Notes: generated by a model not told the origin, from the letters alone. Shown: positions 1-55,589, counted from the stretch's first letter. The stretch is 55,589 nt of DNA from Chitinophaga pinensis (GCA_945885475.1 CAMCYR010000021.1:1-55589); one strand, 5' to 3'. Numbers and translations: made by a program.

Positions 1-300
1 GAATGAAATGAAGCAAAGTTCTCGATACATTTTTCTAAAAAGAAAAACACTCGAACTGACGGTACAATTTCAATATAGTTCGGAATGAAATGAAGCAAAG
101 TTCTCGATACATTTTTCTAAAAAGAAAAATACTCGAACTGACGGCACAATGTCTTTAAAAAAACACTCGAACTGACGGTACAATTTCAATATAGTTCGGA
201 ATGAAATGAAGCAAAGTTCTCGATACATTTTTCTAAAAAGAAAAACACTCGAACTGACGGTACAAAGTCTTTAAAAAAACACTCGAACTGACGGCGTATC
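1..300. repeat. Tandem array of hairpin repeats (three units)
   Basis: Three imperfect units begin with the same sequence GAATGAAATGAAGCAAAG at 1, 83 and 199. Each contains TTCTCGATACA, then a small inverted repeat (TTTTTCT/AGAAAAA), then ACTCGAACTGACGG. Units 2 and 3 carry an extra copy of the last part (GTCTTTAAAAAAACACTCGAACTGACGG), so unit lengths differ (82, 116 and about 96 bases). The array ends at 295-304 with an inverted copy of the TTCTCGATAC part (GTATCGAGAA). The CTCGAACTGAC core also occurs at 6531-6697, so this belongs to a dispersed family. No coding potential is seen. Confidence 0.9.
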
Positions 301-323
301 GAGAAGTAGTTGATTAGAAATCG

Positions 324-1289
324 CTACTGTCCGAAAGCAACTGTCTTCACCCAACTTTTCCCCCATTCTTCTAGTTCAATTTCACTCCATAGTTCAGGAT
401 AAAAAATACGTTTTTGAAAACGCGGAGGTAAGTATTTTTGCCAGTTTGTTCCACCTGTTGCTGCAATATCTATCGGATCTTTTTGAAGATAACGCACTGC
501 AGATTTATAGTGTGATAGCGGCCAATTAACATTCACGTTCACATCCATCTGGCGCAATGCTACTATCAGTTTTTCGTTTTTCTGATCTTCTGCCGAAAGT
601 GATTTGTATAGTGCAAGCAGATTCGCATTCTTGAATTTTTGAGCAAGTTCAATAAATATTTTCTGATATTTTTCTTCGAACTGAACAAGGGTGAGTGTTT
701 TTTTACCGGTTGCCAATTCTGTTGCTCCTGCTTTCCAATAAATGTGTTCATACATTTTTTCTATCTGTTCATCGTTCACCTCATCTGAAAAAGTTGAACG
801 GACATCTTTTGCAACTAAATTTTTAAATGTCGTGGAACAGATTTCAATCATGCGGTACTGTCCAGACTGGAAACCACTTGCAGGTAATAAACTCATTCTG
901 AATTTTAAAAATTGCTTCGGATCCATGCCATCTACCATAATATCGAAAGAGGAAATCAAGCCTTCAAAATATCTGTTGATACGACCAATGCGCTCGGTTA
1001 GGAATTTCACATCTAAATCTTTTTTCTCAGCAAGTTGATTGTATTCATGTAAACAAAGCTTAAAATACAATTCAGTTATTTGGTGATACATGATGAATAT
1101 TTCTTCATCCGGTATTTTTGTTTTTGGGCTTTGCAGACTCAATAATGTGTCGAGGTGAATATAATCCCAATAGGTTAAATAATCAGCATACAACAAGCCA
1201 TCAAGATAAGACGAAAGATCTTGTCCCATTGCCTGGAATTTTTCATCCAATAATTTAATACGATCCACAATCTCTGGTTTTAACTCCAT
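324..1289 (-). CDS. kynA: Tryptophan 2,3-dioxygenase
   Basis: This haem enzyme opens the indole ring of L-tryptophan to give N-formylkynurenine, the first step of the kynurenine pathway, in the cytosol. The 321-residue protein carries the family's N-terminal substrate/haem segment (HQITELYFKL, residues 69-78), the FxxxLLPASGFQSGQYR block (about 130-146) and the C-terminal ATGGTNWQKYL loop (277-287). His260 in PLSHYKSAVRYL is the likely proximal haem ligand by alignment with the family pattern. The start ATG at 1289 gives a full-length protein. It stands alone: no kynurenine formamidase, kynureninase or other pathway gene is nearby. The stop lies just inside the end of the hairpin array at 1-300, which separates it from whatever lies left of the window. 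Family assignment is firm; in vivo substrate is inferred. Confidence 0.92.
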   Translation of the reverse strand: MELKPEIVDRIKLLDEKFQAMGQDLSSYLDGLLYADYLTYWDYIHLDTLLSLQSPKTKIPDEEIFIMYHQITELYFKLCLHEYNQLAEKKDLDVKFLTERIGRINRYFEGLISSFDIMVDGMDPKQFLKFRMSLLPASGFQSGQYRMIEICSTTFKNLVAKDVRSTFSDEVNDEQIEKMYEHIYWKAGATELATGKKTLTLVQFEEKYQKIFIELAQKFKNANLLALYKSLSAEDQKNEKLIVALRQMDVNVNVNWPLSHYKSAVRYLQKDPIDIAATGGTNWQKYLPPRFQKRIFYPELWSEIELEEWGKSWVKTVAFGQ

Positions 1290-1418
1290 AAGTGTATTCT
1301 TTTTTTGATTTCAGGTGCAAGATAGCTAAAAGCTATAAATTATAAAATATGATTATGGTCAGATTGATTTTATTTTGGAGGGTATTCTTATCGCTATAGT
1401 TAGCAATCAAAACGGAGT

Positions 1419-1541
1419 GTCATTGCGAGGAACGAAACAATCTCTCCTGGTGGTGGATATTCTCCTCATTTTGAATGCGATTGCCACATCCCGCAAAAAT
1501 GCGGGACTCGCAATGACGTTCTAACATGGTTTCGCAATGAC
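1419..1541. repeat. Inverted repeat of the GTCATTGCGAG family
   Basis: The outer arms GTCATTGCGAG (1419-1429) and CTCGCAATGAC (1507-1517) are perfect complements. An inner hairpin CCCGCA-AAAA-TGCGGG sits at 1490-1505, and TTCGCAATGAC at 1531-1541 is a degenerate extra right arm. The structure looks like a non-autonomous palindromic repeat. No transposase is present, and mobility is inference. Confidence 0.75.
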
Positions 1542-1547
1542 AAAATA

Positions 1548-1581
1548 AAAAAACGCCACTCTTTTCAGAATGGCGTTTTTT
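1548..1581 (-). terminator. Rho-independent terminator after the DUF3108 gene
   Basis: The arms AAAAAACGCCA (1548-1558) and TGGCGTTTTTT (1571-1581) are perfect complements around a 12-base loop. Read on the minus strand, the hairpin ends in a T-tract 20 bases past the stop of the DUF3108 gene. The symmetrical A and T tracts mean it could also act on the plus strand. Confidence 0.85.
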
Positions 1582-1601
1582 GCACATGGGGATATTTTAA
1601 A

Positions 1602-2426
1602 TTAAATCTTCGAAATCGGATGCGCTAAGCCTTTATAGGATTTTAATTCTGCTTTTATAGATCCAACCAACACATTTGCTTGTCCTAAAATCGGAATGTG
1701 ATTTTTATCATCTGTGATCCAAATGTTCAGATCTTCTTCGTGTTTAAAAACACGCCCCTGTTGCATTACTGGGCGATACTTCAAACATTTGAATGTTCCA
1801 AGGTTAGTGGTAATCGTTTCACGACCAATAAATTTAACTTTCAGGGGCCACACTTCTTTATCCATAAAGCAATTAATGGCGTATGTTTCACCTGGTTTTG
1901 CAGCACCCAAATCAAGGTTTCTTGCAGCATAAAAGGCGGATAACATGTCTTGCATATTTGGTTCAATGTTAAAGGTTTCGTTGTTGCCGACATTTACTTT
2001 TTCGCTGTAATGGTTGAACACATAACTTTGATCGATCTTGTATCCGCCTTCATTCACATGTCTTAAAAAAATCCATGGAACGATGGATTGATCGTCAATG
2101 TATGTTTCGTAACGATCGCGTACCTTATAAAAAAGGTCGAAAGCACCTCTGGATTCACCTAACCCAATCACATGAAAGGTTGTTCTTCCTGCCACTTCTT
2201 TTGCTTCTTCGGTTATTCCCAGTGTGGCTACACCGGCTTCAATCATTCCGTAATGCATGCGGAACGTCAATAACTCACCACGTTTAAACGCATCGTTATT
2301 TACGACAGGAAGCTCTTTCACAGGCCCGTCATAATTTACTTGAGGCAATTCTTTTTCTTTTTGAAATGAGATACAAGCAATACCTGCAACCATCATTCCT
2401 GTTCCTACTAAAACAAACTTTTTCAT
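1602..2426 (-). CDS. DUF3108 family exported protein
   Basis: The protein begins with a signal peptide or membrane anchor (MKKFVLVGTGMMVAGIACIS), so it is expected in the periplasm or bound to a membrane; Cys19 (GIACIS) is not a perfect lipobox. The rest matches the DUF3108 pattern, with the opening block FKRGELLTFRMHYGMIEAG followed by alternating beta strands. The family is predicted to form an open beta structure at the cell envelope; its biochemical role is unknown. I chose the ATG at 2426, giving 274 residues, rather than an upstream in-frame ATG at 2471, because the extra 15 residues would precede a clean signal sequence. It lies downstream of leuS on the same strand, but the leuS terminator at 2555-2581 separates them. 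Confidence 0.8.
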   Translation of the reverse strand: MKKFVLVGTGMMVAGIACISFQKEKELPQVNYDGPVKELPVVNNDAFKRGELLTFRMHYGMIEAGVATLGITEEAKEVAGRTTFHVIGLGESRGAFDLFYKVRDRYETYIDDQSIVPWIFLRHVNEGGYKIDQSYVFNHYSEKVNVGNNETFNIEPNMQDMLSAFYAARNLDLGAAKPGETYAINCFMDKEVWPLKVKFIGRETITTNLGTFKCLKYRPVMQQGRVFKHEEDLNIWITDDKNHIPILGQANVLVGSIKAELKSYKGLAHPISKI

Positions 2427-2554
2427 CTTATTTGAAATTATATAGAATATGTATTTCAAATGCTGTGCCAAATCCTATGGAATACGTATACGGTCTCGCT
2501 ATGGAATTGTTTCCCAATTTTTGTAAAAAACGACTTTATTGTCTCAGAACAACA

Positions 2555-2581
2555 AAAAAGGGAGCATTTTGCTCCCTTTTT
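2555..2581 (-). terminator. Rho-independent terminator after leuS
   Basis: The arms AAAAAGGGAGCA (2555-2566) and TGCTCCCTTTTT (2570-2581) are perfectly complementary around a three-base loop. The structure begins 23 bases past the leuS stop on the minus strand. The flanking A and T tracts make it potentially bidirectional. Confidence 0.9.
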
Positions 2582-2604
2582 GATTAATTTGATGCATTTA
2601 TAGC

Positions 2605-5343
2605 TTAAACGACAATATTCACGATCTTATTGTGAACGATGATTATCTTTTTGGGCGTTTTGCCCTCTAAGTATTTTTGTGTTTGTTCTAAGGTTAAAAT
2701 TTGCTCCTCAATTTGCTCTTTTGTCAATGATAGATCATACTCTTGAAAGAAGCGTGTTTTTCCATTGAACGAAACAGGATAATTGAATGTACTTTCTACC
2801 AAATACGATTCGTTTACTTCAGGAAAAGTAGCGTAGGTGATACTTTCAGTATGACCCAACTTACTCCATAGTTCCTCTGCAATGTGAGGTGCATAAGGAG
2901 CGATTATGATTGCCAAGGGTTCTACTATCTCACGTTTGTTGCATTTCAGCTCTGTCAACTCATTAACACAGATCATGAAATTACTCACGGAAGTATTGAA
3001 AGAAAAATTCTCGATGTCGTGAACGATTTTTTTGATGGTTCTGTGAAGTGTTTTTAGCTCCGGTTTTGTAGCGGGTTCATCACTAACATTAAACGCATCA
3101 CCGTTGTGATACAATCTCCAAAGTTTACGAATGAAGTTGGAAACACCGCTGATCCCACTGGTATTCCAAGGCTTGCTCTGTTCCAAGGGACCGAGGAACA
3201 TTTCATATAAACGAAGGCAATCAGCACCTTGCTGTTCAACAATTGTATCAGGAGATACAACATTCCATTTTGATTTGGACATCTTTTCTACTTCAGTTCC
3301 GCAGATGTATTTGCCATCTTCTAAAATGAATTCTGCATTTTTATATTCTTCTCTCCAATTTCTAAATGCTTCAATATCTAATGCAGTATTGTTAACGATG
3401 TTTACATCAACATGAAGAGGAGTAACATCATACTCTTTTTTTAAGCCTGCAGAAACATATTTGTTTGATGTCCCAACCCTATACACAAAAGCACTCACAC
3501 CCTGAATCATACCTTGATTAATCAATTTCTTCGCAGGCTCACTCACAGGAATAAGGCCTAAATCATTTAGGAATTTTGTCCAGAAACGTACGTACAATAA
3601 ATGTCCGGTTGCGTGCTCAGCACCGCCAATATATAAGTCTACATTTTGCCAATAGTTAGCGGCTTCTTTGCTAACAAATTCTTTCCCGTTGTGCGCATCC
3701 ATATAACGTAGGAAATACCATGAACTTCCGGCCCATCCCGGCATTGTTGAATATTCGTATTCAAATTGACCTTTGTGTTTCCAGTTGGTAGCTCTTGCTA
3801 ATGGCGGCTCACCCGTTTCAGTCGGTAAATATTTATCTACTTCCGGAAGTAATAAAGGCAATTCATTTTCATCCACTACTTTCGGAATTCCATTTTCGTA
3901 ATACACAGGAATCGGTTCCCCCCAGTAGCGCTGGCGACCAAAGATGGCATCACGCAAACGGAAATTTGTTTTTCCTTTTCCTAATTCTTGCTCTTCGATT
4001 TTGGAGATGGCTTTTTTCATTGCATCCTTCACTTCAAGACCGTTCAGAAAGTCAGAATTAATTAGTTTTCCTTCTTTGGCATCGTAGGATTCTTTCAACA
4101 GATCGCCACCGGCAACCACTTCAATAATTGGAAGTTCAAAATGTTTTGCGAAGGCATAGTCGCGCGAGTCGTGTCCTGGAACAGCCATTACAGCGCCCGT
4201 TCCGTAGCCTGCCAACACATAATCACCGATCCAGATCGGAATTTGTTTTCCGGTGAAAGGATGAATGACGTAAGCACCGGTGAATACTCCCGTGATCTTT
4301 TTTACATCCGCCATCCGTTCACGTTCACTACGGTTTTTGGCGAAGGTGATGTATTCTTCTACCGCAGTTTTTTGTTGAGGTGAAGTCAGTTGCGAAACCA
4401 ATTCGTGTTCCGGGGCAAGCGTTACAAAAGAAACTCCGAAGATGGTGTCCGGGCGGGTTGTAAATACTTCGATGTTTGCATCTGAATTATGCACTTTGAA
4501 TTTCAAACTTGTTCCTACACTTTTCCCTATCCAGTTGCGTTGCGCTTCTTTGATAGACTCTGTCCAATCGATTCCATCCAGATCATTCAGTAATCTATCC
4601 GCGTATGCAGTGATGCGTAAACTCCATTGCTTCATCAACTTCCGTTCAACGGGAAACCCGCCTCGTTCAGAAATCCCGTCTTTCACTTCTTCATTTGCCA
4701 AGACAGTTCCCAATTGCGGGCACCAGTTCACCATTGTATCGCTTAAGTACGCAAGACGATATTCCAACAATAAATCCGATTGTTCTTTTTCAGAAAGCTC
4801 ATCAAATTTTTTCTCACCACCCCCAACTTTAAACTTTGAACTTTGAACTTTGAACTTCTCAATAAGCGTAGAAATGTTTTCCGCTTTGTTAGTTTCGGTA
4901 TTATACCAGGAATTAAAAAGTTGAATAAAGATCCACTGGGTCCATTTATAATAGTCAGGATTTGAGGTCCGTACTTCACGCTCCCAGTCGAATGAAAATC
5001 CAATTTTATCTAATTGTTCACGGTAGCGGGCGATGTTTGTTTTCGTCGTAATTTCAGGATGCTGTCCTGTTTGGATAGCATACTGTTCAGCAGGCAACCC
5101 AAATGAATCGTAGCCCATGGGATGCAATACGTTAAATCCTTTCAGACGTTTGTAGCGGGCGAAAATATCTGAAGCGATATACCCTAAAGGATGGCCAACA
5201 TGTAAGCCAGCACCACTTGGATAGGGGAACATGTCGAGCACATAATATTTAGGTTTGCTCGATTTATCTTCGGCACGAAATGTTTTATTTTTCGCCCAAT
5301 AGGCTTGCCAGTTTTTCTCTACTTCTCTGAAATTGTATTCCAT
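2605..5343 (-). CDS. leuS: Leucyl-tRNA synthetase
   Basis: This enzyme charges tRNA-Leu with leucine in the cytosol and edits mischarged products. The 912-residue class I synthetase has the HIGH-type signature HVGHPLGY (48-55), the KMSKS loop (687-691), an editing CP1 domain between them and the C-terminal anticodon-binding and extension domains (about 740-912). The zinc-region block [13 protein letters not shown] is also present. The length fits Bacteroidota LeuRS. The oddity is a short insertion at about residues 164-175 ([14 protein letters not shown]), encoded by a heptanucleotide tandem repeat at 4827-4854. It falls between conserved blocks, probably at a surface loop. The gene is transcribed away from ftsX and ends in its own terminator. 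Confidence 0.98.
4827..4854. repeat. Heptanucleotide tandem repeat inside leuS
   Basis: The plus strand reads CTTTAAA once and CTTTGAA three times (4827-4854), followed by CTTC. On the coding strand it is translated as part of [11 protein letters not shown]. The period of 7 is not a multiple of 3, so gain or loss of one unit would shift the leuS frame. Confidence 0.9.
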
Positions 5344-5648
5344 TATTATTTTTATACTTTTTTAAGCGATGCGAATATACGAATAACCTGTTTTAAATTG
5401 TTTTTGGAATATGTATATTTGAGAAACTAAGGTGCTATCATGATAAAAAAAATATTTTAATTAGCATATACAATAGCGGCCATTTCAAGAATTTCAAGAG
5501 CTGCGATTGCAAAATTTATTCGATCTGTTGGAGGTTATTAACGTTTGATTGTTTATTTCAATTTCAGGAAAAGGAAAATAGTTCTTGCAATAGAGATAAT
5601 TTAGCAGCAGAATTTAAGAATCAACATTCATCTATCAACATTCAATAC
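5344..5648. other. Divergent leuS/ftsX intergenic region
   Basis: This 305-base gap separates divergent leuS and ftsX. No open frame of interest is seen on either strand. A plus-strand -7-like box TATATTTG lies at 5414-5421, 227 bases before ftsX, with TTG at 5398-5400 only 13 bases upstream, shorter than the usual -33 spacing. Just before ftsX the nonamer CAACATTCA occurs twice. No minus-strand promoter for leuS is obvious. Confidence 0.5.
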
Positions 5649-6518
5649 GTGTCAGATAAATATTCAAAACGTAGATTAACAGGTTCTTCCATTACAACAG
5701 TGGTGAGTCTTTCGCTGGTATTATTCATGTTGGGATTTTTAGGAATCATCATCCTCAATACGCGGAAATTGTCCGACAATTTTAAGGAAAATATAGGAGT
5801 TCAGGTGCTGATCAACGATAATGCGAAGGATGTGGATGTGCAGCATCTTATCAAAACACTGGACGCATCTGATTATGTAAAGTCTACACAATCGATCTCT
5901 AAAGAAGAAGCTGCAAAAAAGCTGCAGGAAGACATCGGAGAGGACTTTATCGATTTCCTTGGATTTAACCCCTTGTCGGCTTCGGTTACTGTTCGGCTAA
6001 ATGCGGAATATGCCAATGCTGACAGTTTAGCCTGGATAGAGCGGGACTTGTTGGAAACCAATTTGGTGAAGGAAGTGATCTATCAAAAATCCTTGGTAAA
6101 CAGCATCAATGAAAATGTAAAAACAATTAGTTTATGGGTGTTGATCATCAGTAGTGTATTGATGTTCATCGCGCTGGCATTGATCAACAATACAATCCGG
6201 TTATCAATCTATAGCAAGCGTTTTATTATTAAAACGATGCAATTGGTAGGAGCAACGCAAGGGTTTATCAGACGACCATTTGTGTTAAAGGGTATCCGCC
6301 ATGGTATTTACGGAGCGGGTATCGCGATTGCGATGTTGATCGGTTTTTTGTTCTTCATTCAAAAACAATTGCCTGAGCTTGCGGAGCTGCAGGATCCGAA
6401 TATGCTGGCATCTTTGTTTGGGATCGTAATTATGCTGGGGATTATTATTTCCTGGATCAGTACTTCCTTGGCGGTTCGTAAGTACCTTCGACTGAAATCG
6501 GATGAGCTCTACTACTAA
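5649..6518 (+). CDS. ftsX: Cell division protein FtsX
   Basis: FtsX is the membrane subunit that works with the ATPase FtsE and controls cell-wall hydrolases at the division septum. The 289-residue protein has the expected layout: a first membrane segment (about 17-37), a periplasmic domain (about 38-160) and three C-terminal membrane segments (about 165-185, 215-240, 255-275). The block GVQVLINDNAKDVDVQHL after the first membrane segment is typical of FtsX extracellular domains. The start is a GTG at 5649; I see no in-frame ATG that gives a better N-terminus. ftsE is not in the window, which is common in this phylum. It heads the run ftsX-DUF3098-uppP-truB-queA, but a repeat cluster and a new promoter lie between it and the next gene. 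Confidence 0.93.
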   Translation: MSDKYSKRRLTGSSITTVVSLSLVLFMLGFLGIIILNTRKLSDNFKENIGVQVLINDNAKDVDVQHLIKTLDASDYVKSTQSISKEEAAKKLQEDIGEDFIDFLGFNPLSASVTVRLNAEYANADSLAWIERDLLETNLVKEVIYQKSLVNSINENVKTISLWVLIISSVLMFIALALINNTIRLSIYSKRFIIKTMQLVGATQGFIRRPFVLKGIRHGIYGAGIAIAMLIGFLFFIQKQLPELAELQDPNMLASLFGIVIMLGIIISWISTSLAVRKYLRLKSDELYY

Positions 6519-6530
6519 TTCTCGTGCTGG

Positions 6531-6697
6531 TTCTCGACTCTGCTCGAACTGACTTAGGACAAACACTTTTCTTACTTATATTAATCTCGTTCTCGACTCC
6601 GCTCGAACTGACAATCGACTCCGCTCGAACTGACAGCACAGGAAGAACCTCTCCAAACGAAATTACTTTATTTGTCACTTCGAGCGGAGTCGAGAAG
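6531..6697. repeat. CTCGACTCCGCTCGAACTGAC repeats, three direct and one inverted
   Basis: Direct copies of TTCTCGACTCYGCTCGAACTGAC lie at 6531-6553, 6590-6612 and (from TCGACT) 6615-6634. An inverted copy, GTCACTTCGAGCGGAGTCGAGAAG, lies at 6674-6697. The inverted copy could pair with any of the direct copies to form a strong stem. The same core ends the units of the array at 1-300. Confidence 0.85.
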
Positions 6698-6733
6698 TTC
6701 AGCTTTTTTAACACTCTTTTATCCAAATTATAT

Positions 6734-6741
6734 TACATTTG
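6734..6741 (+). promoter_or_regulatory. -7 promoter box for the DUF3098 gene
   Basis: TACATTTG matches the Bacteroidota -7 consensus TAnnTTTG exactly and ends 23 bases before the ATG at 6765. No clear TTG -33 element is seen at the right distance, so this is a box match only. Confidence 0.5.
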
Positions 6742-6764
6742 TGATATAAAAAAAGAATCATCAA

Positions 6765-7010
6765 ATGAGTAAAGAAATAAAAAAACAGCCGGGTTTTGCT
6801 TTCACAAAAGAAAACTATCGCATCCTTATCGTTGGAGTCCTTATCGTTGCTATTGGTTATATGCTGATGGTTGGCGGAGGTGCAGCAAGTCCGAATGAGT
6901 TTCATGAAGATGAGATCTTTAGTTTCAGAAGAATTACCTTATCTCCAATCGTTATCCTTACTGGTTTTGTGGTGGTGCTTTACGCCATCATGAAAAAATC
7001 GAAATCATAA
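6765..7010 (+). CDS. DUF3098 small membrane protein
   Basis: This 81-residue protein has two predicted membrane helices (about 22-42 and 60-77) joined by a short loop with the sequence GGGAASPNEFHEDEIFSFRR, and charged ends (MSKEIKKQPGF and KKSKS). This matches the DUF3098 family, whose function is unknown. It sits between ftsX and uppP, and its neighbourhood suggests an envelope or division role, which is inference. It has its own -7 box at 6734 and is followed by a weak terminator-like hairpin at 7028-7066, so it may be made independently of ftsX. Confidence 0.85.
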   Translation: MSKEIKKQPGFAFTKENYRILIVGVLIVAIGYMLMVGGGAASPNEFHEDEIFSFRRITLSPIVILTGFVVVLYAIMKKSKS

Positions 7011-7027
7011 TCCATCAGAAAACTATT

Positions 7028-7066
7028 AAAATGTGTCGATTTGGGAATGAATTAGGCACATTTTTT
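7028..7066 (+). terminator. Probable terminator after the DUF3098 gene
   Basis: AAAATGTGTC and GGCACATTTT pair with one G-U wobble around a long loop of about 17 bases, followed by a run of T (7061-7066). It lies between DUF3098 and uppP and would make uppP partly independent. Confidence 0.5.
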
Positions 7067-7089
7067 ATTTTATAAGGCTCCAATTTCTA

Positions 7090-7881
7090 ATGACATACAT
7101 TCAGGCTATTATTATTGCCATCATTGAAGGCTTAACAGAGTTTTTGCCGGTTTCTTCCACCGGGCATATGATTTTAGCTGATTCGTTGATGCACATACAA
7201 GACAAGGAATTTGCAAAAACATTTGAGATCGTTATTCAGCTGGGAGCCATCATGGCTGTTTTGCTGATCTACTTCAAACGTTTTTTTGTAGGCATCACTA
7301 TTTATCTGAAGCTGGGTGTAGCCTTTCTTCCAACCGGAATCATTGGCTTTTTAGCTTATAAAACAATCAAGCATTACCTTTTTAATCCCTACACCGTAAG
7401 TTTTTCATTAATTGTTGGAGGTGTTGTATTGATTCTATTGGATAAATGGAGTGCGCAGAAGGAGTCGGAATACAAACAAGTAGAAGACATCAGTTATGTG
7501 GGAGCACTAAAAATCGGTTTAATTCAATGTGTGTCTATGGTACCCGGTGTTTCAAGAGCAGCAGCAACCATTTTTGGTGGAGTATTCTCCGGATTCGATC
7601 GCAAACAGGCAGCCGAATTTTCCTTTTTATTGGCAATTCCTACAATGTTTGCCGCTTCAGGATACGATTTATTAAAAGAGAAAGATAACATTCACAGTGA
7701 AGATCTTTCACTGATGCTTGTTGGCGGTTTTGTAGCGTTTATAGTAGCTATTTTTGCAATAAAAGGCTTTATCGCTTTTTTAAATAAATACGGATTTAAG
7801 CATTTTGGCTATTACCGGATTATTCTAGGTGTTTTATTCCTTGCCTATGCGATCAGCACAGGCTTGCAACTGACGGTATAA
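7090..7881 (+). CDS. uppP: Undecaprenyl-diphosphate phosphatase
   Basis: UppP (BacA) removes a phosphate from undecaprenyl diphosphate at the inner membrane and so recycles the lipid carrier for peptidoglycan and surface glycans; extra copies give bacitracin resistance. The 263-residue protein is strongly hydrophobic with about seven to eight membrane segments. It has the first catalytic block EGLTEFLPVSSTGHM (13-27) and the second block PGVSRAAATIFGG (about 155-167). The second block usually reads PGTSRSGAT; here Ala replaces the Ser after Arg, while the Ser-Arg pair is kept. The stop is 6 bases before the truB start, so the two genes are almost certainly cotranscribed. Later genes murF-alr and the O-antigen-ligase-like gene depend on the same carrier. 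Confidence 0.96.
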   Translation: MTYIQAIIIAIIEGLTEFLPVSSTGHMILADSLMHIQDKEFAKTFEIVIQLGAIMAVLLIYFKRFFVGITIYLKLGVAFLPTGIIGFLAYKTIKHYLFNPYTVSFSLIVGGVVLILLDKWSAQKESEYKQVEDISYVGALKIGLIQCVSMVPGVSRAAATIFGGVFSGFDRKQAAEFSFLLAIPTMFAASGYDLLKEKDNIHSEDLSLMLVGGFVAFIVAIFAIKGFIAFLNKYGFKHFGYYRIILGVLFLAYAISTGLQLTV

Positions 7882-7887
7882 AATACA

Positions 7888-8583
7888 ATGGCAGATTTCA
7901 GAACAGGAGAAGTCCTACTAATCCATAAACCACTCACGTGGACATCTTTCCAGGTGGTGAATAAAATGAAATGGCTGATCAAAAATCACCCTTCTTTATT
8001 ATTGGATGGCAAAAGAGTGCAACCAAAAATCGGCCATGCAGGAACGCTGGATCCATTGGCAACAGGTTTGTTGATTGTTTGTACAGGCAAGCAAACGAAG
8101 AATATTGAGAAGTATCAGGCACAAGAAAAAGAATACACCGGAACCTTTTACATTGGTGCCACAACTCCCTGCTATGATCTTGAAAAAGAGATTGATGCAA
8201 CTTATCCGACAGATCATATAACGGAGGAGCTGATTCAGGAAACAACGAAACAATTCATCGGAAAGATCCAACAAACGCCGCCATTATATTCCGCTATAAA
8301 AATAGGCGGTAAAAGAGCATACGATATTGCCCGTGCAGGTCAAACAGCAGAGATCAAACCCAAGGAAATTGAAATAACAGTTTTCGAGATCACACGTATA
8401 GCCTTGCCGGAGGTTGATTTTAGGGTTGTTTGTAGTAAAGGAACCTATATTCGTTCACTGGCACGGGATTTTGGCTTAGCGCTTACCAGTGGCGCTCACC
8501 TCACTGTATTGTGCAGAACACGGATTGGAGATTATAAATTAACTGAATCTATGCGTATTGAGGAGTTTGAAAAATCATTGTAA
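7888..8583 (+). CDS. truB: tRNA pseudouridine(55) synthase
   Basis: TruB converts U55 of the T loop of tRNAs to pseudouridine. The 231-residue protein has the catalytic block [14 protein letters not shown] (49-62) with Asp55 as the nucleophile. It also has the [17 protein letters not shown] strand block, the [20 protein letters not shown] block and the [15 protein letters not shown] block near the C-terminus. It is slightly short and lacks the C-terminal PUA-like extension seen in some TruB proteins, as is usual for this phylum. It is 6 bases downstream of uppP. The next gene, queA, also modifies tRNA but has its own promoter at 8608-8638. Confidence 0.97.
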
Positions 8584-8607
8584 GAATCAAAATAAATACG
8601 ATTTTTA

Positions 8608-8638
8608 TTGACTTCGCCTCTTTTAGGTGTTACTTTTG
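8608..8638 (+). promoter_or_regulatory. Bacteroidota-type promoter for queA
   Basis: A TTG at 8608-8610 and a perfect -7 box TACTTTTG at 8631-8638 are 20 bases apart, which is the spacing known for this phylum. Transcription would start near 8643, giving a leader of about 100 bases before the queA ATG at 8745. Confidence 0.7.
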
Positions 8639-8744
8639 CACTCTTAATACGAAACAATTACTATAAATCCCGTAAGATTTAAGAAATTATCTGAGCAATT
8701 CGGCTTTATAATTCCCGACTACCTTACCCCAAAACAAAAATTAA

Positions 8745-9794
8745 ATGAAATTATCACAGTTTAAATTTAATCTGCCGAAAGAACTAATCGCTGAAACACC
8801 TGCTAAAACACGTGACGAGGCAAGATTGATGGTTGTTCACCGTAAAACAGGAAAGATCGAACACAAAGCATTCAAGGATGTATTGTCATATTTTAATGAC
8901 GGTGATTGTATGATTCTTAACGATACAAAAGTTTTTCCTGCACGTATGTATGGGAATAAGGAAAAAACAGGTGCAAAAATAGAAGTGTTTTTATTGCGCG
9001 AATTAAATGCTGAAAGCCGTTTGTGGGATGTTTTAGTTGATCCGGCTCGTAAGATTCGTATCGGAAATAAACTTTATTTTGGTGATGATGATACATTGGT
9101 GGCTGAGGTTATTGATAATACAACCTCCCGTGGACGCACCTTGCGTTTCTTGTTTGACGGTTCGTATGAAGAATTCCGTAAAACCTTAAACGATATGGGT
9201 GAAACCCCACTTCCTAAATATATCAAGCGTGCACCAACAGAAGAGGACAAAGAACGTTATCAGACCGTGTATGCGAAAAATGAAGGTGCAGTAGCTGCTC
9301 CTACAGCTGGTTTACATTTCAGCCGTGAACTATTAAAACGTCTTGAATTGAAAGGCGTTAATTTTGCAAATGTTACATTACACGTAGGTTTAGGTACTTT
9401 TCGTACAGTAGAAGTAGAAGACTTGACAAAACACAAAATGGATTCGGAACAAGCTTATATTTCGGAAAAAGATTGTTTAATAATTAATAAAGCACGTGAA
9501 ACAAAAAAGAAAGTTTGTTGCGTAGGAACAACTTCTATGCGTGCAATCGAAACCTCTGTGAGTACAGATGGATACGTGAAGCCATATGATGGCTGGACAA
9601 ATAAATTTATTTTTCCTCCTTATGATTTCAGTGTTGCAAATTGTATGATCACCAACTTCCACACTCCTGAATCAACATTATTGATGATGGTTTGCGCATT
9701 TGGTGGGTATGATTTGATGATGAAGGCATATAAAGAAGCGATAAAAGAAAAATACAATTTTTATACTTACGGAGACGCCATGTTGATCTTGTAA
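8745..9794 (+). CDS. queA: S-adenosylmethionine:tRNA ribosyltransferase-isomerase
   Basis: QueA transfers and isomerises the ribosyl part of S-adenosylmethionine onto 7-aminomethyl-7-deazaguanine in tRNA, giving epoxyqueuosine at the wobble position. The 349-residue protein has the family's opening ([26 protein letters not shown]), the FPARMYGNK block, [12 protein letters not shown] (about 184-195), LHVGLGTFR, and the C-terminal [20 protein letters not shown] block. The length is normal. It is preceded by its own promoter and a leader of about 100 bases; I see no preQ1-type motif in this leader. It is followed by a strong hairpin terminator at 9818-9868. The upstream neighbour truB is another tRNA-modification enzyme. 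Confidence 0.97.
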
Positions 9795-9817
9795 AAACGT
9801 GTAAAATGACTAATTCT

Positions 9818-9868
9818 ACGAATTTACGAATGTGTGCTATAAACACGGATTAGTAAATTCGTTTTTTT
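9818..9868 (+). terminator. Long hairpin terminator after queA
   Basis: ACGAATTTAC (9818-9827) and GTAAATTCGT (9853-9862) are perfect 10-base arms, followed by TTTTTT. The loop contains a second short pairing (GTGT/ACAC). It begins 23 bases past the queA stop. Confidence 0.8.
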
Positions 9869-9894
9869 ATTGCTGATCAGTACTTAGAATTCAA

Positions 9895-10560
9895 ATGACA
9901 AAATACCTTATCATAGTAGCAGGAGGAACCGGGAGTCGCATGAATAATGCCACTCCAAAACAATTCATCGAATTGAAAGGTAAGCCTGTCTTGATGCATA
10001 CGATTGAAAAGTTTACTTCTGCCTTCCCTGATATTTTTGTTATTGTTGTTCTTTCAAAATCATTGAACGAGGATTGGAACGGCCTGTGTGCAAAACACAA
10101 TTTTAAAATTCCGCATCAATTGGCAGATGGTGGAGAAACGCGTTACCATTCTGTGAAAAATGGTTTGGCACTTGTTCCTGATGCTTGTGTTGTAGGAATT
10201 CATGACGCTGCAAGACCATTGGTTAGCAGACAAACAATTTTGAATGCTTTTAAAACGGCTGAAGTGAGGGGTAATGCTTCTCCATGCGTTCCGCTCAACG
10301 ACTCGATTCGGTTTTTAAAGGGGAAAGATAATTGTGCGGTAGACCGCAAGCATTATTCTATTATTCAAACACCACAATGTTTTCATTCTGATTTAATAAA
10401 AAAGGCATTTTTAAAAGCTTATAAGCCCGAATTTACGGATGATGCAAGTGTACTGGAGGCCTTCGGGGAAAAAATAAATCTGATTGAGGGAAATCGCGAA
10501 AATATAAAAATTACCACAGAACAAGATTTGATAATTGCGGAAGCATTGATGGACAGGTAG
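9895..10560 (+). CDS. ispD: 2-C-methyl-D-erythritol 4-phosphate cytidylyltransferase
   Basis: IspD joins CTP and methylerythritol phosphate, the third step of the non-mevalonate route to isoprenoids, in the cytosol. The 221-residue protein has the nucleotide-binding loop VAGGTGSRM (8-16) with the usual Gly-rich and Arg residues, the Lys of PKQF (22), GGETRYHSVKNGL (79-91), HDAARPLV (103-110) and the DDASVLE block near 185. It follows the queA terminator and converges on the amidohydrolase gene 88 bases downstream. Its product ultimately supplies the polyprenyl synthase at 13690 and the lipid carrier used by UppP. Confidence 0.95.
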   Translation: MTKYLIIVAGGTGSRMNNATPKQFIELKGKPVLMHTIEKFTSAFPDIFVIVVLSKSLNEDWNGLCAKHNFKIPHQLADGGETRYHSVKNGLALVPDACVVGIHDAARPLVSRQTILNAFKTAEVRGNASPCVPLNDSIRFLKGKDNCAVDRKHYSIIQTPQCFHSDLIKKAFLKAYKPEFTDDASVLEAFGEKINLIEGNRENIKITTEQDLIIAEALMDR

Positions 10561-10648
10561 AAACCGAACAACAGGATGGTGAGGGTTTATTTTTGCTGAG
10601 CTTTTTTATTTACTGCCAATTAAAAATCGTAAGGATCCGCATTCGCAT

Positions 10649-11815
10649 TTAAGCAAGTTTCAGCACCTCCGTTTTTTCAGTGATGCTTATCCCATCCACA
10701 TTTTTTAGTAGGTTTAATCCAGGTTTTTTACCTTTTTCGATGCTGCCGAGTTGGTTTTGTCCCAAAAATTCAGCCCCGTTTTTTGTTGCCCAAAGAAGCA
10801 ATGTTTGCAATGGAATTTCAGGGTAATACTTAGTGATGGTCTTTAATTCATCAAGAATGGATAGGCTCCAGTTGGAAGCCAGGCTGTCGGTTCCAATAGT
10901 AATTGTTGCGTTTTCTTCTATAAATAACTTGTAATCGGGTAATTTGTTTTCGATAAACAGGTTTGCATTCGGACAGGTACAAAAATAGAGCTGAGATCTA
11001 AAATCAGAGCGATTAGATTTAATCCAATCGAAATCCTCCTTTGATGTAAATGTGTTATGCACAAGGACTATTTTTTTTGCTTTGTTGAGGTGTTTTAGGG
11101 TTGATTGTAAAGAATTTTCTCCTGTTTTGCGCATCAAGTTGGTGTTTATTCCCATTTCCTTGAATGTGTTAAACATAACACCGGAGTTGTACAAAAACAA
11201 TTCGTTCTCTCCTTCACTTTCTTGGTTATGAATCGTTAAAATACTATTGTTTTCCTCTGCAACATTGTTGATGAGTGCAAGTAACTCTTCAGACATAGTA
11301 TAGGGAGCATGAGGTGAGATGGAGCCGGAAGTAGTAAGTTCGGCTATTAATTTTTTCCCCTTTTCAATTGTTTCTTCTGCCTTTGAAGGATCCATACTGA
11401 AGATTTCAATGAACGTATGGTAATATAAATTCCTTTTTTCTTTTTGTTTAAATGTACTGTTGTTGTTTGAAATATCACCAACAGCCACGATCCCGTTTCG
11501 AATCATTTCAGCTTCGGCATCTACAATGCATCTTTCAATAAGGTCTTCCGAAAAGGTAGTTCGTTTTTCAATAATTTCTTTTATGAAGCTCGTTATTCCC
11601 GTTTTTTCATTTACCTGTGAACGTAAATGTGAAAGTTCTAGATGGCAGTGTGTGTTAATAAAACCCGGACAAATGATGCCGGAGTAATGCTCTGTTGCTC
11701 CGTTATTGTCCGATTCCAAAGCCAGAATAGTGCCATCCTCTGAAATAGTTATACTACCATTTTTGATAGGGTCGGATGAAACCGGAAAAATATAATCTGC
11801 AGAAATTTTACGCAT
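10649..11815 (-). CDS. Amidohydrolase of the SsnA/MtaD/aminofutalosine deaminase group
   Basis: The 388-residue protein has the complete metal site of the subtype III amidohydrolase group. His56 and His58 are in [13 protein letters not shown], His169 in SPHAPY, His196 in [10 protein letters not shown], His253 in LVHNTF and Asp310 in GTDSLASN. Such enzymes deaminate purine-type or related rings (S-adenosylhomocysteine, guanine, aminodeoxyfutalosine, atrazine-like compounds). The [10 protein letters not shown] sequence and overall length resemble aminodeoxyfutalosine deaminase of the menaquinone pathway, but no mqn genes are in the window, so the substrate remains open. Its -7 box lies at 11835-11842 within the region shared with rlmN, which is transcribed the other way. 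It is convergent with ispD. Confidence 0.8.
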
Positions 11816-11834
11816 AACACACTTGTATAAAGTA

Positions 11835-11842
11835 CAAAATTA
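11835..11842 (-). promoter_or_regulatory. -7 box for the amidohydrolase gene
   Basis: The plus strand CAAAATTA reads TAATTTTG on the minus strand, an exact match to TAnnTTTG. It ends about 20 bases before the ATG at 11815. No well-placed TTG was found. Confidence 0.45.
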
Positions 11843-11880
11843 CGAAATTATAAACTGCTCGTTATATCAATATCTATTCG

Positions 11881-11888
11881 TAAATTTG
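11881..11888 (+). promoter_or_regulatory. -7 box for rlmN
   Basis: TAAATTTG matches TAnnTTTG exactly. It ends 12 bases before the ATG at 11901, so the expected leader is only a few bases. The position also argues for 11901 as the true start, because an upstream in-frame ATG at 11823 would precede the promoter. Confidence 0.55.
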
Positions 11889-11900
11889 TTGTCAAGCAAA

Positions 11901-12974
11901 ATGGATACAAAGAAGGATATACGAGCACTTTCGCTAGAAGAATTGAAAACTGTTTTTGTAGAAAACGGAGATCAGGCATTTCGTGCAAAACAGGTGTATG
12001 AGTGGCTTTGGAAAAAGTCGGTGCGCACATTCGATGAAATGACCAATTTATCAAAATCTACCCGCGAATTATTGAATACACATTTTGTAATTAACGCAGT
12101 TGTTGTTGATGACATGCAGATCAGTATCGACCGTACGATCAAGAATGCATTTAAACTTTATGATAGCAATATTGTAGAAGGTGTATTGATTCCTAGTACA
12201 ACAAGGATGACAGCTTGTATCTCTTCACAGGTGGGTTGCAGCCTCACTTGCAAGTTTTGTGCAACAGGAAAGTTAGAACGTTTGCGGAATTTGAATGCGG
12301 ACGAGATCTATGATCAGGTGGTATTGATAAAAAATCAGGCGGAAGAAAAATACAATGTCCCGCTTACAAATATTGTTTACATGGGAATGGGTGAACCTTT
12401 GCTAAACTATAAGAATGTGCTGGACTCCATTCATAAAATTACTTCTCCGGAAGGCTTGAATATGTCTCCACAACGCATAACTGTTAGTACTGCAGGTGTT
12501 TCAAAAATGATCAAAAAGTTGGGTGATGATGGCGTGAAATTTAATTTGGCGCTTTCGCTGCATGCCGCTAACGATGCTAAACGGAATCACATTATGCCAA
12601 TCAATGAAAGCAATACGCTGGAAGCATTGGCAGAAGCTTTGACCTATTTTTATGAGAAAACAGGAACACGTGTTACTTATGAATACATCGCTTTCAAAGA
12701 TTTTAATGATAGCATTGAAGATGCGCAGGATTTGGCAAAGTTTTGCAAACACATACCCTGCAAGGTAAATATTATTGAATACAATCCCATCGATGATGGT
12801 GAATTCCAACAAACGACAACGGAGCGATTGGATGCCTTTGCGAAGTATCTCGAGAATAAAAATATTATTGTAAATATACGCAGAAGCAGAGGGAAGGATA
12901 TTGATGCAGCATGCGGACAATTGGCTAATAAAAATAAAGAGGGTTTTGAGAAGCGGAAGATGAAAATTAAATAG
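11901..12974 (+). CDS. rlmN: 23S rRNA (adenine(2503)-C2)-methyltransferase
   Basis: RlmN is a radical-SAM enzyme that methylates C2 of A2503 in 23S rRNA and A37 in some tRNAs. From the chosen start it has 357 residues. The radical-SAM cluster motif is at Cys113, Cys117 and Cys120 (CSLTCKFC), followed by MGMGEPLLNY and the SLHAANDAKRNHIMP block. The resolving cysteine is in DAACGQL near the C-terminus. I chose the ATG at 11901 (MDTKKDIRALS), because the 26 extra residues from 11823 would overlap the promoter region and do not resemble RlmN. The next gene, an exported haem-motif protein, starts 28 bases after the stop and could be read through from here. Confidence 0.95.
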   Translation: MDTKKDIRALSLEELKTVFVENGDQAFRAKQVYEWLWKKSVRTFDEMTNLSKSTRELLNTHFVINAVVVDDMQISIDRTIKNAFKLYDSNIVEGVLIPSTTRMTACISSQVGCSLTCKFCATGKLERLRNLNADEIYDQVVLIKNQAEEKYNVPLTNIVYMGMGEPLLNYKNVLDSIHKITSPEGLNMSPQRITVSTAGVSKMIKKLGDDGVKFNLALSLHAANDAKRNHIMPINESNTLEALAEALTYFYEKTGTRVTYEYIAFKDFNDSIEDAQDLAKFCKHIPCKVNIIEYNPIDDGEFQQTTTERLDAFAKYLENKNIIVNIRRSRGKDIDAACGQLANKNKEGFEKRKMKIK

Positions 12975-13001
12975 TGTATTTAATCAGATAAGAAAAGAAG
13001 A

Positions 13002-13646
13002 ATGTTAAAATTGAAATCTGTTTTATATTTATTCATGACTGTGTTGGTTGTCACTCTTTCTGATTGTACTTCCGATGTATACAATCCTGATGTTTGTTTT
13101 CAAGAAAATATTCTGCCGATATTTGTTTCTAATTGTGCAACGACCGGTTGTCATAATTCCATCGATAAAGCCGAGGAATATGACTTAACAAGTTATGAAG
13201 GAATTATGAAAGGAGTTGTCGCGAATCATCCTTCGAGAAGTGAAGTTTATAAAGTTATTTCCGGAAATAATCCATCAATGCCTGCAGAGAATTATCCAAA
13301 ACTTAGCAATAAGGATGTTAGTTATATTAAGCTATGGATTGACATGGGTGCGAAAAACACTTCTAACTGTTCAAGTTGCGACACTATGAGTTTTACATAT
13401 AGCGCGAGAATTAAACCACTAATTACCACTTGGTGTGTGGGCTGCCATTCATCAGGTAGTCCGGGAGGAGGATTTAACCTCTCCAACTATTCGGGTGTTT
13501 CAGCTGTTGTAGCAACCGGTCAGTTTTTGGGCTCAATTCAGCATGCATCCGGTTTTTCCGCAATGCCGAAGAATGCGAGTAAATTATCTGATTGTGATAT
13601 TAAAGTAATTGAAAAATGGATCGAAGCAGGCTATTTAGACAATTAA
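13002..13646 (+). CDS. Exported protein with two c-type haem motifs
   Basis: The 214-residue protein starts with a signal sequence (MLKLKSVLYLFMTVLVVTLS) and a Cys at position 22 (TLSDCTSD), a possible but imperfect lipobox. The mature part has two similar halves of about 90 residues. The first has CATTGCH (Cys-x4-Cys-His) and the second CVGCH (Cys-x2-Cys-His). Each half continues with a helix ending in a Met-Pro (SMPAENYPKLS and SAMPKNASKLS) that may supply the Met haem ligand, and with a Lys/Asp-rich WI(D/E)xGA-type tail. This is the pattern of the small periplasmic or lipoprotein cytochromes common in Bacteroidota. A redox role is inferred. A related single-domain protein lies at 15260. 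Confidence 0.8.
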   Translation: MLKLKSVLYLFMTVLVVTLSDCTSDVYNPDVCFQENILPIFVSNCATTGCHNSIDKAEEYDLTSYEGIMKGVVANHPSRSEVYKVISGNNPSMPAENYPKLSNKDVSYIKLWIDMGAKNTSNCSSCDTMSFTYSARIKPLITTWCVGCHSSGSPGGGFNLSNYSGVSAVVATGQFLGSIQHASGFSAMPKNASKLSDCDIKVIEKWIEAGYLDN

Positions 13647-13689
13647 AGTAATTTGTTTATTTCAATTTTTTTAAAGAATAGAATTTTCT

Positions 13690-14661
13690 ATGACCGTAAA
13701 AGAAATAAAAGCACCGATAGAAAAAGAGATGGCCGAATTTGAATTGAAGTTCAAAGCTTCAATGAAGAGTTCTATTCCCTTGCTTGATAAGATTACACAT
13801 TACATTGTGAAACGCAAAGGGAAGCAATTGCGGCCGATGTTTGTGTTTTTGTCGGCAAAACTGGTAGGTGAAATGAATGAGTCCACCTACAGGGCCGCTT
13901 CCTTAATAGAATTGCTTCATACCGCCACATTGGTTCACGATGATGTTGTTGATGACTCCAACGAGCGTAGAGGTTTCTTTTCTGTGAATGCATTGTGGAA
14001 AAATAAAATTGCAGTTTTGGTAGGTGATTTTTTATTGTCAAGAGGCTTATTACTTTCTGTCGATAACAAAGATTATCATTTGTTAGGATTGGTTTCTAAT
14101 GCCGTGAGAGAAATGAGTGAAGGAGAGTTGCTGCAAATTGAAAAAGCAAGAAAACTGGATATAGATGAAGCTGTATATTTTGACATTATCCGAAAGAAAA
14201 CAGCATCATTAATTGCATCTTGTTGCGCTTGTGGTGCCGCATCTGTCACAAAAGACGAAAAAATAATTGATCAATTGTCTGCATTTGGAGAAGCTGTTGG
14301 TATTGCATTTCAGATAAAAGATGATCTATTTGATTATGGCGATGGATCTCATATCGGTAAACCAACAGGTATTGATATCAAAGAAAAAAAGATGACATTA
14401 CCCTTAATATATGCGCTGAATAGTGCGAGTTATTTTGAAAAAAGAAGAATTATCAATATTGTAAAAAATAACAATAACAATCCCAAAAAAGTGGCGGAAG
14501 TAATTGATTTTGTGATAAAAAGTGGCGGTATTCAATATGCGGAAGAAAAAATGAATGCGTATAAAAATGTAGCCCTGGGATTGCTCAGTCAATTTTCGGA
14601 CAACCCATCAAAGACTTCATTAGAAGCACTCGTAAAATATACGACCGAACGGAATAATTAA
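13690..14661 (+). CDS. Long-chain polyprenyl diphosphate synthase
   Basis: This trans-prenyltransferase condenses isopentenyl diphosphate units onto an allylic primer to make a long isoprenoid chain, typically the side chain of menaquinone. The 323-residue protein has the first Asp-rich motif DDVVD (84-88), followed by ERRG, and the second motif DDLFD (211-215), with the KKTASL block at 169-174. The residues before the first motif are small (HTATLVH), which usually means a long product rather than farnesyl. The binding block KRKGKQLRP is at about 41-49. It lies 43 bases after the cytochrome gene on the same strand; a role in quinone synthesis for respiration is inferred. Chain length cannot be read from sequence. 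Confidence 0.92.
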   Translation: MTVKEIKAPIEKEMAEFELKFKASMKSSIPLLDKITHYIVKRKGKQLRPMFVFLSAKLVGEMNESTYRAASLIELLHTATLVHDDVVDDSNERRGFFSVNALWKNKIAVLVGDFLLSRGLLLSVDNKDYHLLGLVSNAVREMSEGELLQIEKARKLDIDEAVYFDIIRKKTASLIASCCACGAASVTKDEKIIDQLSAFGEAVGIAFQIKDDLFDYGDGSHIGKPTGIDIKEKKMTLPLIYALNSASYFEKRRIINIVKNNNNNPKKVAEVIDFVIKSGGIQYAEEKMNAYKNVALGLLSQFSDNPSKTSLEALVKYTTERNN

Positions 14662-14712
14662 TATGTCATCGAAAAACATCAAATCACTCATTCTAAAAGG
14701 TAAGAATAACAG

Positions 14713-15165
14713 ATGAAAACTAAGATCATACTTTTCTCATGCATTTTTTGCGGATTGGTTTCTTGTTCTAACCAGGCGGATAAGATTCCTGCCGGTGAAA
14801 TAAAAAAAGAATCTTCTCCACCAACAAATTCTGATTCAACAAATTTTACAATTGTCACCACACAAGATACCATCACGAAAGACGGGGAGAGTATTTCTCG
14901 TTATAAAAGCGGTGCAGTGCGAATGCAGGGAATGATGAAGGATTCCAAGAGGGAAGGTTTGTGGAAAAGTTTTTATGAAAACGGACTGCAGTGGAGCGAA
15001 TCAACATTTGTAGGCGGAGTAAAATTTGGTAAAACTACAACTTGGTACGAAAATGGTAACAAGCGATATGAGGGATTTTATACCGATGATAAAGAAAGTG
15101 GAATGTGGACATTTTGGAATGAAGCAGGGGAGCTTGTGAATACAAAAGATTTTGGAAAAAAGTAG
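14713..15165 (+). CDS. MORN/YwqK-repeat lipoprotein
   Basis: The 150-residue protein has a lipoprotein signal peptide (MKTKIILFSCIFCGLVSCSN) with lipobox LVSC and acylated Cys19. After a Ser/Thr-rich linker come about three YwqK/MORN-type repeats of about 22 residues, each with a core like G-x-W-x2-FYENG or YENGNKRYEG. Databases often name such proteins 'antitoxin YwqK', but nothing here suggests a toxin-antitoxin pair. A surface or outer-membrane scaffold role is a guess. It is in the same strand run as the cytochrome and YceI genes. Confidence 0.8.
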   Translation: MKTKIILFSCIFCGLVSCSNQADKIPAGEIKKESSPPTNSDSTNFTIVTTQDTITKDGESISRYKSGAVRMQGMMKDSKREGLWKSFYENGLQWSESTFVGGVKFGKTTTWYENGNKRYEGFYTDDKESGMWTFWNEAGELVNTKDFGKK

Positions 15166-15232
15166 TCGAAACTAATTATTTTCGATTTGTTGTATTTCAC
15201 CCTGATTTAATCTATTTTTTTCAATATTTTTC

Positions 15233-15240
15233 TATATTTG
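15233..15240 (+). promoter_or_regulatory. -7 box before the 15260 gene
   Basis: TATATTTG matches TAnnTTTG exactly and ends 19 bases before the ATG at 15260. No TTG lies at the usual distance. It suggests that the 15260-17181 part (cytochrome, YceI, DUF5777) can be expressed as a unit. Confidence 0.5.
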
Positions 15241-15259
15241 TGTCATAAAAAAAATAAGC

Positions 15260-15604
15260 ATGAAAAAAATAATTTTTATTGCAGTTTCTGCTACCTTGAT
15301 TTTCTCTTCTTGTACTAAAGAAAAAGCGGAACCTTTAACAGTTGGATGTGCAGCGACAATTTCATTCGCTTCAGATATCAAACCATTCCTTACTTCAAAG
15401 TGTGTTACATGTCACACTGCTGGTGGTCCTGGAACGGGTGATTTTTCAGATTTTAATGTGTTCAAATCAAAAGTCGATGGAGGAAGTCTTAAAACAAGAG
15501 TGTTCACATTAAAAGATATGGCACCAGCTCTTTCTCCGCAACTTACCGAAGATGAGTTAGGGAAGTTGAAGTGTTGGATGGAACAAGGAGCACAAAATAA
15601 TTAA
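15260..15604 (+). CDS. Small c-type cytochrome lipoprotein
   Basis: The 114-residue protein has a lipoprotein signal peptide (MKKIIFIAVSATLIFSSCTK) with lipobox FSSC and Cys18. One haem c motif CVTCH lies at about 52-56, and the fold resembles each half of the 13002 protein, with a C-terminal WMEQGAQNN tail matching the earlier WIDMGAKN. A Met in DMAPAL may be the second ligand. It is expected on the periplasmic face of a membrane and would pass electrons; partner unknown. Its own -7 box lies at 15233, and the YceI gene starts 52 bases after its stop. Confidence 0.82.
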   Translation: MKKIIFIAVSATLIFSSCTKEKAEPLTVGCAATISFASDIKPFLTSKCVTCHTAGGPGTGDFSDFNVFKSKVDGGSLKTRVFTLKDMAPALSPQLTEDELGKLKCWMEQGAQNN

Positions 15605-15656
15605 TACTCGAACTAAATCTTCTAATAATTTCAATAAATCTTAAAACCATAATAGG

Positions 15657-16205
15657 ATGAAAAAAGCACTTTTATTAATAACCGCATTTGCATTCAGTGC
15701 AGGAATTTCTGCTCAGATTGTTATGGCTAAAACCTGCGCGGTGAGTTTTTTTTCCGCTTCACCTCTAGAAAATATCGAAGCAATCAATAAAGCCTCAAAA
15801 CCCTTGATCAATAAATCAACAAATGATATCCAAATCAAGATTGTAAACTCTGCTTTTATATTTGAAAAGGCATTGATGCAAGAACATTTCAATGAAAACT
15901 ATATGGAAAGTGAAAAATTTCCAAACACTATTTTTAAGGGAAAGATCAATGAGAAAATTGATTGGGCGAAAGATGGTGATCACAAAGTAACTGTTACCGG
16001 AAAAATGTCAATGCATGGTGTAGATAAAGACATCACAATGGACGGATTAATAAATATTAAAGCTGAAGAAGTAAGCATTTCAACAAAATTTAAAATTCAT
16101 ATTGCAGATTATGGCATAAAAGTACCAAGTTTATACATCCAAAATATTGCAGAGGATGTGGATGTGAAAATAGATGCAGTACTTGTTCCATTTAAAAAGA
16201 ATTAA
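15657..16205 (+). CDS. YceI family exported lipid-binding protein
   Basis: The 182-residue protein has a signal peptide (MKKALLLITAFAFSAGISAQ). The mature part matches the YceI lipocalin-like barrel: a SFFSASPLENIEA strand, ESEKFPNTIFKGKI and VTGKMSMHGVDKDITMDG blocks. YceI proteins bind amphiphiles, including isoprenoid quinones and polyisoprenoids, in the periplasm. Only 4 bases separate its stop from the DUF5777 start, so the two are co-translated, and a lipid-carrier/outer-membrane-barrel partnership is a reasonable inference. The polyprenyl synthase at 13690 and the haem proteins lie in the same run. Confidence 0.88.
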   Translation: MKKALLLITAFAFSAGISAQIVMAKTCAVSFFSASPLENIEAINKASKPLINKSTNDIQIKIVNSAFIFEKALMQEHFNENYMESEKFPNTIFKGKINEKIDWAKDGDHKVTVTGKMSMHGVDKDITMDGLINIKAEEVSISTKFKIHIADYGIKVPSLYIQNIAEDVDVKIDAVLVPFKKN

Positions 16206-16209
16206 ATTT

Positions 16210-17181
16210 ATGATAATTTCGAAAAAAGGATTTGCATTCATCGCATTGACATGCCTTGGAGTAAATATGTTTGCACAGGACGATATGTTGGCATTATTGG
16301 ATTCTGCCGGCGGAAAAAAAACACATGAGAAAGTGATTGCTACTTTCAAAGGATCAAAAATAATTAACATGCAGTCCACTGAAACGGTTAAAGCTGGTAC
16401 AATGGATTTTAACGTTAGCCACCGTTTCGGTAATATTGGTGCACAAAGTGGTGGAGGTGGACATCAGTTGTATGGTTTTGATAACGCTTCAGATATCCGG
16501 ATCGGTTTTGATTTTGGTATTACCGATAATCTTACATTAGGAGTTGGGCGCAGTAAACAAAACGAATTAATTGACGGATTAGTAAAATACCGGATCTTGA
16601 ATCAGACGCAAGACAATCATATACCACTTTCTCTAGCAGTTTATGCTGACGTCAGTTATACGCCACAAGTAGCAAATCAGTTTTATAGTGGTATCGTCAC
16701 TAACGCTGACTTTAAGCAAAACGATATTCATCGTTTCGCATATACAACTCAGTTATTGATTGCCCGTAAATTCGGATGGCGTTTTTCGATGCAATTGACA
16801 CCAACATACCAGCATCGCAATTTTGTTTTGGGAAGTATAAACGCGGATAATGGATCTGTTGAATCAAATGATTTACTTTCTATTGGCGGTGGTTTCAGAT
16901 TTAAAATCACCAAGCGTTTAGGTATCATTGCTGATTATTATTATACCTTATCTGATTTCAGAACAAATAATACTGCGAACCCATATTATCATCCTTTGGC
17001 GCTAGGAATTGAAATCGAAACGGGTGGGCATGTGTTTCACCTTAATTTCACAAATTCTTCAGGAATAATCGAAAACAATTATATTCCTAATACGACAGAT
17101 AGTTGGTTAAAAGGCGGATTTAAATTCGGATTCAATATTTCAAGGGTTTTTACGCTTGGAGGTAAGAAAAAGCATTCATAA
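16210..17181 (+). CDS. DUF5777 outer-membrane beta-barrel protein
   Basis: The 323-residue protein has a signal peptide (MIISKKGFAFIALTCLGVNMFAQ) and then alternating strands rich in aromatic residues, the pattern of an outer-membrane barrel. Family hallmarks are visible: TMDFNVSHRFGNIG, GFDNASDIRIGFDFGITDNLTLGVGRSKQNELIDGLVKYRIL. I use the ATG at 16210, which gives the signal peptide; an in-frame ATG at 16174 overlaps the YceI gene. The function of DUF5777 is not known. It follows YceI by 4 bases and ends before a strong palindromic terminator at 17194-17229, so it is the last gene of the cluster. Confidence 0.85.
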   Translation: MIISKKGFAFIALTCLGVNMFAQDDMLALLDSAGGKKTHEKVIATFKGSKIINMQSTETVKAGTMDFNVSHRFGNIGAQSGGGGHQLYGFDNASDIRIGFDFGITDNLTLGVGRSKQNELIDGLVKYRILNQTQDNHIPLSLAVYADVSYTPQVANQFYSGIVTNADFKQNDIHRFAYTTQLLIARKFGWRFSMQLTPTYQHRNFVLGSINADNGSVESNDLLSIGGGFRFKITKRLGIIADYYYTLSDFRTNNTANPYYHPLALGIEIETGGHVFHLNFTNSSGIIENNYIPNTTDSWLKGGFKFGFNISRVFTLGGKKKHS

Positions 17182-17193
17182 AATGAATGCAAC

Positions 17194-17229
17194 AAAAAAG
17201 AGGCTGATCAATTGATCAGCCTCTTTTTT
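17194..17229. terminator. Perfect 36-base palindromic terminator
   Basis: AAAAAAGAGGCTGATCAA and TTGATCAGCCTCTTTTTT are exact complements with no spacer (17194-17211 and 17212-17229). It begins 12 bases past the DUF5777 stop and has a T-tract in both directions. Its right edge also supplies the TTG of the next promoter candidate (17228-17230). Confidence 0.9.
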
Positions 17230-17254
17230 GTTCGTATAGAAATCATTAACTTTG
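17228..17254 (+). promoter_or_regulatory. Promoter candidate for the DUF4271-hemD run
   Basis: TTG at 17228-17230 and TAACTTTG at 17247-17254 are 16 bases apart, one short of the published 17-23 range. The box ends 7 bases before the putative TTG start at 17262, which would make the message leaderless. Confidence 0.45.
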
Positions 17255-17261
17255 CATTACT

Positions 17262-18050
17262 TTGCCGAATAAACCAACTCATATTAGCATTCTATCTGAT
17301 TCTGTTTCCGTTCCAGCAAATACGGATACACTTCAAACAAACTCGTTGTTTGAAGGACATCTCTTGAACAAAAATGCTGAAAACCCACAGCTGCATTTTA
17401 CTGATTTTGATTTTGGAGTTGCAGCACTTTTATTGCTGGCATTCATTCTCTTTGTTTGGCTTTATGCAGCAAACAGAAAGCGGCTAGATCAGGTTATAAA
17501 GGCATTCTATATCAACCGGTATGCTAATCAGTTGGGGCGCGACGAACTTTCATTAGGTAACAGAGTTTCAATATTTCTGTCTGTTCTATTTGTTATTACA
17601 TTTTCCTTGTTCATTTCACAATCGGCAAATTATTATGGCTTTAATAAAGATGGAAGTGAATTATTGTTTTTTATAAAAACAACGATGGTTGTAAGTCTCG
17701 TTTACGGACTAAAGATGGTAATCGTGAGGTTTTTTGGATACGTGTTTCAGAACCAAAAAGATGCTGGAGAATACGCAATGATGATTTTCCTTTTTTGCAA
17801 CATCCTCGGGCTGTTTTTGCTTCCAATTGTAGTCTGCATGGCATTTGTAAGGGATGTGTCACCATTTGTTTTTATTTACTCAGGGCTTAGCTTATTTGTT
17901 TTTTTGCTGTTTATCAGATTGTTACGCGGAGTGGTAATTGGCTTTAACAGCATAAGAGTTTCCAAATTCTATTTATTTTTGTATCTTTGCTCCCTTGAAA
18001 TATTACCTTTTGTAATAATTATAAAGTTATTTATGCTCAATACAAAATAG
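17262..18050 (+). CDS. DUF4271 membrane protein
   Basis: The 262-residue protein has a hydrophilic N-terminus of about 48 residues and then about six to seven membrane helices (starting near FGVAALLLLAFILFVWLYAANR). It matches the DUF4271 family, of unknown function, which in this phylum often sits next to hemD. The start is uncertain: the frame opens with TTG at 17262, no in-frame ATG occurs before the middle of the gene, and the TTG is 7 bases from the -7 box. A later TTG inside the N-terminal region is possible. It begins a plus-strand run DUF4271-hemD-rnpA-yidD-S41. Confidence 0.75.
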   Translation: MPNKPTHISILSDSVSVPANTDTLQTNSLFEGHLLNKNAENPQLHFTDFDFGVAALLLLAFILFVWLYAANRKRLDQVIKAFYINRYANQLGRDELSLGNRVSIFLSVLFVITFSLFISQSANYYGFNKDGSELLFFIKTTMVVSLVYGLKMVIVRFFGYVFQNQKDAGEYAMMIFLFCNILGLFLLPIVVCMAFVRDVSPFVFIYSGLSLFVFLLFIRLLRGVVIGFNSIRVSKFYLFLYLCSLEILPFVIIIKLFMLNTK

Positions 18051-18103
18051 CTTCTATTTAAAAGTAGTATTTATTTTGTTTGTTCCACTAAAATGCAGCA
18101 AAA

Positions 18104-18853
18104 TTGAAAGTTAAAACATTGCTTGTTTCTCAGCCTAAGCCCGAAGGGGATAAATCGCCATACCTTGATCTTGCAAAAAAATGCAATGTGAAGATTGATT
18201 TTCGTCCTTTTATTCACATAGAAGGTGTTTCAGCCCAAGATTTCAGAAAGGATAAAGTGAATATTGCTGAGCATACAGCTGTAATTATGACCAGTAGAAA
18301 TGCGGTAGATCATTATTTCAGAATGTGCCAGGAAATGAGAGTAACAGTGCCTGAAACCATGAAATATTTTTGTGTTTCGGAATCCACCGCTTTCTATCTT
18401 CAAAAATATGTTTTGTACCGTAAGCGCAAAATTTTTCACGGCAAACAAACCGTTACCGATTTAATGGAAGTGATAAAAAAACATAAGCAGGAAAATTTTT
18501 TACTGCCTTGTTCGGATATTGCCAGAGAAGAGATTGCTGACAAATTGGAAGAAGCAAAAATAAAATTTACGAAAGCGGTTATGTTTCGCACTGTCGCTAG
18601 TGATTTGAGTGACCTTGCGAATGTCAATTACGATATATTGGTCTTTTTTACTCCTGCAGGAATCAAATCTTTATTTAAGAATTTCCCGAAATTTAAACAG
18701 AATAAAACCCGTATTGCTTGTTTCGGTCCTACTACTGCAAAAGCTGTAAAGGAAGCAGGCTTAAATCTGGATATTCACGCACCTAATCCAAAAGCTCCCT
18801 CCATGACAATGGCTTTAGAGCAATATATTATAGCAGCCAACAAGGCAAAATAA
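18104..18853 (+). CDS. hemD: Uroporphyrinogen-III synthase
   Basis: HemD closes hydroxymethylbilane and flips ring D to give uroporphyrinogen III, on the route to haem and sirohaem. The 249-residue protein shows the two-lobed pattern: the first lobe begins KTLLVSQPKPEGDKSP with IMTSRNAVDHYF, the second holds NFLLPCSDIAREEI, and the C-terminus has DILVFFTPAGIKSLF and ACFGPTTAKAVKEAG. The family is weakly conserved, but the order of blocks is clear. The start is TTG at 18104 (TTGAAAGTTAAAACATTGC); the nearby ATG at 18093 is out of frame. The haem supplied here is needed by the cytochromes and SdhC elsewhere in the window. Confidence 0.9.
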   Translation: MKVKTLLVSQPKPEGDKSPYLDLAKKCNVKIDFRPFIHIEGVSAQDFRKDKVNIAEHTAVIMTSRNAVDHYFRMCQEMRVTVPETMKYFCVSESTAFYLQKYVLYRKRKIFHGKQTVTDLMEVIKKHKQENFLLPCSDIAREEIADKLEEAKIKFTKAVMFRTVASDLSDLANVNYDILVFFTPAGIKSLFKNFPKFKQNKTRIACFGPTTAKAVKEAGLNLDIHAPNPKAPSMTMALEQYIIAANKAK

Positions 18854-18947
18854 TAATTCGGATATTTCTTCCGTTTATCAATTCTCATTTACTACCGTCA
18901 TTATTTTGTTGTGATAAAGGTTTTTTAATTTTACTTTTATAGTTGAA

Positions 18948-19328
18948 ATGCAAACATTTTCTAAAAACGAACGTTTATGCAGTAAGATTTTAATAGATCG
19001 TCTGATGGCAAATGGTAAACCATTTAATCATTCGCCATTCCGGATCAGCTGGATTCCAATTGCAGAAAGTTCGGCTCCAGTAAAAGTGGTGATTAGTGTG
19101 CCGAAGCGTTCTTTTAAAAAAGCGGTAGACAGAAACCGTTTAAAAAGGCAAATTCGGGAAGCGTACCGTAAAGAAAAACATAATATTTATGCAGTTTTAG
19201 GTGATAAAAAAATTTTACTGATCCTGATCTATACAGCCAAAACTAAATTGGAATATGCTGAGATCAAACAGAAATTAATTGAAGCCTTGAGCCGCTTAAA
19301 TAATACACTGATCAGTAATTTGAAATGA
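18948..19328 (+). CDS. rnpA: Ribonuclease P protein component
   Basis: RnpA is the protein subunit that helps the RNase P RNA cut the 5' leader from pre-tRNAs. The 126-residue protein has the RNA-binding signature [22 protein letters not shown] (about 63-84) and the basic helix-rich C-terminus. The length is usual. The last bases overlap the ATG of yidD (ATGA), so the pair is translationally coupled, as in most bacteria. rpmH, the common upstream partner, is absent here; hemD is upstream instead. Confidence 0.95.
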
Positions 19329-19555
19329 AGTGGATAAGCATACTTTTTAGTTATTTGTTTATTGGTGTGATCAAGTTCTATCAATATACGGTTTCGCCTT
19401 TGTTAGGTCCAGCATGTAGATTTCAACCCTCTTGTTCCCAATATGGAATAGAAGCATTTAAAAAACATGGTTTTTTGAAAGGATTTGTGTTAACGTCAAA
19501 ACGGATTTCTAGATGCCATCCATGGGGTGGACATGGGCATGATCCGGTGCCTTAA
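19325..19555 (+). CDS. yidD: Membrane protein insertion efficiency factor YidD
   Basis: YidD is a small membrane-associated protein that helps YidC insert inner-membrane proteins. The 76-residue protein has an N-terminal amphipathic/hydrophobic segment and the family signature [22 protein letters not shown] (about 32-53), ending in [13 protein letters not shown]. The start overlaps rnpA by four bases (ATGA). yidC is not in the window. Confidence 0.95.
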
Positions 19556-19620
19556 GTTAGTAGCTCGGGATGAACGAAAAAAAAGTAGTGGAAAGGAATT
19601 ATAGATAATAAACAACAAAT

Positions 19621-21351
19621 ATGATGAAAGCATTCATTAAAAAATTCAAATTAGTATTCATTGCGATAACAATTGCCGGATACGGGCTAATTTCATACAG
19701 CTTCGTAGATAACTATTTCGAGGTATCCAAGAACCTCGATATTTTTGCAACACTGTTTCGTGAATTGAATATTTATTATGTTGATGAAACCAATCCGGGT
19801 GACCTAATGAAAAAAGGTATCGATGATATGCTCGAGTCCTTAGATCCGTACACAAATTTTATCCCTGAATCTGAAATTGAAGATTATCGTTACATGACCA
19901 CCGGGCAGTATGGTGGAATTGGAGCGCTGGTTCGCCAGATTGGTGATTACGTTGTAATTTCTGAGCCTTATGAAGGTTTTCCCGCGCAAAAAGCTGATTT
20001 GAGAGCGGGAGATAAGATTCTTAAAGTAAATGATATTGATGTAAAAGGTAAAAAAACGGATGATATCAGCAAGTATTTGAAAGGTCAAGCAAGTACCAGT
20101 ATTAAGATCCTGATAGAAAGAGAAGGGGAATCCAAACCGATCGAAAAAATAATTAACCGTGAAGAGATTAAAATAAAAAGTGTTCCCTATTCCGGCATGA
20201 TTTCTAAAAATGTAGGATATATAAAACTCACAGGATTTACCGAGAGTGCTGCCGCAGAAGTAAAAGCAGCCTTGTTAGATTTGAAAAAAGATCCCGATCT
20301 GAAATCGTTGGTACTCGACCTTAGGGGCAATCCCGGTGGGCTATTAAAAGAAGCGATCGATATCGTGAATCTGTTTGAGGAAAAAGGTACCGAGATCGTG
20401 AGTACACGCGGTAAAGTAAAAGACTGGGATAAAGTTTATAAAGGCACAAGTTCTCCGATTGATCTAACGCTACCGATTGTGGTTTTGGTTGATAGAGGTT
20501 CTGCTTCTGCTTCAGAAATTGTTTCGGGATCTTTACAGGATCTTGATAGAGGTGTTGTGATTGGGCAACGTTCCTATGGAAAAGGATTGGTGCAGCAAAC
20601 CCGTCCTTTGAGTTATAATGCGCAGTTGAAAGTTACTGTTGCAAAATATTATACACCAAGTGGAAGATGTATTCAGGCCTTGGATTATTCCCACCGCAAC
20701 GAAGATGGAAGTGTAGATAAAGTAGCAGATTCGTTGATTACCGCTTTTAAAACAAAAAATGGAAGAATTGTTTATGATGGTGGAGGAGTTGCTCCTGACC
20801 TGACAGTTGAGCCACAAAAATTCAGCAGTATTTTAGGTAGTCTGGTTACAAAAAATCTGATCTTTGATTATGCAACCACCTACCGTATTGCCCATGCAAC
20901 TATACTGCCTGCAAAAGATTTTAAATTAAGTGACGCGGAGTACGATGCGTTTGTTGCGTTTTTAAGCAACAAAGAATATGATTATACAACAAAAACTGAA
21001 CAGGCCTTGGAAGATTTTCAAAACGATGCGAAAGCAGATAAGTCAATTGACCTTATCGGAGCGGATATTGAAGCACTTAAAAGTAAAATTACGCACAATA
21101 AAAAGGATGATCTTGCGAAATATAAACCTGAAATCAAGCAGTTTTTAGAAGAAGAGATCGCCTCCCGTTATTATTTTCAGGATGGTCGCCTAGAAGCATC
21201 CTTAAAAGATGACAAAGAGATCGCTGAAGCTTTTGTTTTATTGAATGATACAGAGAAATATACAAAGATACTTACAACACCTGGAGTAATTGATAAGGCG
21301 CATTCGAGCCCCGATAAATCAAAAGAACCTAAAAAAGGGAAAGAAAACTAA
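19621..21351 (+). CDS. C-terminal processing peptidase (S41 family) with PDZ domain
   Basis: This serine protease removes or degrades the C-terminal ends of periplasmic proteins. The 576-residue protein has an N-terminal membrane anchor (about 10-30), a PDZ domain (about 97-170, with GQYGGIGALVRQIGD and PAQKADLRAGDKILKVND) and the S41 core. The catalytic Ser is in DRGSASASEIVSG (291-303) and the catalytic Lys in RSYGKGLVQ (Lys321). A long hydrophilic tail of about 150 residues, rich in Lys and Asp, follows. The start codon is ATG, with a second ATG directly behind it. It follows the hemD-rnpA-yidD genes, with a 65-base gap that may hold its own signals. Confidence 0.93.
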   Translation: MMKAFIKKFKLVFIAITIAGYGLISYSFVDNYFEVSKNLDIFATLFRELNIYYVDETNPGDLMKKGIDDMLESLDPYTNFIPESEIEDYRYMTTGQYGGIGALVRQIGDYVVISEPYEGFPAQKADLRAGDKILKVNDIDVKGKKTDDISKYLKGQASTSIKILIEREGESKPIEKIINREEIKIKSVPYSGMISKNVGYIKLTGFTESAAAEVKAALLDLKKDPDLKSLVLDLRGNPGGLLKEAIDIVNLFEEKGTEIVSTRGKVKDWDKVYKGTSSPIDLTLPIVVLVDRGSASASEIVSGSLQDLDRGVVIGQRSYGKGLVQQTRPLSYNAQLKVTVAKYYTPSGRCIQALDYSHRNEDGSVDKVADSLITAFKTKNGRIVYDGGGVAPDLTVEPQKFSSILGSLVTKNLIFDYATTYRIAHATILPAKDFKLSDAEYDAFVAFLSNKEYDYTTKTEQALEDFQNDAKADKSIDLIGADIEALKSKITHNKKDDLAKYKPEIKQFLEEEIASRYYFQDGRLEASLKDDKEIAEAFVLLNDTEKYTKILTTPGVIDKAHSSPDKSKEPKKGKEN

Positions 21352-21459
21352 TACAGTATAATTTTGCTGAAAAGATATCTGCTAAAACGGCTGTCTTTTT
21401 TTTAGTCATTTTTACGTTTTTAATGCAATTTATTTGCAACATTTGCGTTGCAATTAACT

Positions 21460-23031
21460 ATGAGGAAATCTCTACTCTCCGAAAAGCACCATACATACGT
21501 TTATATTTTCGCACTCATCCTGCTGGTGATAGGAATGCCGCTATCAAAATTTTTAATGAGTCTCTCTCAGATTATTTTAGTTTGCAATTGGATATTGGAA
21601 GGTGGATTGAAAGGCAAGATGATTGCATTTAAGAACAATAAAGCGGCACTCCTTCTTAGTTCGCTTATTTTAGTTCATTTCATTGGCTTACTTTATACAT
21701 CAGATTTTGATTATGCTTTTAAGGATATCCGAATAAAAGCTCCATTGCTTATTTTACCGCTTATTTTCTCCACATCAAAAGTGTTATCAGAAAAGGCGAT
21801 CAATGCGATACTCCGGTTTTTTGTCGCTGCGATACTAATTGGTACAGTCATAAGTACGCTCATTTTAACCGGGATCATTCATCGCGAATTGTTAGATATC
21901 AGAAGTGTGTCAGTATTTATTTCTCACATCCGTTTTGCCCTACTAATTTGTATTGCTGTTTTTATATCTAGTTATTTCTTCTATCGAGCACATGATCCGC
22001 TTCCAAAATTAGTATGGGTAGGTATTGCTTTTTGGTTGATTTACTTTTTGATATTAACAGAATTAATGACCGGACTTGCGGCACTTTGTTTTGCTGTTAT
22101 TGTTCTATCTGGATATGCTATTTTCAGATCAAAAATAAAATGGATAAAATATTCAGGAGTAGTAGTTGTTTCTTTGATTGGAATTTCTATTTTTTATTTA
22201 TCCATACAGATCAGTAAAGGAATCTCATCTCCTGAAAAAATCGATTTTTCCAAATTGGAAGATACTACTGCTCATGGTAACCGATATCAGCATGCTTTAG
22301 ATAGCAAGCTGACCGAGAACGGACATTATATATGGATCTACTTTTGTAATCAAGAGCTTGAAGAGGTTTGGAATAAAAGGAGTGCGATAAGGCTTAATGA
22401 AAAAGATCTGAAGGGAAATAATATTTATTTTACATTGGTTCGTTTTCTTGCTTCCAAGGGATTAAGAAAAGATGCTGATGCTTTAAATTCACTTTCGGAA
22501 GAAGAAATAAAAGCGATCGAGAAAGGAGTTGTAAATGTCAATTATCAAGATATTGCGAGTTTGGAAGGACGGTTACATGAAATTGCATGGGAATTAGATG
22601 TCTATAAAAATACAGGTGATCCAAACGGGCATTCAATTACACAACGGTTTGAATTCTGGAAAACAGCACTGGCAATCATCAGAGACAATCCTCTTTTTGG
22701 GGTCGGTACCGGGGATATTCAAAATGCATTCGATCTGCAATATGAAAAAATGAATTCTCCCTTATCTAAAGAGTCTAGGTTACGCGCTCACAATCAATAT
22801 TTGTCTATTACTGTAGCATTTGGAATTGTTGGATTAGTCTGGTTTTTAATCACACTTTTTTATCCGATGTTTTTGTGTGAGAAAAGTAAAAGCTATTTAT
22901 ACGTTAGCTTTCTTTTGATTGCTATTGTTTCCTTTTTAACGGAAGATACGCTCGAAACGCAGGCTGGAGTTACTTTTTATGCATTCTTTAATTCATTCCT
23001 GCTGTTTATTTATTCCCCTAAAAAAAATTAG
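21460..23031 (+). CDS. O-antigen ligase/polymerase-like membrane protein
   Basis: The 523-residue protein has about ten to twelve membrane helices and a large non-membrane loop (about 260-400). A Wzy_C-type block follows with QRFEFWKTALAIIRDNPLFGVG and RAHNQYLSITVAFGIVGL. This is the pattern of enzymes that ligate or polymerise surface glycans at the periplasmic face, using undecaprenyl-linked substrate. I use the ATG at 21460; a TTG at 21448 is possible but less likely. The stop overlaps the end of the opposing glycosyltransferase gene by four bases. The glycosyltransferases at 23028-24806 are probable functional partners. Confidence 0.85.
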   Translation: MRKSLLSEKHHTYVYIFALILLVIGMPLSKFLMSLSQIILVCNWILEGGLKGKMIAFKNNKAALLLSSLILVHFIGLLYTSDFDYAFKDIRIKAPLLILPLIFSTSKVLSEKAINAILRFFVAAILIGTVISTLILTGIIHRELLDIRSVSVFISHIRFALLICIAVFISSYFFYRAHDPLPKLVWVGIAFWLIYFLILTELMTGLAALCFAVIVLSGYAIFRSKIKWIKYSGVVVVSLIGISIFYLSIQISKGISSPEKIDFSKLEDTTAHGNRYQHALDSKLTENGHYIWIYFCNQELEEVWNKRSAIRLNEKDLKGNNIYFTLVRFLASKGLRKDADALNSLSEEEIKAIEKGVVNVNYQDIASLEGRLHEIAWELDVYKNTGDPNGHSITQRFEFWKTALAIIRDNPLFGVGTGDIQNAFDLQYEKMNSPLSKESRLRAHNQYLSITVAFGIVGLVWFLITLFYPMFLCEKSKSYLYVSFLLIAIVSFLTEDTLETQAGVTFYAFFNSFLLFIYSPKKN

Positions 23032-24050
23032 CTTTTATTTAATATCAAGGAAGCAACCTGAAGAGGCAGAACGTCATTGATGCAATGGCAAGTTTGTGGT
23101 GACTTTTTACAATCGAAGCAGGATCTATTAACACAAACAAATTGTGCATTTTTACCAATAGGCTGCCATCTTCCGGGGTGCATCGGTCTGATAGGAGGAT
23201 AAATACCAATGGCTCCAATACCGTAGGCAGCAGCAATATGAAGCGGTCCCGTACTAGCAGCAACTAAATAATCCGCTTTGCTGATGAACAGAATGAATTC
23301 GTTCAGTGAAAATTTTCCGGTAACATCTTGTACATACGCCGGCAAGCTTCTCATCCATTCGAGAAGTAGTATTTTTTCTTTATCAGTACCGCTGATGAAT
23401 ACGTTATACTTTTCCTCGGGTAGTAATTCAATTAACTTTTTATAATTTTCTAGGCTCCACTCACGAGCACTTGCATTTGATTTTGGATGCAGGATCACAT
23501 TGATCTTTGCAGGATTTATGAGTACCGTACTATTGCTTTCTGTAGATGGAATTTTTGTAAATCCAGTGAATTCAGAAAGTTCCTTCAGGGATGGTAAAGC
23601 ATGTATTCCCAATGGCTCTAGTAGTTTACAATTTAATTGTGACTCATGCAATTCGGAGTTTTTTCTACTTAAGCGGACAAATGAATTTACTTTTCCCCAA
23701 TGAAATAAGCGATTTGTTGTTCCGATTCTAATTTGAATTCCCGCTTTTTTTGCCAATACAGCCAACTTTTTATTAGGGAAAATATGCAGGAAAACATCTG
23801 CATTCAACTTTTTTAATTCTTGAGTAGCAGTTGTGTCATCCATTTTTAAGAGGACGTCCGCATTGATAAATTCATCAACGAATTCACAGCATTTAATGAT
23901 GTCTTCCGTATAAGTTCGTCCAAGGAAAATAATTTTTGCCTTTGGATATTTTTGTTTGATGATGCCGCACAAAGGCAATGTAAGCATAACATCTCCGATG
24001 GCATCCGTGCGGCTGATGATGATCCCTTGTATGTTGTTTTTTAGAGGCAT
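23028..24050 (-). CDS. Glycosyltransferase family 9 (heptosyltransferase-like)
   Basis: The 340-residue GT-B enzyme resembles ADP-heptose:LPS heptosyltransferases. It opens with GIIISRTDAIGDVMLTLPLCGIIKQ and has HPKSNASAREWSLENYKKLI (about 192-211) and the ASTGPLHIAAAYGIGAIGIYPP block with the usual Ser-Thr-Gly-Pro-His signature for sugar-nucleotide binding (about 266-287). It has no signal peptide. It starts one base after the stop of the GT2 gene on the same strand, so the two are one operon, likely for lipid-linked sugar or LPS core assembly. The exact donor and acceptor cannot be read. Confidence 0.85.
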   Translation of the reverse strand: MPLKNNIQGIIISRTDAIGDVMLTLPLCGIIKQKYPKAKIIFLGRTYTEDIIKCCEFVDEFINADVLLKMDDTTATQELKKLNADVFLHIFPNKKLAVLAKKAGIQIRIGTTNRLFHWGKVNSFVRLSRKNSELHESQLNCKLLEPLGIHALPSLKELSEFTGFTKIPSTESNSTVLINPAKINVILHPKSNASAREWSLENYKKLIELLPEEKYNVFISGTDKEKILLLEWMRSLPAYVQDVTGKFSLNEFILFISKADYLVAASTGPLHIAAAYGIGAIGIYPPIRPMHPGRWQPIGKNAQFVCVNRSCFDCKKSPQTCHCINDVLPLQVASLILNKS

Positions 24051-24806
24051 TTATTTTGTTGCAGAATAATGATCACGCAATTTTTTGTATTTGAGGTAGG
24101 TTGCATACGCAGAAATGCGGCAAACAATATACCCTGCTTTCCCATCTAAAAAACCTAAGTTTATAAAATAATCGCGAATGAATTTTACTGCCGGACTGAT
24201 TATTAGCTTAATGATGGAAGCGCTTTGGCCTTTATCAAATAATTCCTTAGCTGCAATATCTGTAAATTTTTGAGCCTGCACATAATGCTGTTCCATTGAA
24301 TAGTAGCTGTAATGCAAACAATCACCCTTTAATAAAATCGCATTCTGCTTTGAATTGATAGCCAGTTTTTCGTGAATAATACCTTCCCATTTGCTAATTC
24401 TTCTATCGAAGATCCTGATTTTTGTATCGGGATACCATCCGCAATGCTTAATCCAGTGGCCACAGTAGTTCGTTAGGCGATGAAATTTATAAATCTTTAA
24501 TTCGTTCGCTTCCTTTGCCTTTAGAATAGATTTTCTCAATTCTTCTGATAATGCTTCATCAGCATCCAGAGATAAAATCCAATCGTTTTTGGCTTGTGAG
24601 TTTGCAAAATTCTTTGTGTCCGAATAACCTTCCCACTTTCGGGAGATAAAATTTATATCGTATTTTTTGCAAATACTTTCAGTTGCATCAGAAGAAAAGG
24701 AATCCACAATCACCACATCGTCAGCAATTCCCTGAATAGAATCAAGGCAGCGACCAATGTTTTTTTCTTCATTAAACGTTATAATGACAACGGATAGTTG
24801 TGGCAT
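24051..24806 (-). CDS. Glycosyltransferase family 2 (WaaE/KdtX-like)
   Basis: The 251-residue GT-A enzyme has the opening SVVIITFNEEKNIGRCLDSI, followed by DDVVIVDSFSSDATESI and the metal-binding LSLDADEALSEEL block (Asp-x-Asp at about 95-97). This subgroup includes beta-glycosyltransferases that add glucose to inner-core LPS. It is the first gene of a two-gene minus-strand operon with the GT9 enzyme. The promoter region (24807-24841) was inspected; only a degenerate match (CAAATTAA on the plus strand) was seen. It diverges from meaB, with a long inverted repeat between. Confidence 0.85.
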   Translation of the reverse strand: MPQLSVVIITFNEEKNIGRCLDSIQGIADDVVIVDSFSSDATESICKKYDINFISRKWEGYSDTKNFANSQAKNDWILSLDADEALSEELRKSILKAKEANELKIYKFHRLTNYCGHWIKHCGWYPDTKIRIFDRRISKWEGIIHEKLAINSKQNAILLKGDCLHYSYYSMEQHYVQAQKFTDIAAKELFDKGQSASIIKLIISPAVKFIRDYFINLGFLDGKAGYIVCRISAYATYLKYKKLRDHYSATK

Positions 24807-24841
24807 TTTTGTGTTGTTTAGATGTGCAAATTAACATAATT

Positions 24842-24973
24842 TTAACCACATAGGGACATAGAAAGGGAAGGATAGTATAGAAAAATAATTTTTTATTCAT
24901 AGAGCTATGCCTGCATTTTATAACAGCTATGTAGAGCGCAGCGCCTTTTAAATCTATGTCTCTATGTGGTTAA
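24842..24973. repeat. Long inverted repeat between a glycosyltransferase gene and meaB
   Basis: The arms TTAACCACATAGGGACATAGA (24842-24862) and its near-perfect complement at 24953-24973 differ at one position. About 90 bases lie between, with an inner short palindrome CATAGAGCTATG. The right arm ends 17 bases before the -7 box of meaB. Confidence 0.85.
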
Positions 24974-24990
24974 TTTTTCACATTTTGTAT

Positions 24991-24998
24991 TATCTTTG
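24991..24998 (+). promoter_or_regulatory. -7 box for meaB
   Basis: TATCTTTG matches TAnnTTTG exactly and ends 6 bases before the in-frame ATG at 25005. This placement predicts a start of transcription at or next to the ATG. No TTG occurs at 17-23 bases upstream. Confidence 0.5.
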
Positions 24999-25004
24999 CT
25001 ATGA

Positions 25005-25910
25005 ATGTCAACTACTAAAACACTCATAAAACAATTACAGCAAGGCGACCAAAAAGCGCTGGCTCGTTGTATTACTGTAGTTGAGAATGAGTTGAATGGA
25101 TATGAAGAAATTCTAACAACTTTAAAATTCAATCAAGCTATTCCCGTTGTGGGTGTTACCGGACCTCCGGGAGCCGGGAAAAGTACTTTGATCAATGCAC
25201 TCATCAAAAAATTAACAGATGAAAATAAATCGGTTGGAGTGATTGCAATCGATCCAACCTCTCCCTTTAATTTCGGATCCTTGTTGGGCGACAGATTGCG
25301 TATGTCGGAACATTTTAATAATGAAAAAGTCTTTATCCGCTCATTGGCCACAAGAGGTTCATTAGGTGGTTTAGCTGCAAAAATAATTGAGATAGTAGAT
25401 GTTATGCGTGCGTCTTCGTTTGATTATATTATTGTTGAAACGGTTGGTGTCGGACAAAGTGAAGTAGAAGTGGTTGGCTTAGCAGATACAACAGTGTTGG
25501 TCCTTGTTCCTGAATCGGGTGATGATGTGCAAGCAATAAAATCGGGGATCATGGAAATTGCGGATATTTTTGTAGTGAACAAATCGGATAGAGACGGAGC
25601 GAATACATTTATTAAAAATATTGTTCAGATGGTGCATTCCAAGGAAGCAACTGCTTGGAATATTCCTGTAATAAAAGCGATTGCTACAAAAGGAGAAGGT
25701 GTAGAGGAGTTGATCGAGACGATTGACAAGCATAATAAGGTAGGAGTAAATACAAAACGTTCTTATCTTTTTGCAGAAAAAGCATATCGATTGATTCAGA
25801 ATAAAAAGATGACGGGTGTATCAAAGAGTGATCTTAAAGATCGGATTGAAGAAGCATTAAAGAATAAAGATTTTAATCTGTATACCTTTGTGAAGAACAT
25901 GGAATGCTAA
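25005..25910 (+). CDS. meaB: MeaB/ArgK-type G3E GTPase (methylmalonyl-CoA mutase chaperone)
   Basis: MeaB binds methylmalonyl-CoA mutase and uses GTP to gate loading and exchange of its cobalamin cofactor. The 301-residue protein has the P-loop GPPGAGKSTLI (about 52-62), the switch regions with AIDPTSPFNFGSLLGDRLRM, ETVGVGQSEVEV and the NKSD specificity motif near 192. The mutase genes are not in the window, so the link to propionate or methylmalonyl metabolism rests on family knowledge. The ATG at 25005 is in frame; an ATG at 25001 is not. It converges on murF-alr (58 bases between stops). Confidence 0.9.
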   Translation: MSTTKTLIKQLQQGDQKALARCITVVENELNGYEEILTTLKFNQAIPVVGVTGPPGAGKSTLINALIKKLTDENKSVGVIAIDPTSPFNFGSLLGDRLRMSEHFNNEKVFIRSLATRGSLGGLAAKIIEIVDVMRASSFDYIIVETVGVGQSEVEVVGLADTTVLVLVPESGDDVQAIKSGIMEIADIFVVNKSDRDGANTFIKNIVQMVHSKEATAWNIPVIKAIATKGEGVEELIETIDKHNKVGVNTKRSYLFAEKAYRLIQNKKMTGVSKSDLKDRIEEALKNKDFNLYTFVKNMEC

Positions 25911-25967
25911 GTTGCAGTCCGACAAATAAAGGAGATTGCTCCCTGCCTCACATAGACGGTCAATCGA

Positions 25968-28445
25968 TTACTCCTGATAATAAACTCGCTTTACTCTTCG
26001 TGAAACATTTGTCAATACTTCATACGGAATGGTGCCAATATCTTTCGCCACGTCGGCGATTGGATTGATATCGCCAAAAATAATTACTTCATCATTTTCG
26101 TTTGCTTGAATGTCTGTAATGTCAATCATACACATATCCATGCACACATTTCCAATGATCGGCGCTTCTTTTCCTTTAACGATCATTTTTCCGGCCCCAT
26201 TGCTAAGTTTCCGGCTAAGACCATCTGCATAGCCAATAGGAACAGTTGCAATTTGTATGTCGCGGCTGGCCACTCCTTTTCTGCTGTAGCCTATCGTTTC
26301 TTTTGCCGGAATGTTTTTTATCTGTGAAATACTCGTTTTTAATGTGCTCACATTTTGCAATTGTGCTTGGTCGGTTGCGTTTGCTCCAATGCCATATAAG
26401 CCGATTCCTAGCCTTACCATTTCAAATTGAGCGTCCGGAAAACGTGAAATACCTGCTGAGTTTAAAATGTGTTTTATGATGGTATAGTTAAAGTGCGATT
26501 TTATTTTTTCACTCATCACATTTAACTTTTTAATTTGTTGCCATGTAAAATCATCGTGTTCGCCTTCATCACTAGCTGCCAAATGCGAAAAAACGGATTT
26601 TATTTTTAGATGTTTATTATTGCTGATGCGAACGATCAATTCATTTACTTCATCTTCATCAAATCCTAAGCGATGCATGCCGGTATCGAGTTTAATATGA
26701 ACAGGGATGGGCTGAGCATTATTTCGTTCGCTGCGTTTTAAGGTTTCCTCAAACAAACTCAACACCCTAAAACTATAAATTTCAGGTTCAAGATTGTATT
26801 GAATCATTGCATCATAACTTTGTTCTTCAGGATTCATTACCATGATTGGCATAGTAATTCCGGCTTTACGCAATTCAATTCCTTCATCCGCGTATGCTAC
26901 TGCCAGGTAATCAACTCGGTGAAATTGAAGAATATTGGCAATTTCAAAACTTCCACTTCCATATGAAAAAGCTTTTACCATCGCCATAATTTTGGTTTCA
27001 GCTTTTAATTTAGATCGGAAATAATTTAAGTTGTGAACGATTGCATTTAAATTAATTTCCAAAACCGTTTCATGGGCCTTTTGCTGAATTATCTTGCTGA
27101 TGGCTTCGAAACTAAATGCACGTGCACCTTTCAGGAGAATTGTTTCATCTCTGAAAAAGGAATTGTTGAATTGCTGTAAAAAATCTGCTGTTGAACTGTA
27201 AAAACTTTTTTCACAATTGAATTGATCCGCTTGTGATGAAATACCTTCACCGATTCCAATCAGGCGAGAAATTCCTTTTTTGTGAATAAGCTCTGCCACC
27301 TCTTTATAAAGCATTGTATCATTTTGTCCGCTCTGCAGAATATCTGATAACACAAGCGTTTTTTTGGGATGTTGTTTTTGCTGATTTAAGAAATCCAAAG
27401 CGATCGCTAAAGATCCTAAATCAGAATTGTAACTATCGTTGATGATGGAACAGTTGTTGATCCCTTCTTTTAATTCCAAACGCATGGCAACCGGACTCAG
27501 TAATCGCATGCGTTCGGTTATCACTTTGTTTTCGTAGCCCAAATAAAGCATTGTTGCCCAGCAGTGAATAGCATTTTCGATACTGGCTTCATCGGTTAAT
27601 GGAATTGTTATTCGGATAAAATCATTTTTGTAAACACCCTGTATTTCTGTGTCAGTTTCTGTTTTTGTTATACGTCCTATTAATAGATCGGCACGTAATT
27701 TTTTTGACCAAGTAAAAAATTTAGCATCCGAAAATGATTTGTTCGTAATTATTTCATCGTGAATAGATAAATAATCTTTACAATAAATCAACACTTCCGA
27801 ATTCAAAAACAGTTTTAATTTCTCACATACTTTTTGTTTTTGATTTTCAAAATTCTCATCATGTGCTTGCCCTATGTTGGTTATAATCCCAATAGTTGGT
27901 TGAATAATATTTTCGAGCAATCGCATTTCCTTAGGTTTTGAAATGCCTGCTTCAAAAATGGCTAAATCGTGTTCCTCCGAGATCTGCCAAACAGAAAGAG
28001 GAACACCCACCTGGGAGTTGAAACTTTTCGGACTGCGGACAATGTTTTTATCTTCCCGCATCAGTTGGTATAGCCATTCTTTTACGATGGTTTTTCCATT
28101 GCTGCCTGTGATTCCGATAACTGGAATTTTATGTTGTTGGCGGTGATGCGCACAAAGTTGTTGTAAAGCGAGAAGCGTGTCATTAACTAAGATAAATCGT
28201 GCATCGGTTAAGGCCGAGGTGTTTGAAGGCAAAGTGGAAACAACAAAATTCCGCACTCCTTTTTCGTATAGATCTGCCAAGTATGCATGTCCATCATGTC
28301 GTTCACCTTTGATGGCAAAAAACAAGGAAGTTTCTGGGTTCGACAGTTTACGGCTGTCAATTAATAAATTCTTAACTGAAGCAGCAGTATTGCCATTTAA
28401 TTTCCCATTAATTACAGAAGCGATATCGGATATGGCGTAGTTCAT
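25968..28445 (-). CDS. murF-alr: Fused MurF ligase and alanine racemase
   Basis: This is a fusion of two steps of wall precursor synthesis. The first part (about 1-440) is UDP-MurNAc-tripeptide:D-Ala-D-Ala ligase, with the ATP loop GITGSNGKT (about 111-119). The second (about 450-825) is a PLP-dependent alanine racemase with MAMVKAFSYGSGSFEIA, whose Lys binds PLP, and ETIGYSRKG, whose Tyr is the second acid/base. Bacteroidota often have this fusion, which makes D-alanine and uses the dipeptide downstream. I chose the ATG at 28445 (MNYAISDIASV, 825 residues), because the frame's upstream ATG at 28508 would overlap tdk; the chosen ATG lies one base past the tdk stop. The genes are probably co-transcribed from tdk. 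Confidence 0.95.
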   Translation of the reverse strand: MNYAISDIASVINGKLNGNTAASVKNLLIDSRKLSNPETSLFFAIKGERHDGHAYLADLYEKGVRNFVVSTLPSNTSALTDARFILVNDTLLALQQLCAHHRQQHKIPVIGITGSNGKTIVKEWLYQLMREDKNIVRSPKSFNSQVGVPLSVWQISEEHDLAIFEAGISKPKEMRLLENIIQPTIGIITNIGQAHDENFENQKQKVCEKLKLFLNSEVLIYCKDYLSIHDEIITNKSFSDAKFFTWSKKLRADLLIGRITKTETDTEIQGVYKNDFIRITIPLTDEASIENAIHCWATMLYLGYENKVITERMRLLSPVAMRLELKEGINNCSIINDSYNSDLGSLAIALDFLNQQKQHPKKTLVLSDILQSGQNDTMLYKEVAELIHKKGISRLIGIGEGISSQADQFNCEKSFYSSTADFLQQFNNSFFRDETILLKGARAFSFEAISKIIQQKAHETVLEINLNAIVHNLNYFRSKLKAETKIMAMVKAFSYGSGSFEIANILQFHRVDYLAVAYADEGIELRKAGITMPIMVMNPEEQSYDAMIQYNLEPEIYSFRVLSLFEETLKRSERNNAQPIPVHIKLDTGMHRLGFDEDEVNELIVRISNNKHLKIKSVFSHLAASDEGEHDDFTWQQIKKLNVMSEKIKSHFNYTIIKHILNSAGISRFPDAQFEMVRLGIGLYGIGANATDQAQLQNVSTLKTSISQIKNIPAKETIGYSRKGVASRDIQIATVPIGYADGLSRKLSNGAGKMIVKGKEAPIIGNVCMDMCMIDITDIQANENDEVIIFGDINPIADVAKDIGTIPYEVLTNVSRRVKRVYYQE

Positions 28446-28446
28446 C

Positions 28447-29022
28447 TTATTTTTTTGCTGCCACAAAGCAATCTCTGCAAAGTGGTTCGTAATTATTTGT
28501 TTCGCCAAGCACTACCAATGCTGAATCATCAGAAATGCGGTGGGAGTGATTGGCAACGTTTCCACAGCGCATACAAATCGCATGTACTTTGGTAACATGC
28601 TCAGCAGTTGCAAGTAAAGAAGGAATCGGACCGAAAGGTTTTCCTAAATAATCCATGTCAAGTCCGGCTACAATCACTCGTATTCCGCTGTCGGCAAGCT
28701 GATTGCATACATCAACGAGCCCCGCATCAAAAAACTGTGCTTCGTCAATACCGACTACATCAACATCACTCGCCAACAATAAAATGTGTGAAGAGGCTGG
28801 AACGGGAGTAGAATGAATAGAATTACCTTCATGGGATACAACGTTGACATCATCATAGCGTGTATCGATTTCCGGTTTAAAAATTTCCACTTTTTGTTTT
28901 GCGTATTGGGCGCGTTTCATTCTGCGGATGAGTTCCTCGGTTTTGCCTGAAAACATAGAGCCGCAAATGACTTCGATGGAGCCTTTTCGTTTATGCAGAT
29001 GAATGGTGTTTTCGAGGAACAT
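28447..29022 (-). CDS. tdk: Thymidine kinase, type II
   Basis: Tdk phosphorylates thymidine for salvage. The 191-residue protein is of the TK1-like tetrameric type, with the P-loop [11 protein letters not shown] (21-31), the DEAQFFD magnesium motif (about 95-101) and two Cys pairs for structural zinc (CMRCGN and CRDCF near the C-terminus). Length and layout are normal. It lies directly upstream of murF-alr, one base before its start, which suggests co-transcription without a functional link. The 192 bases upstream hold a short inverted repeat (ATCCCG/CGGGAT, about 29092-29114) and no clear -7 box. Confidence 0.95.
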
Positions 29023-29214
29023 ATTGTTGATTTTGTGTGAAAAAATCTTAGTTTAATATTCGCAATTTTAATGTATTTTTATTCAAAATAAGATCCCGGA
29101 TTTAAATTTCGGGATGTACAAAACGATAGATACTTTTTAAAAATCTCTTTGTTTTGGAGCACAACAAATTTAGTCAAAAAAGCGTTTTGTTTTTTAACAC
29201 GGTAAAATTAAATC

Positions 29215-29862
29215 ATGAACAAGTCCACCATCAGAGAAGAGATTGCTGCATTGATCAATAGCATTAAGGAGCACTCCGACAATATAGGCGATAAAGTGCA
29301 TATTCCTCAGTTGGAATTGGAGTTGATCCTTCATAAAATTGAAAAATTATATCAGAAATCGATTGTATTCAACCACCTGAATTCAGTGCCGGTTCTTGCT
29401 GAAAAACCAGTAACAAAAGTAAAAGCAGAGGTTCCTATTATTGAAAAAGTGCTTATTGATCCTCCAAAGGCAGAATTAAAGCCGGAGCCCCTTAAACAGG
29501 TTGAAAATACAGAGAAGCCCATCGACTTGTTTGGTGTTGAACTACCCTCTGTGGTTGAAAAGGCTAAGGTTGAAAGAAAGATCGAGAAAAAAGAAGAAAA
29601 ACCAGTTGTCAATAAGCTTCATAAACCAGCAATTGATGATATAAATAAAGCAATAGGGTTCAATGATAAATTTTTATTTGCAAATGAACTTTTTGTAGGA
29701 AATATGCAGGAGTTCAGCATTGCAATTCAGCAATTGAATAATGCAGGAAGTTTAGAATCGGCAATGGACTATCTGAGTAACTTGCAACAATTATATGAAT
29801 GGGATATTGAAAAAGAAACAGTAAAACGGCTTTTCGATGTAGTAGACAGACGGTATAGTTAA
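29215..29862 (+). CDS. Conserved Bacteroidota protein of unknown function
   Basis: I do not recognise a named domain in this 215-residue protein. It has an N-terminal helical segment (about 1-48, ending in HKIEKLYQKSIVFNHL), a Pro/Lys/Glu-rich linker (about 55-135, with many PKAELKPEPLK-like stretches) and a compact C-terminal domain (about 140-215). The C-terminal domain contains DINKAIGFNDKFLFANELFVGNMQEF, LNNAGSLESAMDYLSNL and VKRLFDVVDRRYS. The C-terminal FNDKFLFANELF block recurs in a widespread Bacteroidota family as I remember it. There is no signal peptide, so it is probably cytosolic. It precedes an exported M28 peptidase by 60 bases. Its role is open. Confidence 0.75.
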   Translation: MNKSTIREEIAALINSIKEHSDNIGDKVHIPQLELELILHKIEKLYQKSIVFNHLNSVPVLAEKPVTKVKAEVPIIEKVLIDPPKAELKPEPLKQVENTEKPIDLFGVELPSVVEKAKVERKIEKKEEKPVVNKLHKPAIDDINKAIGFNDKFLFANELFVGNMQEFSIAIQQLNNAGSLESAMDYLSNLQQLYEWDIEKETVKRLFDVVDRRYS

Positions 29863-29921
29863 GCCTCGCTGGAATATTCTCCCTGGTCGGATAGGCATTC
29901 CGATCAGTTTATAAAAAAAAT

Positions 29922-31205
29922 ATGCGCATCAAAATACTTCTCCTTCTACTGCTGTTTTATTCTGCTATCTTTTCACTTTCCGCTCAGGAAATTACAAAAG
30001 GGGAAGTTTATGCGTATGCCCGTAAGATTGTTGATACACTGACATCCGAAAGTATGCACGGAAGAGGGTATGTCAATTGCGGTGATAGCATTGCAGCAAA
30101 TTATCTTAAAAATGAATTTTCTAAAATTGGATTAAAATCATTCGGTGATGATTATTATCAGAAGTTGAGTTTTGGGATAAACACGTTTCCTGAAAATGTT
30201 TCGGTTCAAATCAATGGTAAAGAATTAAGTCCGGGAAAGGACTTTCTTATTTATGCGTATTCCCCGACATCAAGAGGAACTTGCAAAATTGTATTTGCTG
30301 ATGATCAATTGATTGAAAACAAAAAAAAGTATCGCAAATTTCTTAAAACCGATTTTAAAGATAAAGTTGTACTTGTAACCGATACTGGAAAACAAACGAA
30401 AGAATTAAATGATCTTCTTGGTAATAGTATTCATGCAAAAGCAATTGTATCCTTAAAGGATAAGTTAACCTGGAGCATGTCTCAAACAGCGAATGACTTC
30501 CCTCTAATAGAAATCCTAAGAACATCATTACTTGTAAATCCCAAAGAAATTACTTTTGATATAACCAATAAATTTATTCCCAAACATGTTTCACAAAATG
30601 TAATTGGTTTTGTTCAGGGTTCTGTTTATCCTGATTCGTTTATAATTTATTCGGCACACTATGATCATCTAGGGCAAATGGGAAAGGATGTTTATTTTCC
30701 AGGAGCAAATGACAATGCCAGCGGCTGCGCCATGTTACTAAATCTAGCGAATCACTATTCACAACCAGAAAATAAACCGAGGTGTTCTGTTGTTTTTATA
30801 GCATTTTGCGGTGAGGAAGTTGGCTTGCTGGGTTCGAAATATTTTACAGATAATCCAATATTCCCGTTAAGGAATATAAAATTCGTTTTTAATATGGACA
30901 TCATGGGAACGGGTGAGGAAGGAATTACGGTAGTAAATGGTTCTATATATAAATCGGAATTTGACCTATTGAAAGAAATCAATCTAACAAATGCTTTTAT
31001 CAAAGATGTAGAAATTCGTGGAAAGTCTGCTAATAGCGACCACTATCATTTTTCTGAAAAAGGAGTAAAAGCATTTTTTATATATACGATGGGCGGAATA
31101 AAAGCATATCACGATATTTATGATCGGCCGGAAACATTACCTTTGAATGCGTTCGAAAACGTATTTAAATTGATAACAAAGTTTGGTGAGCGCCTCCAGC
31201 AATAG
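29922..31205 (+). CDS. Exported M28 family metallopeptidase
   Basis: The 427-residue protein has a signal peptide (MRIKILLLLLLFYSAIFSLSAQ) and belongs to the zinc aminopeptidase family M28. The two-zinc site is complete: His246 (SAHYDHL), Asp264 (GANDNASG), Glu298/Glu299 (CGEEVG), Asp326 (NMDIMGT) and a C-terminal His in SDHYHF. A PA-like insert lies at about 100-230, ahead of the catalytic core. It probably trims peptides in the periplasm or at the surface. It is followed by rsmI 54 bases later on the same strand. Confidence 0.9.
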   Translation: MRIKILLLLLLFYSAIFSLSAQEITKGEVYAYARKIVDTLTSESMHGRGYVNCGDSIAANYLKNEFSKIGLKSFGDDYYQKLSFGINTFPENVSVQINGKELSPGKDFLIYAYSPTSRGTCKIVFADDQLIENKKKYRKFLKTDFKDKVVLVTDTGKQTKELNDLLGNSIHAKAIVSLKDKLTWSMSQTANDFPLIEILRTSLLVNPKEITFDITNKFIPKHVSQNVIGFVQGSVYPDSFIIYSAHYDHLGQMGKDVYFPGANDNASGCAMLLNLANHYSQPENKPRCSVVFIAFCGEEVGLLGSKYFTDNPIFPLRNIKFVFNMDIMGTGEEGITVVNGSIYKSEFDLLKEINLTNAFIKDVEIRGKSANSDHYHFSEKGVKAFFIYTMGGIKAYHDIYDRPETLPLNAFENVFKLITKFGERLQQ

Positions 31206-31259
31206 ATTTAATAATAAAGCGATCAAGCATGCAGTAGTTAAAACTTTAAAATCTAAAAA

Positions 31260-31982
31260 TTGAAACTTTATATAGTACCCACACCTATCGGAAACCTTGA
31301 AGACATAACACTTCGTGCTGTGCGTATTTTGAAGGAAGTTGATTTGATCCTAGCAGAGGATACCCGCAAGTCGGGCATTTTATTAAAGCATTTAGACATC
31401 AACAAAAAGATGTTTGCGCATCATATGCACAACGAACATAAAACGGTGGAGATGATTTCTGCGCGCATCGCAAATGGTGAAAAAATCGCGCTAATAACAG
31501 ATGCCGGAACGCCTGGTATTTCTGATCCTGGATTTTTATTGATCCGTGAATGTATATCAAAAGGGATTGAAGTTGAATGTTTGCCGGGTGCAACTGCCTT
31601 TGTGCCAGCGTTAGTAAACTCTGGCTTACCCAGTGATACATTTTGTTTTGAAGGTTTTTTGCCACAAAAAAAAGGTCGTCAGACAAAAATTAAAGCCTTG
31701 GTTAACGAGCACCGTACGATGATTTTTTATGAATCGCCTCACCGGTTGGTAAAAGCCCTTGAACAATTTATTGAATATTTTGGTGCCGGCAGAAACGCTT
31801 CTATTTCTAGAGAATTGTCAAAGATGTTTGAGGAGAATAAAAGAGGTACACTTCAGGAATTGGCCGACTATTTTAAAACGAAGACAGTAAAAGGGGAGAT
31901 TGTAATTGTTGTTGAAGGAAAAAAAACAGAAGGCAAAAAGAGCAAAGAGAAAAAGGAAGAACAGAACGATGAGGAAGAATAA
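31260..31982 (+). CDS. rsmI: 16S rRNA (cytidine(1402)-2'-O)-methyltransferase
   Basis: RsmI methylates the 2'-OH of C1402 in the 16S decoding centre. The 240-residue SAM-dependent enzyme has PTPIGNLEDITLRAVRILK (7-25), AEDTRKSGILLKHL, ITDAGTPGISDPG (about 78-90), CLPGATAFVPALVNSGLP and FYESPHRL. A Lys/Glu-rich tail (about 220-240) is extra. The start is TTG at 31260 (TTGAAACTTTATATA), as no ATG is available in frame before the conserved block. corA begins 13 bases after its stop. Confidence 0.93.
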   Translation: MKLYIVPTPIGNLEDITLRAVRILKEVDLILAEDTRKSGILLKHLDINKKMFAHHMHNEHKTVEMISARIANGEKIALITDAGTPGISDPGFLLIRECISKGIEVECLPGATAFVPALVNSGLPSDTFCFEGFLPQKKGRQTKIKALVNEHRTMIFYESPHRLVKALEQFIEYFGAGRNASISRELSKMFEENKRGTLQELADYFKTKTVKGEIVIVVEGKKTEGKKSKEKKEEQNDEEE

Positions 31983-31995
31983 ATAAAAAAGTATC

Positions 31996-33045
31996 ATGAT
32001 GGTAAATAAAACGAATAGTGCAGGTGCGCCTCCGGGGACATTGGTTTACTTAGGTGATAAGCAAACGAATCGGGTAAGGATTTCACTAATAGAATACAAT
32101 GAAACTGAATTTATTGAGAAAGAGTTTTATGACCTTTCTGAATGTTTAAGTATGGTTGATCCAAAGTTGGTGAGGTGGATTAACGTGGATGGAATTCACA
32201 ATGTAGAATTCATCGATGCGATCGGAAAATATTTTGATATACATCCGCTTACTCTTGAAGATATTGTTAATACCAACCAGCGCCCGAAATTTGAAGAGTA
32301 CGACAATTATGTTGTATCGATCATGAAAATGCTTTATTATAATTCCGAATTGATGTCGGAACAATTAAGTGTTGTGTTGATGGATGGAATCGTGATTTCT
32401 TTTCAAGAAGCAGAAGGTGGCGATGCATTTGATGTGATCCGAAATAGGATCCGCACCGGGAAAGGCCGCATTCGTAAAATGGGTGCTGATTATTTATCCT
32501 ATGCTTTAGTGGATGCTGTGGTCGATTGTTATTTTGGTATCCTAGAAAAAATTGGTGATAGGATCGAAGTATTGGAAGAGGATCTTATTGATGAGCCCAC
32601 TAAAGAAACCATGCGACAGTTACACGATATGAAAAGAGAGATGATCTATATAAGAAAATCTGTTTGGCCGATGCGTGAATTGATCAACAATATGGAACGC
32701 AGTGAAACAGTGTTAATCAAGCCTACTACCGATATTTATTTGCGGGATGTACATGATCATACCATTCGTGTGATCGATACGGTTGAAACGTATCGTGATT
32801 TACTTTCAGGAATGATGGATATTTATCTTTCAAGTGTCAGTAATAAAATGAATGAAGTAATGAAAGTGTTAACGATCATCACAACTATTTTTGTTCCTGT
32901 TACCTTCATTGCCGGTGTCTATGGAATGAATTTCGATATGATGCCTGAACTCCGTTCAAAGTGGGGTTACCCGGTTACATGGGCAGTAATGCTTACTATA
33001 ATGATTTCTTTAATGGTCTATTTCAGAAAAAAGAAATGGTTATGA
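31996..33045 (+). CDS. corA: CorA-type magnesium/cobalt transporter
   Basis: CorA forms pentameric channels that let magnesium, and also cobalt or nickel, enter the cell. The 349-residue protein has the cytosolic alpha/beta domain, a long stalk helix with many charged residues (about 180-290) and two C-terminal membrane helices. The selectivity motif Gly-Met-Asn (310-312) lies between the helices in AGVYGMNFDMMPEL, and the C-terminus ends in a basic KKKWL cap. It is 13 bases after rsmI and ends before a strong terminator at 33053-33087. Confidence 0.95.
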   Translation: MMVNKTNSAGAPPGTLVYLGDKQTNRVRISLIEYNETEFIEKEFYDLSECLSMVDPKLVRWINVDGIHNVEFIDAIGKYFDIHPLTLEDIVNTNQRPKFEEYDNYVVSIMKMLYYNSELMSEQLSVVLMDGIVISFQEAEGGDAFDVIRNRIRTGKGRIRKMGADYLSYALVDAVVDCYFGILEKIGDRIEVLEEDLIDEPTKETMRQLHDMKREMIYIRKSVWPMRELINNMERSETVLIKPTTDIYLRDVHDHTIRVIDTVETYRDLLSGMMDIYLSSVSNKMNEVMKVLTIITTIFVPVTFIAGVYGMNFDMMPELRSKWGYPVTWAVMLTIMISLMVYFRKKKWL

Positions 33046-33052
33046 TCTGAAT

Positions 33053-33087
33053 AAAAAATCCTCTGAAAGAATTCAGAGGATTTTTTA
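33053..33087 (+). terminator. Rho-independent terminator after corA
   Basis: AAAAAATCCTCTGAA (33053-33067) and TTCAGAGGATTTTTT (33072-33086) are perfect complements with a four-base loop, immediately past the corA stop. Its end overlaps the stop codon of a small minus-strand ORF (33085-33255). Confidence 0.92.
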
Positions 33088-33255
33088 TGACTGCATCGGA
33101 CAACGTTTACATCGTTTTTCCTTCTTATAGTTTTTGCAACATTTTTTTTTCAGTTTTTTACATTCTATCGTTTCAGGATAAAAACTCCACAAACTAGGCG
33201 CGACATTTTCTGTGATCGCTTCAGCAATATAAAATATGTGTGGAGGTAAATTCAT
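33085..33255 (-). CDS. Predicted 56-residue Cys-rich basic protein
   Basis: An ATG at 33255 opens a 56-residue frame, too short for most gene callers. The N-terminal half (MNLPPHIFYIAEAITENVAP) is mildly hydrophobic. The C-terminal half has four Lys/Arg-spaced cysteine positions, CKKLKKKCCKNY and CKRCP, that is Cys32, Cys38/39, Cys47 and Cys50. This could bind metal. The frame is closed upstream by TGA (15 to 20 codons before). It follows the 33312 CotH gene by 56 bases on the same strand. Coding status is inferred from composition and length only; a chance frame cannot be excluded. Confidence 0.5.
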   Translation of the reverse strand: MNLPPHIFYIAEAITENVAPSLWSFYPETIECKKLKKKCCKNYKKEKRCKRCPMQS

Positions 33256-33311
33256 GTACCCTGCAAATTTGAGAAGATTCCAGGATCAATCCAATACCTA
33301 AAATGTGGTAT

Positions 33312-35390
33312 TTACTCCATTTTATTCAGTTTTTTTACGATCATTCCATTCGCAGCTGTGATGGTCATGAAATATAATCCTTTATTCAGACTTGCCGCAT
33401 TCAGATTAATGGTAATAGTGTTTTCACCTGCAGAATATGTTTCCTGATTTACCTTTTTAACCAGTTTCCCTAACACATCTGTAATTTGAATAGTCAGTTG
33501 TTGAGAGGTGGGTAAATAAAAATGTACATTGAAAGAGTTGCTGAACGGATTTGGAAACACTGTAAAATTAGTTTCAGTTAAGGTGTTTTCATTTATTCCA
33601 ACATTACATACTCCCGGTAAATTAGCATCCATCCAAATTATACGATCATTTATCCAGGTTTTTAATGCAGTAATTTCTCCAGAATAATCAGCTGGAATAG
33701 GACTCGGATTTGGCCACGTATATATTCCTAAAATAGGCCAAACTGTGAAATGTCTTGTTTTAGATTCGTTAAGGTAGTTTGCTATTGAATCAACGTAATT
33801 ATTCAATACCGGAATGCTTAATGTTGTTAAACGTAATTCATCCCATCTACATCTTAATTGAGCAGTATACGTTGGATCTTGTAATAATTTTCCCCACCAG
33901 AAAGGGACTTGCCATGTATCAGAACCACAAACAGATGAAAAGTCGTAAGCCCAGCCAGCAGTATCAAAGCCTTCACAATAATCAGCATTCCACCAAGCTA
34001 AGTTATAATCCCAAGCGGGACCGGCTTTAATTTTACCTCCATTGCTTTGTTTATCTTTAAACAAAAATGCACTTAGGCGATAGCCATCAACATTTTTACT
34101 TACTTCGTTTAAAATAAAATAATCAATAAATGAATTTACTCCTATATATTTTCTATACCCATTAATTGGATCAGCAAAGGTTGAACTATTCAATACATTT
34201 TCAACGGTGTCCATATACGATTGAATGTAAGCTCTTTGTTGAGGAACAATTGTTCCATTTTCGGGGTATTCATGAACAAATTTAATAGGAGTCCCTGCAG
34301 CAGAAGGATAGGATGAAGTCCAAAAACTTCCTGCTCCATCGTCTCTGTCAACTTTAATGATATAGCCTCCTGTTAGATCATCGCCAGTTATATCAGTAGG
34401 TAGTAATTTAGCTATACTCACTCTGCTTGAGTCTCTTTTTATTTTTTCCATCATTACGTATATACCCTTGTATTGTCCATTAAGCATCAATTCACAAAAC
34501 TTAGTACGAGAAGCATAATGTCCTGTTTTGTTAGCGATATCGTAGCTCAATACATTTCTCATACATGTTTTGTCATCATATGGAGCATACAAAATCCAGT
34601 CGTTTTCTTCAGGCATTCCCAAAATCATCGTATCTTTTTGAGTACCGTTTACATCACGTGTCTCAAAGCCATAACTTTTTTGCGGAAAGCTAGCAGAACT
34701 TGAACCTCTAAGTTCGATTCCGATTTTGTTATTATAATTATTATAAGGGTCTGTTAAGTAATTTCTAACTCCAACACCATTATAAATGATTCCCATAGTA
34801 GCATCTATTTTTGGTTCACTTGGAATGGCAACTCCACCAGTATTAATAATAACGATTGGTAAATTACTACTGGTGAAATTAATATATCCTGCTGGTGTAT
34901 TGCTAAATTTGATGCTCCAGGAAATCACATTTCCAACTTCAGTTACTGTTTGATCACGAATCATTAATTTCCATGTACCGTTCGGGTTTTGCCCGTTATT
35001 AAAGGATGCTAATGCTTCGACAGGTTTGAAAATACCTGTAAAAGGAGCCGTACCGCTACTTATCGATGTTGCTGCCGTATCGTTAAAAACGGTGTTTGTA
35101 TAATTGTTTCCTGTTCCTCCAGCGAAAGATGTGATAATATAAATTGAACCTGCTGGTGATTCTAATTTCATTCTAAGATCTACATCATTCGTATGCAATA
35201 CGTTTATGGTTATTGATTCTATTCCAAATGTGCTCGTATTTATAGCTGTTGCCAGACCACTTACAGGTATGGGATAGTAGTTGTATACATTGTCGTCTGT
35301 GATACTGCCTCCAATAGTATTTGTGAAAGTTTGTGCTTGTGTAATTGAAACTATAAAACAAGATATTATGAGTAGAAAATATTTTTTCAT
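33312..35390 (-). CDS. CotH-type secreted kinase-like protein with P-domain and T9SS sorting tail
   Basis: The 692-residue protein has a signal peptide (MKKYFLLIISCFIVSITQAQ), a proprotein convertase P-domain (about 20-165), a CotH domain (about 185-600) and a C-terminal T9SS sorting domain (about 612-692, ending VKKLNKME). The CotH part has GIELRGSSSASFPQKSYGFE, DWILYAPYDDKTCMRNVLSY, and AGPAWDYNLAWWN in place of the metal-binding loop. CotH proteins are atypical kinases that phosphorylate secreted proteins; activity here is not shown. It is likely secreted and anchored at the surface by the T9SS. It is 13 bases downstream of its paralogue at 35404, in the same direction. Confidence 0.9.
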   Translation of the reverse strand: MKKYFLLIISCFIVSITQAQTFTNTIGGSITDDNVYNYYPIPVSGLATAINTSTFGIESITINVLHTNDVDLRMKLESPAGSIYIITSFAGGTGNNYTNTVFNDTAATSISSGTAPFTGIFKPVEALASFNNGQNPNGTWKLMIRDQTVTEVGNVISWSIKFSNTPAGYINFTSSNLPIVIINTGGVAIPSEPKIDATMGIIYNGVGVRNYLTDPYNNYNNKIGIELRGSSSASFPQKSYGFETRDVNGTQKDTMILGMPEENDWILYAPYDDKTCMRNVLSYDIANKTGHYASRTKFCELMLNGQYKGIYVMMEKIKRDSSRVSIAKLLPTDITGDDLTGGYIIKVDRDDGAGSFWTSSYPSAAGTPIKFVHEYPENGTIVPQQRAYIQSYMDTVENVLNSSTFADPINGYRKYIGVNSFIDYFILNEVSKNVDGYRLSAFLFKDKQSNGGKIKAGPAWDYNLAWWNADYCEGFDTAGWAYDFSSVCGSDTWQVPFWWGKLLQDPTYTAQLRCRWDELRLTTLSIPVLNNYVDSIANYLNESKTRHFTVWPILGIYTWPNPSPIPADYSGEITALKTWINDRIIWMDANLPGVCNVGINENTLTETNFTVFPNPFSNSFNVHFYLPTSQQLTIQITDVLGKLVKKVNQETYSAGENTITINLNAASLNKGLYFMTITAANGMIVKKLNKME

Positions 35391-35403
35391 TTAGTTTAAA
35401 TTA

Positions 35404-37488
35404 TTAATGGATAACTACTATTTTTTCGGTTTGGAACTTTGGGGTTGAATTATATACTTTACATATGTATATACCGTTAGATAAATCTGTAACATTTATG
35501 CTTGTTTGATTGGCATTCACATTCATTTTCATTATTAGTTTACCATTTATATCAAACAATTCGATCTGTTTTATTAGTTCTTTAGTATTCGAAAAAATAG
35601 TTAAATTATCGATTGCTGGATTAGGGAAAAAACTAAAATTCGCAGGACGCATTTCTATTTCTTCCACCGAAGTAAAATCGCAGTTAAATGTATTGCCAGG
35701 TATATTTAAATCTAACCATGCAATACGTAAATCAATCCAGTCTTTGAATTTTGTAATTTGTCCTGCAAAAGTTGTTGGATCGGGTTCCATTTCAGGTGTT
35801 CCGGTACTCACACCTAAATTCCCCCATCTTTGGAAATGACGATTTTGAGCAGCATTTAAATAGATAGAAATAGAATCGATATAATTATTAAGAGAGCTGC
35901 TACTTAAAATAGTAGTTCTAAAATATTCCCAACGACAACGCAGTGTATTTTGAAATGCAGTATCTTGCATAAGTCGAACATACCAACCTGGTGAGTTTAC
36001 ATCTGGGCCGCAATCATTTATATGATGTGCCCATCCCGATCCATCTGTTGCTGAAAAAATGGAGCATTCATTTATGTTTTTCCATGCCCAATCAAAATCC
36101 CAAACAGGTCCAGCTTTAAGTTTAGAAACTGCTGTAGCTGTATTATTATCTTTATGAAAATAGCTACTTTTTTTAAAGCCGTCATTATTTCTAGCCAATT
36201 CATTCACAATAAGATAATCAATAAATGATTTAGTGCCGATGTATTTTTTGTATCCATTTAGTGTATCCGCGAAATTTGCTCCATATAAAGCGGTCTCAAA
36301 ATCATTAATATATGTTTGAATGTACGTTTTTTGCTGAGGGGTAATTGAAGTTGGCTTCGGATAGTCATAAACTAAATTTACATCAAATGTTGGATGATCT
36401 ATCGGATGGTAATTTAGTAACCAACTATTACTTGCGTCCCAATAGTCGTTTTTAATAATATAACCACCTGTTACATTTATACCTGTATTTTCAGTAGAGT
36501 CTAATTTTGCAATGTCAACTCTATTGCTATCTCTCTTAATAGATTCCATCAATAAATAGATCCCTTGATAGCTCCCGTTCAGAACAACTTCACAGAATTG
36601 GCTTCTCGCGCCATAATGCCCCATTTCACTAAAAAGTTTATAGGGTAATGTGTTACGCATAAATGCTTTATCATTATAATTTGCAATCAGGCACCAATCA
36701 TGTTCCTCTGGCATATTAAGCAAAGAAACATTTAATTCAGCATTTAATGCATCACGTGTTTCAATGGCATAAGGTTTTTGAGGCAAAGAAGCAGAATATG
36801 CGCCACGTATTTCAATACCAATATTCCCATTATAATTATTGGCAGAGTCATTAATACTATTCATTACCCCAACACCATTATAAATGATTCCCATTGTTGC
36901 ATTTATTTTAGGTTCATCAGGGATTGCAACTCCACCGGTATTAATAATAACGATTGGTAAATTACTACTTGTGAAATTAATATATCCAGCTGGTGTATTA
37001 CTAAACTTGATACGCCAGGAAATTACATTTCCCACTGCACCCACGGTTTGATCTCGAATCATTAAATTCCAAGTGCCATTTGGATTTTGGCCATTATTAA
37101 AGGATGCTAAAGCTTCAGTAGGTTTGAAAACACCTGTAAAAGGAGCCGTTCCGCTACTTATCGGTGTTGCAGCCGAATCGTGAAATACGGTGTTTGTATA
37201 GTTGTCTCCTGTTCCTCCGGCAAAAGATGTAATTACAAAAATTGAACCCGCTGGAGATTCTAATTTCATTCTAAGATCCGCGTCATTGGTATGCAATACA
37301 TTTATAGTAATTGATTCTATTCCAAATGTGCTTGTATTTATAGCTGTTGCTAAACCACTAACAGGTATGGGATAGTAGTTGTATGCATTGTCGTCTGTGA
37401 TAGTCCCTCCAGTAGTATTTATAAAGGTTTGTGCATTTATTGTAATGAATAGGATCGAAAAAATGAGGGTAAGTAGTTTTGTTTTCAT
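35404..37488 (-). CDS. CotH-type secreted kinase-like protein with P-domain and T9SS sorting tail, paralogue
   Basis: The 694-residue protein has the same layout as its neighbour: a signal peptide (MKTKLLTLIFSILFITINAQ), a P-domain (about 20-165), a CotH domain and a C-terminal T9SS sorting domain (about 612-694, with NPAIDNLTIFSN and NGIYICKVY). In the N-terminal 200 residues the two proteins differ at only a small fraction of positions; after the MGIIYNGVGV block they diverge markedly. The metal-loop here reads AGPVWDFDWAWKN. It is the first of the two genes; the intergenic region upstream (37489-37805) holds an inverted repeat at 37599-37638 but no TAnnTTTG on the minus strand. Confidence 0.9.
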   Translation of the reverse strand: MKTKLLTLIFSILFITINAQTFINTTGGTITDDNAYNYYPIPVSGLATAINTSTFGIESITINVLHTNDADLRMKLESPAGSIFVITSFAGGTGDNYTNTVFHDSAATPISSGTAPFTGVFKPTEALASFNNGQNPNGTWNLMIRDQTVGAVGNVISWRIKFSNTPAGYINFTSSNLPIVIINTGGVAIPDEPKINATMGIIYNGVGVMNSINDSANNYNGNIGIEIRGAYSASLPQKPYAIETRDALNAELNVSLLNMPEEHDWCLIANYNDKAFMRNTLPYKLFSEMGHYGARSQFCEVVLNGSYQGIYLLMESIKRDSNRVDIAKLDSTENTGINVTGGYIIKNDYWDASNSWLLNYHPIDHPTFDVNLVYDYPKPTSITPQQKTYIQTYINDFETALYGANFADTLNGYKKYIGTKSFIDYLIVNELARNNDGFKKSSYFHKDNNTATAVSKLKAGPVWDFDWAWKNINECSIFSATDGSGWAHHINDCGPDVNSPGWYVRLMQDTAFQNTLRCRWEYFRTTILSSSSLNNYIDSISIYLNAAQNRHFQRWGNLGVSTGTPEMEPDPTTFAGQITKFKDWIDLRIAWLDLNIPGNTFNCDFTSVEEIEMRPANFSFFPNPAIDNLTIFSNTKELIKQIELFDINGKLIMKMNVNANQTSINVTDLSNGIYICKVYNSTPKFQTEKIVVIH

Positions 37489-37805
37489 TGTTATTTTTAT
37501 ATGAACATTAGGTTAATTCTTTGCATCAATCATCTAAATTTACACCCAAAATGTACACAATTGATTATTAGTTCTTTATTTTTTCGAAAGATGCCACAGT
37601 ATTCCCAAATTGGGACACATGTTTCAGGCAGGGAATACAAAATCTTTAGATTTTATTTAAAAAATAAAGATTAAAGAACTTAATAAAGATTTCTGTTAGA
37701 ATTTATTGTTTTGTAAGTCAGTGCTTTAATTATAATATTTTGTTCTATTCATAACTATCGAAATAAAATGGATGTATTTCATTAATTTAGCAATAAATAA
37801 TTGAA
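37489..37805. other. Intergenic region between the CotH pair and recJ
   Basis: The 317-base gap lies between divergent genes. It holds an inverted repeat GTATTCCC/GGGAATAC (37599-37606 and 37631-37638) with a small palindrome CCCAAATTGGG inside its left half, and an AT-rich stretch with short complementary runs (about 37639-37680). A near-match to the -7 box (TAATTTAG, 37783-37790) precedes recJ. No open frame is seen. Confidence 0.5.
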
Positions 37806-39524
37806 ATGGAAAAAAGGTGGAGCATAAAGTCGGGTATTGATGCAGCAATTGTTAACCGGTTATCAGAAGAGTTGAATGTCGATCAGGTGTTGGCGAATTT
37901 ATTGGTGCAGCGTGATATTACCAGTTATGATGAAGCAAAGAAATTTTTCCGCCCTTCTTTAACGGATCTTCACGATCCTTTTTTGATGAAAGATATGGAT
38001 CTGGCAATTGCCCGTCTGGAGAAAGCAATTTTATCTAAAGAAAAAATATTAGTCTTCGGAGATTATGATGTAGATGGCACAACGGCCGTTTCGCTCGTAT
38101 ATTCTTTTCTGAAAAGTTTACCCCATTCGGAAGGTCTTGTTGATTATTATATCCCTGATCGTTATGTCGAAGGTTATGGCATTTCTTTTCTTGGTATTGA
38201 TTTCGCAAAAGAAAACAACTTCTCTTTAATTATTGCGTTGGATTGCGGGATCAAGGCAATTGATAAGGTGGATTACGCAAATGAGCGCAACATCGATTTT
38301 ATTATTTGTGATCACCACCGTCCTGGTGATACTCTTCCCAAAGCTATTGCTATTCTTGATCCTAAACGCAGCGATTGTAATTATCCATTTGATGAATTGT
38401 GTGGTTGTGGTGTTGGATTTAAATTGGTACAGGCCTATGCTCAAAAAAATAATATTCCCTTTGAATCACTTTTTCAATATTTGGATCTGACCGCTATTTC
38501 AATCGCTTCAGATTTAGTTCCTATCGTTGATGAAAATCGCGCTTTGTGTTATTTCGGATTACAACAAATAAATAAAGAACCCCGCAAAGGAATCAAAGCA
38601 ATATTAGATCTTGCAAATATCAAAAAGGAGGTAACGATGAATGAATTGGTATTCACCGTTGGCCCGCGCATCAATGCTGCAGGAAGAATTGAAACTGGAA
38701 GAAATGCTGTCGCTCTTTTGGTTTCTGAAAATCATGCCGACGCAAAAACATCCGGAATAAATATTAATACTTCCAATACTGAGCGCAGAGTTTTAGATGT
38801 AAGTATTACGCAGCATGCATTAAGCATGATCGATGAAAATAAGGAACTGATCAATCGTAAATCGACCGTATTGTTCCATGCAGAGTGGCACAAAGGCGTT
38901 ATCGGAATTGTTGCATCACGCTTAATAGAAAAATATTATCGCCCTACCATTGTTCTTACGGAATCGAATGGAATGGCTACAGGCTCTGCACGTTCGGTAA
39001 AAGATTTTGATGTATACGATGCCATTGAAGCATGCTCCGATTTGTTGGAACAATTTGGCGGACATAAATATGCGGCCGGCTTGTCGATGAAATTAGAAAA
39101 CCTAGCTGCCTTCCAACAAAAATTTGAAGAAGTAGTTTCTGCAACAATTAAAGATCATATGCTGGTTCCAGAAATTTCCATTGATGCTGAATTGAAATTA
39201 TCCGACATCACTCCAAAATTCTTCCGCATTTTAAAACAGTTTGAACCTTTTGGACCTGGCAACATGTCGCCAGTATTCATGAGTAAAAATCTTATCGACA
39301 AAGGTTATGTCCGTATTGTAGGAAACAATCATTTGAAAATGGACATTCAAGCAGAAGACAAACCAAAAGAAACATTTTCAGCTATTGGTTTTTCACAAGC
39401 ACAACATTTTGATGAAGTGTTGCGCAAAAAAACGTTTAGCGCATGTTATGCGATTGAAGAAAATGAGTACAACGGTAAAGTGTCTTTGCAGATGAATGTT
39501 AAGGATATGAAGATGGACGCTTGA
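37806..39524 (+). CDS. recJ: Single-strand DNA-specific exonuclease RecJ
   Basis: RecJ degrades single-stranded DNA 5' to 3' during recombination and repair. The 572-residue protein has the DHH phosphoesterase motifs: DYDVDGTTA (86-94), the DCG block (about 146-148), CDHHRPGD (168-175) and the DHHA1 domain with the GRIETGRNAV and GGHKYAAGLS blocks (about 295 and 420). A C-terminal OB-fold region closes the protein. Length is normal. It is followed by a toxin-antitoxin pair with its own promoter. Confidence 0.96.
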   Translation: MEKRWSIKSGIDAAIVNRLSEELNVDQVLANLLVQRDITSYDEAKKFFRPSLTDLHDPFLMKDMDLAIARLEKAILSKEKILVFGDYDVDGTTAVSLVYSFLKSLPHSEGLVDYYIPDRYVEGYGISFLGIDFAKENNFSLIIALDCGIKAIDKVDYANERNIDFIICDHHRPGDTLPKAIAILDPKRSDCNYPFDELCGCGVGFKLVQAYAQKNNIPFESLFQYLDLTAISIASDLVPIVDENRALCYFGLQQINKEPRKGIKAILDLANIKKEVTMNELVFTVGPRINAAGRIETGRNAVALLVSENHADAKTSGININTSNTERRVLDVSITQHALSMIDENKELINRKSTVLFHAEWHKGVIGIVASRLIEKYYRPTIVLTESNGMATGSARSVKDFDVYDAIEACSDLLEQFGGHKYAAGLSMKLENLAAFQQKFEEVVSATIKDHMLVPEISIDAELKLSDITPKFFRILKQFEPFGPGNMSPVFMSKNLIDKGYVRIVGNNHLKMDIQAEDKPKETFSAIGFSQAQHFDEVLRKKTFSACYAIEENEYNGKVSLQMNVKDMKMDA

Positions 39525-39577
39525 CTTGTCCCCAGCAACCACTCTATATAATTACCCCGAAAATTCTGTTATTTAAA

Positions 39578-39609
39578 TTTGGTAATTGTTACCTAATTAG
39601 CTAACTTTG
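39578..39609 (+). promoter_or_regulatory. Promoter and operator of the toxin-antitoxin pair
   Basis: TTTG at 39578-39581 and a perfect -7 box TAACTTTG at 39602-39609 are 20 bases apart, the usual spacing. Between them lie nested palindromes: GGTAA-TTG-TTACC (39581-39593), CTAATTAG (39593-39600) and TTAGCTAA (39597-39604). They are placed where a bound HTH antitoxin would block transcription. The -7 box ends one base before the first ATG at 39611. Confidence 0.7.
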
Positions 39610-39610
39610 T

Positions 39611-39970
39611 ATGGTAGAAGAAAAAACAATCAGAAAGATATTTTATTACAAGCATTATTACCTGGAATTTTATGAGAAGCTAAAACCAGAAGTAAAAAAG
39701 AAGTTTAATTGGACTTTAAAGTTAATTGCCGTTCTCGATAGAATTCCAGTTAAATATTTTAAACACGTGGAAGGTTCAACAGGAATTTATGAAATTCGTG
39801 TTGAAGTGGGTTCAGATATTTATAGAGCATTTAGTTTTTTCGACAAAGACCAACTTGTAATTGTAATGAATGGTTTTCAAAAGAAAACTCAGAAAACACC
39901 AAAGAACGAAATAGAATTAGCAGAGAAACTCAAAAAAGAATACTTCAATGAAAAAGAAAATCGCAAATAA
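39611..39970 (+). CDS. RelE/HigB-type toxin
   Basis: The 119-residue protein resembles the phage-derived Gp49-like/HigB branch of the RelE superfamily: FYEKLKPEVKKKFNWTLKLIAVLDRIPVKYFKHVEGSTGIYEIRVEVGSDIYRAFSFFDKDQ. It has the GIYEIRV strand and basic residues expected of an mRNA-cleaving toxin. The toxin gene comes first, as in higBA. It overlaps the antitoxin gene by 23 bases. The ATG at 39611 lies one base after the -7 box, so the message may be leaderless or translation may start further in; no other in-frame ATG occurs before codon 97. Confidence 0.88.
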   Translation: MVEEKTIRKIFYYKHYYLEFYEKLKPEVKKKFNWTLKLIAVLDRIPVKYFKHVEGSTGIYEIRVEVGSDIYRAFSFFDKDQLVIVMNGFQKKTQKTPKNEIELAEKLKKEYFNEKENRK

Positions 39971-40259
39971 AAATTTAACATCATTCGATAACCATTTGGA
40001 TAAAGAATATGGAAAACGAGGAACAAAAAAAAGAGAAAAATTTGAAGAAGGATTTGAAGCTTTCAAACTGGGTGTGATGTTACAAGAACTTCGTAAAGAC
40101 CAAGGAATGACTCAATCACAACTCGCAGAGAAATGTGGAACGACTAAAACATATATTTCACGAATTGAAAATGACGCTTCTGATATTAGACTTTCCACGC
40201 TTATGAGAATTATTCGTGAGGGACTTGGAGGTCATTTGAAAATTAGCTTTGGAATTTAG
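39948..40259 (+). CDS. HigA-type antitoxin (XRE helix-turn-helix)
   Basis: The 103-residue protein has a Lys-rich N-terminal half and a C-terminal XRE-type helix-turn-helix with MTQSQLAEKCGTTKTYISRIE (about 64-83), followed by a SDIRLSTLMRII helix. It would neutralise the toxin and bind the palindromes upstream of the operon. It starts inside the toxin gene (23-base overlap), so it is translationally coupled. The HTH signature and adjacency are clear; pairing is inferred from gene order. Confidence 0.88.
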   Translation: MKKKIANKNLTSFDNHLDKEYGKRGTKKREKFEEGFEAFKLGVMLQELRKDQGMTQSQLAEKCGTTKTYISRIENDASDIRLSTLMRIIREGLGGHLKISFGI

Positions 40260-40314
40260 AAGCGCTATGGTTGTTGTTTTGCATCTACCTATCATGATAA
40301 ACAGTCGGGGTTAA

Positions 40315-40701
40315 TTATTGAATTATAATTTTTCCTTGTTGAATAATGGTTATTTCATTTGTTATTCTGTAAAAATACAATCCTTTTGATTTCCTACTAA
40401 TATTAACATTTTCGATATTATTATTCGATACAGCTTGATAAATTAATTGTCCATTAATATTAAAAATTTCTATTTTATCTGATTTTCCTAAGCCACTAAA
40501 ATTAAATTCTCCAGAGGATGGATTAGGATAAGCTAAAATTTGCGAAAAATTTAATGGGTCTTCTATTCCAACAGCAGAGCAAAGCGTAGAAGTTGTTTCT
40601 ATTACAACAGTTGTTATTGTTGAAGGATTAATTTGAACACCACTAGACGACACTGAGGTGGTTAAAGAGTTTACGTTTAGTGCGACTGTATTATCGCAAC
40701 A
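40315..40701 (-). pseudogene. Remnant of a T9SS-sorted secreted protein
   Basis: The frame is open from 40701 (next to a TAA at 40702-40704) down to its stop, about 128 residues. It ends in a T9SS sorting domain: ILAYPNPSSGEFNFSGLG, KIEIFNINGQLIYQA, and SKGLYFYRITNE. Upstream residues (CCDNTVALNVNSL and TTVVIETTSTLCSAVGIEDPL) look like the end of a larger repeat protein. No ATG opens the frame; a GTG at 40653 gives 112 residues with no signal peptide. A sorting tail without a cargo or signal peptide suggests a truncated gene. Confidence 0.65.
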
Positions 40702-40733
40702 TTATTGTATTAATAGATTTTTAAAAGCGTAAT

Positions 40734-40777
40734 AAAATCCGTTTTAATCCTTTGAGTCAGCGTCACCCGCATCCTAC
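40734..40777. repeat. AATCCGTTTTA...GTCACCCGC repeat downstream of dnaG
   Basis: The sequence AATCCGTTTTAATCC followed by GTCAGCGTCACCCGCATCC matches, in the same orientation, a copy at 42995-43017 (AATCCGTTTTATCAGTGTC then ATCCGCGTTCC). A weaker copy lies near 42840-42885. The family seems dispersed. Confidence 0.6.
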
Positions 40778-42771
40778 TTCACCACAATCCTGCCCAACAT
40801 ACTATTAAAAGCTTTTTTCGCTTCCAATAAAGATTGTTGTGTTTGCATCAAAGTCATCATTTCTTCTTCAGGTGGATTTTCTTTTAAACGTTTTTGAATG
40901 TCGTAAATCATCATTTCTATTTTACGGCTTTTTAATGCATATATAGCATTATCAACAGAACGCTTTAAAACAGTTTTCTCTTCTGTTGGATAAATGCCGT
41001 GCTGTTCCCAGTTGGCTAGGGTGTACGGACTGCTTATCAAATCAATGGTTAAAGAACAGATGGCAGAATTTTCGTGACCAATAAAATAATTTGTATCAGG
41101 AACAGCATCTTTTTCTAAGTGCTGAACGAATTCAGAAAAAATAGAATTATATACTAAATTTTCTAAAACAATATTATCGCTTTGTAGTTCGTGCGTTAAT
41201 AAATACGCAACAGAAACTTCTATTTCAATATCTTCTCCTTCTTCATTCTGGCTTTCTACTTTAACCATACTCGCTCCAAAATTAATTAGCAAGCGAATAA
41301 TATCTCTTTCCTGGTGTTCAGCATCAGCAATGGTATGTTCTTTCTTTTCAGGAAGTATTGGTTCATTTTCAGGAGAAACTTGGTTTTGCTGCTGCGGGTT
41401 ATTTCGTTTGTCGTTAAAATTTTTGCTTCTGATTTTATTTAATTCACTCAACAAAATTTGCTCATCCACTTCCATGATGCGGCTGCACTCTTTCACATAA
41501 ACAGAGCGGTAAATGGCATCAGGAATAAGCGCAATACTTTGTACTATTTTCTTGATAGCCTCTGCTTTTTTCAAAGGATCGTTGTTTGTACCTTTGGTTA
41601 AGATGTTGGCTTTGTAAGAAATAAAATTCTGAGCATTGTTAACGATGAAATCTTTTAAGTCTTGTGTGCTTACTTTTTTAGAATAAGAATCCGGGTCATC
41701 ACCATCAGGAAAAAGAAGAACTTTTACATTCATTCCTTCTTCCAACAAAAGATCAATTCCTTTTAATGCTGCATTTATTCCGGCTTGGTCACCATCGTAA
41801 GAAATAATAATATCGTTTGTGAAACGTTGGATTAATTTTATTTGTCCTGCGGTTAAAGCTGTTCCGCTACTTGCCACCACATTCTCAACACCCGCTTGGT
41901 GCATGGCAATCACATCCATATACCCTTCCACAAGGAAGCAGAATTTTTCTTTTACAATTGCATTCTTCGAATGATATAATCCGTATAAAACATCACTCTT
42001 ATGATAAATTTCTGTCTCGGGAGAGTTAACGTATTTCGAAGTTTTTATATCTGTGCGTAAAGTTCTTCCACCAAATGCAATTACTCTTCCGCTTTGGTTG
42101 TGAATCGGAAACATCACTCGCCCCCAAAAACGATCTGCATGTTTTGTGTCAGCAGCTTTAATAATTTCACCCGTCTCCGCATTTACTTCCGCTTCATTCT
42201 TGTACTCAATGGTTAAACCTGATTTAACAAGGTATTCCATTTTGTAACCTGTCGCAACGGCAATTTCTGTAAATGCATTTCGTTGGTTGATGCTATAACC
42301 CAATTGAAATTTTTGGATGATATCTTCTCTCAAGCCGCGTTCTTTAAAATATCCTAGACCGATGGATTTTCCTTCATCGGTATTGTATAAATTTTCAGAA
42401 AAATGTTTTTGAGCATAAGAAGAAACAACCAATAAACTTTCTCTGTCGTTGTTATGTTGAATTTGTTCAGGCGTTTGTTCCTCTTCAACAATTTCAATGT
42501 TGTATTTTTTTGCGAGGTAACGTAAAGCATCTGGATACGTTAACTTATCATGCTCCATGATAAAGTTGATTGCATGTCCACCTTTTCCACAACCAAAACA
42601 TTTGTAAATACCTTTAGCAGGAGAAACATAAAAAGAAGGAGTTTTCTCATTGTGAAAGGGACAGCAGCCAATTAAATTAGCTCCGCGTTTTTTTAGCGAA
42701 ACATAATCAGCAACTACCTCCTCAACACGGGCAGCTTCAAATATTTTATCTATGTCTTCTTTGTGTATCAT
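40774..42771 (-). CDS. dnaG: DNA primase
   Basis: DnaG makes the RNA primers for replication. The 665-residue protein has the N-terminal zinc-binding domain with Cys37, His40, Cys58 and Cys61 (CPFHNEKTPSF and KCFGCGKGG). The TOPRIM domain has FLVEGYMDVIAM (about 278-289) and SYDGDQAG (about 324-331). The C-terminal helical part (about 430-665), which usually contacts the DnaB helicase, is rather long and variable. It is flanked by dispersed repeats on both sides (40734-40777 and 42836-43017). No TAnnTTTG box was found upstream. Confidence 0.96.
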   Translation of the reverse strand: MIHKEDIDKIFEAARVEEVVADYVSLKKRGANLIGCCPFHNEKTPSFYVSPAKGIYKCFGCGKGGHAINFIMEHDKLTYPDALRYLAKKYNIEIVEEEQTPEQIQHNNDRESLLVVSSYAQKHFSENLYNTDEGKSIGLGYFKERGLREDIIQKFQLGYSINQRNAFTEIAVATGYKMEYLVKSGLTIEYKNEAEVNAETGEIIKAADTKHADRFWGRVMFPIHNQSGRVIAFGGRTLRTDIKTSKYVNSPETEIYHKSDVLYGLYHSKNAIVKEKFCFLVEGYMDVIAMHQAGVENVVASSGTALTAGQIKLIQRFTNDIIISYDGDQAGINAALKGIDLLLEEGMNVKVLLFPDGDDPDSYSKKVSTQDLKDFIVNNAQNFISYKANILTKGTNNDPLKKAEAIKKIVQSIALIPDAIYRSVYVKECSRIMEVDEQILLSELNKIRSKNFNDKRNNPQQQNQVSPENEPILPEKKEHTIADAEHQERDIIRLLINFGASMVKVESQNEEGEDIEIEVSVAYLLTHELQSDNIVLENLVYNSIFSEFVQHLEKDAVPDTNYFIGHENSAICSLTIDLISSPYTLANWEQHGIYPTEEKTVLKRSVDNAIYALKSRKIEMMIYDIQKRLKENPPEEEMMTLMQTQQSLLEAKKAFNSMLGRIVVK

Positions 42772-43062
42772 TTCTCGTACTATCCAATCATTGCCAAAGG
42801 CAATAAAAATCCATTTTTTTAATTATCAAAATAGAAATCCATTTTAATCATGAAGATCATGATAATCTGCGTTCCATTTCCGATAATCTAATCGCAATCA
42901 AATGCTATTCAAGCAAAGAGATTTTCCTCTTTTCCATTCGACTACGCTCAGGGTTACGGTTAGAAATAACAGAAAAATCGGTGTAAATCCGTTTTATCAG
43001 TGTCATCCGCGTTCCATCAATCGGATTGCTAATTTACGAAAAAAATGATTAAGAAATAGGGC
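42772..43062. other. Repeat-rich gap between dnaG and the transglycosylase gene
   Basis: These 291 bases hold no gene. They contain two copies of the AATCCGTTTTA/GTCATCCGCGTTCC repeat (about 42836-42890, degenerate, and 42995-43017) and, at 42944-42960, TTCGACTACGCTCAGGG, a sequence related to the CTCGACTCCGCTCGAAC family. Confidence 0.6.
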
Positions 43063-44472
43063 TTATTTTTTGGCTGGTTTTGCCATTAATTTTGCCATAG
43101 CACGTTGACTATCTTCGTTATTGGGATTAATTTTTAATGATTTTTTGTAATTGCTAAGTGCCATATCTTTTTCCCCCATCAAACGATATGTTTCCCCCAA
43201 ACCGTGGTATACTGCCCAAGAATCAGGATGCTGTAATTCATTGTGTTTAAAAAGTTTATATGCTTCTTCCGTTTTACGGGCTTTTAACAGTTTAAAACCG
43301 ATATCGTTTATGTGGTCATCGTTATAAGGATATTTGAATGGAGTTAGTCCGCTTAATTCTATTTCTACTGTTTTTACTTTAGAAATAAAATAATCGAAAG
43401 GAATAACACCATCAATAAAATCGTGCTCGTAGGTTGTGATGCAATTTCCTAAATAAGCGCATGCATCATATGGGGCACATTTGCAACTAGCATAAGCATT
43501 GAACATTCTATCACCCTCAATTAAATAAACCGAATCTTTTTGTTGTGTGATCAGTTGATCGAAATTACAAAATGCAGCTAAAGCAAGTTGTGAATAATTT
43601 TGTGATGCATTTTTAAAGCCTCCATAAGTAGTTTGCCATACCGTTTGTATTAGCTGCATACCACCTTCGCATGGATTGATTTTTCGGATCACTCCAGCTA
43701 CATTTCCGGCTCCGGCATGGTAGGAATGCAATACCAACAGACGGAACCAAAGATCGGTTTCGTTGTAGCTTACATGCGCGCTATCCAGCATCGCTTTGGT
43801 ATAAGGGATACAGATCCTGCTCAATAAACGGGATGCTCCCAGTGCTGATTTTTCAATATTGGTGCGCTCGTCTATTGTTTTATTTACGATCAGTCCTTGG
43901 TTACGCGCAACGGCTTTCATTAATTGAAACGGCCCATTTGCACCTACCGTAGATTTAGTATTCATTTTCCCTGGACTCTCAATCAGCAATATAGCCTGAG
44001 CATACCAAGGGTCAACACCATTCTGCTTGAATACATCAATCGAACGATTGATGGTTGGCATTACTTTTTTAAATTCATAAAAATCTTTTTTTCCGGCAGT
44101 AACTAATATGCTGACACTGTCCGGAATATTATTGTTTTTCCGGATGTCATCCCTATAAATGCTTTTTTGTATATCGGTTAGTTTATTCCATTCCTTTGTT
44201 GAAACTTTGTCTAAAATTTGCCTACTGGTAGCAACACTTATAATCGCAGAGTCAGGCGACAAATTCATGATTTGCCGCCAGAATTTTGGCTGTGGCAAAT
44301 GTTGCCAGCCTTCAGCATACATGATTGAATCATTAATGAACTTCATTTTTGTAACATCGTTATAACCTACAATATATCTTTCAACCACAGGAACATTTTT
44401 AGTTCTGGTCTGCGCGATTCCTGTTATGATCAGGAAAAAGCATATACTTAAGCTAAGCGCTTTCAGTTTCAA
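43063..44472 (-). CDS. Exported lytic transglycosylase with SLT domain and C-terminal TPR
   Basis: The protein cleaves the glycan strands of peptidoglycan. The SLT core has LIESPGKMNTKSTVGANGPFQLM, with the catalytic Glu in ES, and HAGAGNVAG (about 253-261 from this start) for the AYNAG-type motif. The C-terminus has TPR-like helices (PDSWAVYHGLGETYRLMGEKDMALSNY, about 415-445). I suggest TTG at 44472, giving 469 residues and an ideal signal peptide (MKLKALSLSICFFLIITGIAQ); an in-frame ATG at 44571 would add 33 residues ahead of it that look non-native. A Cys-rich loop (SCKCAPYDACAYLGNC) is unusual. Confidence 0.85.
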   Translation of the reverse strand: MKLKALSLSICFFLIITGIAQTRTKNVPVVERYIVGYNDVTKMKFINDSIMYAEGWQHLPQPKFWRQIMNLSPDSAIISVATSRQILDKVSTKEWNKLTDIQKSIYRDDIRKNNNIPDSVSILVTAGKKDFYEFKKVMPTINRSIDVFKQNGVDPWYAQAILLIESPGKMNTKSTVGANGPFQLMKAVARNQGLIVNKTIDERTNIEKSALGASRLLSRICIPYTKAMLDSAHVSYNETDLWFRLLVLHSYHAGAGNVAGVIRKINPCEGGMQLIQTVWQTTYGGFKNASQNYSQLALAAFCNFDQLITQQKDSVYLIEGDRMFNAYASCKCAPYDACAYLGNCITTYEHDFIDGVIPFDYFISKVKTVEIELSGLTPFKYPYNDDHINDIGFKLLKARKTEEAYKLFKHNELQHPDSWAVYHGLGETYRLMGEKDMALSNYKKSLKINPNNEDSQRAMAKLMAKPAKK

Positions 44473-44904
44473 TACATATATTTTTTGGAGTGGCTTCACG
44501 ATCCTGTCTTTTTTATAAAAGTAAGTTTCTAAGTTACCTTTAATACATTCCATTTGCAAACTTTTTAACAAACGTTTTCAACAATATAGCTTTCTAACGC
44601 ATATTTTCTGAAGATGTTGTATTTTCTTAAAGGCAATATGCCTGCAATAGCGATGTAATTTGAATCCGGATTTTTATAAGGGCAACCTCTTAGTTATTTA
44701 CATGTGGCTCATGCTTTAAACTCTAAGCTTAATTCGTGTCCTCCTGGTCAATTAATCATTATTTTGATCATAGAGTAGCTGAACAAATTTGTTTTTAAGT
44801 TGTTAAAAGATATGTAAAGGTTGTATACAGCATCGCGCAAATACTGCTTTTTTATATTATTTATTTACTTACTTTTGTTTTGAAAAAAATTTAAAATTAT
44901 TTTA
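44473..44904. other. Divergent intergenic region upstream of the acyl-CoA dehydrogenase gene
   Basis: The gap between the transglycosylase start and the dehydrogenase gene is AT-rich and has no open frame worth reporting. The only clear signal is the -7 box at 44870-44877. Confidence 0.5.
44870..44877 (+). promoter_or_regulatory. -7 box for the acyl-CoA dehydrogenase gene
   Basis: TACTTTTG matches TAnnTTTG exactly and ends 27 bases before the ATG at 44905. There is no TTG at the right spacing. Confidence 0.5.
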
Positions 44905-46083
44905 ATGGCAACAGATAGATTTGAAGCTCATGACTATTATTTGATGGATGAGTTATTAACCGATGAACATAAATTGATTCGTGAAACAGCTCGTGCATGG
45001 GTAAAGAAAGAGGTTTCACCAATAGTAGAAGATGCATGTCAGAATGTAACATTTCCAAAACAATGGATTAAAGGATTAGCAGAAATTGGTGCATTCGGAC
45101 CCTATATCCCTACAAAATACGGTGGAGCCGGATTGGATCAGATTTCTTATGGTTTGATCATGCAGGAGCTGGAGCGAGGCGATAGCGGCTTGCGTTCAAC
45201 TGCTTCTGTTCAAAGTTCCTTAGTGATGTATCCGATCTATACCTATGGAACAGAAGAACAACGAATGAAATATTTGCCAAAACTTGCGAGTGGCGAAATG
45301 ATGGGATGTTTTGGACTTACAGAGCCTGATCACGGTTCAAATCCTTCTGGAATGATCACTAATATCAAAGATATGGGCGATCATTACCTATTAAATGGGG
45401 CTAAAATGTGGATCTCAAACTCTCCTTTTGCTGATATTGCTGTAGTTTGGGCAAAAGATGAAGCAGGTGATATCCGTGGAATTGTTGTAGAAAGAGGAAT
45501 GGAGGGTTTTACAACTCCTGAAACGCACGGAAAATGGAGCTTGCGTGCAAGTGCTACCGGTGAATTGGTTTTTGCGAATGTGAAGGTGCCAAAAGAAAAT
45601 ATTTTCCCAACGGTCAAAGGATTGAAAGGGCCACTGGGTTGTTTGAATTCAGCTCGTTTTGGAATTGCTTGGGGTGCTATAGGAGCAGCAATGGATTGCT
45701 ACGACTCTGCTTTGCGTTATTCTAAAGAGCGTATCCAGTTTGGTAAGCCGATTGGTGCGTTTCAGCTAACTCAGAAAAAATTGGCTGAAATGATTACAGA
45801 GATCACCAAAGCACAATTATTGACTTGGAGATTAGGTGTTTTGAAAAACGAAAATAGAGCAACGCCTGCACAAATTTCAATGAGTAAACGAAACAATGTA
45901 AATATGGCTTTACAGATTGCACGTGAAGCACGTCAGATACATGGTGGAATGGGAATTACCGGTGAATACCCGATCATGCGTCACATGATGAATTTAGAAT
46001 CAGTGATCACCTACGAAGGAACCCATGATATCCATTTGTTGATTACAGGTATGGATGTTACCGGTTTTAATGCTTTCGGATAA
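44905..46083 (+). CDS. Acyl-CoA dehydrogenase, glutaryl-CoA dehydrogenase-like
   Basis: The 392-residue flavoprotein has the normal acyl-CoA dehydrogenase domains. The catalytic Glu371 is in TYEGTHDIHLLI, as in glutaryl-CoA dehydrogenase, and the block RGDSGLRSTASVQSSLVM (about 91-108) holds the Arg that binds the second carboxylate in that enzyme. FAD contacts include GCFGLTEPDHGSNPSG and WISNSPFADI. This supports glutaryl-CoA dehydrogenase, a step in lysine and tryptophan breakdown, but a general acyl-CoA dehydrogenase remains possible. It stands alone between its own promoter and a terminator. Confidence 0.85.
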   Translation: MATDRFEAHDYYLMDELLTDEHKLIRETARAWVKKEVSPIVEDACQNVTFPKQWIKGLAEIGAFGPYIPTKYGGAGLDQISYGLIMQELERGDSGLRSTASVQSSLVMYPIYTYGTEEQRMKYLPKLASGEMMGCFGLTEPDHGSNPSGMITNIKDMGDHYLLNGAKMWISNSPFADIAVVWAKDEAGDIRGIVVERGMEGFTTPETHGKWSLRASATGELVFANVKVPKENIFPTVKGLKGPLGCLNSARFGIAWGAIGAAMDCYDSALRYSKERIQFGKPIGAFQLTQKKLAEMITEITKAQLLTWRLGVLKNENRATPAQISMSKRNNVNMALQIAREARQIHGGMGITGEYPIMRHMMNLESVITYEGTHDIHLLITGMDVTGFNAFG

Positions 46084-46105
46084 AAAAGCACCTATTTTAT
46101 TTTCA

Positions 46106-46136
46106 GCCCCGATACTAATCCTATCGGGGCTTTTTT
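46106..46136 (+). terminator. Rho-independent terminator after the acyl-CoA dehydrogenase gene
   Basis: GCCCCGATA (46106-46114) and TATCGGGGC (46122-46130) are perfect complements around seven bases, followed by TTTTTT. Confidence 0.93.
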
Positions 46137-46178
46137 ATTGAGACTTAGCTTTCATGTAATTAAAGTTTAGTATCAATT

Positions 46179-46198
46179 ATCCCGTAGAAATACGGGAT
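46179..46198. repeat. Perfect 8-base inverted repeat with GAAA loop
   Basis: ATCCCGTA-GAAA-TACGGGAT is a stable hairpin with a GNRA-type loop on the plus strand. No T-tract follows. It lies in the 208-base gap between the dehydrogenase terminator and the TauE/SafE gene. Confidence 0.8.
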
Positions 46199-46344
46199 CT
46201 CCTCCTTAATTATTCGAATCTTCATTACAGCCTTGTTCGAGTACAGACAATAATACTCCTTTCAACTACTAATAGTGGAAAACAGTTAATAACTATAAGA
46301 GCGAAATTGAAGGTATTTTTATAAAAAATTCCCACTTTAGTTGA

Positions 46345-47145
46345 ATGGAGTATTTAGGCTTTTTGGCTGCTGTATTAATTGGAATCTTGTTGGGCTTAAT
46401 CGGTGCCGGAGGTTCTATTCTCACGATACCTGTTTTGGTTTATTTGATAGGAATACAACCCGTTCAAGCTACTTCTTACTCTTTATTTATTGTTGGAGTA
46501 TCCGCTTTTATTGGTGGTCTGCGTTATCTGAAAAATAATATGATCTGCATAAAAACCATGATGGTGTTTGGATTGCCTTCAGTTGTCAGCATCTTCTTCA
46601 CAAGAAAATATTTGTTGCACATGATTCCCGATCATTTGTTTTATCTGGGTTCTGTTGAGATTACAAAAAGTGCGGCACTCATGATCTTACTGGCAGTGAT
46701 GATGATTCTAGCGTCTTATTCGATGATAAAAAAAACATCAACATTCACACAAGATCCTCACAAACATAACAATCAGCCGTATCGTTATTTTCTGATATCC
46801 CAGCAAGGTGTTTTGCTTGGTATTTTAGTTGGTTTGGTGGGTGCAGGAGGAGGATTTTTGATTATTCCTGCGTTGGTTGTTTTGGCTAAGTTGCCAATGA
46901 AAATGGCAGTCGGAACCTCACTTGCTATCATTGCGATGAACTCATCTATTGGTTTTTTAAGCGATTTTGGTAGACATAATTTTGATTGGAAATTTTTATT
47001 GATATTTTCTTCTTTCGCTATCAGCGGAATTATAATCGGTAGTTATTTGTCTAAATTTATAAGTAGCTTGAAACTGAAGCCTGTATTTGGCTGGTTTATT
47101 TTAGTAATGGGGTTTTATATTATCAGTAAAGAAATTTTTCTGTAA
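46345..47145 (+). CDS. TauE/SafE family sulfite/organosulfur exporter-like protein
   Basis: The 266-residue protein has about eight membrane helices and the family repeat at the start of each half: IGILLGLIGAGGSILTIPVLV (about 11-31) and LGILVGLVGAGGGFLIIPALV (about 155-175). This family moves sulfite or related anions across the inner membrane. In sulfur-handling operons such as staphylococcal cst, a tauE gene sits with a persulfide dioxygenase gene; here the CstB-like gene follows 60 bases later. That neighbour supports a sulfur role, but the transported ion is inferred. Confidence 0.85.
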   Translation: MEYLGFLAAVLIGILLGLIGAGGSILTIPVLVYLIGIQPVQATSYSLFIVGVSAFIGGLRYLKNNMICIKTMMVFGLPSVVSIFFTRKYLLHMIPDHLFYLGSVEITKSAALMILLAVMMILASYSMIKKTSTFTQDPHKHNNQPYRYFLISQQGVLLGILVGLVGAGGGFLIIPALVVLAKLPMKMAVGTSLAIIAMNSSIGFLSDFGRHNFDWKFLLIFSSFAISGIIIGSYLSKFISSLKLKPVFGWFILVMGFYIISKEIFL

Positions 47146-47163
47146 AAACTGAAAATAATCATT

Positions 47164-47191
47164 TTGATAAAAATTGATTAACTTATCTTTG
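47164..47191 (+). promoter_or_regulatory. Bacteroidota-type promoter for the CstB-like gene
   Basis: TTG at 47164-47166 and TATCTTTG at 47184-47191 are 17 bases apart, within the known range. The ATG at 47205 follows 13 bases after the box, so the leader is short. Confidence 0.65.
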
Positions 47192-47204
47192 TAAAAAAAA
47201 CAAT

Positions 47205-48593
47205 ATGTATATAGAACAATTATACACGGGTTGCTTAGCAGAAGCAGCTTATTATATCGAATCAGAAGGTGAAGCTGCAATAATTGATCCTTTAAGAGAA
47301 ACATCTCCTTACATTGAATTGGCAGCAAAAAGAAATGCCAAAATAAAATATGTTTTCGAAACACATTTTCATGCTGATTTTGTATCCGGACATATAGATC
47401 TTGCCCGGAAAACAGGCTCATCTATTGTTTTTGGCCCTACCGCCCAAACAGGATACGATGTAATTGTGGCGAAAGATGATGAAGTGTTTTCAATTGGTAA
47501 AATCAAACTGAAAGTATTGCATACCCCCGGACATACATTGGAGTCCTCTTGCTTCTTGTTAATCGATGAGAACGGGAACAACAATGCTGTTTTTACGGGT
47601 GATACCTTATTTGTCGGTGATGTTGGCCGCCCCGATCTTGCCATCAAAAGTGATCTGACAATCGATGATCTTGCGGGAATGTTATTCGACTCTCTGAATT
47701 CTAAAATTAAACCTCTTGCCGATGATGTAATTGTGTATCCCGCTCATGGTGCCGGTTCTTCCTGTGGAAAAAATATTGGTAAAGAAACCTTTTCTACCAT
47801 TGGTACTCAGAAAAAATTAAATTATGCGATGCAGCCAATGAATAAGCTTGACTTCATTAAAGCGGTAACGGATGGATTATCTTCTGCTCCAGGTTATTTT
47901 GCTATGGATGCTAAACTTAATAAAGAAGGATACGACAGCATTGATGATGTTTTGAAAAAGAACACCAAAGCTTTAACTGTTACTGAATTCGAAACAGAAA
48001 TGGCAAAAGGTGCTCTGGTTCTTGATGTTCGCTCAGCGGATGATTTTGAAAAGGGATTTGTTCCTAAGGCGATAAATATTGGTTTAAACGGACAATATGC
48101 ACCATGGGTTGGAATGCTTATTGATGGGAATGTACCCTTGATTTTGGTTGCAGAGGATGGAAAGGAAGCGGAAGCTGTTTTGCGTCTTGCCCGTGTTGGA
48201 TATGAAAAAGTAAATGGTTATTTGAAAGGTGGTATCTCTGCCTGGAAAAATGAAGGGAAAAAAATCGAGACAATTGAAAGTGTTACTGCGGAAGATTTTG
48301 TTGCTAAAATTGATCCCTCAAGCAATATTTTAGATGTCAGAAAATTGGGTGAAGTGGAAAGTGGGATAGTTGAAAATGCACAACATATGTGCTTATCAAA
48401 ATTACAAACGGAATTAAATTCTTTGGATAAAAATAAGCATTATTTTGTACATTGTGCCGGTGGATACCGATCTATGATGGCGGCTTCTATCTTGAAACAA
48501 AAAGGATTTACAAAAATTACGAATGTCCTCGGAGGTATGGGGAAAATTAGTGCGACTGGCATAAAACTTGTGCAACCGGCTCTGACTTTTTAA
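47205..48593 (+). CDS. CstB-like persulfide dioxygenase fused to two rhodanese domains
   Basis: The 462-residue protein has a metallo-beta-lactamase domain (about 1-245) and two rhodanese domains (about 265-360 and 368-455). The metal site is of the ETHE1/CstB type: THFHADFVSGH (53-63), HTPGHTLES, GDTLFVGDVGRPDL and YPAHGAGSSCG. The first rhodanese has no active-site Cys (ILVAEDGKEAE), so it is a pseudo-domain; the second has Cys417 in HCAGGYRS. This is the architecture of staphylococcal CstB, which oxidises persulfides and makes thiosulfate. Cytosolic; it needs iron and oxygen. Neighbours TauE/SafE and a periplasmic rhodanese fit a sulfide/persulfide removal role. Confidence 0.9.
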   Translation: MYIEQLYTGCLAEAAYYIESEGEAAIIDPLRETSPYIELAAKRNAKIKYVFETHFHADFVSGHIDLARKTGSSIVFGPTAQTGYDVIVAKDDEVFSIGKIKLKVLHTPGHTLESSCFLLIDENGNNNAVFTGDTLFVGDVGRPDLAIKSDLTIDDLAGMLFDSLNSKIKPLADDVIVYPAHGAGSSCGKNIGKETFSTIGTQKKLNYAMQPMNKLDFIKAVTDGLSSAPGYFAMDAKLNKEGYDSIDDVLKKNTKALTVTEFETEMAKGALVLDVRSADDFEKGFVPKAINIGLNGQYAPWVGMLIDGNVPLILVAEDGKEAEAVLRLARVGYEKVNGYLKGGISAWKNEGKKIETIESVTAEDFVAKIDPSSNILDVRKLGEVESGIVENAQHMCLSKLQTELNSLDKNKHYFVHCAGGYRSMMAASILKQKGFTKITNVLGGMGKISATGIKLVQPALTF

Positions 48594-48612
48594 TTAATCT
48601 AAAAAAATTCTC

Positions 48613-49014
48613 ATGAAAAAATTGATCTTTTTATTTTTTGCAATTATCGCAACAAGCAATGTTGCAGATGCTCAATCGAATAGTACTGTTGTTACGAATC
48701 TTTCTACCGAACGATTTAAAGTAATTATTGAAAATGATAAAAATGCTTCTATCATTGATTTGCGAACAACGGATGAAATAACTAAAAAAGGGTATATCAA
48801 AGGTGCAATTCAACTTGACTTTTTGGCAAAGGATGCTGAGAAGCAAGTTGACAAATTGGATAAAAACAAAACCTATTATATTTATTGCGCAGGTGGCGGA
48901 AGAAGTGGTGATTGTGCTGAGTATATGGAAAAAAATGGCTTTAAAAGAGTCTATAATCTTGAAAAAGGAATTTCAGATTGGTTGTTGAAGGGATTTCCTG
49001 TAGAGAAGAAATAA
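48613..49014 (+). CDS. Exported single-domain rhodanese
   Basis: The 133-residue protein has a signal peptide (MKKLIFLFFAIIATSNVADAQ) and one rhodanese domain with active Cys92 in YCAGGGRSGDC (91-101). It would transfer sulfane sulfur in the periplasm, and a second Cys (Cys101) in the loop is unusual. It starts 20 bases after the CstB-like gene and shares its transcript, giving a cytosolic and a periplasmic sulfurtransferase together. It ends before a terminator at 49043-49076. Confidence 0.88.
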   Translation: MKKLIFLFFAIIATSNVADAQSNSTVVTNLSTERFKVIIENDKNASIIDLRTTDEITKKGYIKGAIQLDFLAKDAEKQVDKLDKNKTYYIYCAGGGRSGDCAEYMEKNGFKRVYNLEKGISDWLLKGFPVEKK

Positions 49015-49042
49015 TTATTTTTGATGACTCTTCATACTTTAG

Positions 49043-49076
49043 ACTCCTCTGTTTTATAAAGCAGAGGAGTTTTTTA
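49043..49076 (+). terminator. Rho-independent terminator after the rhodanese gene
   Basis: ACTCCTCTG (49043-49051) and CAGAGGAGT (49062-49070) are complementary arms with a 10-base loop, followed by a run of T to 49075. Confidence 0.9.
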
Positions 49077-49232
49077 TTGATTTATTATTATCGCTTTACT
49101 CAACTTAATATCAAACCAATCGATGTTCCTGAATCGGAACCGTCTTAATGGTTCCCTTCTCAGATAATTCATTTCGCCATTCCGCAGGAATAAAAAAAGG
49201 AAAATTTCAAGGTGTATTTTCAAGCGTTTCAT
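49074..49232 (-). CDS. Possible 52-residue small basic protein
   Basis: An ATG at 49232 opens a 52-residue frame (starting MKRLKIHLEIFLFLFLRNGE) with an Arg-rich middle (YLRREPLRRFRFRNIDWF). It is downstream of sdhB on the same strand, but past the sdhB terminator at 49250-49277. No promoter or known family is seen. The DNA also contains competing hairpins (49125-49155). A chance frame is quite likely. Confidence 0.25.
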   Translation of the reverse strand: MKRLKIHLEIFLFLFLRNGEMNYLRREPLRRFRFRNIDWFDIKLSKAIIINQ

Positions 49233-49249
49233 TGTCAAATATAAAATAA

Positions 49250-49277
49250 AAAACCAACCTCAGCTGAGGTTGGTTTT
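49250..49277 (-). terminator. Perfect 28-base palindromic terminator after sdhB
   Basis: AAAACCAACCTCAG and CTGAGGTTGGTTTT (49250-49277) are exact complements with no spacer. On the minus strand the hairpin is followed by a T-rich stretch, 19 bases past the sdhB stop. Confidence 0.92.
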
Positions 49278-49296
49278 CCTATAAACACCGTATATA

Positions 49297-50052
49297 TTAT
49301 GATTTGATATTCGCTACAAAAAACTCACGATTCATGCGGGCGATGTTCTCTAAAGAAATCCCTTTCGGGCATTCTACTTCGCAAGCACCTGTATTTGTAC
49401 AGTTTCCAAATCCTTCTTCATCCATTTGTGCAACCATGTTTTTAACACGTGCAGTCGCTTCCACTCTTCCCTGAGGCAAAAGAGCTAATTGAGAAATCTT
49501 CGCTGATACAAATAACATTGCGGATGAGTTTTTGCATGTTGCCACGCATGCTCCGCAACCAATACATGCAGCTGCTTGGAATGCTGCATCAGCATCCGGC
49601 TTAGGGATAGGAATATTGTTTGCATCTTGTGCATTTCCTACATTAACTGAGATAAATCCTCCTTTAGCAATTACACGGTCAAAAGCAGAACGATTAACAG
49701 TCAAATCCTTAATTACCGGAAATGCTGCAGCTCTCCAAGGTTCAACTACGATCGTATCGCCATCTTTGAATGAACGCATATGAAGTTGGCAGGTAGTTAC
49801 GCCTCTTTTCGGACCGTGTGGTCGACCGTTAATGTACATGCTGCACATTCCGCAAATTCCCTCACGGCAGTCGTGATCGAAAGCAATCGGTTGTTCACCT
49901 TTTGTGATTAGTTGTTCGTTCAATACATCAAACATTTCAAGGAATGACATATCAGGTGAGATATTTTGTACCGGATAGGTAACTAATTTCCCATTTTCTT
50001 TATCGCTTTTTTGACGCCAAACTTTTAACGTCAAGTTCATATGTCCACTCAT
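49297..50052 (-). CDS. sdhB: Succinate dehydrogenase/fumarate reductase iron-sulfur subunit
   Basis: SdhB carries electrons from the flavoprotein to the quinone site. The 251-residue protein has the [2Fe-2S] ligands Cys62, Cys67, Cys70 and Cys88 (CREGICGMC and TTCQL) and the [4Fe-4S]/[3Fe-4S] ligands [11 protein letters not shown] (163-173) and [12 protein letters not shown] (218-229). It is the last gene of sdhCAB on the minus strand, 76 bases after sdhA. Confidence 0.95.
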
Positions 50053-50128
50053 ATTTTCTTAATTTAATTTTTTTAATTGAAAATTATTTTTTGTCATTTT
50101 CAAATTGACACATTTTCAAATTTCCAAA

Positions 50129-52108
50129 TTATTTATAACTTCTTTGAGCAATTTTAATTGCTTCGAATTTTAATTCTTCTTTGTGTAATTCGTAAGTATG
50201 ATCGCCATTGTTTTCCCATGCTGCAACATATGCAAATTCATCATCTTTACGCAATGCTTCACCTTCTTCCGTTTGTGATTCCTCACGGAAATGACCACCA
50301 CACGATTCCGTACGGTTCAGTGCATCGATACACATTAATTCACCTAGCTCAATAAAGTCGGCAACTCTTCCTGCTTTTTCCAATTCAGGATTGAAATCAT
50401 TTGCAGTTCCCGGTACACGAACATCTTTCCAGAATTCATCGCGCAATGCACGAATATCAGCAATCGCTTCTTTTAATCCTTTTTCACTGCGAGCCATTCC
50501 GCATTTGTCCCACATGATTTTTCCTAAACGTTTGTGGAAATAATCTACGGATTTAGTTCCCTTGATTGCAAATAATTTATCAATGATTTCTTGCGCGTTT
50601 TTTTCTGCAGCAACAAACGCTTCATGATCTGTAGAAATTGCTTTTACAGAAATTTCTTTTGATAAATAGGCACCGATCGTATAAGGAATAACAAAATAAC
50701 CATCGGCTAACCCTTGCATCAACGCAGAGGCTCCCAGACGGTTTGCCCCATGATCAGAGAAATTCGCTTCACCTAATGCATACAATCCTGGCACGGTTGT
50801 CATCAAATTGTAATCTACCCATAATCCACCCATTGTATAATGCACGGCAGGATAAATTCGCATTGGTAATTCATAAGGATTTTCGCCTGTAATTTGTTCA
50901 TACATCGCAAACAAATTGCCATATTTTTCTTCCACTACTTGTTTACCAAATTCTTTTAATTCAGTCGCCGAAGGATTTTGTACTCCTAATTTAACCGCTT
51001 GTGTATGTCCGTAACGTTCAATTGCCGCTTTGAAATCCAGATAAACCGCCATTTTTGAAGTACCAACTCCGAAACCAGCATCACAACGTTCTTTTGCGGC
51101 ACGAGAAGCCACATCGCGAGGAACTAAATTTCCGAAAGCAGGATATCTGCGCTCAAGATAGTAATCTCTTTCTTCTTCAATAATTTCATTTGCTTTCCGT
51201 GTATCGCCATGTTTTTTTGGAACCCAGATTCTACCATCGTTACGCAATGATTCACTCATCAACGTCAGTTTAGATTGGTGATCACCGGAAACAGGGATAC
51301 AGGTCGGATGAATTTGAGTGAAGCAGGGATTGCCGAAGAATGCACCTCTTTTGTGAGCTTTCCATGCAGCAGTTACATTTGAACCCATTGCATTTGTTGA
51401 GAGATAGAATACGTTTCCGTATCCACCTGAACACAATAAGACAGCGTGACCAAAATGACGCTCTAGTTTTCCTGAGATCAGGTCGCGTGCAATAATTCCT
51501 CTGCACTTGCCGTCAATGTTCACCACGTCCAACATTTCGTGACGAGCACACATTTCAACAGTTCCTAAACCTACCTGACGTAATAATGCACTATATGCTC
51601 CCAACAATAATTGCTGTCCGGTTTGTCCGGCAGCATAAAATGTTCGTTGTACTTGTGTACCCCCAAACGAACGATTACTTAACATTCCACCATATTCGCG
51701 CGCTAAAGGAACACCGCTTGCCACACATTGGTCAATAATATTTGTACTAACAGATGCTAAACGGTAAACGTTTGCTTCACGTGAGCGATAATCACCTCCC
51801 TTAATAGTATCATAAAATAAACGATAGGTACTGTCGCCATCGTTCTGGTAATTTTTTGCAGCATTAATACCACCTTGAGCAGCAATTGAATGTGCTCTAC
51901 GCGGAGAATCCTGAAAACAAAATACTTTTACTTTGTATCCCATTTCTGCAAGAGAAGATGCGGCAGATGCTCCGGCTAATCCAGATCCAACTACAATAAC
52001 TTCTAAACTTCTTTTGTTAGCAGGGTTAACAAGAGGAATAGAAGATTTATACTTCTCCCATTTTTGTTCCAATGCGCCTTCCGGAATTTTACTATCTAAT
52101 TTTGACAT
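50129..52108 (-). CDS. sdhA: Succinate dehydrogenase/fumarate reductase flavoprotein subunit
   Basis: SdhA oxidises succinate to fumarate, or the reverse, with covalently bound FAD. The 659-residue protein has the FAD fold [19 protein letters not shown] (39-57) and the FAD-linking His73 in [15 protein letters not shown]. It also has the substrate-site segments [26 protein letters not shown] and [21 protein letters not shown]. The group matches the di-haem Sdh/Frd type found with menaquinone. It follows sdhC by 29 bases and precedes sdhB by 76 bases. Direction of catalysis in vivo is inferred. Confidence 0.96.
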
Positions 52109-52137
52109 ATTTTAAAAATTCTAATTTCGGTTATGAT

Positions 52138-52815
52138 TTATTTTATCCATCCTAAAAAGATCGCTACAGGCATTGCAGCAAAAATCATTGGAACAACAAT
52201 TGAAAAGAGTATTCCTGTTTTCTTAATTAATCCGTTATATTTCGGATGGTTCCATCCCATGGTTTGGAAGGCTGAAGGGAAGCCATGAAGCAAATGGTAA
52301 GCTAATGCAATTACACCAAGTAAATATACTGCTACGTTAATTGGATTGTGAAACACTTCAATCATTTCTAAATAGGTATTGTGTTCAGCAATCGTTCCGT
52401 TGAATTGTGCTGCTTTTGTATCGATCCAAAAATGAGATAAATGAACTACCAAAAACAACAATAATAAGGATCCTAAAATTCCCATTGAACGGGAATACCA
52501 TTTGCTATTTGCATTTCCATTATTCACAGCATATTTTATCGGACGCGCTTTATTATTTTGCAATGTAAGCACCAATGCTTGAACTGCGTGTGCGATCAGT
52601 CCGAAAAATAAAACAATCTCCATTATTCGTATAATTGGATTGTTTGCCATGAATTGCGCCCCTTCATTAAACATGACCCCTCCATCATTTAAGAAGATGA
52701 ATGAATTGAGAAGGCAATGCACAATAAGAAAAGAGATTAAGAACAGACCTGTTAAGCCCATTAGTAATTTTTTTCCGAGTGATGATTGAATAAATTTTCC
52801 GGATGTATTACTCAT
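52138..52815 (-). CDS. sdhC: Succinate dehydrogenase cytochrome b558-type subunit
   Basis: This is the membrane anchor that binds haem b and passes electrons to or from quinone. The 225-residue protein has five membrane helices with His residues in LIVHCLLNS, LIAHAVQAL, VVHLSHFW, and LAYHLLHGFPSAFQ, enough for two haem groups. It is the first gene of sdhCAB; no sdhD is needed in this type. A -7 box on the minus strand lies at 52850-52857. The haem depends on the same biosynthetic route as hemD. Confidence 0.94.
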   Translation of the reverse strand: MSNTSGKFIQSSLGKKLLMGLTGLFLISFLIVHCLLNSFIFLNDGGVMFNEGAQFMANNPIIRIMEIVLFFGLIAHAVQALVLTLQNNKARPIKYAVNNGNANSKWYSRSMGILGSLLLLFLVVHLSHFWIDTKAAQFNGTIAEHNTYLEMIEVFHNPINVAVYLLGVIALAYHLLHGFPSAFQTMGWNHPKYNGLIKKTGILFSIVVPMIFAAMPVAIFLGWIK

Positions 52816-53248
52816 AAGAATTAAAAATTATTTTTCAGTTTTTCGTCAACAAACGTACACATTTTTTTTAGTAAATAAAACTCAAAAAGAATTCTGTTGA
52901 TTTCCTTTTAAAGATTCAAAAAATGTGTCAATTTTGCTCTTAAATAATGCTACTTTTAAAACAAAGTCGTATGCGTTTTGTTCGGTCATTCGAAAAAGAA
53001 CTTATGGGTAGTACTTTTAGATCCGTTTTACTGCTTGGAAATATCGTTTTAAAGTATTCATTTAAAACCTGTTTTTATTGAAACGAATAAATATAACTAA
53101 CTGATAATCAATATTTTTTGTGGTAGCAAGCTGAATATTTTATAAATTTTTATATTCGTGCAACCAAATAAGGTTATTTTTCATCTACCACTTAATATAT
53201 TAAGGTTTCCAACTGAATATAATTGTCGATATTTTTAAAATATATAGT
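52816..53248. other. Divergent intergenic region between sdhC and a large secreted protein gene
   Basis: These 433 bases hold no convincing gene. Signals: a minus-strand -7 box for sdh (52850-52857), and a plus-strand near-match TATATTCG (53151-53158). A 36-codon frame at 52971-53081 has no supporting features. The rest is AT-rich. Confidence 0.55.
52850..52857 (-). promoter_or_regulatory. -7 box for sdhCAB
   Basis: CAAACGTA on the plus strand reads TACGTTTG on the minus strand, an exact TAnnTTTG. It ends 34 bases before the sdhC start. A CAA complement for -33 lies 25 bases away, slightly beyond the usual spacing. Confidence 0.5.
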
Positions 53249-55589
53249 ATGATACAAAATAAATTTTATCTTCGTTTTTCACTTCTTTTAGTACTGATTT
53301 TAAGTGGTTTCAATGTCGTGAAAGCTCAGCTGGTTGGCGCAAGTGCTTATGTAAGGGGAACAAGCGTTGAAATTGGAATTGATGGATTAGGCGGATATGA
53401 AGGTGTGAATCAGGGGGTATCTCCTCCACCTGCCGGTTATCATGCGCGTACAACCTTTTTGCCATTTGGTTTTGTTGCTAATCCCCAAGTGAATGCATGG
53501 GCAACTTATGATGGTGACTTTTTTACACCTGGTAGTCCTGAAAATGGCTGGGGTTTTGAAATTGGAACTACTGGTGGTGTTGTTGGAACAAGTAATTGCA
53601 GCAATTCTGGGAACAATATTTTTGGTGCTTTTTCAAGTTGGACTCACACGTTTGACTGTTATAATGCTGTTTGGGAAGGTGATATGACTTCTGGAACCGA
53701 TTTGCATTTTAAAATAGATTATTTCTTGCAACAAACCGATTTATATTATACTACAACGGTTTCTGTCACCAATAATACCGCTGCTGTGATTCCGGAACTT
53801 TTTTATTACAGAAATTTTGACCCGGATAACAATCAGGAAATTGGGTTCGATTTTACAACAACCAATACAGTTGTTTCTCAACCCGGTTTTGGAGGATGTA
53901 ATCTAGCTCATGTGAGTGCAACATCCACTGTTCCTGCATCACAGCCAATGTCTTATTGCGGTTTAGCTGCAATTGGCAACAATTGGAGAGCTATGTATGG
54001 TGGATTTTCCAATAGAGATGCTTCAAATATTTGGAATGGAACTGGTGCTGGTTTTGTTCAAACAGTTGGTGTCTCCAACTTTCAGGATGAAGCAATTGCA
54101 CTAGCATATAAAATTTCTAATTTAGCACCGGGAGCAACAGAAACCTTTAAGTTCGTTGTAATCCTAGATAATGCCTCTGCAACAGCCGCAATAGATAATA
54201 TTTTATATTTTTCATATCCTGGTTCTGCTTCGGCTCCTCCGGCTGTTTGTACCCCATTCACGGATACTGTTAGGACTTGTGGAGGACCAGTGCCAATCAC
54301 AATAAATGGTTCAATTGTGAATGATTATAGCTGGACCTGGACACCAACTGCGGGTTTGACGCCTATTACAGGCCCTTCTGTTGTTGCGAATCCTTCAGTT
54401 ACAACTACATACACAGCTGTTGGGACTCCACTGAGTCCTTGCGTTGGTCCAGTTTCTCTAACTTTTGTGGTGGAAGTAACTCCTGGCGGTGGCACTAATC
54501 CAGTCATTACCGCTGTTCCTCCATTGTGTGTTTCTGATCCGCCTGTAACATTTGTAGTTGATTCTGCGGGTGGAACTTGGACAGCTGCCTGCGGTGCATG
54601 TATCAATTCTACCACTGGGGTTTTTAATCCTACCACTGCCGGTGCCGGAACTTATTTAATAACGTATACAACTACAAATTCTTGTAACTCAACAGATACA
54701 ATGTTTGTTACTGTAAGTGGTTCTAATCCTAACATTTCACCTGTTGCACCAATTTGTGCTGGCTCTGCTGCATTCACAATGACTGCTGCATCGCCCGGTG
54801 GTGTCTGGTCGGGTGGTGGTATTTCTGCAGCAGGATTATTTAATCCTACTACCGCTGGAACATTTACTGTTACGTATACAATTGCAGGTACTTGTGCAGC
54901 AGTGGATACTCAAGTAGTTGTAGTAAATCCGACTGTCCCTCCAACTACTGGGTTCTCTTATACTACTCCTGTCTGTATCAGTGGAACAAATCCAGTTCCA
55001 ACAACCGTTGCAGGATTTACAAGTGGCGGAACGTTCTCTGCAACTCCTGGCGGATTAGGCTTAAATACAACAAATGGTACTGTGAATTTATCCACTAGTG
55101 CTGCCGGTACTTACACTGTTACTTATAATTTCTTGGCAACAGGTTGTGGTCCAGCAGGATCAAGTACAGCAACACTGGTGATCACACCTCTAACCATTCC
55201 TGTAACAACGTTCTCTTATCCTGTAGCGTGTGCTTCTGATACTGCCGATGCTGTTCCTGTTTTAGGAGCCGGCTTCACGCCCGGTGGAACATTCAGCTCT
55301 TCAACCGGATTGGTAATCAATGGTAGTACAGGTGTTGTTGATGTGAATGCAAGTACTCCTGGATCATATACGGTTACGTATTCTATTCCTTTAAATATAG
55401 TTGCTTGTGCAGCTGCAGGAACAGGTACAGCAACCATGACAATCAATCCTTTGCCTACGATCCTTGTTGGTCCGGAACAAACGGTGTGGGCTGGTCAAGG
55501 TGCATGGATTTACGCGACTGGAGGAACGACCTATTCATGGAGTCCTATTGCAAATTTAAGTTGTCCGACTTGTGACAGCACCTTTGCTT
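53249..55589 (+). CDS. Large secreted repeat protein (start; runs past the window end)
   Basis: An ATG at 53249 opens a frame with no stop to the end of the window, at least 780 residues. It has a signal peptide (MIQNKFYLRFSLLLVLILSG, cleavage likely near VVKA). An N-terminal beta-rich domain (about 28-330) follows, with GYHARTTFLPFGFVANP and many aromatic residues. Then come Ig/PKD-like units of about 80 residues, each with a GG-T/W-S core, a TAGTYTVTY-like end strand and Cys pairs. They resemble the repeats of Bacteroidota gliding/adhesion proteins, and a T9SS sorting tail past the window is expected. No function can be assigned. Confidence 0.85.
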   Translation, partial: MIQNKFYLRFSLLLVLILSGFNVVKAQLVGASAYVRGTSVEIGIDGLGGYEGVNQGVSPPPAGYHARTTFLPFGFVANPQVNAWATYDGDFFTPGSPENGWGFEIGTTGGVVGTSNCSNSGNNIFGAFSSWTHTFDCYNAVWEGDMTSGTDLHFKIDYFLQQTDLYYTTTVSVTNNTAAVIPELFYYRNFDPDNNQEIGFDFTTTNTVVSQPGFGGCNLAHVSATSTVPASQPMSYCGLAAIGNNWRAMYGGFSNRDASNIWNGTGAGFVQTVGVSNFQDEAIALAYKISNLAPGATETFKFVVILDNASATAAIDNILYFSYPGSASAPPAVCTPFTDTVRTCGGPVPITINGSIVNDYSWTWTPTAGLTPITGPSVVANPSVTTTYTAVGTPLSPCVGPVSLTFVVEVTPGGGTNPVITAVPPLCVSDPPVTFVVDSAGGTWTAACGACINSTTGVFNPTTAGAGTYLITYTTTNSCNSTDTMFVTVSGSNPNISPVAPICAGSAAFTMTAASPGGVWSGGGISAAGLFNPTTAGTFTVTYTIAGTCAAVDTQVVVVNPTVPPTTGFSYTTPVCISGTNPVPTTVAGFTSGGTFSATPGGLGLNTTNGTVNLSTSAAGTYTVTYNFLATGCGPAGSSTATLVITPLTIPVTTFSYPVACASDTADAVPVLGAGFTPGGTFSSSTGLVINGSTGVVDVNASTPGSYTVTYSIPLNIVACAAAGTGTATMTINPLPTILVGPEQTVWAGQGAWIYATGGTTYSWSPIANLSCPTCDSTFA

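Follow-up and report, generated by a model that had tools for sequence, protein, structure and literature searches.

A TauE-CstB-rhodanese locus predicted to clear persulfides in Bacteroidota, with exchangeable transporters beside CstB and a putative Crp/Fnr-type promoter in its relatives

CstB enzymes have been studied mainly in Firmicutes. CstB turns two persulfides into thiosulfate (PMC9774590), and the cst operon of Staphylococcus aureus (tauE, cstR, cstA, cstB, sqr), in which tauE is co-regulated, yields thiosulfate from sulfide; in a cstR mutant the expression of tauE, cstA, cstB, and sqr goes up (PMC5480029). In the yrkE-yrkJ cluster of B. licheniformis, a predicted persulfide dioxygenase, YrkH, is likewise found with a TauE-like protein, YrkJ (PMC9918477). 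Bacteroidota carry many CstB enzymes as well, and all the named relatives that we fetched of the CstB described herein are from that phylum.

The locus lies in a DNA stretch of 55,589 nucleotides (the window), which is contig C21 of a 3.06-Mb genome that is 99% complete (labelled G000). Three genes stand in tandem on the plus strand, encoding a TauE/SafE-family transporter, a CstB-type protein, and a rhodanese with a predicted signal peptide (Table 1). The intergenic gaps are 59 bp (TauE-CstB) and 19 bp (CstB-rhodanese), and two terminator-like hairpins flank the unit. This three-gene module had been proposed from a reading of the sequence alone; every ORF was confirmed with the same boundaries, and the Pfam domains match. 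As in the S. aureus operon, TauE is nearby and the host is predicted to make bacillithiol. In contrast to that operon, CstA is not adjacent, neither CstR nor SQR was found in the genome, TauE is directly 5' of CstB on the same strand, a secreted rhodanese is located 3', and a Crp/Fnr-type promoter architecture appears in place of the CsoR-type repressor gene. The yrkE-yrkJ cluster differs from the window by its CstR-like YrkD, TusA/DsrE-type carriers, and SQR. The acyl-CoA dehydrogenase gene that precedes the unit (glutaryl-CoA dehydrogenase-like, window 44905-46083) is mostly 92-98% identical across the genomes of the family and adjoins this locus in many of them; in two, only the rhodanese comes after it.

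Table 1. Features of the locus in the window, and YeiH-type genes found beside CstB in related genomes
Feature	Coordinates	Strand	Evidence or remark
Terminator-like hairpin, upstream boundary of the unit, 3' of the acyl-CoA dehydrogenase gene	46105..46131	+	10-bp stem, 6 GC pairs, T tail
Membrane transporter of the TauE/SafE family, 266 aa, presumed to export sulfite/thiosulfate	46345..47145	+	Pfam PF01925, E=1.4e-40
Putative Crp/Fnr-type operator TGAAAATAATCA, degenerate, one half-site off	47150..47161	+	34 bp (start to start) 5' of the -7 box
-7 box TATCTTTG, Bacteroidota TAnnTTTG type, inside the TauE-CstB spacer	47184..47191	+	Consensus from PMC9723704
CstB-type multidomain persulfide dioxygenase-sulfurtransferase (predicted), 462 aa	47205..48593	+	phmmer, AF2, Foldseek
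Metal motif H54-F-H56-A-D58-F59	47364..47381	+	Invariant in 42 Bacteroidota homologues; common to 3R2U and 3TP9
Cys187, which aligns with the Cys conserved in the MBL domain of S. aureus CstB (HGAGSxCGK)	47763..47765	+	Invariant
First rhodanese fold, residues 259-350, pseudo-rhodanese without Cys	47979..48254	+	PF00581 stretch, Cys list
Second rhodanese domain, active-site loop C417-AGGYR422	48288..48551	+	PF00581 stretch; C417 and R422 invariant
Secreted single-domain rhodanese, 133 aa, predicted signal peptide (~residues 1-21), loop C92-AGGGR97	48613..49014	+	PF00581, E=2.9e-17
Terminator-like hairpin, downstream end of the unit	49041..49072	+	14-bp stem, T tail
PF03601 YeiH-type transporter, divergent beside TauE-less CstB	L142:2792-3784		
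PF03601 YeiH-type transporter, divergent beside TauE-less CstB	L143:7099-8043		
PF03601 YeiH-type transporter, divergent beside TauE-less CstB	L144:2513-3466		
PF03601 YeiH-type transporter, divergent beside TauE-less CstB	L145:6488-7432		
PF03601 YeiH-type transporter, divergent beside TauE-less CstB	L133:3417-4349		
PF03601 YeiH-type transporter, divergent beside TauE-less CstB	L224:243-1337		

The identity of the 462-aa protein was established by sequence, residue, and fold comparisons. Pfam recognizes in it a Lactamase_B domain and two Rhodanese stretches, and phmmer aligned the whole protein collinearly over three domains with 3TP9, the beta-lactamase and rhodanese domain protein of Alicyclobacillus acidocaldarius (E=9.9e-66), and with 3R2U of S. 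aureus COL (E=3.1e-61). The former, which is ~32% identical to our protein and for which we know of no tested function, is the best full-length match in fold as well as in sequence: with the AlphaFold2 model (pLDDT 92) as the query, Foldseek ranked it at the top (TM 0.91), followed by 3R2U and then by a Burkholderia PDO-rhodanese fusion and ETHE1. The order of metallo-beta-lactamase (MBL), pseudo-rhodanese, and rhodanese domains is that of CstB according to Pfam, the 3R2U alignment, and Foldseek. Shared with S. aureus CstB are the three-domain architecture, the Cys of the MBL domain, a dead first rhodanese, and an active last rhodanese. Cysteines are found only at positions 10, 116, 187, 396, and 417, leaving the first rhodanese fold with none. 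Besides C187 and C417, we read in the protein H54, H56, D58-F59, H110, D133, and H181, which would form the predicted mononuclear iron site (His-x-His-x-Asp-Phe plus distal His and Asp). In an alignment including 3R2U, 3TP9, a staphylococcal plasmid CstB, and others, H54, D58, F59, H110, D133, H181, C187, C417, and R422 are invariant, and the same nine residues plus H56 are invariant across 42 Bacteroidota homologues.

A glyoxalase II-type hydrolase carrying appended rhodanese domains, for which a weak NCBIfam GSH_gloB match might speak, is extremely improbable. That match reaches 75.7 bits, far under the cut-off of 200.8; Phe59 occupies the position of the glyoxalase II His that ligates the second metal; and the closest sequences and folds are CstB-type, then PDO and ETHE1, with glyoxalase II ranking far below the CstB-type structures, the PDO fusion, and ETHE1 in Foldseek. 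The glyoxalase II identity was rejected on these grounds, and by sequence, metal-site residues, and fold the protein is CstB-type. The sequence-only reading had reached the same assignment, and it is borne out by the metal motifs, Cys417, the Cys-free first rhodanese, and the collinearity with 3R2U and 3TP9. That reading would have been refuted by an alignment placing the protein with glyoxalase II rather than with CstB/ETHE1; it withstands this test, since sequence, residues, and fold all match CstB-type proteins ahead of glyoxalase II.

As a whole, the unit is best explained, and we think with good probability, as a bacillithiol-linked system for the detoxification of persulfides and sulfane sulfur. 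If its catalysis follows that of the CstB family, the cytoplasmic enzyme would take low-molecular-weight persulfides, the mononuclear-iron MBL domain would oxidize the sulfane sulfur to sulfite, and the Cys417 rhodanese domain would combine this sulfite with a second sulfane sulfur to give thiosulfate. TauE would then send out the sulfite or thiosulfate, a YeiH-type transporter filling its place in sister species, while the secreted rhodanese may use sulfane sulfur or thiosulfate on the periplasmic side. The likeliest substrate would be bacillithiol persulfide, coming from cysteine metabolism or from environmental polysulfide, because BshC is present in the genome (E=2.8e-110) and bacillithiol synthesis has been predicted or shown in Bacteroidetes (PMC6282198).

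The lack of a regulator or SQR gene, noted earlier for the window, holds for the 99%-complete genome in its entirety, to the extent that it can be searched, as does the missing upstream sulfide step. CsoR/CstR (PF02583) gave no match in this genome, while the positive control genomes did. A Priestia SQR-like query matched nothing in it, yet found relatives in two genomes of the family (G001 and G024). There were 22 matches to PF07992, and the main candidates, read by eye, were Lpd, TrxB, and other flavoproteins, with no SQR among them.

The TauE-CstB core is ordinary and widespread in Bacteroidota, and not new, since in 35 of the 79 Bacteroidota loci, including those of Spirosoma, Larkinella, Dyadobacter, and several Flavobacteriaceae, TauE is the gene immediately 5' of CstB. 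In these loci, as in those of Pontibacter, the order TauE>CstB is that of the window and CstB is ~55-63% identical to it; unlike the window, they often have Crp/Fnr or YeeE/YedE neighbors and no secreted rhodanese. YeeE/YedE-type genes are nearby in 20 of the 79 loci and Crp/Fnr-type genes in 10. On annotated plasmids of Pontibacter akesuensis and Spirosoma linguale, Crp/Fnr, TauE, and CstB genes are found together with YeeE/YedE, an SLC26 transporter adjoins CstB on an annotated plasmid of Persicobacter, and a sulfite oxidase is near CstB on one of Pontibacter sp. G13. A Winogradskyella MAG (L035) carries CstB twice, in divergent clusters; TauE, an SQR-like gene, and a gene of the Crp/Fnr type accompany one of the copies. 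Within the family of the window, a search for the gene order TauE-CstB-rhodanese, as the sequence-only reading had suggested, found it kept in 14 genomes. With both the pair and the trio conserved, the arrangement is far beyond chance.

Among the 25 family genomes having this CstB locus, TauE adjoins CstB on the same strand in 17, counting G001 and G024, in which a YeeE/YedE gene sits between the two. A divergent PF03601 (YeiH-type) gene is beside CstB in seven (five confirmed by Pfam and two by similarity), one has neither transporter, and none of the 25 has both. The YeiH type is commonly annotated as a putative sulfate exporter, and the exchange of two unrelated transporter families at one position suggests that they share a role beside CstB. 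It supports an exporter role for TauE, against which stands the wide variety of substrates in the TauE family; export of the product is the likeliest job of the CstB-adjacent transporter, for which we infer the direction of transport. No report of this exchange was found in a limited literature search.

Were TauE to import a sulfur anion, with thiosulfate giving up sulfane sulfur to the rhodanese domains and the dioxygenase acting on this flow, the locus would serve sulfur assimilation or thiosulfate use, a role reportedly proposed for the Burkholderia PDO-rhodanese fusion. We regard this as quite unlikely, given that the domain order is CstB-like and not PRF-like, that the partners in the swap are YeiH-type putative exporters, and that one annotated neighbor is a sulfite oxidase. 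It would, on the other hand, agree with the reversibility, in principle, of rhodaneses and with the YeeE/YedE genes (sulfur transport family PF04143) mentioned above, both those in 20 of the 79 loci and those that separate TauE from CstB in G001 and G024.

The detoxification reading leaves the place of the third gene to be considered. The 133-aa rhodanese starts with MKKLIFLFFAIIATSNVADAQ, which is signal-peptide-like and has no lipobox Cys, and its orthologues in the family (59-90% identity) keep the signal-like start and the Cys-x4-Arg loop. They occur in 28 of the 36 family genomes, linked to CstB in 15 and unlinked in 13, and in four of the 15 a small cytosolic rhodanese gene intervenes. 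In G018 and G019 the secreted rhodanese is right after the same acyl-CoA dehydrogenase, CstB and TauE being absent between them. These data do not favor the earlier proposal that the rhodanese replaces cstA and sqr as a dedicated periplasmic arm. A single trans-envelope pathway in which it is required, substituting for CstA and SQR, would account for the tandem order with its 19-bp gap and common terminator, for the 14 genomes with the same order, and for a composite promoter common to CstB and the unlinked rhodanese in three genomes. Such a pathway is nevertheless unlikely, as the gene is unlinked in 13 of the 28 genomes, stands beside the dehydrogenase gene with no CstB in G018 and G019, and is missing from most Bacteroidota TauE-CstB loci. 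Because of the unlinked copies and the G018/G019 arrangement, the secreted rhodanese is better seen as a periplasmic enzyme of the whole family that in one lineage has its gene at this locus, and not as an obligate partner. It may still share the CstB regulon, since unlinked copies carry the Crp/Fnr-type composite promoter that is also present at CstB.

E. coli PspE, a periplasmic thiosulfate sulfurtransferase (PMC10215317), is likewise a small secreted rhodanese. It matches the 133-aa protein weakly in sequence and has a different genomic setting, and the NCBIfam PspE score of 26.8 bits is below the cut-off of 102, so that by this cut-off the protein is not PspE. Some relatives have a separate rhodanese cluster (L244:783-4916 in G031, L245:876-3302 in G035, and L246:481-3368 in G001) in which a Crp/Fnr protein of ~210 aa is joined by small ORFs resembling membrane proteins and by tandem single-domain rhodaneses, with a thioredoxin in two of the three and a lipoprotein-like rhodanese in two of the three. 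No cluster of this kind was seen in the genome of the window.

In the TauE-CstB spacer, the -7 box TATCTTTG is placed 21 bp 5' of the cstB start codon; most close relatives have an equivalent TAnnTTTG box 20-31 bp 5' of the ATG. Transcription of cstB and the rhodanese would start, at least partly, at this promoter. Promoters of the sigma-70 type (TTGACA/TATAAT), which is not the type of this phylum, were no commoner than in shuffled sequences. The palindrome TGAY-N4-RTCA stood 5' of CstB at 21 of the 77 loci, whereas among 724 other ORFs in those loci it preceded 20 (p=1.8e-12, which is optimistic because the sequences are related). Several of these 20 background sites belong to TauE genes of the same operons; directly upstream of TauE, matches to the operator are rare. 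Neither N3 nor N5 spacer variants of the palindrome nor a strict TTGAT-N4-ATCAA site (E. coli FNR) was found upstream of CstB. When a TAnnTTTG box came 12-70 bp after the palindrome, the spacing between the two was 34-36 bp in 10 of the 15 pairs. Since the Bacteroidota -7 box is located at -12 to -5 (PMC9723704), the palindrome is thus centered near -41. The window has in this register TGAAAATAATCA, its sole loose composite site (0.03 expected), whose operator role we infer from the intact copies in relatives. Crp/Fnr proteins acting as class II activators classically bind around -41, and in many relatives the spacer promoter has a Crp/Fnr-type site there, which is degenerate in the genome of the window.

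The full composite, TGAY-N4-RTCA-N22-24-TAnnTTTG, occurs several to dozens of times (up to 34) per genome in most of the 36 family genomes, and the reversed control gave almost no matches in them. For this reason it is a real but general Crp/Fnr-type promoter, which alone does not mean sulfur control. Both CstB and the unlinked rhodanese have it in G012, G032, and G034, a pattern that points to a common regulon, though the three genomes appear closely related; the composite is also present at the unlinked rhodanese in G020 and at CstB in G021. A limited literature search found nothing on the combination of the palindrome with TAnnTTTG, and no report of a Crp/Fnr-type CstB promoter architecture. 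To our knowledge, few Crp/Fnr-type regulons have been mapped in Bacteroidota, and the palindrome ~35 bp before TAnnTTTG could help to predict them genome-wide.

Control of the unit, described earlier as unexplained, is thereby explained in part: the CstB genes of relatives have the Crp/Fnr-type composite promoter, whereas the window has a degenerate copy only and its genome has no recognizable Crp/Fnr HTH. A receiver-cNMP-Crp fusion was the single HTH_Crp_2 protein detected in G012 and in G034. In the genome of the window no Crp/Fnr HTH scored above the cut-off, and for this reason Crp/Fnr-type control may be decaying there; an undetected regulator is also possible, since five exact composite sites persist elsewhere in the genome. 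We propose, tentatively and with some doubt, that a Crp/Fnr-superfamily class II activator, rather than the sulfur sensors of the CstR, SqrR/BigR, or FisR type that are known elsewhere, controls CstB and partly the secreted rhodanese in Bacteroidota, and that the lineage of the window has lost this regulator and is losing the operator, so that the unit would be constitutive or otherwise controlled. Together, the enzyme, the TauE/YeiH-type interchange, and a likely Crp/Fnr-type switch offer a testable picture of sulfane-sulfur clearance without CstR and, in this genome, without SQR.

One weak HTH_Crp_2 match in the same genome, on contig C15, was rejected as a Crp/Fnr protein because it has the look of AbiEi and adjoins an AbiEii-type nucleotidyltransferase. 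By eye, this pair of an AbiEii-like nucleotidyltransferase and an HTH protein (L154:365-2106) resembles a type IV toxin-antitoxin system.
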